Of a DNA stretch of 46,508 nt, positions 1 through 46,508 are shown one piece after another (positions within the stretch are counted from its first letter, which is position 1; the number at the start of each line of letters is the position of its first letter). The notes below the pieces were generated by a model, which saw only the letters and a program-made list of their open reading frames with translations, ran no database searches and was not told the origin of the DNA. This DNA comes from a virus, in IMG/VR virus record IMGVR_UViG_3300025133_000197, positions 1-46,508 of that record; one strand, 5' to 3'. A program made the position numbers and the translations under genes.

Positions 1-650
1 TGATTTCAGATCGTCAAATAGAATTTCAAGTTAATAGTTTAAGAGCGCAGTATATCCGACAAGATGTAAATAAGCGTCGTAGTATTTCTGATAATATTAA
101 ACAGATAATACATTGTTTAGAGATGGAGCAAGTTCCTGCATCTGTATGCGGATTGCCTGGAGATGAAATAGTAGTTAGATCTAAAGGAAAAATACCGAAT
201 GCAATAGAAACTGCGCATCAGGATTTAATTACTGCTATTGGTCCTTCTGGTGTACTTTCTACAAATTTTCATATGATTCCATATAATAGAGCTCCGTGGG
301 CAAGAAATAATCGTTATACAAAGCGTATGACATTTGCTTTTCTATTGGATAGTTTTGTATATGTTATAGGACCTAACTCTAATATGCTAGAAACTATTAA
401 AGTTGAAGGTGTATGGCAAAACCCTAGAGAAATATCTAATTATAGATTACATGATAACGAAACTCTTTCCTATGACCCTGAAACAGAGGAGTATCCTATC
501 TCAACATCTATGCTAGATTTAATTAAACAAAATATGTTAGCTGTAAATATGCAACCACTTATACAGATGCCTACAGATACCACTAATAATGCTACATCGG
601 ATGTAAAAGGAAGAGCAGTGCAACAACCACAACCTAGACGTCAGCAATAA
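1..650 (+). CDS. Ring / tail-hub structural protein (5' end cut by one base)
   Basis: The frame is open from base 3, and the first two bases are TG. They fit the end of an ATG whose A lies just outside the window, so the protein would begin M-ISDRQIEF and have about 216 residues. I recall crAss-like phages having a ring/tail-stabilisation protein that starts in this way and contains an IPN..D.....DLIT stretch like the one seen here (KIPNAIETAHQDLITAIG). The C-terminus is a low-complexity, Q/P/T-rich tail ending QPQPRRQQ. No enzymatic motif is seen. The stop overlaps the next start (TAATG), and the tail-hub and muzzle genes follow, so a virion role at the portal-tail junction is likely. Assignment is from remembered family resemblance plus gene order. 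An internal ATG at 123 is less likely as the start because the upstream codons match the family. Confidence 0.62.
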   Translation, partial: ISDRQIEFQVNSLRAQYIRQDVNKRRSISDNIKQIIHCLEMEQVPASVCGLPGDEIVVRSKGKIPNAIETAHQDLITAIGPSGVLSTNFHMIPYNRAPWARNNRYTKRMTFAFLLDSFVYVIGPNSNMLETIKVEGVWQNPREISNYRLHDNETLSYDPETEEYPISTSMLDLIKQNMLAVNMQPLIQMPTDTTNNATSDVKGRAVQQPQPRRQQ

Positions 651-1114
651 TGTTTGAAAACGGAAAGCGAGGATTAGGAACTTATAAAAAAGATTATGGC
701 TCTGATGAGGCGTATAAGTACTATAAAAAAAATACTATAGAAGAATTGCAAGTAGATAAACAAATCTATAGAAAAATATGCGACGAGTTTAATAAATTAA
801 TAATAGATGAGATACTTATAAATTCAGAAGATATTAGACTCCCTTATAGATTAGGAACAGTAAGAGTTAAAAAATCTAAGATGAAATATGATGATAAAAA
901 TAAATTAAAAATTGATTGGGCTGCTAGTAAAAAACTTGGTAAGCGAATCTATCATCTAAACGATCACACAGGAGGATATAAGTACAGGTTCTATTGGACT
1001 AAAGGAATTGTAAAAAATATTACTGCATATGCTTTTATACCGACTCGGACTAATACAAGACGATTAGCTCATATATTAAAAGATAAAGAAAGGCAGTTAG
1101 ATTACTTTATGTAG
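650..1114 (+). CDS. Conserved crAss-like structural-region protein, 154 aa
   Basis: This is a basic, lysine- and tyrosine-rich protein. Visible blocks are YKYYKK near the N-terminus, FNKLIIDEIL (about residues 48-57), LPYRLGTVRVKK (64-75), then KIDWAASKK, YRFYWTKG and a C-terminal FIPTRTNTRRLAHIL. I recall small proteins with this spacing of blocks (YKYYK, EFN..I.D.I, L..l..irv.r, Y.wyW.k, Y.F.PTR) in the structural block of many crAss-like and other Bacteroidota phages, always near the ring and muzzle genes, with no assigned function. It starts on the last base of the preceding stop, which suggests translational coupling. It ends with TAG followed at once by TAA, so both codons act as stops here. 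No catalytic motif or membrane segment is seen. It may be a minor virion or assembly protein; that is inference. Confidence 0.6.
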   Translation: MFENGKRGLGTYKKDYGSDEAYKYYKKNTIEELQVDKQIYRKICDEFNKLIIDEILINSEDIRLPYRLGTVRVKKSKMKYDDKNKLKIDWAASKKLGKRIYHLNDHTGGYKYRFYWTKGIVKNITAYAFIPTRTNTRRLAHILKDKERQLDYFM

Positions 1115-1136
1115 TAATATAAATAAAATAATTATT

Positions 1137-1472
1137 ATGGCACAAACAAAACTATTTTCTCCAGAAGGATTTCATTTTATGGTTACAAAAGATAAAGGTT
1201 TTTATCTTATGAAAGATCCTGTGGGTGGATATAAAAAACATACATCTAAAGTAGATAGGGCTGTTTCAAGTAAATTTGTACTTATTGATTACTCTCCCAA
1301 GCATGGTAAGGTAGCGGATTCTTTCCATTATACAAGTTTAACTAAAGCTAATACGTATAAACCTAAAACGTCTAAAGCATCTAAAGTTATAGGTACTTCT
1401 AAACCTCAACCCCCTACATCTAAAGTTACAACAACAAAAGTAGTATCTTCGAGAAGCACTGGTAAGTATTAA
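1137..1472 (+). CDS. Small hypothetical protein with TSK-rich tail, 111 aa
   Basis: The function is not recognised. The first 70 residues look like a small folded domain (SPEGFHFMVTKDKGFYLMKDPVGGYKKH). Residues from about 73 onward are low-complexity and very basic, with repeated T-S-K units (KTSKASK, GTSKPQPPTSK, TTTKVVSS) and the end STGKY. Such a tail would be flexible and could contact DNA or another virion protein. The start ATGGC lies after an AT-rich leader with no Shine-Dalgarno motif, like the other genes of this block. It ends 2 nt before the fibre gene. Its position between hub and fibre genes suggests a structural or assembly role, for example a fibre adaptor, but nothing in the sequence proves that. 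Confidence 0.5.
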   Translation: MAQTKLFSPEGFHFMVTKDKGFYLMKDPVGGYKKHTSKVDRAVSSKFVLIDYSPKHGKVADSFHYTSLTKANTYKPKTSKASKVIGTSKPQPPTSKVTTTKVVSSRSTGKY

Positions 1473-1474
1473 CT

Positions 1475-3865
1475 ATGGCAATAGCAAATAAAATATTATC
1501 TTTTTGGAAACAAGTTAAGCTTAAGTCTTCTGATATGTTTACTTTATTTAAAGTAGGTATTGGGATTAAATTTCCTACACACCAGCTTCATATTAAAGAT
1601 AAAACAGATCCTTTAAAGATTGAGGGGCTTCAAAATGATACTACAGATCCTGATAAGTTTCTTACAATAGATTCTAACTATATAATTAAATATAGAACAG
1701 GAACAGAGGTAGCGTCGGATATAGGAGCTGTCTCTTCTTTCATTTTAGAAGATGGTGATGGTACAGAGGTTACTATTACAAATGGTTCTGAAATTAAATT
1801 CGTAGAAGGCTCAGGAATAGACATAGATTGGACAGATGTATCTGATGGTTCTGATACAGATCCTTATGATATAACATTTACTATAGATCATGATGCTGCC
1901 ACAAACTTTGTCGCTGCAGAGCATTATAGATGGGATAATGATATAAGTGGAACAGCTACTGTCCACACTAATAATATTACAGATCTTCATGGAGCTGGAG
2001 TAGATGGTTCAGCTAATCAATTACTTACTGATGATGGAGATGGTTCAGTTACTTCTGAATCTACTTTGACTTATACTTCTAATACTTTAACTATAGGGGA
2101 TACAGACGGACATGCAGTAGCTATAAATGTACCAGATCACGATGATGGTGATGGTGGGCATCTTGCTATTATAGCTGGTAGTGCAACTAATGGGCAAACA
2201 GATAAAAATGGTGGTATATTATCTTTTTATAGCGGACAAGGTACTGGAAATGCAGATTCCAGTGAAATAAGATTTTACACATATCCTGATGGGGGAATAT
2301 CAGGCACTGCTATAGTAGTATCACCAGTTAGAGCTGCAACAGTTACTAACAATAGTCGATTTAGATTAGATGCTGGTATTTTAAGTGGTCCTGAGAACGG
2401 AGACTTAGCTATTCATTCTGATGGTGATATAGCTTTTCATCTTGATTTGGATAATGATGAAACTTGTAAGTTTTCTTGGGTGAATGGGCTTTCTACAGAA
2501 ATAGCTAGCCTTGATGACTCAGGTGATTTACAGATAGATGGAGACTTAACTGTTAGTGGAGGAGATATAACTGGTCCTACAGATGCTGATTTAAGTATTA
2601 ATTCTGATGACGATATAATATTAACAGTTGATTCGGATGGAGATGGAACCCCTAGTATTTTATTTAGAGATAGAACAGCGGAACTTGCTCGCATTGATAT
2701 GGCGCCTGGAGAAGCTACTATTCATGTAGGCCCTGATGATGACTCTTTAGCTGTTATTAGAAGAAAAACTCATAGTGACGACGATGGTGGGGAATTAAAT
2801 ATTAGTGGAGGAGATGCGACAGGCACAAATAAACATGGAGGAGGTTTAAATTTACTAGGTGGAAGAGGTACTGGAAATGGAGTTGGAGGAGGTATACGTT
2901 TTTTTCAGTCCGCTGCGGGAACCAGTGGTAGTTCTGCAAATGCAATAACTGAAATCGCAAGTTTATTTGGAGGTAATTTAACACTAAGTGGAGGTCTACA
3001 AGCTACCAGTGGTGTAGCAGGACCAACAGATGGAGATTTAAATATTATTTCTGACGGTAATATAATTTTTAAATTAGATAATGATAATGATGAGACAGGG
3101 CAGTCTTTCTCTTTTAAAAATTATACTACAGAGATAGCTAATCTTGATGAATCAGGTGATCTTCAAATAGATGGAGATTTAGCTGTAGATGGAGGCAGTA
3201 TAAGAAATAGCCTCTCAGCATCAAACTTTACTATAAGCTCTTCAAGAGTACTTTTACTACAACATGGTGCAGCTTATGATATAGAACTAGGTAACTCTAC
3301 AAACGCAAACGTACTAACAGTTGCTGGAGACTCGGAAGAAGTTACTGTTAATGGTACATTAAAACTACCTGATAATGCCATTGTAGGTAAACAAAGAGAA
3401 GTGTTTTTCCAAAACTTTTATGATGACTTAGGTACAACAAAACACTACTTACCTTTTAAATCCCAATCAGAACAAACATCTATATACCAAGAAGAAGCAG
3501 CAGTTATTATGCCTTGTGATGGTAGAATTGTTTCTATAACTCTTAGAGTAATGTTTCCTAATGCTGATGGAGAAATAACAATGGGCATACACACTAGACC
3601 AGTAAATGTTAGTGCATATACTACAGCATCTTGGGTAGAGGAAGAAACAGAAATGCTACCGCTTGTAAACGCAGATGATAGCCATGTTTTTCACTTTGCA
3701 TTTGATAACGCTAAACATTTTGAATCGTCTGAATTAGTATCTATATCTATGCAGTGTTCTGCAGATATATCTGGTAGTGCATACTGGTATGTAAGTACTG
3801 TAGTAGAATATGATTGGGGTACATTCTTAGGATCAACAAGCGCAGAAATAGACTCAACACCTTAA
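1475..3865 (+). CDS. Repeat-rich tail fibre / spike-like protein, 796 aa
   Basis: This is probably a receptor-contacting fibre. The N-terminal segment (about 1-90) includes VGIGIKFPTHQLHIKD, a form common at the start of fibre chains in marine phages. The middle is built of duplicated modules rich in D, G, S and T: a DGDL.I.SDGDI/STEIA.LD.SGDLQIDGDL module appears twice (residues about 303-365 and 513-575) with a shorter related block between. A glycine-rich GG.L.I..G.ATG....GG.L....G.GTGN module also appears twice (about 223-284 and 434-507). The last 150 residues (from about VFFQNFYDDLGTTKHYLP) look like a compact beta-rich head domain ending in VEYDWGTFLGS. No endosialidase, pectate-lyase or chaperone catalytic residues are recognised. 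It lies between two hub genes, so it may attach at the tail or the portal collar. The fibre call is an inference from composition, repeats and position. Confidence 0.65.
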   Translation: MAIANKILSFWKQVKLKSSDMFTLFKVGIGIKFPTHQLHIKDKTDPLKIEGLQNDTTDPDKFLTIDSNYIIKYRTGTEVASDIGAVSSFILEDGDGTEVTITNGSEIKFVEGSGIDIDWTDVSDGSDTDPYDITFTIDHDAATNFVAAEHYRWDNDISGTATVHTNNITDLHGAGVDGSANQLLTDDGDGSVTSESTLTYTSNTLTIGDTDGHAVAINVPDHDDGDGGHLAIIAGSATNGQTDKNGGILSFYSGQGTGNADSSEIRFYTYPDGGISGTAIVVSPVRAATVTNNSRFRLDAGILSGPENGDLAIHSDGDIAFHLDLDNDETCKFSWVNGLSTEIASLDDSGDLQIDGDLTVSGGDITGPTDADLSINSDDDIILTVDSDGDGTPSILFRDRTAELARIDMAPGEATIHVGPDDDSLAVIRRKTHSDDDGGELNISGGDATGTNKHGGGLNLLGGRGTGNGVGGGIRFFQSAAGTSGSSANAITEIASLFGGNLTLSGGLQATSGVAGPTDGDLNIISDGNIIFKLDNDNDETGQSFSFKNYTTEIANLDESGDLQIDGDLAVDGGSIRNSLSASNFTISSSRVLLLQHGAAYDIELGNSTNANVLTVAGDSEEVTVNGTLKLPDNAIVGKQREVFFQNFYDDLGTTKHYLPFKSQSEQTSIYQEEAAVIMPCDGRIVSITLRVMFPNADGEITMGIHTRPVNVSAYTTASWVEEETEMLPLVNADDSHVFHFAFDNAKHFESSELVSISMQCSADISGSAYWYVSTVVEYDWGTFLGSTSAEIDSTP
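2143..2325 (+). repeat. Fibre glycine-rich module, copy 1
   Basis: This encodes a block of the form GGHLAIIAGSATNG...GGILSFYSGQGTGN...IRFY. It is paired with the copy at about 2775-2995 (GGELNISGGDATGT...GGGLNLLGGRGTGN...IRFF). Similarity is clear at the protein level and weaker in DNA, so this is an old internal duplication. Confidence 0.6.
2381..2568 (+). repeat. Fibre SGDLQIDGDL module, copy 1
   Basis: This matches 3011-3198. Both copies run from a GP.[ND]GDL.I.SDG.I block through L.[DN].DNDET, a TEIA.LD step and then SGDLQIDGDL. The stretch cagatagatggaga in this copy corresponds to caaatagatggaga in the second. A shorter related unit (GPTDADLSINSDDDI) begins at about 2570, directly after this copy. 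Confidence 0.7.
2775..2995 (+). repeat. Fibre glycine-rich module, copy 2
   Basis: This is the second copy of the GG.L.I..G.ATG....GG.L....G.GTGN module and is longer at its end (SSANAITEIASLFGGNLTLSGG). Together the copies give an alternating arrangement of glycine-rich and SGDLQIDGDL modules along the shaft. Confidence 0.6.
3011..3198 (+). repeat. Fibre SGDLQIDGDL module, copy 2
   Basis: This is the partner of the copy at 2381-2568, with GPTDGDLNIISDGNI, LDNDNDET, TTEIANLDESGDLQIDGDL in the same order and spacing. Confidence 0.7.
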
Positions 3866-3876
3866 TAGATAATAAT

Positions 3877-4788
3877 ATGGCATTAAATGGAAAATATATA
3901 TCACTAAATTCAATAATGGAACAAGTGTATGCAGATAATGGATACCAATTTGAACTTCCGTGGGTTGATATAATGATGTGGACAGAGGAAGCTCTTAACT
4001 TGATAGGGCATCCTAGACAATATATAAGAAAAGTTACAGGACATAAAGAGAATCCGAATTTAGATATAAAGAATTATAGAGCACAATTACCTTGTGACTT
4101 CCATAGTTTAGAGCAAGTAGCTGTAAATGGTATGCCTGCTGAGTATTCTGGAAATACATTCCACCATTTACTTGATGGGGGTTGTTGTGGTATAGAAGGG
4201 TTTACAAATTTAGCGGCACATGTACAAGAGCAAAACTGGGGGGAGTTAGTTAAAGTTACTGCAAGCGATAATGAAGATGGCTCTTCTAGTTATGGCGCTT
4301 CTTATTATGTAGAAAGAAATGATTCCCTTTCAAACACTGAGGGGGGTTTAATGTCTTTTGATATGACAGGAGCAATAGACTTTGAATTCAATCCTATTAC
4401 ATTTGATTTGAATAATAATAATATTACTCTATCAGTGAAGGAAGGTAAAGTATGCATGGCTTACTTAGCTATTCCTACAGATGACGAAGGACTTCCTCTT
4501 ATCCCTGAAGATACAAGCTATCAGCTAGCCGTAAAGAAGTACCTTACAATGAAAATAGATTATATAGCTTGGAGAAGAGGTACATTACAGCAAGCTGTAT
4601 TTGAGCACTCTCAGCAAGAATGGATGTGGTATGTAGGGCAAGCAGGTAATAAAGCTAAGATGCCAAACCTTGATCAGATAGAAGCTATTAAAAATCAAAC
4701 AATGAGATTACTTCCTAGAATTAATCAGCATGAAACATTTTTTAAATCACTGGGTTCCCCAGAAATAAGAAAAAACTTTAATAGATAA
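3877..4788 (+). CDS. Second ring / tail-hub protein (adaptor), 303 aa
   Basis: The N-terminus MALNGKYISLNSIMEQVYADNG..FELPWVDIMMWTEEALNLIG resembles, from memory, the crAss-like ring/stabilisation proteins encoded just before the muzzle protein. These carry the same pattern of a short helix, then W.D...W..EAL..IG. A C-terminal block (about 230-275) holds the helical stretch YLTMKIDYIAWRRGTLQQAVF. The protein ends on the first base of the next ATG (TAATG). The start at 3877 (ATGGC in an AT-rich leader, 11 nt after the fibre stop) is preferred over an in-frame ATG at 3814, which would run inside the fibre gene and add residues that do not fit. Likely role: a component of the ring stack between portal and tail tip. 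This is inference from resemblance and gene order. Confidence 0.62.
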   Translation: MALNGKYISLNSIMEQVYADNGYQFELPWVDIMMWTEEALNLIGHPRQYIRKVTGHKENPNLDIKNYRAQLPCDFHSLEQVAVNGMPAEYSGNTFHHLLDGGCCGIEGFTNLAAHVQEQNWGELVKVTASDNEDGSSSYGASYYVERNDSLSNTEGGLMSFDMTGAIDFEFNPITFDLNNNNITLSVKEGKVCMAYLAIPTDDEGLPLIPEDTSYQLAVKKYLTMKIDYIAWRRGTLQQAVFEHSQQEWMWYVGQAGNKAKMPNLDQIEAIKNQTMRLLPRINQHETFFKSLGSPEIRKNFNR

Positions 4789-7700
4789 TGGGAGAGGCAA
4801 GTTTAAATTCATTCAATAAAGGTATGACGCAAGACTTGGGGAAAACTCTTCCTCAAGATGGTTCATATTTAGAAGGTAGAAATATTAGAATAATTGCTAA
4901 TGAAAATGCAGAAGAATCTGGTATTTTAGTAAATGTAGAAGGTAATTCTTTTTCTTTTAAATTAGAATACATGTGTGCTACATGTGCAAGTATATGGGAA
5001 GCTACTGGAGGTTGGGATTTAGGCTCTTTATCTTCAGATTCTCCAGCAGGATCTCACTGGTTTATAAAAATTAATGGAGAAATTTATATAACTCTACCAT
5101 ATGCAACTGAGCTGGGCATGATAACTCTCTATAATGATCCTGAAGACTTTGAAGGAGCAATAGAAAGAGAAGATATTTTACCTTGTACTCAAAGTCTTAT
5201 AAATGAATTAGTAGAAATGGGGGATTGGTGTCCTGCACTCCTTACTAATAACACAACTGATGCGATGCAATATATTGCTAACGTATTAGGATATAATAGT
5301 ATAGAGGAATTAGAAGAAGTTTATCCTGGACAAACTGATACTGTTCCTGACACTGTTACATATGATCCTCAGTTAGAGGATCTTCAAACTCCTCCTTTAC
5401 AAGAAAGATTTTGTAAAGCAGATCCTATAGGATGGACTACTATACGAGATTCAATATACATATTTGCTGCGAATAATGAAAGAGAAAATCCTGGAAAAAT
5501 ATTTCCAGGTGCAGCAGGAAGTTCTATAAAATCTTCGGGGTATATATTTGAAGCTGATTTTAATTTACGAACAAATCAACCTACAAGTGTTAATTTATTA
5601 TATGAACACGAGGATCTAAATTTTAGTAAAATGTATCCTATCGAAGCAATTGGTAGATATGAAACAGAGGATATAAAAAGGCTTTATTGGACTGACAATT
5701 TTAATAAAGTTAGAACTATAAATATAGCTGATCCAAATATTCTAGACTTAATTCCTGACGAATTACAGTTAAATCCTAGTATAGAATTTGCCACTCCTAT
5801 TGTGCAAAAGGTTTTAAACGGGGGAAGCTTACCAGCTGGTATGTATCAGTATGCTTATAGGCTTAAAAATTCAGGGGGAGCAGAAACTAAATTTTCTTCT
5901 TTTACAAATTTTGTGCATATCGTGAAAGGCTCGGAGGGAGGCGGTAATAATTATTGGATGTATAGTGCAGATCCTGAAGATAATGTAGAGTATAACGGCT
6001 CTCCCCCAGAAACTATATGTTCTAAATCTGTTAAATTAAAAGTAGAAGGAATAGATCAAGATTATAATATTATTGAGTTTGCAGCTATATATAAGTCAGG
6101 CCCTGACGGAATAGCTAATTCATATATATTTGATTCAAGAAAAATTACAGGGGGTACTATGACAGTTACTCATAGTTCTAATATTAATATAGTAGGCTTA
6201 ATATCTTTATCAGAATTAACTGCATTTACTTTTAATATTAAAAGAGCAAAAACTATAACTGCAAAAGACAATAGATTATTTTTAGGAAATATTATTGCCC
6301 CTTATAATGACTTACTTTTTAATGCTAGAGCTCAAAGATATAAAAGAAAGGATAATAGAATATATAATTTTACACCTTTAGACGTGGTAGAGACTTATGT
6401 AGATCCCCATTTTAATCCTGAAACTACCCCTGAATATGAAGAAGGAGACGAGTACGCAGTAGATAATGGGTTTAACTTTTCATATCAAGATAATTTGGAT
6501 GCTATTAATCCTTATAATATTGATATGATAAATAGTATTGCTCAACCTGAGTTCTCTTATAAGTACCAAACAGATGGAGTTACTTTAGGAGGAGAAGGTC
6601 CTTATATAAAATATAAATTTATAAAAAAGGCTTTATCAGGGGATAAATTTATAGGAGGTTCAAATCCTGCAGCAAATAATCCTCCTTTTATAGAGGTATC
6701 AAATAGTGGAGGAGACTGTGATGATGATAGTACTTTTTTAGATTATAAAAATCCTATAATTGGGGAGAAGTTTAAAGGATACCAAAGAGATGAGGTATAT
6801 AGATTTGGTATAGTACTTTATGACAACCAAGGTAATCCTGGATTTGTTAATTGGATAGGAGATATTAGATTTCCTAGATATAAAGATGTAGACTACGAAT
6901 GTTTAGAAGGACATTGTACATATACTTTATCTGCAACTAGAAATGCTCCTCTAAGTTCTTGGGATGGAACTATTCCTAGTAGTGGTGCAGTGGAGATGGA
7001 CAATTATCTTTTTGGGGGATCTCAAAGCGGAACAACAATTACATTAGATGAAAACGGGCAGCTATGGAATAGTGATAAGCCTCAATGGACATGGGATTTT
7101 TCTGAGGGGGAGGTTGATATTGAAGTAGAGGGAGAAGATTGGTTACCAGATAACCCTATAATGCTTTCAAATTTAGGCGCTTCTATGGGGGGCTCACCTG
7201 ACGTTAAATATCATCAGATGTATGCTTTAGGTATTCAATTCGATGTCTCTATACCTGCAGACTTAAAGGATAAAGTAAGTGGATATAGTATAGTTAGAGT
7301 TAAAAGAGAAGAGATAGATAAAACTGTTTTAGGTCTTGGGTTAGGACATTGGATGTCTCGATTTGATATTAAAGATGGACATGAGAGTGGATCAGAAGCG
7401 CATCTATCTTTTAGAGCCCAAATGAATACCTGGGAATATTCCGATGTCTATCGCGAAGGAGAGTTAAGGCACAATCTGATGTCTATGGATTCTCCTGATT
7501 TTGCATTTACAGGAATTTATCCTCAAGCAGGGCCCTGTGATTGGGTGGAAGTTGTAGGATGGATGGCTTCAGGAAGATCAAACAACGCTTATGAAAATGA
7601 TTTTTTAATAGGGCAAGGAGTAGATGATGATTTTTATAGAAAGTTTTATGCTCATTCTGTAATATACAGAGATACAATGAGTGAGAATGTTGCTGAATTA

Positions 7701-10082
7701 ACTGAGGATGGAGAAATAGATCCTGGAAGCCCAGGTCTCTCGAATAACACTTGTTTAAATGGAGATTTCTTTAAACCACAATTAACTGCTAAAATGGAAG
7801 CAGGAGAAAAGCTTCCGAATGGTTTAATACCAGAGGGATCGGTGTATTTTGGATCTGGTATCCAAAATATCGGGGTATCTGCCACGGATGATGACGGTAC
7901 AAATGTTAGAACATTTGGTATTGGATGTGAAAGTTTATTTATAAGATTTCCTGCAGAAGGTTATACTCCTGGTCCCGACGGAGAATTAGATTGGTGGAGT
8001 GAAGGTACTTTTTATTCAGGATCAACATTTATACCTCCTAATGTTAGGCTAGCTTTTCCTCACTGGAAACTATGGTTAGTTGGTTCTCCAATTATGTGGG
8101 ATTTAGGTAATTCTCCCACAGATGGTGCTGGGAATCCTTATAATCAAAGTGATAAATTCTTTTCAGGTTCAGAAGATAGTTTTTCTAGTATTGCGGGGGG
8201 AACTCTTCAGGATACTACATTAAGTTATAATGAAGACTCTCCTCAAATTAATTATGTTGAATGGTGGAGAATGCAAGAAAAACCTTTACTTGCTTGGAGA
8301 AGAGAAAGAACTCACAAACAATACGGGGGAGATACAGAAGCAGATAGAAATAGAAATGTTTACATGGGGGTTGGGAACTTTGTTCCTTTACAAAAAAATG
8401 TTTTTGGTACACAGAGTTCTGAAATAAATTATTTAGGAGAAGAAATAGGAACTACTATAGATAAAATTCCTTTTGAAACCTCTGATGTTTGGGGAGGAGA
8501 TATGTATATACACTTCTATGACTACCAAAAAATGCGAAGGTATAATACTGTTAATGCTTACCCTGATAATCAATATGGTAATGGTACAGATCCTACCAAA
8601 GCTTATAATATTTGTTATGCATTTCCTGTAGAATCTACTATTAATTTAGGGTTAAGAACTGGGCATCACTGGGCAAACAAGTCTGACTTCGACGCTTCAT
8701 TAAATGATGGGGGTCCAGTAGGAGATCAGTATGAGTATGAAAGTGTTTATTCTGCGCAAAATGATTTAATGCAATTTTATACTAAGCCTTTTGATTACAC
8801 AGATAGTGATGTATTTGATTCTAGAATTATATATTCTGGAGAAAAGATAAATGGAGATATAGCAGACTCTTGGAGAACATTTAAGGTTGGTAATTATAGA
8901 GATATAGATAGTGCTTATGGGCCTATTAATAAAATTATTATACATAAAGAAAATTTATTTGCCTTCCAGGATAGAGGAGTTAATATATTAATGGTTAACC
9001 CTACTGCTGTAACTACTACAACAGATAGTACCTCTTTAATATTAGGAACAGGAGCAGTTATACAAAGTGATAAATATATAAGTAAAGATATAGGAAGTAA
9101 ACATCAATGGTCTATTTTATCTACATCTAAAGGATTATATTGGGTGGATATATTAACTAATTCAGTTTATAAAATTGGAGTAGGTAAAGAAGGGTTTACA
9201 GAGATTTCTAGAATTAAGGGTTTAAAGAATTACTTTGAAGGAAGATTAGAAGGTAGTATATTATCTCAAACTTATTATGATAATGTTAATGGTTTATCTT
9301 TAAAACAAGACGGGGATTCTCCAATAGCTAGAAGTGGTATTGTTGCAGGGTATGATGCTAAAAATAATGAAGTATTATTTTCATTTTTAGAAAGACACTT
9401 TCAACAGATGCCGCACGGTAAGCGTGGGTATAAAGTAGCTTTTGCCGAGACTATTGCATATAGTGAAACTACTGGTAGTTTTACATCTTTTTATGATTTT
9501 GCAACTCCTATGTTTATAAACACACAAGATAAACTATTAAGTTTATATCCTAGTGATGAATATGAGCAAGAGTTTTATAGATATGAAGGGCTTAGAATGA
9601 ATGAATTCTATTTACATAATCAAGGTGATTATGGGCAATGGTATGATATATATTTTGATTCTAGCGTAGATTTTATTGTAAACAAATACCCTACTGAAAC
9701 AAAAGTCTTTGATAATTTAGAGTGGCATACTGAAGTATTAGCGACAGGGGCTGGAGCAGATATAGCTGGGGAGTCGTGGAATGAAATGTTTTGCAGAACA
9801 GACTATCAAGAAAATACTGTTTTCTTTTTAACTGAGTCTGAGTTTGCTGCTGCCTTAGCAGATGATCCAGATTTTGTAGGAGAAGTTAATTTAAAAAGAA
9901 GAGAGAGAACTTGGAAGACTGCTATTCCTAGAGATAAGGGAAGACAGTTGGATAGATTAAGAGATAAATATTTAAAAATATTATTAATTTATCATAATGA
10001 AGATAACTTAGCAGGAGATGGAACTAATAAGAAATTAAGAGCCCATTTTGTCAAGACTAAATTTAGGGTTTCTAAAAGATAA
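4788..10082 (+). CDS. Muzzle-type tail protein, 1764 aa
   Basis: The N-terminus ASLNSFNKGMTQDLGKTLPQ...YLEGRNIRI fits the opening of crAss-like muzzle/tail tubular proteins (SLNSF.KGL..D...T......Y....N.R). A GWTTIRDSIYIFAANN block follows at about residues 212-227, and the C-terminal third has beta-propeller-like stretches (NLFAFQDRGVNILMVNP; STSKGLYWVDILTNSVYKIG). Together these suggest a tail-tip protein built largely from beta-propeller and beta-sandwich domains. Between the opening block and GWTTIRD lies an extra segment of about 150 residues (roughly 60-210) with several cysteines, including MCATCASIW; in relatives I recall this interval being shorter. It overlaps the preceding gene by one base, and the giant cargo genes follow. 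It probably forms the outer, distal part of the short tail. No hydrolase motif is seen. Confidence 0.65.
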   Translation: MGEASLNSFNKGMTQDLGKTLPQDGSYLEGRNIRIIANENAEESGILVNVEGNSFSFKLEYMCATCASIWEATGGWDLGSLSSDSPAGSHWFIKINGEIYITLPYATELGMITLYNDPEDFEGAIEREDILPCTQSLINELVEMGDWCPALLTNNTTDAMQYIANVLGYNSIEELEEVYPGQTDTVPDTVTYDPQLEDLQTPPLQERFCKADPIGWTTIRDSIYIFAANNERENPGKIFPGAAGSSIKSSGYIFEADFNLRTNQPTSVNLLYEHEDLNFSKMYPIEAIGRYETEDIKRLYWTDNFNKVRTINIADPNILDLIPDELQLNPSIEFATPIVQKVLNGGSLPAGMYQYAYRLKNSGGAETKFSSFTNFVHIVKGSEGGGNNYWMYSADPEDNVEYNGSPPETICSKSVKLKVEGIDQDYNIIEFAAIYKSGPDGIANSYIFDSRKITGGTMTVTHSSNINIVGLISLSELTAFTFNIKRAKTITAKDNRLFLGNIIAPYNDLLFNARAQRYKRKDNRIYNFTPLDVVETYVDPHFNPETTPEYEEGDEYAVDNGFNFSYQDNLDAINPYNIDMINSIAQPEFSYKYQTDGVTLGGEGPYIKYKFIKKALSGDKFIGGSNPAANNPPFIEVSNSGGDCDDDSTFLDYKNPIIGEKFKGYQRDEVYRFGIVLYDNQGNPGFVNWIGDIRFPRYKDVDYECLEGHCTYTLSATRNAPLSSWDGTIPSSGAVEMDNYLFGGSQSGTTITLDENGQLWNSDKPQWTWDFSEGEVDIEVEGEDWLPDNPIMLSNLGASMGGSPDVKYHQMYALGIQFDVSIPADLKDKVSGYSIVRVKREEIDKTVLGLGLGHWMSRFDIKDGHESGSEAHLSFRAQMNTWEYSDVYREGELRHNLMSMDSPDFAFTGIYPQAGPCDWVEVVGWMASGRSNNAYENDFLIGQGVDDDFYRKFYAHSVIYRDTMSENVAELTEDGEIDPGSPGLSNNTCLNGDFFKPQLTAKMEAGEKLPNGLIPEGSVYFGSGIQNIGVSATDDDGTNVRTFGIGCESLFIRFPAEGYTPGPDGELDWWSEGTFYSGSTFIPPNVRLAFPHWKLWLVGSPIMWDLGNSPTDGAGNPYNQSDKFFSGSEDSFSSIAGGTLQDTTLSYNEDSPQINYVEWWRMQEKPLLAWRRERTHKQYGGDTEADRNRNVYMGVGNFVPLQKNVFGTQSSEINYLGEEIGTTIDKIPFETSDVWGGDMYIHFYDYQKMRRYNTVNAYPDNQYGNGTDPTKAYNICYAFPVESTINLGLRTGHHWANKSDFDASLNDGGPVGDQYEYESVYSAQNDLMQFYTKPFDYTDSDVFDSRIIYSGEKINGDIADSWRTFKVGNYRDIDSAYGPINKIIIHKENLFAFQDRGVNILMVNPTAVTTTTDSTSLILGTGAVIQSDKYISKDIGSKHQWSILSTSKGLYWVDILTNSVYKIGVGKEGFTEISRIKGLKNYFEGRLEGSILSQTYYDNVNGLSLKQDGDSPIARSGIVAGYDAKNNEVLFSFLERHFQQMPHGKRGYKVAFAETIAYSETTGSFTSFYDFATPMFINTQDKLLSLYPSDEYEQEFYRYEGLRMNEFYLHNQGDYGQWYDIYFDSSVDFIVNKYPTETKVFDNLEWHTEVLATGAGADIAGESWNEMFCRTDYQENTVFFLTESEFAAALADDPDFVGEVNLKRRERTWKTAIPRDKGRQLDRLRDKYLKILLIYHNEDNLAGDGTNKKLRAHFVKTKFRVSKR

Positions 10083-10100
10083 TTACTATATTTGCGAATT

Positions 10101-13100
10101 ATGGCTACAAAAGACAGACCAAAAAATTTAAAACCTTTTAAACCAGGAGACTTTTTTTCCGATGATGACAATCGTGTAAAAGAGTTTATGAATAAACCTG
10201 GGGTTAGAGATAAGATTTGGCAAATGAGCCAGAAATACGGAGTATCTCCTAATGAAATTGTATATACTATCTATAAAGAAAGCGCAGGAAGCTTTTCACC
10301 TCAACAACCAGGAAGTGCTAGTTCTGCTGTAGGGTTATTTCAGATAATGCCTGACAAAGATAAAAATTATAGAGATTTTATTAGTTATGAACCTTGGGGA
10401 GAAGGTTTAGAAGGTACTGAGCAATGGAGAATGAGAGGGGGCGAAGAATGGGGAAAATTTCCATTAGTTGCAGGAGAACAATACTCTTCTAAAAACCAAA
10501 AAGGATACCAAAAAGGTAAGCGTCGTTTTTATATGGATGACATTGCTAAGATGAATGAGCTTCAGCAATTAGAACTTTTTGATTTATATCTAGGAGAAAA
10601 GTTTCGAGGGAGCGATTACAGAGAAGGTAATGTATCTAAAGGGGGACCAGGAGATATATATACATCTGTAGCTTGGCCTGACGCTGTTGGTCTTTCAGGA
10701 GATGAAACTGTAATTGAGAGAGGAACAAAAGCTTATAAAGATAATAAAGGTTGGAGATCAGGGCTTTTAAAAACGGGAAATATAACTCCCAATAGTATTA
10801 GAAAGTTTGGAGGTAACCAAAAAACTTGGGATTCTAAATTTACTAATGAAGAACTAGGATATGATGAAAATTATGTTCCTGTTGAAGATCCAAATCCTTA
10901 TCCTCAATTTAGATTTGATGATGAGGGAAGAGTTACTTTTGAGTCTGTACCTAAATCCGTACCTAAATCCGTACCTGGGCCTAAGACTCAATCTAAACAA
11001 GATATACCTGAATCTCCTATAGATTATTCTCAATTTGAGCTCCCTTCTTTTGAATCAGATAAAACAAGAGTTGCTCCTTTCCCACCTGTTCCTACTACAG
11101 GAGCTGTAGGATCTTGGGATATGTTTATGAATAGTTATAACGAAAGTGGTCTTCCTACAGAAGGATTTGAAGAAGGTGGTAAAGTATGGAAAGAAGGCGA
11201 TGCACCTATTGACTTTGGTATGCTGCCAGAAATAACGCTTACAGATAGAGATCCTCATCGTAATAAGTATAGTAACTCACCTCTATCTAGAATACGTAAA
11301 AACTGGGCAGAAAATTTAAATCCTTTTGGGTACGGGAAAGATAAAAGAGACGTGTTAGATGCTGTAATACAAACAGGATTAGGTAATCCAGACACAAGAA
11401 AGATCGGCCCGAACGCTAGAGAAAAAGCAAACGATCCGAATAAAAAATGGGCAAAAGAAAGAGTAGATTTTCTTAGTATGTTAATGGGGGAATCTCAAAA
11501 ATATGGGTCTGTACCTGTATCAGATTATCAGATAGAAGGAGATCCTACAACTTATTATTCTTCTCCGTATACAGAAGGAGCAATGAATGATTTATTGTTC
11601 AGACTTAGACTTAAGACAGAGTATTCAGATTTTACTGGCGAAGATTTAGAGAACGTTTTTGCAGGAAGACCTATAGGTAATATAAATAAATATGGTGAAG
11701 AATTTAATACCGAAGAAGAAAACGAGCACAGAGTTCAAGATGCCAAAAAGATTCAAGAAGAATTTAAAAACTTTCAACATAGTATAACTAGAGGTGATGA
11801 AGGAGGTAGGCTTGCTTTAGGTGATTTTTCTACTAAGTTAAAAGTATCAAATGATGGTAATCCATATATAGAATATAATGATACTTGGGATTTAAATCCT
11901 ATAGACAAAGACTATGAGCGTCCGAAGGAAAAAGGCTTCGGTCCATTTATTAATAATGTACTTGGCAGACAAAAAGTAGATGATATAGTAACAGGATTTA
12001 ATAAACATATTTTAGGAATGACTCCCCCTAAAATAAAAGGAAGAGTATATTTAAAAAAAGGCGGACAAGTAATAAAAAATAATGATATGAAATATAATAA
12101 TTATAGATACGGAGGCGGCTACTATGGTGTTCCAAATTACGGGGATGGAGGTTTATTTAAATCTATATTTGGTAAAAAATTTAAAGACTCTGGCTTTGGT
12201 AAAGGTCTCAGAGATATGGGAGTAGCTACATTAAATACTGCTGCATCACCTTTTGAATCTTTAATGGGTACTGACTTTGGTATTGATGAAAAATTTGGAT
12301 ATAAAACTAAGTTTGGAGAAACTTACGGAGGTGTAGGTGAAACTGCAGGCTCTATATTAGGACAATTAGCTCCTGCCGCTTTAAATATGGTTGCCCCTGG
12401 TGTAGGAACTGGAATATCGATGGCAGCTCAAGGAATTGGAAGTGGTTTAGAAGGCGCAGGAATTACTCAAGATATATCTACAGATCCTCAATCTGCAGCA
12501 GGAGCTAATATTGGGAGTATGATGAGCATGTTTGCGGGAATGAATCCTAGTGGAGGAGCAGGCCAATTTACGCAGGGTATGGCAGACACAGGCTTTATGC
12601 AGCAACTTGCAGGTATTTTTACAGGAGGACAAAGCCCTACTATGCGATCTGGAGGTATGACTTATAAGTACGGGCAAGGAGGAGTGGCTGGCCCTGATAT
12701 AGAAGTTGAAAGTGGTGAAGTTATAAATTCTCCTGGTAATATGAGAAGCTTTACACCTGGAGCCCCTTTAAATAGTGTTGGTAGCGGGGCTGTACAAGTT
12801 GGTGGTAATATTTCTCACGAAAAAGGTGGAGTTAAAGTAGGAGTAAATCAAAATGCACAAGTATTTAGTGCTACTTTAAAACCTGAAGGAAGTAAACAAA
12901 CTTATGCTCAACATGCTAAGACTCTAAATCAAATGATAGAGAAAGAAGAAAAAAATGTTAAGAGTAGTGATTTTATATCAAGAGAGACCGCAGAATTAAA
13001 TATCAAAAAATACAAAAAACAATTAGAAAGTTTATTTGCTAGCCAGCAAAAACAAAATCAAGGTAATACAAATGTTATGGCAAAAGAAGGAACTCAATAT

Positions 13101-14216
13101 ACAAAACCTTCTACACAAGAAACTGATACACTATGGTACCCGCCTCAAAAAGGAGTAAGTTTTTTAAATAATATTTTTAATGACAAAAGCTTCTATGCGA
13201 TTCATGAAGATCCTAATGCAAGTAGAATGCATACCATTCCTGGTATAGATAGACCTGAAGGAATATCATCTTCTATGAATGCATTAAAATTTGATCCTCA
13301 ATCAGATATTAATACAGGTGGGACACGTAGAGGCATGCAAGCTGGGCCTTACTCTAATTTAGATAGAAGTGTTTCTAGGCCTATGATTGAAGGGCCTAAC
13401 TATTATGGACATAAAACTTATCCTACAGGTAGTAGATTTAATAGGAATACTCCTCTACCAAAAGCTAAAGGCGGACTACAATATAATCCTAACTTTGGGG
13501 GCTCAACAGGTGGAGGCTTTGGTGGTATGTATGGAACTGGAACCTCAACAGGAAGTGGAAGTAATTTTGGAATCCCAGGGTGGAGTTCTACACCAGGCGC
13601 AAATACTTTTAATGCATTATATGGCGATGGAACAAGCGGAGGTGGATTTGGAAATTTACAAGGAAGTAATCCTTCACAATATGAAAGAGTTCCATTTGAA
13701 AGTCAGTACTCAGGAATGAAAGGTATAATGCCTTATGCAGGTTCCGCTCTAAATTTAGGTTTAGGAATAGCAGGATTAATGAATCAATCATCTATTGATT
13801 CATCTAAATACATGATACAACCTGAACTAAAAAATACTCAATTAAATAAATCTGCAATGATGGCGCCTGATATGCAGGCATATATAACAGCTTTAAATAG
13901 TGTAAACGATCCTCGTTATAAAATGGGGATACATGCTAACTATATGCCGCAATTATTAAAACGCTCTGAAGGTATAGAATTTTTACAAAATAAATTAAAA
14001 GGAGAAAACGTAGATACTATTAATAAGTATAAAGCTTTAAATGCAAGCACTCAATATGGAGTAGATATGAAAAATTTAGAATTAGCATCTAAACCTTATG
14101 AGTTTTTAGGGCAAGCAGCTACAGATATTGGCGCTACTTCTCAACAAATGGGACAAAATAAAATGATGGAGCAAATGCTATACAATACGTATCCTCAGTA
14201 TAGAAAAGTAAGTTAA
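10101..14216 (+). CDS. Giant internal virion protein with N-terminal lytic transglycosylase-like domain, 1371 aa
   Basis: Residues about 35-190 form a goose-type/Slt lysozyme-like domain. E60-S61 begins the catalytic YKESAGSFSP stretch, and G78-LFQI follows after SSAVG, the usual ES...GLFQI pair. This domain would cut peptidoglycan glycan strands. The middle is low-complexity and poorly conserved, with a small SVPKSVPKSVPGP tandem repeat. Residues about 864-950 hold a block (DIEVESGEVINSPG ... SHEKGGVKV ... AQVFSATLK) that I recall in many large virion proteins of Bacteroidota phages but cannot name. Gly-rich stretches and a C-terminal hydrophobic patch (ALNLGLGIAGLM) follow. The start ATGGC at 10101 is chosen over an in-frame TTG at 10092. 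As the first giant gene after the muzzle, it is probably packaged and ejected to open the cell wall. Confidence 0.72.
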   Translation: MATKDRPKNLKPFKPGDFFSDDDNRVKEFMNKPGVRDKIWQMSQKYGVSPNEIVYTIYKESAGSFSPQQPGSASSAVGLFQIMPDKDKNYRDFISYEPWGEGLEGTEQWRMRGGEEWGKFPLVAGEQYSSKNQKGYQKGKRRFYMDDIAKMNELQQLELFDLYLGEKFRGSDYREGNVSKGGPGDIYTSVAWPDAVGLSGDETVIERGTKAYKDNKGWRSGLLKTGNITPNSIRKFGGNQKTWDSKFTNEELGYDENYVPVEDPNPYPQFRFDDEGRVTFESVPKSVPKSVPGPKTQSKQDIPESPIDYSQFELPSFESDKTRVAPFPPVPTTGAVGSWDMFMNSYNESGLPTEGFEEGGKVWKEGDAPIDFGMLPEITLTDRDPHRNKYSNSPLSRIRKNWAENLNPFGYGKDKRDVLDAVIQTGLGNPDTRKIGPNAREKANDPNKKWAKERVDFLSMLMGESQKYGSVPVSDYQIEGDPTTYYSSPYTEGAMNDLLFRLRLKTEYSDFTGEDLENVFAGRPIGNINKYGEEFNTEEENEHRVQDAKKIQEEFKNFQHSITRGDEGGRLALGDFSTKLKVSNDGNPYIEYNDTWDLNPIDKDYERPKEKGFGPFINNVLGRQKVDDIVTGFNKHILGMTPPKIKGRVYLKKGGQVIKNNDMKYNNYRYGGGYYGVPNYGDGGLFKSIFGKKFKDSGFGKGLRDMGVATLNTAASPFESLMGTDFGIDEKFGYKTKFGETYGGVGETAGSILGQLAPAALNMVAPGVGTGISMAAQGIGSGLEGAGITQDISTDPQSAAGANIGSMMSMFAGMNPSGGAGQFTQGMADTGFMQQLAGIFTGGQSPTMRSGGMTYKYGQGGVAGPDIEVESGEVINSPGNMRSFTPGAPLNSVGSGAVQVGGNISHEKGGVKVGVNQNAQVFSATLKPEGSKQTYAQHAKTLNQMIEKEEKNVKSSDFISRETAELNIKKYKKQLESLFASQQKQNQGNTNVMAKEGTQYTKPSTQETDTLWYPPQKGVSFLNNIFNDKSFYAIHEDPNASRMHTIPGIDRPEGISSSMNALKFDPQSDINTGGTRRGMQAGPYSNLDRSVSRPMIEGPNYYGHKTYPTGSRFNRNTPLPKAKGGLQYNPNFGGSTGGGFGGMYGTGTSTGSGSNFGIPGWSSTPGANTFNALYGDGTSGGGFGNLQGSNPSQYERVPFESQYSGMKGIMPYAGSALNLGLGIAGLMNQSSIDSSKYMIQPELKNTQLNKSAMMAPDMQAYITALNSVNDPRYKMGIHANYMPQLLKRSEGIEFLQNKLKGENVDTINKYKALNASTQYGVDMKNLELASKPYEFLGQAATDIGATSQQMGQNKMMEQMLYNTYPQYRKVS
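10947..10976 (+). repeat. 12-bp tandem repeat inside the transglycosylase gene
   Basis: Two exact copies of gtacctaaatcc (10947-10958 and 10959-10970) and a half copy (10971-10976) encode SVPKSVPKSVP. This is a short in-frame linker expansion of the kind made by slippage. Confidence 0.85.
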
Positions 14217-14234
14217 TAAAATAAAGTAAAAATT

Positions 14235-17033
14235 ATGGCGATAAAAGGTATAACAGGCGCAATGATGGCAGGACCAATAGAAACGCCCCAACTAACACCC
14301 TTTCCGTTTGAGCAAATGCTAGCTGCAAAACAATTTGAACAGCAAAGAGGATTGGCAGCTATGGAATCTAACATGAAATTCATGGACGAGTTAGATACTA
14401 TGAGTACTATCCCTGGAATGGAAGATGTAGGAGAATACTTTACTAAACCTTATGAAGATGAGGTAAATAAAATTATTGATTCTTTTGGTGGTGACATGTC
14501 TGCAGCAGCTGTACCATTGCAAAATTTATACTTTGATTATCAAAGATCTATGACTGATGATATGAAAGCTCATAGAAAAGCATCAGCTGCTTATGCTGCA
14601 CAACAGGCTAATTTAGCTAAAGGTGTAGAAGATAAAACATATTCAAGTAAAACTGCAGCAGCTTTATTAAATCAACAAACTCAACAATATGATCAAGCCT
14701 TAAGAGGTTATGGTATGGGAGAAGGAGAGCGTCCTACGGGAAGTTCTTTTGCGCGTACACCAATAGCTGCACCAGATTTTTCAGCAGACTTTAATGAGAT
14801 TATAGATAACATTAAACCTGATACATATGAACAATATGGAATTATACCTGTAGAAGGTAAACCAGGTATGTACACATATGGATCTAGTAAAGAAGAGTAT
14901 AGTTCTGCAGATGCAAGACAGATGGCTGCTATGGATCATATTATGAGAAGACCAGATTATGTTGATTGGTCAATGGAGCAGTATGATTTAGGGCTTTTAG
15001 GTTCTCAATACGATTCTTCGTATGGTACTTCATTAGATCAAATGAAAAAAGGAGACCCTTTACTGCAGCCTTTATCCACAGATCCTGATGAAAGAGCTGC
15101 ACAACTGCGAAGAGTGGGCGCTAAAGATGAAGCAGAGTATGATGCAATGTCAGCTCAACGAAATATAGAACTCACTGACTCATATAATAAAGACATTAAA
15201 ACTTTAATGGACCCTCCAAATAATATGAGTAGAGAAGAAGCTGACGAATATTTAGCTACAAATACTTGGGATCAAAGTCAAGTTGAAGGTATTCTATATG
15301 ATGTAGCTGGTATGGCTAGATTAGGTGCGTATGAAAAACGTACACTAGAAGATATATCTAAGTTTGATAAAGATAAAAAGAAATCATCTACTACTAGTGG
15401 TACACCTGATGTTACTGTACCTCGTACATTAGAAACACCTGAATATAATCTTCCTACAGATCCTTTAAAATCTCAAACAATTAATTCTAAAATTCAATCT
15501 GTAGATGAACAAATAACAGAGAAGAGTAAATTGGCTAATCCAAATAGTGGTGCAACAGAGTTTGAAAGAACAGAAGCTGAAGCAGCTATACAAAGACTTA
15601 CATCAGAAAGAGCCAACTTATTAGAACAATTAACGAATTCTCAATTTGCAGAAGCCCTAGAAGCTACAGGATTTGGAGCTAATAATTGGGGTAGGGATGA
15701 AACTAAAGGAACAAAGTCATTTAAAGAAGAGCAAGCAGCTTTTGATGCGCGAGTAAACGAATCCGTAAAAACATTGTCAGAACAATACTTAGATAGAGAA
15801 ATGTTACTAAGAGATTTTAGTGATGGTCAGGGTGATGTTGATTATGGAGCTGTTGGTGAGGCATTAAAATGGGCTGCTGGTATGGGACTAGAAGACTCTG
15901 AATGGGATGATAGAATGGCAAATGCTAAAAAAGATGCTAGCGGAAGAACCGATGTAAAGCTAAACGGAAGAAGAGTAGATGATGTATTAGAGTTAGGTAA
16001 AGATTTAAGAGATCAATTTAACAGACTTAAAAAAGCTGATTATATTACTAGAACATTTAATCCATTCCAAGATGTAGGAAAAAGTGAACAAGCTAGAATA
16101 AATAGTAGACAAGAAAGTTATATAGATGAATCACTAAATGTTTATATACCACACGAAACTAATCCTGAAGATGGTCAGCCTGTATCATTCCAAGAAAAGC
16201 ACAGAGCTGCTATTGGAGATATGGAACAAGCAATGAGGACTTTAAGAGTAGATGATTCATTAGTATATAAAAATGCAATTATAGCACCTCAAATTAAAGC
16301 AACTGGACAAATTATAAATGGACAACCTGCATTTGTAATGGACATAGGATATTATAAACCTAATGCAACAGCAGAAGCAATTCCTATACCAGATGAAGTA
16401 ATGGCTAAAATTATGGAAAACCCTAGTAATAGATTAGCTTCTTTGTACAGCAAAGGTGAAGCAGGAAGAAGATTTATTGTAGGAATACCTGGTGAAACTG
16501 ATCAAGTACTAGCTCTTGCAGATGAGTATATTGGATTTGCACAAGACACTGACAACCCTGATGCGCAAAGACAAAAAGCTGCTCAAACAGGAGTGCAAAT
16601 GCACTACAATTTAAGATATGGAATTCCTATGCAAAACACAGGTGTAGAAACTGCTCCAAGTGAAGTATTTGTAGAAGATGCTCAAGGTCTTGTGCACGGA
16701 TATGTTAATAGAGCAGTTGATGCGAGTGCATTATATTCTAAGTTTCATCCTAAAAAATGGAATAATGGTCTTATGAAAAACGATGATGGAACTGTTATTT
16801 TTGATGCTAGTAAACATCAAATGAGAATAGAAAAGAAAACTTTTAAATCTGCTACTGGTGAAGACCAAATAAGTTATACATTATACCCATACTATGGAGG
16901 AAATGAAAAAGGTAGAGATATAGTTAACAGAGGGACAGGTTCTCTTGTAACCACAGCTGCTAGTATAGAAGACTTAATCTTTGAATCATTTGAAGGTAAT
17001 ATGATGTTAGAAGCAATCTTTAATGCTCAGTAA
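14235..17033 (+). CDS. Large internal virion (cargo-like) protein, 932 aa
   Basis: No enzymatic family is recognised. The first 150 residues are rich in A, Q, M and E and predicted helical (FEQMLAAKQFEQQRGLAAMES; YAAQQANLAKGVEDKTYSSKTAAALLNQQ). A further helical, charged stretch lies at about 415-500 (IQSVDEQITEKSKLAN; AEAAIQRLTSERANLLEQL). The C-terminal part looks globular (TGQIINGQPAFVMDIGYYK; ASLYSKGEAGRRFIVG). There is no signal peptide and only weak hydrophobic segments. It sits between the transglycosylase-like and M15-fusion proteins and is separated from them by only 18 and 3 nt. In crAss-like phages helical proteins at this position are packaged in the capsid or tail as cargo; I infer the same role here. 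Start chosen: ATGGC at 14235 after an A-rich leader. Confidence 0.6.
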   Translation: MAIKGITGAMMAGPIETPQLTPFPFEQMLAAKQFEQQRGLAAMESNMKFMDELDTMSTIPGMEDVGEYFTKPYEDEVNKIIDSFGGDMSAAAVPLQNLYFDYQRSMTDDMKAHRKASAAYAAQQANLAKGVEDKTYSSKTAAALLNQQTQQYDQALRGYGMGEGERPTGSSFARTPIAAPDFSADFNEIIDNIKPDTYEQYGIIPVEGKPGMYTYGSSKEEYSSADARQMAAMDHIMRRPDYVDWSMEQYDLGLLGSQYDSSYGTSLDQMKKGDPLLQPLSTDPDERAAQLRRVGAKDEAEYDAMSAQRNIELTDSYNKDIKTLMDPPNNMSREEADEYLATNTWDQSQVEGILYDVAGMARLGAYEKRTLEDISKFDKDKKKSSTTSGTPDVTVPRTLETPEYNLPTDPLKSQTINSKIQSVDEQITEKSKLANPNSGATEFERTEAEAAIQRLTSERANLLEQLTNSQFAEALEATGFGANNWGRDETKGTKSFKEEQAAFDARVNESVKTLSEQYLDREMLLRDFSDGQGDVDYGAVGEALKWAAGMGLEDSEWDDRMANAKKDASGRTDVKLNGRRVDDVLELGKDLRDQFNRLKKADYITRTFNPFQDVGKSEQARINSRQESYIDESLNVYIPHETNPEDGQPVSFQEKHRAAIGDMEQAMRTLRVDDSLVYKNAIIAPQIKATGQIINGQPAFVMDIGYYKPNATAEAIPIPDEVMAKIMENPSNRLASLYSKGEAGRRFIVGIPGETDQVLALADEYIGFAQDTDNPDAQRQKAAQTGVQMHYNLRYGIPMQNTGVETAPSEVFVEDAQGLVHGYVNRAVDASALYSKFHPKKWNNGLMKNDDGTVIFDASKHQMRIEKKTFKSATGEDQISYTLYPYYGGNEKGRDIVNRGTGSLVTTAASIEDLIFESFEGNMMLEAIFNAQ

Positions 17034-17036
17034 TAA

Positions 17037-20000
17037 ATGAAATTAGGTGCAATAAAATCTACTCCCGATACTAAAACTACTCAAATGCCTTTGGGTGAGT
17101 ATGGATTACCAATGACAGAAAACACTTCTATACAATTTAGAGGTGGTCCTTCTGCTGATTATACTTTAGGTAGAGAAGCTGCGATGGGATTAAAATCTCT
17201 CACTGGTTATGCTGGTACAGACTTTACAATTACTAGTGCTATGAGAGGTAAAGATCATCCTCAGCATAATCCCCACTCTTTACATGCTCAAGGTAATGCT
17301 ATAGATTTTGGTGTACAAAGTAAAGATGGTAAAGCAGCGTTAGGTTTTTTCTTTAACGATGATGAGTATACAGAGCTAAGTGATTTAGGAAGACAATACC
17401 TTATAGATAATAATGCAGAACTTATAGACGAAAGAAATCGTCCTGGAGCTGCGCATTTTCATTTAGAATTTAATAGCCCTGAAACATCTCAAGTATTAGA
17501 TGCTGCAGATATGCAAGATCTTTATAAAGATGGGTACCTAACTTCAGAAGGATTCCCTGCCTTTGGAGTGATGGGAACTTATAAAGAAAATCCCTACAAT
17601 CAAGGCGTAGATTATTTAAAAGAATTACAAGAGATAGCAGGGCTAGAAGATCATGTAGATATTGGTCCTACTAGTGATTTCTTTAAAAACTATGGTATTT
17701 CTACAGGTAAAGTAAAAAGACAATCTACAGGTAAAGGATTATTAGGAAATGCTAAAGATATAACACAACCTTTAGAAGAACCTGAATATACTCCTAGAAA
17801 CAGAGATCCTTATACATATTATAGTGATGAGAAAAGTCCTATAAGATTTAAAGGTAGTCTGCAAACTAGAAATTGGGGTGATGAAACAAAAAGTTGGATT
17901 AATTGGGATGCTACTTTACCTTCTTGGGCAAGTAGAAAATCTGAAGTAGAAGTACAAGAAGAATATAGAACACAAGGGGTTACAATGTGGCCTGGAACTA
18001 GTAAAGCAGAAGCTGCTGCAGACTTGCAAAGAAATTGGGGTTTATATGGTAAATGGCCTAGAGGGATTGCAGGAATGGGAGAAACTTTTGGACATGCTTT
18101 TGCACAAGGAGGTACAATGATAATGGCAGGTATACCTGCTGCAGTAATTACAGGAGATATTAGTGGTATCTATGCAAATCCAATTAATCAAGCTCTAAGA
18201 GAATACGATTTATGGTTTAAACAAGAGTATCCTCATCATTCTACAGCTGCTGATCAAGTGCTCACTGAAAATTGGGACGAAAGTTGGACTGCTTTTAGAG
18301 CAAGTTTAACTACTGCTAACTTTTGGAGTAGGGATTTCTTACAGGGAGTAGGGTTTTTGGCTTCTGCTTATGTTGGAGGTGCCGTAGCTGCTCAATCAGG
18401 TATAGGTAGAGGTATTTATTTAGCAGGAGAATCTGCTAGAAGAGCTGCACCTAGAATGCTTGCAAATAGATTTAGAAAACAAGTATTAAAATCTTCTTTT
18501 ACAACAAGTGCAGCAACATTATCTGCTAGAGCAGGAGTAATGCAGCGAGCTAATATAGCAAACTATATAACTGCAGGTTTAATATCTGCTGGAGGAGAAG
18601 CTACTATTGAAGCTGGGCATATATATGATCATTCTGTTAAAGCATTACAAAGAATGCAAGGCGAAGGAGTTGAAGCTTACCAAGGTATGTCTGACAATGA
18701 GCTTAGAGATCTTGCAGGAAGTTATTCTGATGTAGCCTGGATGTTAAATGTAGGTATAGTAGGATTCTCAAACCTTTTAATGTTTAGACATTTATTTGGC
18801 GGAGGTTATAAAAATTTAGGAAGTCAGTTAGCAAAAAACAGAATAAAAAGAGATCTTGGTAAAAAAGCAGGAGAAAAATTTACGTATAAAGCTAAAACTA
18901 AAGCAGGTAAAATATTATATAAAACTTATTTAGGAGGAAGACAAACTGCTGTAGAAGGTTGGGAAGAATGGTCTCAATATGGACTTGAATTAGGAGGTAG
19001 AGATTATTTTGATCGTCAATATATAAAAGACTTTCAAAATGAAGCTGACATGCTAGAAGGATTTAAAGGTATGTTAGGGTCAATGTCTAGAGGTTTTATG
19101 AAGACTCCTGAAACTAAAGAAGGATTACAAGGGATATTTTTAGGAATGCTTTTAGGTAGTTTAGGTGGAGTATACTCAGGGTACCGAGGGACACACGAAA
19201 TACAAGATTACAATAAAAAAGTAGAGGCTACAGAAAAAGCTGTTGATGATCTAAATATACTTGACAAGAAAGGAGAACTTTATACACATGTAAAAGCGTT
19301 ATCTGAACTAGGAAGACTAAGTAGAATTCAGTTAACTGCAGTAGAAGATAAAGATAAGTTTGTAGCCAAGACAGCTGAAGCTGCAGCTGCTTTTGAAGTA
19401 TTAGAACTGTTAGATAAGACAGGGCAAATGGGTATGATGGAAGAAGTTATAGCAGACATAGCTAAACTATCTGACGAAGAATTTGCAGCTACTTTTGAAC
19501 TCGACGAAGGAGCAACAAAAGTAGAAACTCTAAAAGAAATTAATAGAGTACGGGATGCTATAAACAATTATAAAAATACAACTAAAGGTATAGATCCTTT
19601 AATAAACTTAGTTGCTGCAAAGATGGCTATGGGTGTAGACCCAAGTTTAAGCCAAGAAGAACAGCAAGAGAAGTTAGAGCAAATAGAATACCTAAAAAAT
19701 ACTATCAAGTATAACTCATTCATGTCGGATCATTTTGATAAACGATATAATGAATTATTGTCTGAGATTTCTAAACTATCTGAAGGTTACATAAACTTAG
19801 CGTTTATGCGAGACATGGATATGTTAAAGAAAGATGAATATACAGACGCACAACAGAAGATACAAGCTCAGATAATGGAGATGATAAAAAGTCTTCCTAA
19901 AGGACAGTTATCTAGAACTAAAGGTGAATATGTTAATGAACTTATTGAAGACTTTGGTTTTGTAAATCTTATGCGTCAAACTTTCTCTAGATATGTTAAC

Positions 20001-22610
20001 GAACTATTCGATAAGCCTGAACAAAAATCTAAGGAAGCTGTAGAACAAAGAAAGCAGCAAGAAAAAGAAGGGAAAGAAAAGAATGATGACATAAATGAGA
20101 GAGCTGCCGCTGAAGAAGCGATGAAGAAAGAGCGAGAGCTTGAAGCTAAACTGCAAGAAGAAGAGGCAGCTAAGAATAAAGCAGAGGTAGATAGACTTAA
20201 TAAAGAACAAGAAGAAGAGGCAAAGAAAGCAAAGAAAACTACTCAAAAAGCTAAAGAAGAGAGCGCAGAGCAGGCGCCTACTACAGAGGACCCCTTAGCT
20301 AAAAAAGAGTCTGAGAAAGCAAATAAGCGTCAAAAGCAAGCAATAAAATTATTTAATAAATACTTAAAAGCGTTAGCTAAAGCTAAAACTATTAAAGATC
20401 CTGATAAACGTGCTATAGCAATGTTTAATGCTGTACAAGGCTTTGAAAATGTTGTAGCTGCTGCGCCAGGAGTAGCAACTCAAGAGCAATTAGATGAAAT
20501 AAATGCAGCAATTGAAGAATTAGAGTCTCAAGGTTATGAGATACTAGATATTTACTTAGGAAAAGAGTTTAAGGGGACTATGAATGTTGCAGCTGAATTT
20601 ATACCCAATTTTGATCTGCCTCCAGGTACATCAAAAATAATAAGAGTTACTAAGCCACAAGTAAATAAAGATGGTAAATTAATACAAAAAGGAGAAGTTG
20701 TAGTTGAGCAGGGCCCACCAATTGAGGAAGGGCCTGCAGCTGAAAAAGAATCTCCTAAGCCAAATCAGCCTATAGAGAACTTAGAAACTCCTGATAACAG
20801 TGAGGTAGAATACGATAATAAAGAAAGATCAGAAACATCTGAAGACGACGGACAGTTTGTAGGAGAGATCACTTATTTAAGTGACATACTATCTGCAGCT
20901 TGGAAATCTGTTAATAATATTTTCAGAGGAAGAGGTACTGATCAGGTTACCACTAATTATTTAGAGAATCCTTCTACAGGAAACATTGCAGGATCTTTAA
21001 TAACATGGTCCATAGACATGGAAATGCTAGAAAGAATTGCTGGTGGTGGTATTGGAGTAGATCCTAGCGCTAGAGTATCTGCAGAAGCTTTAAATATTGT
21101 TAAAGAAAAAGGAGAGCTTTCAGAAACTGACTTAAATAACTTACCTATAAAAGGTATTATTAAAAAAGATGGCGAGACTATAGTAGTGTATGTACATAAT
21201 ACTGGGTATGTTAAAACTAACATGAATCCTAAAGAAGAAGTACAAATAGAAGAAACAGCTAAGATTAAAAAATACAGAAGAGATTTATATAATACGTTAA
21301 AAGAAGGTAAGGTTGCAACTTCTGTAGTTACAGAAATGCTTATGGGACATCTAAATTCTGTAAAGAATGCAGAATATCCTATAGACTTAGTAGTTAACGG
21401 TGGTAAGTTTGGTACTAAACAACCTGTATTTGTAATTAGCGATGGGCAAAACTACTTAGATGAAAATGGAATGCCTGCAAAAGATATTCCGTTTAACTCA
21501 ATTGAAAAATTTAAGGGAGCAGTGTATTTTAAATTACCTGCAGCTAACGGCCAGACATTCCCAGCTCGTGCATCTATAGCAAATATGCATAGAGAGACTG
21601 CAGAGCTTATATATGACATCTATAAAGCAAGAATGGATCAGTTAATAGCATTAACTACAAAGCTGACTCAAGAAACTGTAGATAGTATGCCTGATAAAGG
21701 GGTTATAAAATCTTATAAGAAATATTTAAGTGATATGATTAAGGATGAAAATGTAGAAACACCTACATTTGCAGATGTAATTAATATGCTTATATATGAT
21801 AGCAGTAAAAAAACTCCTATTATATTTAGACCTTTTACAGATAAAAAAGGACAAAATAAGCAAAGTTTAACTCTTGCTACAACTAAGTATACATACGATC
21901 AAATGGAATCTAAAAAAGAAGAAATCATAGATTGGATTGTAGAAAATAAAAGATATAATATTAATAGACAAAGATTGAATTCTAAAGATAACTTTAGATA
22001 CAATAATTGGTTAATAGCTAATAAGATTGTCCACACAAATATATTTGCTAACCCTGAAACTACAGGAGCATTTGTACAACCAACTCTTCGTTTTGGGCCC
22101 CTTATAGAGAACGTTCAGTCTGCTCCAGAAGCTCCAGTAACGCCTAAAGCGCCTACTAAGAATTCTTTTGCAGGAATGACTGTAGCAAAAGAAGAGACTG
22201 TCCCTGAAAGTTTTACAAAAGCTATAGCTGAATCCGAGAAAGGGTCTAATAAAGCAGAGCTAAGTAAAATAGTTGAAGCTAAAGAAGAAGAGTCTAAACA
22301 AATGACTATTAATTTTGGAGGCGTAAATGTAAGTATAGCAAAGGATGAAACTGCCCCTGTTTTACCAGAGTCAGAAAACACTATACCAACGTTGCCTACT
22401 GAAGAAGGTAATACAGTGTCAGCTCCTGAAGCGGATGTTAATAAGGCTGTTGAAGGTGAAAAAGAATCTATCAGCCCAGATCAGGTAACTAAAGGTGTAG
22501 ATTTTAAATCTCTTCCTAAGCGTAAAAAACCTAAAGGAGTTAATATTAAAGCACTTGAAGGATTAACTTCACCAGTAGATAAAGATCAGTTAGAAGATAA
22601 CTGTCCATAA
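17037..22610 (+). CDS. Giant internal virion protein with N-terminal M15 (VanY-like) peptidase, 1857 aa
   Basis: Residues about 30-160 match zinc D-Ala-D-Ala/endopeptidases of family M15: H83 and D90 in SLHAQGNAIDFG, and H140/H142 in AAHFHLEF. These supply the expected metal ligands and base, so peptide cross-links of peptidoglycan are the likely substrate. Hydrophobic, glycine/alanine-rich segments follow (about 349-375, 434-456, 570-585 and 698-716, e.g. GIFLGMLLGSLGGVY) and could insert in the host membrane. Residues about 998-1085 form a very charged coiled coil of K/E/A (QRKQQEKEGKEKNDD; AKLQEEEAAKNKAE). The C-terminal half is unassigned. The protein ends GLTSPVDKDQLEDNCP, similar to the start of the next gene. 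Usual M15 enzymes have 150-250 residues, so this is a fusion in which a wall-cutting head leads an ejected, membrane-crossing body (inference). Confidence 0.72.
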   Translation: MKLGAIKSTPDTKTTQMPLGEYGLPMTENTSIQFRGGPSADYTLGREAAMGLKSLTGYAGTDFTITSAMRGKDHPQHNPHSLHAQGNAIDFGVQSKDGKAALGFFFNDDEYTELSDLGRQYLIDNNAELIDERNRPGAAHFHLEFNSPETSQVLDAADMQDLYKDGYLTSEGFPAFGVMGTYKENPYNQGVDYLKELQEIAGLEDHVDIGPTSDFFKNYGISTGKVKRQSTGKGLLGNAKDITQPLEEPEYTPRNRDPYTYYSDEKSPIRFKGSLQTRNWGDETKSWINWDATLPSWASRKSEVEVQEEYRTQGVTMWPGTSKAEAAADLQRNWGLYGKWPRGIAGMGETFGHAFAQGGTMIMAGIPAAVITGDISGIYANPINQALREYDLWFKQEYPHHSTAADQVLTENWDESWTAFRASLTTANFWSRDFLQGVGFLASAYVGGAVAAQSGIGRGIYLAGESARRAAPRMLANRFRKQVLKSSFTTSAATLSARAGVMQRANIANYITAGLISAGGEATIEAGHIYDHSVKALQRMQGEGVEAYQGMSDNELRDLAGSYSDVAWMLNVGIVGFSNLLMFRHLFGGGYKNLGSQLAKNRIKRDLGKKAGEKFTYKAKTKAGKILYKTYLGGRQTAVEGWEEWSQYGLELGGRDYFDRQYIKDFQNEADMLEGFKGMLGSMSRGFMKTPETKEGLQGIFLGMLLGSLGGVYSGYRGTHEIQDYNKKVEATEKAVDDLNILDKKGELYTHVKALSELGRLSRIQLTAVEDKDKFVAKTAEAAAAFEVLELLDKTGQMGMMEEVIADIAKLSDEEFAATFELDEGATKVETLKEINRVRDAINNYKNTTKGIDPLINLVAAKMAMGVDPSLSQEEQQEKLEQIEYLKNTIKYNSFMSDHFDKRYNELLSEISKLSEGYINLAFMRDMDMLKKDEYTDAQQKIQAQIMEMIKSLPKGQLSRTKGEYVNELIEDFGFVNLMRQTFSRYVNELFDKPEQKSKEAVEQRKQQEKEGKEKNDDINERAAAEEAMKKERELEAKLQEEEAAKNKAEVDRLNKEQEEEAKKAKKTTQKAKEESAEQAPTTEDPLAKKESEKANKRQKQAIKLFNKYLKALAKAKTIKDPDKRAIAMFNAVQGFENVVAAAPGVATQEQLDEINAAIEELESQGYEILDIYLGKEFKGTMNVAAEFIPNFDLPPGTSKIIRVTKPQVNKDGKLIQKGEVVVEQGPPIEEGPAAEKESPKPNQPIENLETPDNSEVEYDNKERSETSEDDGQFVGEITYLSDILSAAWKSVNNIFRGRGTDQVTTNYLENPSTGNIAGSLITWSIDMEMLERIAGGGIGVDPSARVSAEALNIVKEKGELSETDLNNLPIKGIIKKDGETIVVYVHNTGYVKTNMNPKEEVQIEETAKIKKYRRDLYNTLKEGKVATSVVTEMLMGHLNSVKNAEYPIDLVVNGGKFGTKQPVFVISDGQNYLDENGMPAKDIPFNSIEKFKGAVYFKLPAANGQTFPARASIANMHRETAELIYDIYKARMDQLIALTTKLTQETVDSMPDKGVIKSYKKYLSDMIKDENVETPTFADVINMLIYDSSKKTPIIFRPFTDKKGQNKQSLTLATTKYTYDQMESKKEEIIDWIVENKRYNINRQRLNSKDNFRYNNWLIANKIVHTNIFANPETTGAFVQPTLRFGPLIENVQSAPEAPVTPKAPTKNSFAGMTVAKEETVPESFTKAIAESEKGSNKAELSKIVEAKEEESKQMTINFGGVNVSIAKDETAPVLPESENTIPTLPTEEGNTVSAPEADVNKAVEGEKESISPDQVTKGVDFKSLPKRKKPKGVNIKALEGLTSPVDKDQLEDNCP

Positions 22611-22619
22611 ATATAAGAT

Positions 22620-25600
22620 ATGAGTTGTAGACTAAGAAAAGGATTAACACAACCTATAGATAAGACATCTGTAGAGGTTAAAGAAGGAGAAGCATCTCTT
22701 TTATGGGGAAGACTATGGGATTTATTTACTGATGAGAATGGTAACACAAATGTTATTGAAGCTTACAAAGCTTATCTAATTACCACTCAAGAAGACTTTA
22801 AACAATGGTTTAAACCTGCAAAATCAAAATCTAATGTAAATAGTCAGGGTGAGCCTAGAGTATTTATTAACTCTGAAACTAAGCTTGCTCATTATAGAAG
22901 TATAAACCCTATAACTAATTATACTACATACTGGAATGTATTAGATTCTGATATAGAGTCTGCACTTATACATGACCCAATCGGGTTAGAAAAGATTACA
23001 GGTATTAGCGCCTTACAAATGAAAGAGCTTTCTGACATGTATTTAAGAGCTCTTTTAAAAGGGGGATACGAAGTAATAGATTTTAATGATTTAGATAAAG
23101 TAAACGCTACCCCTGTTTTGGATTTAGCGTACTATATGGCCGACCAGTACGAAGAAGATTATAAAAATGAAGTTGGAGAGTATCCACCTGCAAGTATTCG
23201 CACAATGCACCGTCGTGTTCTAGAAGATTTAGTAGCCACTGATAGTGAAGGTAATTATCTTGTAAATGAGAATGATGAATTACTATTAAATCCTAAATCA
23301 GTTTTATATAGAATTATCAGCAGAAGAGTTGGTGTAGGAGATTCAGTTAAAATATCAAATAAAGAAGAGAATACTGAAAAGACATCTCCTTTAAATATAG
23401 AGCCTGCATATCTACAAAACCCAAAAGCTAAAGCGTCTCATAATATCAAGCTAATGATACAAACATTAGATGAAGTTACCAGAGATGCAGAAGGTAATAT
23501 ACAAAAAGTATATAATTCATTTGGGCAAGAAAAATTAGTTAATGGGCCTAAAGTATATAATAGACTTTTAGAATATTTAAGTGACTCTCAAGTTACAGAT
23601 ACACAGCCTGATATGTATAAGATAATGTTAGAGAAATTAAATAATTTATCTAGATTTCATCCAGAATTTGTAGAACTAGCCGAACGTTTAGAACAAAGTG
23701 ATGAGTATAAAAAGACTCAATTTGTTAGAGCTTTTAATAGACCTAAAATAAACTACTCTAGTACATTTATAGATAAAGATTCTAGAACTAAAGTAGATAT
23801 AGGATCTCCTGATGTACAATCAAGTGCAGCTAGCGTACAGGCCCAATGGAAAGATAATTTTGAGCGAATAGTTTTAAAGCTTAATGATAAACAACAAAAA
23901 GTAGTAAATAAACCTGCTGTACAAAAAGCAGTTAAAATATATAACGAATTACTTTCTGATATATCTAGAGCTGTTGCAAAACGAGAAAGAAGCGCAGGGC
24001 AAATACAAATTAATTTAAATCCATTAATTAAAAAGTTTCAGTCTGTATTATCTACCATAGGTGTAGATATGTCTATAGACTCTTTAAACTTATTAATTTA
24101 TGATACTGAGCAAGAAGATAGAGCTGCAAGATTTTCTTCTATAGTTAATGAATTCAAATACGTATTTAAGGAGAGTAAAGCTAAGGATGCGCAATCTTTA
24201 GGTAATTTACAAGAAGATTCTGTACTTGAAGATGAAGTTGGAGATGTATTATCTGTTATTGAAGATGAAAAAACTATTAAGGCTTTAGCAGCTGCAGAAG
24301 CTAGATTCCAATCTGATCTTGTTGATAGTACTGTTTTAGGGCCTGCAGGTAAAAAGTATTGGAATTATGGCTTACACTCTTCTTTAAGTAATACTGTTCA
24401 AAGTATACAACAAGGTGATTTAGAATTTATTAATAAACTTGCTAATCAAGAGTATACCCAGGGTAATAGATGGGTTGAATGGATATTAAAAGATGATAAT
24501 CATAAAAAGTTTTCGTATGAGCAAATGCTACATATGAAAAATACTGCAGAATCTACTGATGGGTTATCGTTTAGTTCTATGGTTGGTATTGATGAACTTA
24601 TAAATAATATACATAGAGTTTTAAAAGGTAAATTTACTACCATTGCTAAAGGTACATCCCAAACAGAATATTATATAACAGGACCAGAAGTAGTTTTTCC
24701 TGAAGTAGAGTATAGTAATAATGAATTCATTATAAAAGGTAATGAAATAGCTAACAGTCTTGTACAATATATAAGAAATGATTTTGCTATAAAGGAAAGA
24801 GCTTGGCAAGATGTTTTTGGTGAAAATGCATTACCTACAAACAAACTACTTACTAATTTTCATTATAAAGGAACTAATCCAGACGGATCTCCTAGATTAA
24901 GAGATGAAAACGGATACCCAACAGGTAATATATTTAACTCAGAAAGTATGTTTTTTCCTTCATTAGGATACAACACTGAAATCAGTAAAGAGTTAGATTT
25001 ATATCATACAGAAGGAATTATGCAAGGCAAACCTATGCCTGATATACAAGCTAAGTTAGATAATTCTAAAATAACAGAATTAATAACCACTGCTTTTACA
25101 AATAGATTTCAAGAAATACTTCAAAATGCTGTAGACAACGGAATTGTTTTTATAAACCAAGAAGGTAAAATTGCTAACCTTAGAATGGAAAGCGCTACTA
25201 TTAGTGGTATAAAAACAGAAGATGCTTCTCAAAAAACAGTAACTGCATTAGCTACATATGTTTTAAACAGTATGATTTCTGCAAGAGAGGCTATAGGAAT
25301 GTTTGTAGGACACCCTGCAATGTATAAAAGCATGGATGACATGCCTAAACGTACTGCTCATTTTACTACGCCAGTAGAAAAGTTGCGTATATATAAAAAA
25401 AATGGAGAATGGGAAGTTCATCCTAATTATGTACACAAAACTGTACCAGAAATAGAAATCGATAGTACAACTATAAATGATCCTAGTTTTGTTAGAGCTG
25501 TTGGGAAAGAAATAGCTGATGCGTATAAAACAGTTAATGTTACAGATGCTACTACCTGGATTAGCCCTAAACTATACAGACAAAGAGAAAAAGGTCTTGG

Positions 25601-28600
25601 TAATTGGAGTGATTTAAAAGATGAATCTTTTGAAAGAATTATAGCAAACAAAGCTACTGCTAAAGATTATGAAACTATATTTTTTACACCTAGAAAAGGT
25701 ACCGTTAGAGGTACAAATATAAAATCTGGATATAATGTACCTGATATAGAAAAAACAGCTTATATTGTTTTATGGCCTGCACTTGTAAATACTACAAAAA
25801 TGAAAGCCGTATATGATAGTATCACAAATGTAGAAACAAGACCCGAATTTGAAGGTATGGGTTCTCAAATAGCTGTAGATAGCGCTATTAAAACAGGGCA
25901 AGTTGCGGGAGTAGAAATTAGAAATCATTCTACCTGGGGATTAGCACAGGATTTACCTAATAAAGGTTTTGGGCCTACAATTGTAAGTTCTCAAGCTAAA
26001 GTACTTGTTACAGTTCTTGTAGAACCTGATACGACATATGGTCCTTACAATGGAACTGATTTATTAACAGCCCTTAATCAAGTAGAAATAGATATATCTG
26101 ATTTAGGTTTACAAGAATTTATATCAGAATGGGGATTAGACCCTGAAGGAGAAGAGATGTTTGCAGATCATGAAAAAGGTACAGGAAGACGTAGATTTTT
26201 TCAAAAGCTTATAAATGAATTTAAAAAAGATGAAAATGATAATGTAGTTCAAAAGCTTCGATATGCTATGAACAAAGATTTACCATTAGATTCTATATTT
26301 GAAGCTAGGAATAAATTTGAATCATTAATAACTAATGGTTTAACTTCAAAAACTGTATTATATAAATCTCTTGGAGGCCAATTTGTACAAGTATCGTCTT
26401 ATAATTTAGGATACGATATGCAGGCTTACGAGAACGTAAAACAAAATCTAACAGGTCGAATCAGATGGTTTGAAAAAGAACCTCGATTAAAGCCGTCTAG
26501 AATTGTTGATGGAAAAGTAGTACCTGGACAAATCTTATTACCGTATAGATTCGTAGAGGCTATACCTGGATTTGAAAATATGACTGATGAAGAGCTTTTA
26601 GCGGCAATAGACCCTAAAGCTTTAGAAATAATAGGTTATCGTATACCAGGGCAATCTCCAGCTTCTATTGAGAATTTAAAAATTATAGGAATTCTTCCTC
26701 CTGAATCTGGAGATCAAGTAGTTGTTTACGAAGACATAACTACAAAAACAGGTAGTGACTACGATATTGATAAATTATTCTTATTATTACCTAATTTAGA
26801 AGTAAAAGACGGTAAACTAAGAAGAATGTCTTCTGACGGTAAAACTAAAAAAGCTTTAGAAAATAAACGATTAGAATTATGGGAGTTATTATTAACTGCA
26901 GAAGTTGCATTTAAAGATAAAATGACTCCAATAGATACTGCATTCCTTAAAGATGATGCATATGCAATAAGAAAACTACAAGCTGCAAAACAAATAGAAG
27001 AAGGAACAGTAGATAGTAAAGGTAAAAATATTTTGCAGGACCTTCAATTTGTATCCCCGCTTTTCCAAAGTGAATTAAGAGGTAGATTTATGATAGGACA
27101 AAAAATGGTAGCTTCTGTTGCTAATAATACTATCGATCATGTACTATCTATATTTTCAGGTTTAGGTTTAATGAAGGATATTGGTATAGGACATACTGCG
27201 CCATCAGGAGAAGGTAGATACACTGATTTATCTCAAAAACTGACAACTGATGGTCTTTTACAAATTATACACGTTTTATCAGCTTACATGAATGCAAACG
27301 TTGATATTGAAAAAGATCCTTATATATCGTTCACAAATTTTAACATGAACACTGGGAATGTAGGATTTTTATTATTAAGAGCAGGCGTAAATTATAAATG
27401 GGTAAATAGATTTTTAGCACAACCTATTTTAGTAGAGTTATCTAAACAAATGGACGCTTTACGTAGTGAATCTAGCCCTGTAAAATATAGCTTCAAAACA
27501 GCTGTTGCAAATACTAAAAAAGCTATTAAAGAAAAGCTTGTAGATCGTTTAGATATAGAAGATTTAGAATCAGGAGATGTAGTTTATACAATGGGTGCTA
27601 ATAAATATACATTTGTTAAAAAATCTACACGAGATAATGAATCTGATAAGATCATTGTAATAAATAAAGAAGGTAAAGAAATGACTTTATCTACAAAAAC
27701 AGCATTATACGAGCAAGAGCTATTACCAGGTGAGGCTTTAGAAGGAAGACTAGAAGATGTTCTTAATATAGAGAATATGGAAAACTTCATTGCAAACGGT
27801 ATAAATGCAGATGAATTCTTTAAATATCAAGATTATGTACTTGAAGAATTCAGTACTCTTAAAAAGGCAGGAGATCAAGTTTTTGCTCAACTTATGGCTT
27901 CTAAAGCAGGTACTGAAGGTGGTGGGAGAAATTTAACTCAAGCCAATTTAATATATGAGAAGTATAAAAGAGTATTTGACGATGCTAATACATTTATGAA
28001 CTTTAAAAAGAAATTTGATGGTACAGCTTTACAAGCTTATCATAATAATACCGTAGAATTCTTATTAGATCGTTTTGATACTATGTTTTTATCACAATCT
28101 TCTTTTATGCGAGATGGATTATCAGTATTAATATCAGGGATAGGCGCAACTAATTCCCCTTTAGGATCAGATATATATTTTAGACAACGTTTAATAAATA
28201 AAATGTTTGCTTATGTATATAGCGGACATACAGGAAGATTACTTCAAAATGAATATTACCAAAATTTATTTTTTAGTACACCAACAAATAAATCTTTATC
28301 TCAAGAATTTAGAGATCTTAAGCGACAAATGCCTGCAGACCCTTTATTAAGTTTGCTAACATCTACATTAAATTATAATGAAAAAGATAATTTAACTAAA
28401 CCTAGTATAATTAAAGCTAGAGGAACTAAAAGTCTTTCACCTGAAGCAAAAGCTGCAGCCCAAGAAAGATGGGGCCAAATGTTATTAGATCCATCTACAA
28501 AACAATTTGCTAATAAATTAGCTGTAATGGCATTCTATGTATCTGGATTTAATCAATCTTTGAATTCTTTCCATGAGTTAATCCCTACACAATGGTGGCT

Positions 28601-29303
28601 AGCAAGTGAATTTGCATCTGAAATGAAGAAGCAAATGGAGTACTTGCAAAATAACGGGTCTTTAAATATACCACAAATGGTAGATCAAGTTATTAGACAT
28701 GAATTTGATAACACTAACTTTGTCGAAGACTTTAGTAAAGTTCAGGGGATAAAAAGAGCACAATATCAAGATAGAGAAACAAAGAAAGGTATTACTTTTG
28801 AGTCTGATCTTGCTATTGTGTTAACAAGTGACGCAAAAAAGAAAGCGATGACTTTAAATCAGGATAGAAAAGGTAAGAAAGACTATTTAAAGTTTATAAA
28901 ATTAGGAGAACAAGAAAAGGATATTAAATATTCTGGTATCGATCGAAAAACAGGGGAAGTTAAACTTAAAACTGTTAAAGTGACAGATTTTAAATATTAT
29001 AAATATGTAGGAACTAAAGTTACAAGAAAAAAAGGTCAAGCTATATTTAATCCTGTATATATAAGAACAACCCCTTTAGGATATAAAGGCCCTAAAGGTG
29101 TAAAAATAAATGAATACAAATTTAATGATGAATATAAAGGTATGATTTACGGTATAGAAAGTAATTTTCCTGAAAATCGTATAGAAGAACCAAATCCGTT
29201 TATTAAGAAGCAATTAGATAAAATGATTACCTCATTAGAAGATCCAGTTAGTATTGACTATCTTGCGGAATATTCAAACCCTAACCAATTTAGATGTAAG
29301 TAA
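22620..29303 (+). CDS. Virion RNA polymerase (crAss-like, single-chain, DxDxD), 2227 aa
   Basis: The key motif is TGSDYDIDKLF, with D1380, D1382 and D1384 as metal ligands. It is preceded by GYRIPGQSPASI (R1341), which I recall as the RIPtQ..SI block of crAss-like polymerases. Upstream is K1249 in YKSLGGQFVQVSS, which fits the lysine-bearing double-psi barrel half. Downstream is GQKMVASVANNTIDHVL (from G1493), like their conserved G..lV...AN..t.h block. The length is close to that of the phi14:2 virion polymerase (about 2200 residues), which is related to QDE-1-like polymerases and is injected to transcribe early genes. The regions before about 1200 and after about 1700 are unassigned and probably structural. 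Residues about 59-90 (DFKQWF...VNSQGEPRVF) resemble a module shared with the next gene. It ends by overlapping the next ATG by one base. Polymerase call is strong; domain limits are approximate. Confidence 0.85.
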   Translation: MSCRLRKGLTQPIDKTSVEVKEGEASLLWGRLWDLFTDENGNTNVIEAYKAYLITTQEDFKQWFKPAKSKSNVNSQGEPRVFINSETKLAHYRSINPITNYTTYWNVLDSDIESALIHDPIGLEKITGISALQMKELSDMYLRALLKGGYEVIDFNDLDKVNATPVLDLAYYMADQYEEDYKNEVGEYPPASIRTMHRRVLEDLVATDSEGNYLVNENDELLLNPKSVLYRIISRRVGVGDSVKISNKEENTEKTSPLNIEPAYLQNPKAKASHNIKLMIQTLDEVTRDAEGNIQKVYNSFGQEKLVNGPKVYNRLLEYLSDSQVTDTQPDMYKIMLEKLNNLSRFHPEFVELAERLEQSDEYKKTQFVRAFNRPKINYSSTFIDKDSRTKVDIGSPDVQSSAASVQAQWKDNFERIVLKLNDKQQKVVNKPAVQKAVKIYNELLSDISRAVAKRERSAGQIQINLNPLIKKFQSVLSTIGVDMSIDSLNLLIYDTEQEDRAARFSSIVNEFKYVFKESKAKDAQSLGNLQEDSVLEDEVGDVLSVIEDEKTIKALAAAEARFQSDLVDSTVLGPAGKKYWNYGLHSSLSNTVQSIQQGDLEFINKLANQEYTQGNRWVEWILKDDNHKKFSYEQMLHMKNTAESTDGLSFSSMVGIDELINNIHRVLKGKFTTIAKGTSQTEYYITGPEVVFPEVEYSNNEFIIKGNEIANSLVQYIRNDFAIKERAWQDVFGENALPTNKLLTNFHYKGTNPDGSPRLRDENGYPTGNIFNSESMFFPSLGYNTEISKELDLYHTEGIMQGKPMPDIQAKLDNSKITELITTAFTNRFQEILQNAVDNGIVFINQEGKIANLRMESATISGIKTEDASQKTVTALATYVLNSMISAREAIGMFVGHPAMYKSMDDMPKRTAHFTTPVEKLRIYKKNGEWEVHPNYVHKTVPEIEIDSTTINDPSFVRAVGKEIADAYKTVNVTDATTWISPKLYRQREKGLGNWSDLKDESFERIIANKATAKDYETIFFTPRKGTVRGTNIKSGYNVPDIEKTAYIVLWPALVNTTKMKAVYDSITNVETRPEFEGMGSQIAVDSAIKTGQVAGVEIRNHSTWGLAQDLPNKGFGPTIVSSQAKVLVTVLVEPDTTYGPYNGTDLLTALNQVEIDISDLGLQEFISEWGLDPEGEEMFADHEKGTGRRRFFQKLINEFKKDENDNVVQKLRYAMNKDLPLDSIFEARNKFESLITNGLTSKTVLYKSLGGQFVQVSSYNLGYDMQAYENVKQNLTGRIRWFEKEPRLKPSRIVDGKVVPGQILLPYRFVEAIPGFENMTDEELLAAIDPKALEIIGYRIPGQSPASIENLKIIGILPPESGDQVVVYEDITTKTGSDYDIDKLFLLLPNLEVKDGKLRRMSSDGKTKKALENKRLELWELLLTAEVAFKDKMTPIDTAFLKDDAYAIRKLQAAKQIEEGTVDSKGKNILQDLQFVSPLFQSELRGRFMIGQKMVASVANNTIDHVLSIFSGLGLMKDIGIGHTAPSGEGRYTDLSQKLTTDGLLQIIHVLSAYMNANVDIEKDPYISFTNFNMNTGNVGFLLLRAGVNYKWVNRFLAQPILVELSKQMDALRSESSPVKYSFKTAVANTKKAIKEKLVDRLDIEDLESGDVVYTMGANKYTFVKKSTRDNESDKIIVINKEGKEMTLSTKTALYEQELLPGEALEGRLEDVLNIENMENFIANGINADEFFKYQDYVLEEFSTLKKAGDQVFAQLMASKAGTEGGGRNLTQANLIYEKYKRVFDDANTFMNFKKKFDGTALQAYHNNTVEFLLDRFDTMFLSQSSFMRDGLSVLISGIGATNSPLGSDIYFRQRLINKMFAYVYSGHTGRLLQNEYYQNLFFSTPTNKSLSQEFRDLKRQMPADPLLSLLTSTLNYNEKDNLTKPSIIKARGTKSLSPEAKAAAQERWGQMLLDPSTKQFANKLAVMAFYVSGFNQSLNSFHELIPTQWWLASEFASEMKKQMEYLQNNGSLNIPQMVDQVIRHEFDNTNFVEDFSKVQGIKRAQYQDRETKKGITFESDLAIVLTSDAKKKAMTLNQDRKGKKDYLKFIKLGEQEKDIKYSGIDRKTGEVKLKTVKVTDFKYYKYVGTKVTRKKGQAIFNPVYIRTTPLGYKGPKGVKINEYKFNDEYKGMIYGIESNFPENRIEEPNPFIKKQLDKMITSLEDPVSIDYLAEYSNPNQFRCK

Positions 29304-32300
29304 TGGCAAAGTGCGCAGTAAATACAAAGTTATATAAGGACCTTAAAAGCCAAGGTAACCGTGAATATAGTACAAGAGCTCTTATGCTATATAATTTCAC
29401 TGAAGGATCTGCATTTAAAGAATGGTTTGGAGATTGGCAGCATATAGAAGATATTGAGGTTAGAAAAAAAGTACCTTCATTAAAAGATAAGCTAGATGAG
29501 GAAGGAAATCCTAAAGTAGAATTTGTAATAGAGTTTTTTGAAACTGTTGATATGGAAACTTTAGGTAAGCTTCCATATGAATATAGTAATACAGGAGATG
29601 AACATATTAATTCTGAGCTTACTCCTGAAAACAAAGGAATTCTAAATATTATAACACGTATTGCTAGGAGAGTAAACTCTTTAAAAAGATCTACTAAAAT
29701 ACGAAAAATACAAGCTGGACAGCAAGTTGCAGAGCAGCAAGCTCTAGAAGCTGAAGCTGAAAGAACTAATGATTATACACAAGTAAATAAATACAGACAA
29801 GCTCTTTTAAGTGAGTCTTATATAAACGAATTAGAAGATCTTAAAAAAACATTAGCTCTTACTAATGCTAAAGTTGGCTATAAAGAATACTTTCAATCTG
29901 CACAAAGATTATTAAACCGAATAGAAGAAGCATTAGAAGTATCAGGAGCTATAGATATAAATGTGCTTGATGAATTTCATAAAAAAATGAAGTTTTATAC
30001 AGGTATTCAAGATGTAATAAATTTACTTGAAGAGCGGGACAAAAGAGATCTTAAAAAATATGTAACAACCGATAACGATGGAGGTAAAGCTATAAACTAT
30101 AAAGATCTTATTACTAGAGTTAACTCTATAAATAAACAGCTGCAAGAAAAGAGTATTGAGCTTTTATCTATAAAAATGGGATCTGAACCTGGAAGAGTAT
30201 ATGGTGGTTTTAGAAATAAAAAAGAAAAAACATACAAACTTTCTAATCCATTTAAAACTTTTAAAGCTAATAATCCTAATCTCTCAAAACGTCAAGTTAA
30301 AAAAACTTATGAAGAGCAAAAAAATAAAGCTGTTCAAGAGTATTTAGATGAAAACACAGGATTTGATGTTAATGAAGAAACTGGAGAAAGAACACCTAGA
30401 CTTATAACTAAATTAGAAATCGCAGCAGTAGAAAGATTGCTTAGACACGATCCTCAAGATATATCAGGGCTAACTGCTTGGATGGTAGACCCTAGAAATT
30501 TGCACGAAACTATGATAGCACATGCTACACATATTTTAGATAAAGCAGATTACATGAGTATGCGTAAAACTACTAATATGTCTGTAACAATGACTAAACT
30601 TGTAGAAGACTTTTACAAACATATTAGAACTAAAGGGGTTATAGGAAAAAATGGTAAGCTTATAAAGAATACGCGAAATACAGAGGAAATGTATTATAGA
30701 ATGATGTCAAAAGATAAAGATGGTAATCTTACTAGAAATATGACAGCTAGACATATGCATGAAGTATGGGATACAAAAGCAGAGTTATACGATAAACTCC
30801 AGGAAGAAACAGAAAAGAGTGTAATGTCTGACGAATACCAAGAAGCGTTAGAAGCTTACAATGTTTTTATGAAGACTAATTTTATTGGAGACACTCCTAT
30901 AAAAAAATGGAATAACCCTGACTATGATTACTTTTTAGAAAATAAAAGCTCTCCAGATGTTAAATTATTTTGGCATCTCTATGATATGAAAAAAGAAATC
31001 GATGCGTTTTACTTAAGATCTGAATATGGAGCACCTGAAGTAGCAGCTATAGATAAAACTGGAATGGAAAGGTTTTTTGATAAAGGAGTGTTGTTTTGGC
31101 TGAAAGAAACAGCAGGAGACTTTTATAAAATAAGAAGTTTAGATATTGATGAGCATAATCAAAATATGATTGCTGAAGATGGAAAAGCTTTAAGTGAAAT
31201 AGAAAAATGGAGTGAAAGTAAAAAGTATATACACGGATTCTTAGATGAAAATGGTAAAGCTGAGAAAAATATACCAATATACTATAGAAGAGGAGATCTT
31301 GTTAGCATAGATCAACAATCATTTGATTTAGCTTCTGTATTTATGTTAGATTATTATGGGGCAATTAATTTTAGGCATAAACTTGAAATTAAACCTGAAT
31401 TAGATATATTAAAAGGAGCGATTGCTAATAGAACATCGTCTCCATCTAATTTTGGTAAAAAATTAATGCAAAGAATACCTATAACTAAAAATATATCAAA
31501 AGTAGAATTTGAACAACAGGATGGCGATAAGAGTAATCTATATATGGCCTTAGAAAGTTTATTAGAAGATAGACTTTACGGAATAAGATCTATTGGTGCA
31601 GGCCCTACTACTCAAAAAGTAGCGAGTAGTATAATGGGGTGGACAGGGGATGTTATGCTTATAGGTAATTATTACTCTGCTTTAGCTGGTGTTTTTCATT
31701 CTAGAACTTTACAATGGATTCAATCTAGTGCAGGTAGTTATTATAATGTAGATTTTAATGCTGCAGATGTAATTAAAGCTGAATTGAAATATGATTCTAA
31801 TCTTGCTAGAATTGTAGGAGACTTTGCTAAGTTAAGACCTACTTCAATAACTAATTTATTAGGAGAAAGATTTACAGCTAATCAAGATTGGAGCCCTGTA
31901 TCTAAAAGATTTATGGCGGCTACACCTTTATCTCGTATATGGAAAAAAAATAATGCGCATGCATTTCACAGTATGGGAGAGCATTATGTGCAGCATATAT
32001 TAATGTACTCTTATCTGAATTCTATTAAAATTAAAAACAAAAAAGGTAATTACATAGATAAAAGCGGAAAAGAAGTAGATTCTAGAGATAAAGCAATGTC
32101 TTTTGATGAAATTTACGATGAAATAGAATCTCAAAGACAAGGTAAATTAATTATTCGTAAAGGATTGGAATTAGGTAGCGCGGAATGGGCTGAAGGAAAT
32201 ATGCGGGAAGAAAATATAGCTGAATTAGGATTGTTTGATGTTGAATATCAAATAAATCAAGCTATAGGAGAAATGAACTATGATATTAATGGTAATTATA

Positions 32301-33043
32301 GTTATAATAACCAATCTAAATTTGCAAGGCACATTGGGGGTAAACTTGTTCAAATGATGAAAAAATGGGTTGTACCTGGGTATATGAAAAGACTTAGAGG
32401 TGTAAACACTATTTTACCATGGCAATCAACTCCTCATGATAAAGTAAGAGATGACGATAAAGTCTACAGTAAACATAGAAAAGATTTTAAATACGCTGAT
32501 TATTTAGAAACAACTAGATTTCTAAAAGATCTATTTAGTTCTGGAGAAATTTTAAAATTTAAACTATACAGTACTAGATTTCATATGTTAACAAATAGAG
32601 AAAAAGTTGCAATTCATACTGCTGTAGGAGAATTTGTAGCTATAGTTCTTAATATGATAATATCAGGTTTAACTGCTGGATTAGCTGCAGATGAAAGAGA
32701 TCCTGTAAAAAAAGCACGTTTATATTTTCTAGCTTTTTATTCTAGAAGATTATGGTCAGAATTAATGTTTTATTCGAATCCTTTAGAAGCTTTTAGAATA
32801 TTAAGAAACCCTGCAGCTTCTTTAAGTATATTAGAAAATGCTTTAGAATTTTTATGGCAAGCTCAAAAAGATATAATAAGTATTGGTAGGGGAGGAACGC
32901 TAGAAAGGTATAAAAGAGGTAAGCGTAGAGGAAAAACAAAACTTGGAAAAGAGTTTAAGGATCTAGTCCCAGGAGTTGGGCATATAGATAGAAGGTTTGA
33001 AGACGCACACGGATGGTTAACTAAAGATGGATTATTTCAATAA
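29303..33043 (+). CDS. Large internal virion protein downstream of the RNA polymerase, 1246 aa
   Basis: No catalytic family is recognised. The N-terminus MAKCAVNTKLYKDL...SAFKEWFGDW...EEGNPKVEF resembles the opening seen in several giant proteins of crAss-like phages, and recalls the start of the polyvalent-protein ADP-ribosyltransferase module (F..WFGDSKVVDENGEP). The rest of such an enzyme is not evident. Residues about 130-240 are a helical, charged region (IRKIQAGQQVAEQQALEAEAE; SAQRLLNRIEEALEVSG). Near the C-terminus a hydrophobic segment (GEFVAIVLNMIISGLTAGLA, about 1110-1130) may be a membrane helix, followed by a basic tail (ERYKRGKRRGKTK). It starts on the last base of the polymerase stop and is probably co-translated with it. 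A partner packaged or ejected together with the polymerase is the likeliest role (inference). Confidence 0.6.
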   Translation: MAKCAVNTKLYKDLKSQGNREYSTRALMLYNFTEGSAFKEWFGDWQHIEDIEVRKKVPSLKDKLDEEGNPKVEFVIEFFETVDMETLGKLPYEYSNTGDEHINSELTPENKGILNIITRIARRVNSLKRSTKIRKIQAGQQVAEQQALEAEAERTNDYTQVNKYRQALLSESYINELEDLKKTLALTNAKVGYKEYFQSAQRLLNRIEEALEVSGAIDINVLDEFHKKMKFYTGIQDVINLLEERDKRDLKKYVTTDNDGGKAINYKDLITRVNSINKQLQEKSIELLSIKMGSEPGRVYGGFRNKKEKTYKLSNPFKTFKANNPNLSKRQVKKTYEEQKNKAVQEYLDENTGFDVNEETGERTPRLITKLEIAAVERLLRHDPQDISGLTAWMVDPRNLHETMIAHATHILDKADYMSMRKTTNMSVTMTKLVEDFYKHIRTKGVIGKNGKLIKNTRNTEEMYYRMMSKDKDGNLTRNMTARHMHEVWDTKAELYDKLQEETEKSVMSDEYQEALEAYNVFMKTNFIGDTPIKKWNNPDYDYFLENKSSPDVKLFWHLYDMKKEIDAFYLRSEYGAPEVAAIDKTGMERFFDKGVLFWLKETAGDFYKIRSLDIDEHNQNMIAEDGKALSEIEKWSESKKYIHGFLDENGKAEKNIPIYYRRGDLVSIDQQSFDLASVFMLDYYGAINFRHKLEIKPELDILKGAIANRTSSPSNFGKKLMQRIPITKNISKVEFEQQDGDKSNLYMALESLLEDRLYGIRSIGAGPTTQKVASSIMGWTGDVMLIGNYYSALAGVFHSRTLQWIQSSAGSYYNVDFNAADVIKAELKYDSNLARIVGDFAKLRPTSITNLLGERFTANQDWSPVSKRFMAATPLSRIWKKNNAHAFHSMGEHYVQHILMYSYLNSIKIKNKKGNYIDKSGKEVDSRDKAMSFDEIYDEIESQRQGKLIIRKGLELGSAEWAEGNMREENIAELGLFDVEYQINQAIGEMNYDINGNYSYNNQSKFARHIGGKLVQMMKKWVVPGYMKRLRGVNTILPWQSTPHDKVRDDDKVYSKHRKDFKYADYLETTRFLKDLFSSGEILKFKLYSTRFHMLTNREKVAIHTAVGEFVAIVLNMIISGLTAGLAADERDPVKKARLYFLAFYSRRLWSELMFYSNPLEAFRILRNPAASLSILENALEFLWQAQKDIISIGRGGTLERYKRGKRRGKTKLGKEFKDLVPGVGHIDRRFEDAHGWLTKDGLFQ

Positions 33044-33207
33044 TGACATTTACACTTGGTATACAATGGGCAAAAGGAATATTATTTGGAGTGAGACACT
33101 TCCAACCAGAAGAATATGCACCGTACTATGAAGTACAATTTTTTTTAGGATTAATACAAATTTTTATAATTATAGACAATGGCAACACTAACAGTAACAG
33201 TAACTGA
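33043..33207 (+). CDS. Small hydrophobic-ended protein, 54 aa
   Basis: The ATG lies on the last base of the preceding stop (TAATG), as in five other junctions of the window. The product begins MTFTLGIQWAKGILFGVRHF, continues QPEEYAPYYEVQFFLGLIQI and then a FIII stretch, and ends in an N/S-rich tail. The amphipathic start and hydrophobic block at about 31-44 suggest membrane contact. I recall small phage proteins of similar form (W.KG...G.R.F.....YYEV....GL) in Bacteroidota phages, without known function. The last 29 nt overlap the next gene, whose start lies within the N/S-rich tail. The gene fills an otherwise empty interval and has natural codon use, so I regard it as real. Function unknown. 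Confidence 0.55.
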   Translation: MTFTLGIQWAKGILFGVRHFQPEEYAPYYEVQFFLGLIQIFIIIDNGNTNSNSN

Positions 33208-33628
33208 AGCTTTATCTCTAGGAGACGGATCTTCAGATAGAGGTACTACAAATATACATACAGTAAGTAGTATAAATGAAGTAGATCACAGAATAATGGA
33301 TGTACAAACATCTTATATAGATATATTAAAATTTGGTGCTGCAGCAGGTGCAGGAACATTTGAAGATGGCTCTGTAAAATATTTACGTATAAAAAATTTA
33401 GATGCCGCTAATTTCGTTACATTACGAATTAGACAATCTGATGCAGAATATTTTGTAAAATTAGAAGCAGAAGATATTTTTATGCTAGGTAATACAGTTA
33501 TGGATGGCCATGAAGATGGTGACACTGCACTAGGAACTACTGAAAGTCTTGCAGCTATAGATCTTATATCAGCAAAAGCTGATACAGCTATATGCCAAAT
33601 AGAATACTTTCTTGCTTCTGTAGATTAA
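33179..33628 (+). CDS. Small beta-rich structural (decoration / fibre-associated) protein, 149 aa
   Basis: The sequence is beta-rich with few charged helices: MATLTVTVTEALSLGD, then TVSSINEVDHRIMDVQTSY, a GAGTFEDGSVKYLRIKNLD block, and FVTLRIRQSDAEYFVKLEAED. I recall this architecture (v..SINEVD.Ri..v, G.GTF....vkYlRi.Nld..NFV.LR......yf.kl..g..f.lg) in small virion proteins of marine phages, where it forms a jelly-roll-like decoration or appendage. It is the last gene of the rightward unit and is followed 5 nt later by a terminator hairpin, so it is probably a late, abundant product. The start ATGGC at 33179 is preceded by an A/T-rich leader inside the 54-aa ORF. Exact location on the virion is unknown. 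Confidence 0.6.
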   Translation: MATLTVTVTEALSLGDGSSDRGTTNIHTVSSINEVDHRIMDVQTSYIDILKFGAAAGAGTFEDGSVKYLRIKNLDAANFVTLRIRQSDAEYFVKLEAEDIFMLGNTVMDGHEDGDTALGTTESLAAIDLISAKADTAICQIEYFLASVD

Positions 33629-33633
33629 TAAAA

Positions 33634-33653
33634 GAGGGGGATTTCTCCCCCTC
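33634..33653. terminator. Bidirectional intrinsic terminator between convergent units
   Basis: An 8-bp GC-rich stem, gaggggga / tccccctc, closes a 4-nt loop (tttc). On the minus strand the stem is followed by ctcTTTTATTAAT, a reasonable U-tract. On the plus strand it is followed by cgttattt, a weaker one. It lies 5 nt after the last rightward gene and 67 nt past the stop of the last leftward gene, so it probably ends both transcripts. Confidence 0.85.
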
Positions 33654-33660
33654 CGTTATT

Positions 33661-33713
33661 TCCTCACAAGAACAACAAACACACAATCAATCAACACAAC
33701 AAACTTGTGAGGA
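33661..33713. repeat. Perfect 10-bp inverted repeat with 33-nt G-free loop
   Basis: Arms tcctcacaag (33661-33670) and cttgtgagga (33704-33713) are exact reverse complements. The 33 nt between them contain no G on this strand and are made of CA-rich units (aacaacaaacacacaatc). It lies directly after the RIIB-like stop codon (leftward) and next to the terminator. It may protect the 3' end of the leftward mRNA, bind a protein, or act as a second terminator; no U-tract follows directly. Confidence 0.8.
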
Positions 33714-33720
33714 TCAACTA

Positions 33721-34728
33721 TTAGCGTAAGATGTCATCAGCAATAGCTCTACGCTCTGCTAACTCATCTTCAATCTCTTTGATAATATCTCTCTTAGATT
33801 CTTCATAGTTTACAATGTCATCTTCCATAGTAGCATGGTCGAAGGCAGCGTAATCAGATTCTAGATAAACATTCTCATTCTCACCATTAGTGATAGCGAT
33901 AGGATAATACTCACAAGTACGCATCTTTGTATTGTTATAGTCAGATGGAACTGCTACAACATTACGAGGACTAACTAATACTTCAAGTATAACTCCTTCA
34001 CTATATCCAAAGTCATGAACATACTCCATAGAACCTACATGTAAACCTGCAGAACAAGTTACATCAGGATCAGAATCACACTCTTCTCTTGGCATTGTAA
34101 TAGGAGTGCCTACTTTAACAGTCATACCATGAGAGCCAGAGTGATAAGGTTTAAAAGACATTGATTGATTCAATACCTCTTCAACTCTTTCTCCTGTATC
34201 CTCATCATAGCGAATATTAATTACTTCCTCTCCTGTCTCAACATCATACTTATGAGCAACTTTCACTGCTTTATAAGCTAAGAAATAACCTTTATCGGTT
34301 ATAGGGTGGCCATTATGCTCTAGAAAGCCAAATAACTGCTGTCTAACGCCTTTATCAGGGTTAAGCAGTACATTCTTCCAGAAGTTAACCAGAGCTTCTA
34401 CATTCAAGCCTTTATCGATATACTCTAAAAGCTTTTTACCTAGAAATTCAGGTATTGGATCGCTTGTACCTTTAAGATACATAGCGGAATTTCCATCGAA
34501 TTCAAACCGACCGTCGGAATTAAATTCAATTTTCTTTGCAGGATTGCAAAGTTCTTCTATCTTTGTAATAATATCTACTCTCTCAGTTAGAATATTACAT
34601 GAATTGTATTGCTTTACGAGAGCAATAACTAAGTCAGCATCAGGAGAATCCTTTCGGATTCTCTTGTGCTTTCCCTCAATGATTACAGTAACATCACTCG
34701 GTGTTACTTTAGCTACTAAGTAGTTCAT
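33721..34728 (-). CDS. rIIB-like: RIIB-like protein, 335 aa
   Basis: The C-terminal half carries the recognisable RIIB pattern: PYHSGSHGMTVKVGTPITMPR, then DVTCSAGLHVGSMEYVHDFG, and VLVSPRNVVAVPSDYNNTKMRTCEYYPI. A DKGYFLAYKAVK segment lies before it. The N-terminal part (MNYLVAKVTPSDVTVIIEGK...) is small and beta-rich. In T4, RIIA and RIIB are membrane-associated partners that block lysis in lambda lysogens (rapid-lysis exclusion). RIIB-type proteins occur in many large phages, where their role is less clear. Here the start overlaps the RIIA-like gene by 20 nt, giving the same order as in T4 and implying joint synthesis. It is the last gene of the leftward unit. The family call rests on motif memory and on the adjacent RIIA-like gene. 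Confidence 0.75.
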   Translation of the reverse strand: MNYLVAKVTPSDVTVIIEGKHKRIRKDSPDADLVIALVKQYNSCNILTERVDIITKIEELCNPAKKIEFNSDGRFEFDGNSAMYLKGTSDPIPEFLGKKLLEYIDKGLNVEALVNFWKNVLLNPDKGVRQQLFGFLEHNGHPITDKGYFLAYKAVKVAHKYDVETGEEVINIRYDEDTGERVEEVLNQSMSFKPYHSGSHGMTVKVGTPITMPREECDSDPDVTCSAGLHVGSMEYVHDFGYSEGVILEVLVSPRNVVAVPSDYNNTKMRTCEYYPIAITNGENENVYLESDYAAFDHATMEDDIVNYEESKRDIIKEIEDELAERRAIADDILR

Positions 34729-37129
34729 TTGATTTTTGATTTTTAGCGGTTAATGTTAATTTAATTGATTGGTTTTCAGGTAGTTTATCTTTTAAAGATA
34801 AGAAATCTTCAATAGAATTCCTAGAATCTGAACTAAAAGATACATAGTTCAAAAGGTTTAAACCTTGTGAATATTCCACTAGTTCTTCCAATTTATCTAT
34901 TAGTTCCATATCGAATCTAACGTCATCTGAAATATCTAGTTTCATAATCTCTTCTACAATAGGCTTGATGTCATCTTCACAACGCCAACACCCATTAGTA
35001 TTGTTTCTATGATATTCATACACATCTCTGTAAAGCGTGTGTAAATCTTTATCATACCCATCATACCAGTTCAGAAAACTAAATGTATGAATAAATTCTG
35101 CAATACGTTGTGCAGTGGCAAACCTTTGTAAATGTGTTGGACTTTTCATAAATTCATGTGCTGTTAGGAATCCATCTAACTTTGCAAATTGCTTTGCCAC
35201 GTCTTTGGATACTTTTACTATTCTATAATCTGACTCAAACTTATAACTGTAATTGTAGTTATTAGTATAGTAATCCTTACTACTACCAAGAATCTTAACA
35301 ACTTTTGCAAGCTCATCAACATCTTTAGTCTCAGCATAAACTACAGCTTTTAGAGTAGGAGTCACATTTTCTGAAACAGGATGTAACATGTCTTGAAGTT
35401 CTGAAATCTTGTACTCTTGATTAGTGTACTTAATGGCAGTTTCCCATCCATCAGCTTTGAATTCAGCGTTACGAGCAAATACTTGCTTGTTAACTTTACG
35501 ACGAGTTTTATTATCAACTACATCTCCAAACAATTCACTGTCTAACTCTGTTTCTTCAATATCTGCATACTTTGCAAGCATTGAAGATTTACCTAGCAAT
35601 CCAGTTACAGTGTTAAATGTAGCTGTTTTCTCATAAGGTTTTCTAGCATCAGATAGATTAGACTTATCGTTTATTCTATCTCCTATCTTAAGCTTATCAG
35701 CTTTAAATGCAACAAAGCAATTAGTGTCTGGGTCATTTAGAATAGTATAACTTTTAGGTTTACTAAAGTTACCTTCTACATAATATAGTAACTCTACTTT
35801 TCCAATAGCATCAAAGAACGATTGCCAATCCTGCAGTTCTTTATGATATAAAGTTTCCCCTCCAATAGCAGATCTATTAGATACAATGGTACATAAGTAC
35901 ACAGAAATCCCATCAAATAATTGATGAAACTGTCTAGTAGTACTAAATTTACCAGGAGCTAAATTAGGGTTAAGTTTAAATGGAACATCATAGTAAGTCA
36001 TGTCACATATACTAGCTTTAATCGCTTTAGGATCATTACTAGTGATAGAAGACCATCTATTACCGTGATTCCCAAGATTAGCCATTGCAGACATATATTC
36101 AATATAGTCCGTCATTTGATACTGGCTTGCAATATCAGCTTTAAACTTCTTTGTAAGATCTTTTAACAATGTCTCGATAAGTCCGACAGTTTTTGGTGTG
36201 TATCGTATCTCCTCACGAGAAGGTACAAGATCTAATACGCCAATATCAAACTTAATACCTATACTAGCACGATAGTCACTTTCACTTACATTTTTAAGAA
36301 GGTCCCAATTAATAGGATACACAACTCTACCTACAAGAAGAAAAGGACTTCTACCGTCGTTAGTGAGGACATACTTATCTGTCTCCTCTACAACTTTATA
36401 CGCCAGGTTCTTACTTGTGTAGTAATTATTTATAGTACCTATAGATTCTGTTACATTCTTAAAAACAAGATTCTCAAAGAAGCCAAGTTGATTATTGATA
36501 GCCTCTCTAAAACTACGTGCATCGTAATTATCTTTAATCGGAACAATTATAGTACTACCATTTTGCTGATCTGTACTAGTTCGGTACACTTGATCCATAT
36601 GTGGGACATTATCGTTGTTACGATAGATCATATAATATGTCTCAGTACCATTGTGTTTACTAGACACATAGAAGGTGTCTGCATAGGCTAAAGGTGACTT
36701 CGCACCTAGGCCAAAACCTCCAATCTCAAAGTTGTTGTCTCTCTTAGTCGAAGCACCAAATGTAGTAAATACATTTGCTACACGATCTTGCGAAAGGCCA
36801 CATCCATAATCATGGAACATAATACACTCATCTACTCCTAGAATCGTGTTCTTCTCAATGTATTCAATACAAACCGTTTGCTTTTTAGACCAAAAAGCAG
36901 TGTCATCCCCTGTTTCCATAGGAATTTTACTTGCTAATTTTAAGTCTCGCTCGCGGTTTGCATCGATACAATTTGAAGTGATCTCACGGACAATCGAACC
37001 AATAGGGTCCGAGTATAAATTAATCAGGCTATCCATAATGATAGCCTGTGATCCGTCCGTGATTTTGAACTTGTGTTGTTGTTGTACGCCAATTACTTCT
37101 TCGACGTTTGTGTGTTTGTGTAGTTTCAT
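34709..37129 (-). CDS. rIIA-like: RIIA-like GHKL ATPase-domain protein, 806 aa
   Basis: The N-terminal third is a GHKL ATP-binding fold. The N box is E49..N53..D56 in REITSNCIDANRE, the G1 box is D107-YGCG-L, and the G2 box is GGFGLGAKSPLAY (138-150), preceded by the FTTFGASTKRD loop. These are the ATP and Mg ligands of HSP90/MutL/gyrase-type domains and are typical of T4 RIIA. The rest is long and unassigned, about as in T4 RIIA (725 aa). Its stop lies inside the RIIB-like gene, and its ATG directly abuts the stop of the next upstream gene with no gap. Likely role: with RIIB, protection of the infection against host or prophage exclusion, possibly at the membrane or on DNA. The fold call is strong, the biological role is inferred. 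Confidence 0.82.
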   Translation of the reverse strand: MKLHKHTNVEEVIGVQQQHKFKITDGSQAIIMDSLINLYSDPIGSIVREITSNCIDANRERDLKLASKIPMETGDDTAFWSKKQTVCIEYIEKNTILGVDECIMFHDYGCGLSQDRVANVFTTFGASTKRDNNFEIGGFGLGAKSPLAYADTFYVSSKHNGTETYYMIYRNNDNVPHMDQVYRTSTDQQNGSTIIVPIKDNYDARSFREAINNQLGFFENLVFKNVTESIGTINNYYTSKNLAYKVVEETDKYVLTNDGRSPFLLVGRVVYPINWDLLKNVSESDYRASIGIKFDIGVLDLVPSREEIRYTPKTVGLIETLLKDLTKKFKADIASQYQMTDYIEYMSAMANLGNHGNRWSSITSNDPKAIKASICDMTYYDVPFKLNPNLAPGKFSTTRQFHQLFDGISVYLCTIVSNRSAIGGETLYHKELQDWQSFFDAIGKVELLYYVEGNFSKPKSYTILNDPDTNCFVAFKADKLKIGDRINDKSNLSDARKPYEKTATFNTVTGLLGKSSMLAKYADIEETELDSELFGDVVDNKTRRKVNKQVFARNAEFKADGWETAIKYTNQEYKISELQDMLHPVSENVTPTLKAVVYAETKDVDELAKVVKILGSSKDYYTNNYNYSYKFESDYRIVKVSKDVAKQFAKLDGFLTAHEFMKSPTHLQRFATAQRIAEFIHTFSFLNWYDGYDKDLHTLYRDVYEYHRNNTNGCWRCEDDIKPIVEEIMKLDISDDVRFDMELIDKLEELVEYSQGLNLLNYVSFSSDSRNSIEDFLSLKDKLPENQSIKLTLTAKNQKSNELLSS

Positions 37130-37690
37130 TTAATTAAATGGTTTTTCTGGAGGTACTAAAGTTTCTTTTACTTTCATATTCTCAGTGTAGATTTCAATAT
37201 CTAAATCAGGAACAGAAGACACTTCAGAATTAGAAGAAAGAACTATATCTAAACGATCTTCTAGTTCTTCTTTTAAGTCTGGGTGTCTATAAAGCACTTT
37301 AGCAACCTTGTGATTTTCATCGGTTATACTATGAAATTTAAAAATAAATACTTTATAAGAATCTGGAAATTGTGAGTATTTACCTTGTTTATATAAATCA
37401 TAAACATGTTGGTACTCTTTAGGCACACTAAATATAAACATAACATGATACTTGTCAGGATCATATTTAGCTTCAAATAATTTAGTATGCTCTAAATAAT
37501 CTTCATATTCTATAAATCGTGGGTTCCCTACATACTTATACAATAAAAAAATATGATTATCATATGCTGGGTATTCATCAGAACCAATATAAGTGTTAAT
37601 TAAATTGGTCCTGATGACATCAAACTCTGTACTTAACATAGGGAGTATGTACGTATAACTTTTATTAAACATTTGTTTTTTCTGCACCAT
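37130..37690 (-). CDS. Hypothetical phage protein, 186 aa
   Basis: The function is not recognised. The sequence contains SYTYILPMLSTEFDV near the N-terminus, NHIFLLYKYVGNPRFIEYEDYL (about 45-66), a YHVMFIFSVPKEYQ strand-helix region, and an acidic, proline-ended tail (SSVPDLDIEIYT ... LVPPEKPFN). It looks globular, alpha/beta and cytosolic, without signal peptide, membrane helix or cysteine pairs. I recall hypothetical proteins of similar form next to RIIA-type genes in other phages, but cannot name a family. The ORF starts at 37690; a second ATG (MFNKSYTY) six codons later is an alternative start. It ends exactly where the RIIA-like ATG begins, suggesting coupling. Confidence 0.55.
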   Translation of the reverse strand: MVQKKQMFNKSYTYILPMLSTEFDVIRTNLINTYIGSDEYPAYDNHIFLLYKYVGNPRFIEYEDYLEHTKLFEAKYDPDKYHVMFIFSVPKEYQHVYDLYKQGKYSQFPDSYKVFIFKFHSITDENHKVAKVLYRHPDLKEELEDRLDIVLSSNSEVSSVPDLDIEIYTENMKVKETLVPPEKPFN

Positions 37691-37707
37691 CCTTCTTCAC
37701 CTAATGT

Positions 37708-38700
37708 TTAATATGTTACAGCTGCTTCATAGCCTTTCTTAACATTCCAATTATTAGTTTCCTTATAATGTTTAAGTTCAGATAATAAAGTTTTAATTTC
37801 TTTATTTCCTTCTTTTATCCATTCTTCAGGAAGCTGATAAACAGCAACATCATATGAGCCTTTAGTATCAACTGCTACAATGAAAGCTTCTACTCCATAG
37901 TCTGGGTATTCTGCGATAGCAGCATTCATATAAAATGCAAGCTGTCTATAATAGCCATATTGCAAACAATTAGAAAGAAAACCTGTAGTATGCCAATCTC
38001 TAAATAAGAATCCTGTTTTACTTTTAAGTTTTTTACATTCTCCATAAACTTGGTTACTTGTAGTTTTAATATCAACTATAGTTACAGTCTTAGTATCGTG
38101 ATTCACTATAACTCTATCTAATTTAGATTTACATTCTACAGTATGTTGTGTAAAATAAACTTCTCTTTCATTAAAAGTTTCTATATTTTCATTTTCCATT
38201 GGTTCTGAAAATAAAAGTTTATTTGAAACTATATGTCCTTTTAATGAGGTTAAGCATCCTTCAATTATTTGTCTATCTTTTGGAGCTAACGGAATTTTAG
38301 TGTCAGCTTCTTTAAGAAAATTATAAAAAGCTATATTTTCTTCTTTAGTTTTGAAACTTTTTAGAATAGTTTCGGGTTTAGAATGAGAAGGTTTGTACCC
38401 CGCCATTTCATAGGCCATCGAAGATAATTTATCTTCTGGTGTTCCTACTTTTTCTAATTGAAAATAAGCTTTAATATATTCACCCATTTTGCCACTTACA
38501 GGGGCTATGTCGGCCATAATATATTTATCAGGCTCTAAGGCAAACCCATGAATAAGGCTACCTAATTCCATTGCAGCACTTTTTTTAGTGTTAACTTCAT
38601 GCTGCTTTCTCATCATAAATCTTCTAGGGGACATTCTAAGTTCTCCTAAATCACTATTTGAGATTTCTTCTTTAGCGTAATAATTCAGTTCTTTTGACAT
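37708..38700 (-). CDS. PD-(D/E)XK exonuclease (RecB/Cas4-like, lambda-Exo group), 330 aa
   Basis: The motifs follow the phage PD-(D/E)XK exonuclease pattern. AMELGSLIHGFALEP holds H51; KSKLDRVIV holds D195; VDIKTTS holds D210 and K212 (the D-x-K pair); and QLAFYMNA (Q253...Y257) is the usual downstream Q..Y block. Such enzymes resect double-stranded DNA ends to give single strands for annealing. With the Sak4-like ATPase, SSB-like protein and RusA resolvase nearby it would form a recombination and repair set. The C-terminus (EEWIKEGNKEIKTLLSELKHYK) is helical as in this family. Four cysteines are present, but there is no clear Fe-S pattern of the Cas4/AddB type. The start overlaps the upstream gene by 29 nt. 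Confidence 0.8.
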   Translation of the reverse strand: MSKELNYYAKEEISNSDLGELRMSPRRFMMRKQHEVNTKKSAAMELGSLIHGFALEPDKYIMADIAPVSGKMGEYIKAYFQLEKVGTPEDKLSSMAYEMAGYKPSHSKPETILKSFKTKEENIAFYNFLKEADTKIPLAPKDRQIIEGCLTSLKGHIVSNKLLFSEPMENENIETFNEREVYFTQHTVECKSKLDRVIVNHDTKTVTIVDIKTTSNQVYGECKKLKSKTGFLFRDWHTTGFLSNCLQYGYYRQLAFYMNAAIAEYPDYGVEAFIVAVDTKGSYDVAVYQLPEEWIKEGNKEIKTLLSELKHYKETNNWNVKKGYEAAVTY

Positions 38701-38992
38701 CGTGTATATCAGTTGTTAAAGTTAGTAATTCCATGTATTCATTGTACAACTCTTGTCGTACTGTATGTGCGTGTATTTTAGCATTAGCTATTTTTCGAGA
38801 ACCGTCATCTAGAATTTCTTCTTTAATATATAGTTCAGAGTCCTCTAAAGCCTGTTCAAGGTAATATCGCACAATATTATCATGCCCATGATCTATCGCA
38901 GATGTGAGCAATCGAATATCCATAAAGAATCTAAGATGGTTAAAGCATTTTTCTTTAAACTCTTTAGGATATTTAATGTTAGTTTTAGACAT
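38672..38992 (-). CDS. Small helical hypothetical protein, 106 aa
   Basis: No family is recognised. The protein is predicted mostly helical and charged: FKEKCFNHLRFFMDIRLL, then AIDHGHDNIVRYYLEQALED, a short basic/acidic turn, and HTVRQELYNEYMELLTLTTD. There is no membrane segment, signal peptide or metal site. It lies between the RusA-like and exonuclease genes and overlaps the exonuclease start by 29 nt; the gap to RusA is only 2 nt. The ORF is accepted as real because it closes the gap between two clear genes with matching codon use. A role in recombination is possible from position only. Confidence 0.55.
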   Translation of the reverse strand: MSKTNIKYPKEFKEKCFNHLRFFMDIRLLTSAIDHGHDNIVRYYLEQALEDSELYIKEEILDDGSRKIANAKIHAHTVRQELYNEYMELLTLTTDIHDVKRTELLR

Positions 38993-38994
38993 AT

Positions 38995-39381
38995 TTAAGA
39001 TTTTAAAACGTTAATGTATACTCCTGGGTTATGTTTATCGTACTCGTATTCTAAAAATATTGGAATCATTTCATCAGCATTATCATCGCTAATCCACCCA
39101 TATTTTACCATTTCATCTTGTATAGTTTGCGCAGGATTGATGTAATCAAACTTATGCTTACTCTTACGTATGAATTTAAATGATATTCTATAAGGTTTTT
39201 TATTTTGCGAATCTTTGCCTTTCAATAATTTTAAGAATTCTTTCTTATTCTCAATCCAGTAGCTTTTACTTGTCTTATAATATCGGGCAGTTTGTTTAGA
39301 TACTATAAAGTATCTTCCTGTCCATCTTCTACCGTTTTTACTTGACGGGACGTTCCCTGGTATAAATATTCCTCTTGGCAT
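38995..39381 (-). CDS. rusA-like: RusA-family Holliday junction resolvase, 128 aa
   Basis: The N-terminus IPGNVPSSKNGRRW is typical of RusA (I.G...s.N..r). The acidic catalytic set appears as D79..N82......D89 (FDYINPAQTIQDEM), followed by GWISDDNADE with D99 and D100, the usual D..N....D......G...DD arrangement. RusA is a dimeric Mg-dependent nuclease that cuts four-way DNA junctions; phages use it to resolve branched DNA before packaging. The length (128 aa) is close to E. coli RusA (120 aa). Its first 79 nt overlap the 3' end of the primase gene in another frame. The start at 39381 is kept because the overlapped codons encode the conserved N-terminal motif. Confidence 0.85.
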   Translation of the reverse strand: MPRGIFIPGNVPSSKNGRRWTGRYFIVSKQTARYYKTSKSYWIENKKEFLKLLKGKDSQNKKPYRISFKFIRKSKHKFDYINPAQTIQDEMVKYGWISDDNADEMIPIFLEYEYDKHNPGVYINVLKS

Positions 39382-40376
39382 ACATATTCTATTAGTTCAG
39401 CCGCACTTTTAACTCCGTTAAGAGCTATAAAGTCCGAAAAATCTTTTGACTTATAATCAAAGGTACCAAATTTTCCATTAGTAAAAAATAAAGGTGTAAA
39501 ACTATATAGCTTTCTATGCTTATTAGCAAAAGATATTCCAGTACGATCAAAGTCATATAATATATATATTCTTGCAAATTTGTCATATAATTCTTTAACA
39601 ATATCTGCAGGAATGACACAACTTTCTGACGAAGGAGCTACTGCTGGTATTCCCCATATATCTAAACACATAACATCTTTTAGTGATTTAGTAATAACTA
39701 ATGTATCTCCGCTGTCAGGCAGTTGGCTCAAACCTTGGAGGTCAGACACACTAGTATTACTTAACCATTTAAATTTGCTATACGGTTGATATATTTTTAA
39801 TTTTCCCTCTCCAAAGTTATAAGCGTAAATAGGATTAAACCTATTAGAGCTAACAATGAGATTACCATTAACCCACACGTGTTCTGCGGGTTGGACGTGA
39901 AATTTATTAAGGATGTTGCAACATATTCCATATTTAGACCAAAAAGTTTTATCTTCCTTAGAATTCCAAGGACGTGTTTTAATTTGTATAGTAGTAGAAG
40001 ATTCTTCTATATTTTCTAACTCTTTCATATGCTTACCCACATATTGTTTAGTGGGGGCCATAAAAGATTTAGTGGAAATTCCTAATTGAAAGTCATTATC
40101 TACTAAGCGGTATGTGTCAAATCGTTTAAGTCCAAACATTTTTGTAAGGAATGTGAAACAATCGCCAGTATCACCTGTACTAAAGTCTTTAAAAAAGAAT
40201 TTACCACTGTTATGTCTGAAAATAGTAAAAGAAGGAGATTTATCTTTACGTAGAGGAGAGCACATAGCTCTCCCATACTTAAAGTCCTTACCTATATAGT
40301 AAGAAAAGATGTCTAAGCAAGTTACCCTGCTTAGAATCTCATCTTCACTTAGTTCCACTACTTTACTACCGTACAT
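39303..40376 (-). CDS. DnaG-like DNA primase with degenerate zinc finger and altered TOPRIM, 357 aa
   Basis: The N-terminal part follows the DnaG zinc-binding layout (MCSPLRKDKSPSFTIF ... GKFFFKDFSTGDTGDCFTFL, residues 38-77), but the usual metal cysteines are missing except C39 and C73. The TOPRIM core is at about 226-280: LVITKSLKDVMCL replaces the normal EG..D, with K230 where the catalytic glutamate is expected and D234 kept. It is followed by YILYDFDRTG with D275 and D277. I recall KSLKD in primases of other Bacteroidota phages, so it may be a lineage feature and not decay. The product would make RNA primers at the fork next to the DnaB-type helicase encoded in the same unit. Its start shares a TAATG junction with the SSB-like gene; its end overlaps RusA by 79 nt. 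Confidence 0.78.
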   Translation of the reverse strand: MYGSKVVELSEDEILSRVTCLDIFSYYIGKDFKYGRAMCSPLRKDKSPSFTIFRHNSGKFFFKDFSTGDTGDCFTFLTKMFGLKRFDTYRLVDNDFQLGISTKSFMAPTKQYVGKHMKELENIEESSTTIQIKTRPWNSKEDKTFWSKYGICCNILNKFHVQPAEHVWVNGNLIVSSNRFNPIYAYNFGEGKLKIYQPYSKFKWLSNTSVSDLQGLSQLPDSGDTLVITKSLKDVMCLDIWGIPAVAPSSESCVIPADIVKELYDKFARIYILYDFDRTGISFANKHRKLYSFTPLFFTNGKFGTFDYKSKDFSDFIALNGVKSAAELIEYVCQEEYLYQGTSRQVKTVEDGQEDTL

Positions 40377-40930
40377 TAGAACGGCATTTCAGCACCACCA
40401 GTAGCCATCACTGTTTCTGGTGCTGTAGTAGTAGCATCTGGTTCAGGCTTAACTAGTTTCTTCTTATTCCAATCAGAAATATAGATGTTAGTTTTATCGG
40501 CTGGTACTTCCATAGCCTCAATAAAGTTAGGGAATTTAGGAAGTGATACATATTTACCTTTGTAAATAAATAACATTCTAAATTTTCTACCCATAAACTT
40601 TTGACCAAAGAGGTTTATAACTTTATTACCATACTCTGCAAACGTTGTTACATTGTCGATAACGAATTCTGATTCAGACATACACTTAGTAGCAATATGC
40701 TTAACACGACGAGACACATCTGTAGCTTGCTTTTCTACATCTCCAAAATCTGGATTAGCAGGGAATTCTGCATGCTTAACTGTTGCACCATTTGGTTGCT
40801 TAAACTCAAAGTCTAAACGTCCACCTTTATCCATATTTAAGGATACACTTACTAGTTCGCAGTTCTCTACGATACCTACTGATGGCATTACTCCACCTGT
40901 ACTGTTACTTTCTACGTTAGTTCCGTACAT
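40376..40930 (-). CDS. Probable single-stranded DNA-binding protein, 184 aa
   Basis: The central part is beta-rich with aromatic and basic residues (VSLNMDKGGRLDFEFKQPNG; FRMLFIYKGKYVSLPKFPNF), which would suit an OB-type fold. The C-terminus is disordered and ends in P/T/A-rich sequence plus GGAEMPF, similar to the acidic ...IPF tip through which SSB proteins bind partners. The gene lies between primase and the Sak4-like ATPase, the common place for a phage SSB. Its stop overlaps the primase ATG by one base (TAATG). No other enzymatic motif is seen. The call is an inference from the C-terminal tip, composition and neighbours; a DUF669-like recombination accessory protein is an alternative. 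Confidence 0.58.
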   Translation of the reverse strand: MYGTNVESNSTGGVMPSVGIVENCELVSVSLNMDKGGRLDFEFKQPNGATVKHAEFPANPDFGDVEKQATDVSRRVKHIATKCMSESEFVIDNVTTFAEYGNKVINLFGQKFMGRKFRMLFIYKGKYVSLPKFPNFIEAMEVPADKTNIYISDWNKKKLVKPEPDATTTAPETVMATGGAEMPF

Positions 40931-40956
40931 TTTTCTCTCTTTTAAAAATTAATTAC

Positions 40957-41634
40957 TTATTGATATGCTTCGATGGCACTTGCCACCAATGTTAAATCGT
41001 TTGGAATTTTAACAGACCCAAACATGTCTTTCGGAGTTTTACCAGTATTAGTACCGTCGTTTTGTGTAATAAACGAATACGTCATACCATTCTCACTCTT
41101 TGTGACATCTGTATACAATACAATTGTAAACATACCCTCTAGAGTAACTACATTGTCCATCATCTTACCGATAGTCTTAGCTTTGGTAACTTTATTACCA
41201 TGAGCGTCATATGTAACTTCTGAGTGCATCATAAACACAACTAATAAATCCTCACGCATAGATTTAACTGCATTGATAACTGACCAAGCATTCTGAGCAA
41301 TCTCAGTAAACTTTTTGAAACCAGTTTCGTTAGCTCTACGCATGTATTCATTAGCCATAGTGTATTGATAATCATCAACAATAATCGTCTTGATTTCAGG
41401 ACGTTTCTCATTAATGTAATTCAAACAGCCAAGAATCTCGTGGGGTACATCTGTAGAACAGAAATTACCTTTAGGATTCTCTTTGTCGAATGTAGGATAC
41501 TTAGTCTTCCATCCTTTAAACGGTAGTGCCTTACGGGCTACGTTTACAATGAAAGTTGACTCAGGGTTTAAGTTCTCGATTGAGGTGGATTTCCCTGTTC
41601 CACTAGCGCCAACTATTAATACTTCTTGTGCCAT
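40957..41634 (-). CDS. RecA-like P-loop ATPase of the Sak4 type, 225 aa
   Basis: Walker A is GASGTGKST (G9-T17, K15 binding phosphate). Walker B is TIIVDDYQY with D87 and D88. LLVVFMMHSEV at about 150 fits the sensor strand ending in H that Sak4-like proteins have (vv...H). The compact size and the fold order are those of phage Sak4 single-strand annealing/recombination ATPases, which load on ssDNA with SSB and pair homologous strands. The neighbouring SSB-like gene supports this. The stretch KSENGMTYSFITQNDGTNTGKTP also fits this group (f.tq.dg....ak.p). Its ATG overlaps the stop of a 34-aa zinc-ribbon gene. Confidence 0.8.
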   Translation of the reverse strand: MAQEVLIVGASGTGKSTSIENLNPESTFIVNVARKALPFKGWKTKYPTFDKENPKGNFCSTDVPHEILGCLNYINEKRPEIKTIIVDDYQYTMANEYMRRANETGFKKFTEIAQNAWSVINAVKSMREDLLVVFMMHSEVTYDAHGNKVTKAKTIGKMMDNVVTLEGMFTIVLYTDVTKSENGMTYSFITQNDGTNTGKTPKDMFGSVKIPNDLTLVASAIEAYQ

Positions 41635-41738
41635 TAGTTTTCTGTTTTTACAATATTAGTTCCTAGGCATTGTGTACAATGGGTTTCTTTTGTGTTTGTA
41701 ACCCAATCGTCGTCACAATCTTTGCAATAATAAGTCAT
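41634..41738 (-). CDS. Tiny zinc-ribbon protein, 34 aa
   Basis: The product opens MTYYCKDCDDDW and, after VTNTKET, has HCTQCLG and a short NIVKTEN end. The two pairs C5-x2-C8 and C21-x2-C24 are spaced as in a minimal zinc ribbon. It starts 1 nt after the stop of the preceding gene, and its own TAA shares a base with the ATG of the Sak4-like ATPase (TAATG), so it fills the gap exactly and is very likely translated. Such mini-ribbons bind nucleic acid or other proteins. Here it may assist recombination, but this is inferred only from position. Confidence 0.72.
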   Translation of the reverse strand: MTYYCKDCDDDWVTNTKETHCTQCLGTNIVKTEN

Positions 41739-41739
41739 G

Positions 41740-42036
41740 TTAAAATAAATTTAAATCGGTTTTTACTTTTTCTTCTTCTGCGTGTCTTACATTCCATTTG
41801 GTTCCTCTAAGCTCTGTATGTTTTTCTTGAAGTTTACGACGACAACGTCCCACCCCTTCGAATGAAGGGTATTCTTTGTTGTGTAAACCTTTTAGGAAAT
41901 CTTTAGTGCTTAATGTATTTATATTGACATTATATGCCAACAAAACAAAACCATATAAAACATAGTCACAATCTCTAGCCTTGGGTTTGTTCAAGAGTAT
42001 CGCTGACACTCTCTTCTCGTACTTTTTGATTTTCAT
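41740..42036 (-). CDS. Conserved small phage protein, 98 aa
   Basis: It starts MKIKKYEKRVSAILLNKP, continues DCDYVLYGFVLLAYNV, and ends with SFEGVGRCRRKLQEKHTELRGTKW. I recall small phage proteins with this form (kY...V..IL...p.tRndD..L...vl........ps.esv.R.rRkiQe..peLRG), of unknown function, often near replication genes. It is helical and basic and could bind DNA. The ATG at 42036 is preferred over one at 42063, because the family-like sequence begins there and the overlap with the helicase gene falls from 89 to 62 nt. The zinc-ribbon gene follows after 1 nt. Confidence 0.62.
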   Translation of the reverse strand: MKIKKYEKRVSAILLNKPKARDCDYVLYGFVLLAYNVNINTLSTKDFLKGLHNKEYPSFEGVGRCRRKLQEKHTELRGTKWNVRHAEEEKVKTDLNLF

Positions 42037-42982
42037 TGCTTGAATAGGTTGGTGGTTTAGCATCTAATATTTGATTATGAGCCAAATCATTTTCCATAAG
42101 CGCAATGCAAGGCTCGCCCTCTCTAACCTTCAAATAATGCCAAAATATAGCATTATCTGTAGGCCATCTCTTTGGGCCGTATGCCCTAATCCCAAGCATT
42201 TCTGGTCTATGTGTTACGATAACAATGTCAGAATACATATAACATGCATCTGCACCAAAAATATCTTGTTTCTTAGGGTAATGTAAATCAGGATTTTGGA
42301 TACGTTCTGAATTCTCTATGTTACGATTCATTTGAGATATTAGAATGAATGCCACTCTAATAACCTTTTTTAAACCGTTAAACATAGCCATCAAATCATA
42401 GAGTAAATCTCTATCTTGTGCTCCTCCTACCTTTTTTACAAGCAGAGTATGATCTAACATAATTATAACAGGTTTGTTCTTTTCTTTAGAGAACGCTAAT
42501 ATAGTTGCCTCTAAAGCTTTAACACTACCTGGTATATCTACATAATTTATATCATACTTATTTAACTTGCGAGCTTCTTGTACTGCATTCATATAATAGT
42601 TGTCATTGAGAGTAAATTTCTCTGACGCACTATACAATTGCTGTGTAGTAAGTTTCATCTTATTACTAAGTTTACGACCGATAAGCCGTGAAGATAGCAT
42701 CTCAAAGTTAAATGATAGTATTGCAAAATCATCCTCTTGATTAAGATCTTTCAATCCTGTCTCAAGTTGGCCTAATACTGCAGTTTTACCGCTACCAGAC
42801 ATACCAGCAATAGTTGTGATAGTCTGCCATTCAATCCCTCCCATAGAAATAGTATTAAACTTTTTCCATGGAGTGGTTAGAGATTTAATAGTTCCTTTTC
42901 TTCTACCGTCTATGTAGCGTAATGCTGCACTAGAGGCTTTAGATATATGGCGCCAAGGTAATGGTTTGTGTTCCTCGCTCAT
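41975..42982 (-). CDS. DnaB-type replicative helicase, RecA-core only, 335 aa
   Basis: Walker A is GMSGSGKT (G60-T67) after the strand WQTITTIA. FNFEMLSSRLIGRKLS (91-106) is the DnaB-like E-M..R block. The Walker B strand is PVIIMLDHT with D177, and RVAFILISQMNR supplies the Q-containing LSQ.NR motif. This is the C-terminal RecA-like helicase core that unwinds DNA 5' to 3' as a hexamer. The N-terminal primase-interacting domain of bacterial DnaB is missing, since only about 45 residues precede the core. The C-terminus is acidic and polar (SSNENQKVREESVSD). The start overlaps by 4 nt the upstream 180-aa gene, a possible helicase loader. With the primase encoded downstream it would drive fork movement. 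Confidence 0.83.
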   Translation of the reverse strand: MSEEHKPLPWRHISKASSAALRYIDGRRKGTIKSLTTPWKKFNTISMGGIEWQTITTIAGMSGSGKTAVLGQLETGLKDLNQEDDFAILSFNFEMLSSRLIGRKLSNKMKLTTQQLYSASEKFTLNDNYYMNAVQEARKLNKYDINYVDIPGSVKALEATILAFSKEKNKPVIIMLDHTLLVKKVGGAQDRDLLYDLMAMFNGLKKVIRVAFILISQMNRNIENSERIQNPDLHYPKKQDIFGADACYMYSDIVIVTHRPEMLGIRAYGPKRWPTDNAIFWHYLKVREGEPCIALMENDLAHNQILDAKPPTYSSNENQKVREESVSDTLEQTQG

Positions 42983-43521
42983 ATTAAATCTTCTCCGTAA
43001 TTTTGTTCCTCACTCGCTTTTGGAGGTTCGATTCCATCATACATAGTCCAAGCTTCTTGGTTTAAGTATGAGCTCATCATCTTCCAACGCGGGCGGAACT
43101 CGTTAGTATAACTGGCTTGCTTTCTGTCTTCATGTTCAGCTGCAATAGCTTTAAGAATAACTTCGTGCAATCCAGGTGTTCTCTCTATTAATGCTATATA
43201 TTTAAGCTTGTTACGCTTCATATCATTATGTAGAGGTCTGCCTTGATCCTTTCTAGGATAGGCAATTGCAAATTGATTCCAACAATCCTCACATCCTCGC
43301 ACCTTAAATAAATCCAACGCTTTTTGACGGAGCGTAAGAGACTGATCGGGCATGATTTTGACAAAGCCTCGTGTCTGTAATTTTACACTGTCTATAGGTA
43401 GGATTTCTAAGTATTTCTGAGTTTGTTTATCTCCTTCGCTTTTAAGAAGCATATAAACAAATTCACTAGGAGTGAGATGATTGCCTTTCAACTTGGTCAA
43501 GTTCAAAGATACTTTCATCAC
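42979..43521 (-). CDS. Hypothetical protein, possible helicase loader, 180 aa
   Basis: No family is recognised with certainty. The N-terminus (MMKVSLNLTKLKGNHLTPSEF) is followed by VYMLLKSEGDKQTQKYLEIL. A winged-helix or loader-like small fold is possible (LTPSEFVYMLL; GFVKIMPDQSLTLRQKALDLF). The centre has KVRGCEDCWNQFAIAYPRKDQGRP, with a lone CxxC, and the C-terminal half is helical and basic before an acidic tail (PPKASEEQNYGED). It directly precedes and overlaps the DnaB-type helicase by 4 nt (ATGA-type junction), which is where phage loaders or initiators are often found. That makes a loader the leading guess; it is inference. The start could be the first or second of two adjacent ATG codons. 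Confidence 0.55.
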   Translation of the reverse strand: MMKVSLNLTKLKGNHLTPSEFVYMLLKSEGDKQTQKYLEILPIDSVKLQTRGFVKIMPDQSLTLRQKALDLFKVRGCEDCWNQFAIAYPRKDQGRPLHNDMKRNKLKYIALIERTPGLHEVILKAIAAEHEDRKQASYTNEFRPRWKMMSSYLNQEAWTMYDGIEPPKASEEQNYGEDLI

Positions 43522-43618
43522 AATTTAGGTATTTATCAAGTTCCTCTTCCGTTAAATCTATCAGAACCTCATCTGGTAGACATCTTAATTCTTCTTCACA
43601 TTTGATACAATCAATCAT
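43466..43618 (-). CDS. Small acidic protein, 50 aa
   Basis: The product starts MIDCIKCEEELRCLPDEVLI, continues DLTEEELDKYLNCDESIFEL and ends DQVERQSSHS. It is acidic with four cysteines (C4, C7, C13, C33); one CxxC pair is present but the second pair expected for a zinc ribbon is not. Its ATG overlaps the stop of the 79-aa gene by 8 nt, and it overlaps the start of the 180-aa gene by 56 nt. It closes the interval between those genes, so translation is plausible. Function is unknown. Confidence 0.45.
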   Translation of the reverse strand: MIDCIKCEEELRCLPDEVLIDLTEEELDKYLNCDESIFELDQVERQSSHS

Positions 43619-43850
43619 GACATTTTATATTACCTTCAGAATCCCTATTTTGCTCTGATGCTTGTACTGTAAAGAAATATAAATATACGTCTTTTTCAGA
43701 TACTATACAACCAAATTCCATTTGCATAATCTCTGCTATTGCAGCTGGAACTAAAGTCTCTAAATCTTGATAATAGAATTTCAACACTTGAAAAATGTGA
43801 AATATTTCATCAAAATTTAGAGTTTTGCCTTTATAGGGGCTTTCTTTCAT
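43611..43850 (-). CDS. Hypothetical protein, 79 aa
   Basis: Not recognised. The N-terminal part is MKESPYKGKTLNFDEIFHIF, followed by QVLKFYYQDLETLVPAAIAEIM and then an EFGCIVSEKDVYLYFFTV block. The pattern of a helix, a loop with P-A-A-I-A, and a short strand-helix hints at a small helix-turn-helix-like fold, but this is weak. It is 12 nt from the DUF932-like gene and overlaps the 50-aa gene by 8 nt, so it belongs to the same transcript. Confidence 0.5.
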   Translation of the reverse strand: MKESPYKGKTLNFDEIFHIFQVLKFYYQDLETLVPAAIAEIMQMEFGCIVSEKDVYLYFFTVQASEQNRDSEGNIKCHD

Positions 43851-43862
43851 ATTTACATTATT

Positions 43863-44639
43863 TTAATGCCAGTGGAGACTATTTTGAGTTTCTTCTATAT
43901 CTGCTATTTGCATAGCAACATGCTCTTTATAGTCTTTTAAGACATACTCTTCTGTAAATGTATGCAATTTAGTATACTTTTCCAAAGCATTTGCTGGATG
44001 TGCAGTTTTCAATGCTTCAGTACAAGCATTATATGCTGACCATAGAGTACGCTCTTTAAATACAGGGGATTCAAACCATTCTTTAGCTGCTTTATTCATT
44101 TGAGAACCATTTAAGATATGCTCATTTACGAATAATTGGCCTAAGTAATCTCCCACTTGTTTATCGCTAAATTCTATTTCACACATATTTTGCTTATCTT
44201 CAAGAGCCATGTTAAATCTACGATCAACATCGTCAAATAACTTTTGAATTAAAACATCAAGATCGTCCTGCACATTTTGTGTGTGTTTACGCATCTTGAT
44301 TATATCCCCTACAAACATAAGGTTAGAACAAACTGTTATTTGTGCTCCTCCACATACACCTATAGGTAATGTTTTGTCATAAGAATTACGAAAGCCAATA
44401 CTTCTATTCATACCGCTACCTGATAACTGAGAGCCATCATGAAATATCATACTACCAAACATTTGTTGGCCTCTATGATTTACTTCTAATTTTGTCTCAA
44501 AAGGTGAGGTATTGTAATGTTTTGTACCTGCTTCTTTAATTTTTGTAACTAATTCTTGGTGACTTACTGGTACGTAAGTCTCTGTTTGCTCAGGGACCTT
44601 AATTAGGCCCAACTCAGCGAAATCTACTATTTTTGCCAT
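43863..44639 (-). CDS. DUF932-like phage/plasmid protein, 258 aa
   Basis: The overall form is that of DUF932-type proteins found in phages and plasmids: an N-terminal region (PVSHQELVTKIKEAG), a beta-rich middle (GSMIFHDGSQLSGSGMNRSIGFRNSYDKTLPI), a CGGAQITVCSNLMFVGD block with the usual N......R/K arrangement, and a long helical C-terminal half ending near HWH. The family's biochemical role is not settled; it is common in early or plasmid-maintenance regions. The start at 44639 (MAKIVDFAELG) is chosen over an in-frame ATG at 44726: the upstream codons would overlap the 85-aa gene by 113 nt, while this start leaves only 26 nt. The family call is from memory of this arrangement. Confidence 0.65.
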   Translation of the reverse strand: MAKIVDFAELGLIKVPEQTETYVPVSHQELVTKIKEAGTKHYNTSPFETKLEVNHRGQQMFGSMIFHDGSQLSGSGMNRSIGFRNSYDKTLPIGVCGGAQITVCSNLMFVGDIIKMRKHTQNVQDDLDVLIQKLFDDVDRRFNMALEDKQNMCEIEFSDKQVGDYLGQLFVNEHILNGSQMNKAAKEWFESPVFKERTLWSAYNACTEALKTAHPANALEKYTKLHTFTEEYVLKDYKEHVAMQIADIEETQNSLHWH

Positions 44640-44871
44640 TGCTTCCTTGATTTTTAGGGTGGTTATATGTCGTCGTATGCTGAGGCACACGCGAAAGATT
44701 AATTTTTGGGTATTCGTCCCAACCAAATTGTAATTTAAATGAATGATCAGTTACAAATTTTGTAGTGGGCATATCTTTAAGATCTTTTGTACTCCATACT
44801 TTAATAGGTTTTTCGCCTACTTCTACCTTTTCAATCAAAGGTTTGTAGTTTAAATAAGTTTTACTAGGCAT
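44614..44871 (-). CDS. Hypothetical protein, 85 aa
   Basis: No family recognised. It runs MPSKTYLNYKPLIEKVEVGEKP, then KVWSTKDLKDMPTTKFVTDH, a FKLQFGWDEYPKINLSRVPQ block, and a basic, polar C-terminus that overlaps the DUF932-like start by 26 nt. It looks soluble, without cysteine or membrane segment. It starts 2 nt after the 48-aa coiled-coil gene. It is regarded as real because it fills the interval neatly; function unknown. Confidence 0.5.
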   Translation of the reverse strand: MPSKTYLNYKPLIEKVEVGEKPIKVWSTKDLKDMPTTKFVTDHSFKLQFGWDEYPKINLSRVPQHTTTYNHPKNQGSNGKNSRFR

Positions 44872-44873
44872 AT

Positions 44874-45020
44874 CTATATTTTTATTTTTAGTTCTTCGAC
44901 TTCTACCTCAAGTATTTCTACCATATTAGTAAGAATCTTAATTTGTTTTTGGTGCGAATCTAATTGTTCTTGTTGTAATACAACTAAATCTATTATTTTC
45001 TTATCTGGTTTTTCACTCAT
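44874..45020 (-). CDS. Small coiled-coil protein, 48 aa
   Basis: The product is MSEKPDKKIIDLVVLQQEQL, then DSHQKQIKILTNMVEILEVE and VEELKIKI. Leu/Ile/Val occur at heptad-like spacing with Q, E and K between, so one amphipathic helix or a short coiled coil is expected. It overlaps the upstream membrane-protein gene by 8 nt and ends 2 nt before the next gene. A spanin-, anti-repressor- or adaptor-type role cannot be told apart from the sequence. Confidence 0.55.
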   Translation of the reverse strand: MSEKPDKKIIDLVVLQQEQLDSHQKQIKILTNMVEILEVEVEELKIKI

Positions 45021-45213
45021 TTTTTTCTAGTTTTTTTCTAAGTTCTTCAATTGTTTTAATTTGCGTCTTGAAAGATCTGTTACGATTATATTGCTCAATT
45101 GCAAATCGATTTTGACGATATTCTTCTTCTTTGATCGCCTTTTTTTCTTTTATAGTTGCCCAAATAACATACAATGCTATTATGCACACTATTCCTAATA
45201 CAGTGTAACCCAT
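45013..45213 (-). CDS. Small single-pass membrane protein, 66 aa
   Basis: An N-terminal hydrophobic helix, GYTVLGIVCIIALYVIWATI (residues 2-21), is followed by a charged helical tail (KEKKAIKEEEYRQNRFAIEQ ... TIEELRKKLEKNE). This is an N-out/C-in type small membrane protein with a cytoplasmic coiled coil. It might anchor a phage complex or act in lysis or exclusion, but no specific family is recognised. The overlapping 48-aa coiled-coil gene just downstream could encode its partner (inference from order and from both having heptad-like helices). Confidence 0.6.
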   Translation of the reverse strand: MGYTVLGIVCIIALYVIWATIKEKKAIKEEEYRQNRFAIEQYNRNRSFKTQIKTIEELRKKLEKNE

Positions 45214-45276
45214 AATTTAAAATTTAATTAATACTCAGTTAACTTAAAACAATAAATCTACTCGTATATTTACTCT

Positions 45277-45348
45277 ATGAATAAATTCACAAAATTTGTA
45301 TACGCAGTAATAATGATAATAGTTTATACTATTGCTCTTTTAGCTTAG
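45277..45348 (+). CDS. Possible 23-aa hydrophobic peptide on the opposite strand
   Basis: On the plus strand, ATG to TAG encodes MNKFTKFVYAVIMIIVYTIA-LLA, a basic start followed by an uninterrupted hydrophobic helix. The size and form are those of toxin-like or holin-like mini-proteins, but an AT-rich stretch can give this by chance. It is the only candidate on this strand in the leftward region and overlaps the 3' end of the 54-aa gene by 20 nt. No promoter is evident. Low confidence. Confidence 0.25.
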   Translation: MNKFTKFVYAVIMIIVYTIALLA

Positions 45349-45493
45349 GTTTCTTCACTATTTTAATTTGAACCTTTTTTAAGTCGCAATCTTCGATAAG
45401 CATACTAAAGTGCATTAACACTTCATAAATAGACTCATCCCTAAACTTTATAGACTCTTTCTTATTTCTATCTGTTAACACTCCTTGGTACAT
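45329..45493 (-). CDS. Small basic protein, 54 aa
   Basis: The product is MYQGVLTDRNKKESIKFRDE, then SIYEVLMHFSMLIEDCDLKK and VQIKIVKKPKLKEQ. It is charged, mostly helical, with a short strand-like VQIKIV near the end. No family is recognised. It stands apart from the other small genes, with a hairpin (45539-45574) 45 nt upstream of its start. The alternative is non-coding DNA, but the balanced composition and its ending close to the next gene favour coding. Confidence 0.45.
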   Translation of the reverse strand: MYQGVLTDRNKKESIKFRDESIYEVLMHFSMLIEDCDLKKVQIKIVKKPKLKEQ

Positions 45494-45538
45494 AATGTCC
45501 AGTTTTTTAATCGTTTTACTTTTCGGTTTTCTAGTGAA

Positions 45539-45574
45539 TATAATCCCTAAAAAAACGCTTTTTCAGGGATTATA
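45539..45574. repeat. Inverted repeat (hairpin), 10-bp perfect arms
   Basis: Arms tataatccct (45539-45548) and agggattata (45565-45574) are exact reverse complements. After one A/C mismatch the stem can continue with A5/T5. The loop is short. No U-tract follows on either strand, so it may be a regulatory hairpin, RNA-processing site or protein-binding site instead of a simple terminator. It lies between the 54-aa gene and the upstream small-gene cluster. Confidence 0.7.
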
Positions 45575-45575
45575 T

Positions 45576-45626
45576 GGTTATTACCTTTGTTTTGTGACTA
45601 AATATTAGGTTATTACCCTTTGTTTT
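45576..45626. repeat. Direct repeat ggttattacc(c)tttgtttt, two copies
   Basis: The copies are 45576-45593 and 45608-45626, 32 bp apart, differing by a single inserted c. They start 2 nt after the hairpin at 45539-45574 and lie in the gap between small genes. Spacing of three helical turns suggests a protein-binding pair (operator- or iteron-like); this is inference. Confidence 0.65.
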
Positions 45627-45649
45627 ATTACAAATTTTCAATTCGCAAA

Positions 45650-45730
45650 TCACAAATCACCTCTTTTCTCTTGAATTGTCAGGTATATTGCTACAATAGC
45701 CATGACTATTAATATTGTTTTTGCTACCAT
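45650..45730 (-). CDS. Tiny membrane peptide, 26 aa
   Basis: The product MVAKTILIVMAIVAIYLTIQ-EKRGDL is one hydrophobic helix with a short charged tail. Its ATG follows the stop of the next upstream gene after a single G, within the repeated junction element described separately. That shared start context makes translation likely despite the small size. A role in membranes (holin-like, inhibitor, anchor) cannot be assigned. Confidence 0.5.
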   Translation of the reverse strand: MVAKTILIVMAIVAIYLTIQEKRGDL

Positions 45731-45731
45731 C

Positions 45732-45896
45732 TTACTCTTGTTTTAGTTTTAGTATACCTTCTATGTAATGGTTTAACGCTTCAGTTATCTTTTTGACTAT
45801 CCTTTTCATTTCTTTTTTCTTAGCCTTACGAGGCAAGTTAGGATAGTTAGGACTCATCTCTAGGATAATGTCTGAATCTATATCAATTTTACCCAT
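45732..45896 (-). CDS. Small basic protein ending LKLKQE, 54 aa
   Basis: The product is MGKIDIDSDIILEMSPNYPN, then LPRKAKKKEMKRIVKKITEA and LNHYIEGILKLKQE. An acidic opening is followed by a strongly basic helix. The end LKQE and the following TAA-G-ATG are part of the repeated junction element. No family is recognised; the basic patch may bind nucleic acid. Confidence 0.55.
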   Translation of the reverse strand: MGKIDIDSDIILEMSPNYPNLPRKAKKKEMKRIVKKITEALNHYIEGILKLKQE

Positions 45897-45897
45897 C

Positions 45898-46077
45898 TTA
45901 GTCTTGTTTTAGTTCTTGACTTATTTTTGCTATAGTTTTTTCACCATCTAAATACTGCTCGAATAAATTCAATGCGTATTGTTTAACATTATGTAAAGAA
46001 GAATTCTTACGTTCTAAGTAATTAATATACTCCTGTATGTGGTACGGTTGTGATAAAATGTCTTTTGGTCTTTGCAT
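45898..46077 (-). CDS. Small helical protein ending LKQD, 59 aa
   Basis: The product is MQRPKDILSQPYHIQEYINY, then LERKNSSLHNVKQYALNLFE and QYLDGEKTIAKISQELKQD. It appears helical and soluble. Both its start and its end lie in copies of the junction element, with one G between the neighbour's stop and its own ATG. Function unknown. Confidence 0.55.
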   Translation of the reverse strand: MQRPKDILSQPYHIQEYINYLERKNSSLHNVKQYALNLFEQYLDGEKTIAKISQELKQD

Positions 46078-46078
46078 C

Positions 46079-46210
46079 TTACTCTTGTTTTAGTTGTTTA
46101 GCTTTTAGTTTAGCTAACTTAGAGTAATAATTAAACTTCTTACTATCTCGGTTTCTGTAGAATTTCTTCTTACCTATAAGCTCTTTAATGTCTTTATCTA
46201 AGTCTTTCAT
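46079..46210 (-). CDS. Small basic protein ending LKQE, first gene of the leftward unit, 43 aa
   Basis: The product is MKDLDKDIKELIGKKKFYRN, then RDSKKFNYYSKLAKLKAKQL and KQE. It is very basic and helical. No gene is found between it and the right end of the window, so it is the first gene of the leftward transcript seen here. Its leader carries the junction-element sequence without any ORF ending in it. Function unknown; early phage genes of this size often target host proteins. Confidence 0.52.
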   Translation of the reverse strand: MKDLDKDIKELIGKKKFYRNRDSKKFNYYSKLAKLKAKQLKQE

Positions 46211-46239
46211 ATCTTAGTCTTGTTTTAATGTAACTTTTG

Positions 46240-46268
46240 TAAACGTATTTGTTTACTTTTTGAGCCAA
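46240..46268 (-). promoter_or_regulatory. Candidate leftward promoter next to the first small gene
   Basis: On the minus strand TTGG (46268-46265), a 17-nt spacer and TACGTTTA (46247-46240) resemble the Bacteroidota -33 TTTG / -7 TAnnTTTG pair, though with a short spacer and an imperfect -33 box. Transcription would begin near 46233, giving a leader of about 23 nt before the ATG at 46210. Weak by itself. Confidence 0.3.
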
Positions 46269-46350
46269 TTAGTCTTTCTATTCGGCTCAATTTACCTTCG
46301 TTAATAATACGAGGGTAGATAAAGCTTATATTTACCTTCGTTGTGGCTCA
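46260..46350. repeat. TTGAGCC inverted/direct repeats with tttaccttcgtt direct repeats
   Basis: ttgagcc (46260-46266) and ggctcaa (46284-46290) form a perfect 7-bp inverted repeat with a 17-nt loop. A third ggctcaa lies at 46345-46351. The 12-mer tttaccttcgtt occurs at 46291-46302 and 46331-46342, 40 bp apart. The dyad suits binding of a dimeric regulator; the arrangement around the candidate promoters suggests operators. Confidence 0.75.
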
Positions 46351-46352
46351 AA
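46320..46352 (-). promoter_or_regulatory. Second candidate leftward promoter
   Basis: On the minus strand TTTG (46352-46349), a 20-nt spacer and TAAGCTTTA (46328-46320) fit the Bacteroidota spacing; the -7 box has one extra base compared with TAnnTTTG. The -33 box is inside a TTTGAGCC element that also recurs at 46260-46290. Start would be near 46313, with a leader of about 100 nt. Confidence 0.35.
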
Positions 46353-46381
46353 TTGTCTTGATTATGAGCTACATTCCACAT

Positions 46382-46414
46382 TTGCGCCTATATTTTTCTA
46401 CTTGCGCCTATATT
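46382..46414. repeat. Direct repeat ttgcgcctatatt, two copies 20 bp apart
   Basis: The exact 13-mers are at 46382-46394 and 46402-46414. Twenty base pairs is about two helical turns, so both copies face the same side of the helix. This suits an iteron or an operator pair. Confidence 0.75.
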
Positions 46415-46427
46415 CCGATATGCGATA

Positions 46428-46488
46428 TTATACCCATTCGGGTACATATACCCTTGATGTGTACTATTTTATACCCATTCGGGTACAT
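46428..46488. repeat. Direct repeat ttatacccattcgggtacat, two exact copies 41 bp apart
   Basis: The copies are 46428-46447 and 46469-46488. Each contains an inner dyad taccc-attc-gggta, a 5-bp stem with a 4-nt loop. A third tataccc lies between them (46446-46452). With the neighbouring repeats they make a control region that continues to the window end; 46229-46508 has no gene that I can support. Confidence 0.8.
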
Positions 46489-46508
46489 TTTATACTACTT
46501 ATCTGGTT

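Follow-up and report, generated by a model that had tools for sequence, protein, structure and literature searches.

Host repressor sites, such as LexA boxes, occur in phage control regions. The array of repeats described here would likewise place sites of host repressors in the control region of a phage, although it would unite those of several toxin-antitoxin (TA) repressors and shows no recognisable host promoter. In Legionella, HipB of the HipBST system binds a series of operators at even spacing, and both HipT-HipB and HipS-HipT-HipB complexes form on operator DNA (PMC10653801). CccR, a Fic protein with a DUF4172 domain, binds palindromes at its own promoter and represses it, and CbFic2 is stimulated by DNA binding (PMC10628234). 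On the phage side, RNA and protein mimics of antitoxins have been described (PMC3475682, PMC11481870), and we found no precedent for DNA operator decoys of TA systems in the open-licence literature.

The stretch analysed here (the window) is one entire IMG/VR record, 46,508 bases long and listed as linear; this contig terminates within the array, which is cut off at the window end. The window encodes a muzzle protein (Pfam crAss_MUZ, E 3e-155) together with RIIA/RIIB, a primase, a DnaB-like helicase and Sak4, and was therefore assigned to a crAss-like phage. Since neither near nor distant blastn against a phage database gave a meaningful match, relatives were drawn from IMG/VR. The longest contigs of close relatives reach 90-96 kb, and the window amounts to about half of one marine crAss-like phage. 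Structural genes occupy the plus strand up to 33.6 kb and replication genes the minus strand between 46.2 and 33.7 kb; the GC-skew of the window shifts only at 33-34 kb, coinciding with this switch of coding strand.

The original prediction had read the end of the window as a dense control region with four repeat families, possibly a replication origin or a polymerase promoter array, and all four families are present where it had placed them (Table 1). The TTGAGCC/GGCTCAA dyad (46260-46290) has 13-nt arms that are 85% complementary, the copies of TTTACCTTCGTT lie 40 bp apart with the inverted half ACGAGGGTA between them, those of TTGCGCCTATATT 20 bp apart, and those of the 20-mer TTATACCCATTCGGGTACAT 41 bp apart. 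The palindrome GTAAACGTATTTGTTTAC is additional to these families. Read along the minus strand, towards the small genes, the elements in the window are ATGTACCCGAATGGGTATAA, which recurs after 41 bp, followed by TATCGCATATCGGAATAT and two copies of ATATAGGCGCAA at 20 bp; the TAGCTCA...TTGAGCC half-site pair and the succession AACGAAGGTA, inverted copy, AACGAAGGTA come next; and the 29-bp palindrome TGAGCC-N17-GGCTCA and the palindrome GTAAACAAATACGTTTAC follow ahead of the ATG of a 43-aa gene. The half-site pair (GGCTCA-N14-TGAGC) is joined to the FIC site in L015, a close relative, and may represent the inter-operator half-sites of a FIC tandem. Rfam searches of the window and ten other array-bearing contigs (carriers) placed no RNA family within the array.

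Table 1. Elements of the array and neighbouring features; positions refer to the window unless a contig is named.
Feature	Position	Strand	Description
HIP site 1	46469..46488	-	putative hipB-type operator; core TACCCGAATGGGTATAA, 46469-46485
HIP site 2	46428..46447	-	core 46428-46444; at host hip operator pitch from site 1
ABI site TATCGCATATCGGAATAT	46410..46427	-	putative operator, HTH (MRPQDIV...)/AbiEii type
Module B	46382..46414		TTGCGCCTATATT at 46382 and 46402
GGCTCA-N14-TGAGC pair	46345..46372		half-site pair
Module A	46291..46342		TTTACCTTCGTT 46291-46302, inverted ACGAGGGTA 46309-46317, TTTACCTTCGTT 46331-46342
FIC site TGAGCC-N17-GGCTCA	46261..46289		putative operator, type of Fic-DUF4172 genes
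HIG site GTAAACGTATTTGTTTAC	46239..46256		putative promoter palindrome, type of HTH_3-DUF6922/AbiEii loci
First small gene past array	46079..46210	-	43 aa, starts MKDLDKDIKELIGKKKF, ATG at 46210; no family
RNA-like modules	L010:6320-6760, L045:6380-6690, L018, L024, L029, L035, L049, L032:1204-1335		

The leader AACTAAAACAAGAGTAAG is common to the starts of small minus-strand genes in the window (45902-46227, repeat families D3 and D4) and also precedes the first genes in the carriers L083, L088 and L096; it is probably a translation-initiation leader. A 26-aa probable membrane peptide encoded on the minus strand at 45650-45730, MVAKTILIVMAIVAIYLTIQEKRGDL, resembles MAAKIVLAFMVVVGIYLTIKENNRDL of L083, a phage otherwise unrelated to the window, where the latter peptide is encoded immediately past the array; arrays are repeatedly followed by small hydrophobic peptides.

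The two HIP sites (TACCC-N4-GGGTATAA, repeated at 41 bp) match the hipBST operator pair of Bacteroidota. A pattern search with the GTACCC-N4-GGGTATAA pair returned five stretches in 84,980 bacterial and archaeal genomes, all of them in Bacteroidota and each upstream of a HipB-like gene with HipN and HipA_C behind it; the operons tested behind the host pair carried HTH_3, Couple_hipA and HipA_C, that is, the hipBST layout. In the gene-first direction, HipB of these loci was found in 48 of 198 Bacteroidia genomes, and the palindrome stood upstream in 21 of the 30 hipB loci read. Host hip operators are spaced by 40-41 bp in 30 of 32 instances and the phage HIP pitch is 41 in 11 of 12, which gives the 41-bp spacing the operator meaning that had been proposed for it. 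The window pair thus presents the tandem TACCC-N4-GGGTA at the 40-41 bp pitch that characterises hipBST operators, and no hip genes were found beside it or in the array-bearing loci of the other carriers; as judged from its sequence, it would work like a hipBST operator, yet it belongs to no hip locus. With the Legionella system it shares evenly spaced inverted repeats, which HipB binds there (PMC10653801), but its sequence and 40-41 bp pitch are those of Bacteroidota hip loci, the Legionella operators differing in both sequence and spacing, and the phage loci have neither a hip gene nor an abutting -7 box. A second HIP pattern search, covering 295 genomes, gave three positives, in one of which (G048) the pair adjoins an AbiEii-type locus, not hip, a point against the reading proposed here. 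There (L122, contig 103 of G048), the two sites are 41 bp apart, with a recombinase-like gene on one side and the AbiEii-type locus on the other, and they may belong to a mobile element that bears the same site type.

The FIC pattern, TGAGCC-RAWTA-N7-TAWTY-GGCTCA, yielded five sites in 247 genomes, and its reversal none. At four of the six host loci with such a site, two retrieved by blast included, the site directly precedes a gene for a Fic protein whose N-terminus is a DUF4172 domain. Retrieval by family gave 29 DUF4172-Fic loci, 25 of which have 6-17-6 palindromes; the arms are TGCGG in 24 of these and TGAGCC in one. The window site is likewise a 29-bp 6-17-6 palindrome with TGAGCC arms, with no Fic-DUF4172 gene directly downstream. 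CccR-type auto-operators (PMC10628234) are comparable as palindromes at a Fic promoter, the phage site having the 6-17-6 form of Bacteroidota Fic loci, but the phage loci contain no Fic gene and combine one full site with half-sites. Single FIC sites of the TGCGG type, present in 80 viral contigs of which 77 have no Fic gene in the vicinity, were left out of the support because lone palindromes can be terminators.

For the ABI site, the host counterpart is TATCGCATATCG, the sequence of the operator sites upstream of the HTH gene of HTH/AbiEii loci; the window departs from this pattern by one mismatch and L015 matches it exactly. TATCGCATATCGNNATAT is present in 5 of 169 genomes, at four of the five loci upstream of an MRPQDIV-type HTH gene (that of L186, on the reverse strand, was identified by eye), with an AbiEii nucleotidyltransferase-like gene next to it wherever the reading reaches that far. 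The strict HIG pattern had no match in 178 genomes, and HTH_3-DUF6922 loci were therefore read gene-first: a palindrome of the GTAAAC-N6-GTTTAC type, imperfect in some cases, lies at the promoter of all eight HTH_3-DUF6922 genes whose start could be placed. The window site fits this form, from which host sites vary. This reading and one blast hit (L158, the locus that revealed the site type and in which AbiEii follows) form the basis of the HIG assignment, which, given the failure of the strict pattern, is the weakest of the four.

Across the 46.5 kb of the window, the host-defined patterns (ABI with one mismatch allowed) match only in the array, with all types within 250 bp, and when the window was shuffled 60 times by dinucleotides, two types never came together within 300 bp. 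When the array was compared by blastn with 395 Bacteroidia genomes, blind to any gene, three of the five best host matches were hip promoters; the host matches L165, L167, L170, L172 and L173 lay within genes or lacked context and were taken as chance. These comparisons argue strongly that the array sites are, in identity, operators of Bacteroidota toxin-type loci, and the array is very probably a composite of host TA operators, either copied from them or converged on them. No hip, Fic or Abi gene was found in the array-bearing loci, which are partial genomes, and the same search recovered hip genes from all 30 bacterial controls. In host genomes, the site nearest the gene usually abuts the Bacteroidota -7 box TAnnTTTG (14 of 20 hip loci when boxes with a final A are included, and examples among Fic loci). 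This box abuts none of 18 HIP and none of 15 FIC sites in phages, and neither strand of the array contains TAnnTTTG. Palindromes and pitch are retained in the phage array and a recognisable host promoter is not.

For modules A and B (tttaccttcgtt and ttgcgcctatatt), the sampled genomes gave no host counterpart, the module B pair being absent from all 217 searched. A single host match to module A proved to be a terminator-like hairpin and was rejected, and a B-like string in L032 belongs to a different conserved element, of which it forms the end.

Scanning IMG/VR for the central palindrome returned 17 contigs, and the GCGCC pair was found in two more. Besides the window, 16 contigs (one under two locus ids) had at least two site types within 300 bp; a match in L084 fell within coding sequence and was dismissed. 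Most carriers were fetched through the FIC pattern, which biases co-occurrence, so that the informative parts are the second site types and L015, a close relative obtained solely through its Sak4 protein, whose array is an independent variant. Grouped by the genes they contain, the carriers fall into a crAss-like group, the group of L083, L086, L096 and L109 (with terminase, portal and methyltransferase genes), a looser set of L087-L089 and L093-L095, and singletons; they span at least three gene-content groups. Array stretches are 79-99% identical between the window and L083, L086, L088, L089, L095, L096, L109 and L110, none of which groups with the window by genes. Comparison of carrier flanks revealed that array elements are interchangeable blocks. 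Between L083 and L096, which have genes in common, the TACCC pair is cleanly swapped for three AGAAGGKATAA-type repeats at the identical junction TATAATATCGC; such repeats, whose 11-bp pitch is one helical turn, replace the HIP pair in L086, L089, L094, L096, L109 and L110. In the L095:2774 region, an extra palindrome, ATCACATTATAATGTGAT, is inserted beside the GCGCC pair and is possibly another operator module. Tandem TACCC-N4-GGGTA at host pitch occurs in 62 viral contigs, as against 4 for scrambled halves, and no hip gene lies within 2.5 kb of these sites among the contigs examined. The sites stand between genes in 37 of the 62, which form 25 groups by shared proteins; the other 25 contigs have them in long open frames, several of which are coding repeats, and were excluded from support.

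From the literature on HipBST and on CccR and CbFic2, the putative ligand of each phage site would be a toxin or a toxin partner. A titration decoy is the likeliest reading of the array, and we give it even chances. It would then carry operators of hipBST (a kinase toxin), of Fic-DUF4172 (an AMPylase with its own DNA-binding domain) and of two HTH/AbiEii nucleotidyltransferase systems. Replication of phage DNA would produce many copies of the array, and these would titrate HipB with HipS/HipT, Fic itself and the HTH proteins off their promoters, or else toxin complexes would be held on phage DNA. TA expression may shift in favour of the phage, or the toxin complexes may stay parked on the DNA, and the host systems would fail as abortive-infection defences. 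With one or two sites per genome, titration requires a high phage copy number. Pseudo-ToxI of phage PhiTE (PMC3475682) is likewise built of repeats and imitates one component of a TA system of the host, but it is an experimentally shown RNA mimic of one antitoxin, whereas the array would consist of DNA operators of several systems. We hold more tentatively, at somewhat short of even chances, that Bacteroidota phages of several lineages use exchangeable DNA operator decoys against multiple TA and Fic regulators as a gene-free counter-defence; equally tentative is the part of this proposal by which the module content of an array would record the toxin systems met by the phage.

The chief rival to a decoy is a phage promoter gated by host repressors, in which the downstream gene would be on only when antitoxins or Fic leave, the array thereby sensing the TA status of the host. 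In many carriers, a start codon follows the FIC site at 18-26 nt, as in host Fic loci, an arrangement that also suits gene regulation, and small membrane-protein-like genes recur downstream. However, the downstream genes differ among carriers, no TAnnTTTG box exists in the array or abutting its sites, and several repressors would have to depart together, all of which makes such a promoter unlikely. It is more improbable still that the sites serve HipB-, Fic- or HTH-like regulators encoded elsewhere in the phages: although the carriers are fragments and half of the genome of the window phage is missing, no such gene was found in the array-bearing loci examined, and several per phage would be required across unrelated lineages. 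Relics of promoters from TA modules formerly borne by phages, without present function, would account for the block-wise mosaic structure and the missing promoter boxes, but they are a very unlikely explanation of palindromic cores and a 41-bp pitch kept while the -7 boxes were lost, of four TA types assembled together and common to several lineages, and of HIP pairs in 25 groups. The dense DNA control region and the operator spacing of the original prediction stand, but its iteron replication origin or polymerase promoter array, which near-helical repeat spacing and adjoining replication genes had favoured, is the least probable reading of all: most relatives covering the position lack the sites, no adjacent initiator was seen, the elements are swapped block by block, match host TA operators and recur in phages of other gene content, the window contains no further copy of the 20-mer when up to 3 mismatches are allowed (0.02 expected by chance), TAnnTTTG is missing, and in L032 and L083 the array lies between same-orientation genes and heads no transcript.

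If the decoy proposal is true, operator arrays would be the DNA counterpart of antitoxin mimics, gene-free and directed at several systems in 270 bp. Their modules, readable from sequence, would predict the TA systems that act against a phage, crAss-like phages included, and it could be tested directly whether hip, Fic and AbiEii loci of Bacteroidota counter phages, which is disputed. Even as gated promoters, arrays through which a phage senses several TA regulators would, to our knowledge, be new.

Relatives without operators have conserved, apparently structured RNA-like modules at the array position, which gave no Rfam match at the gathering threshold where tested and are a possible new RNA family; a further such module, in L032, lies upstream of the L032 array. 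One of them, R1, occurs in 29 contigs and has a closing stem, UUAGGC/GCCUA, with changes on both sides at three pairs.
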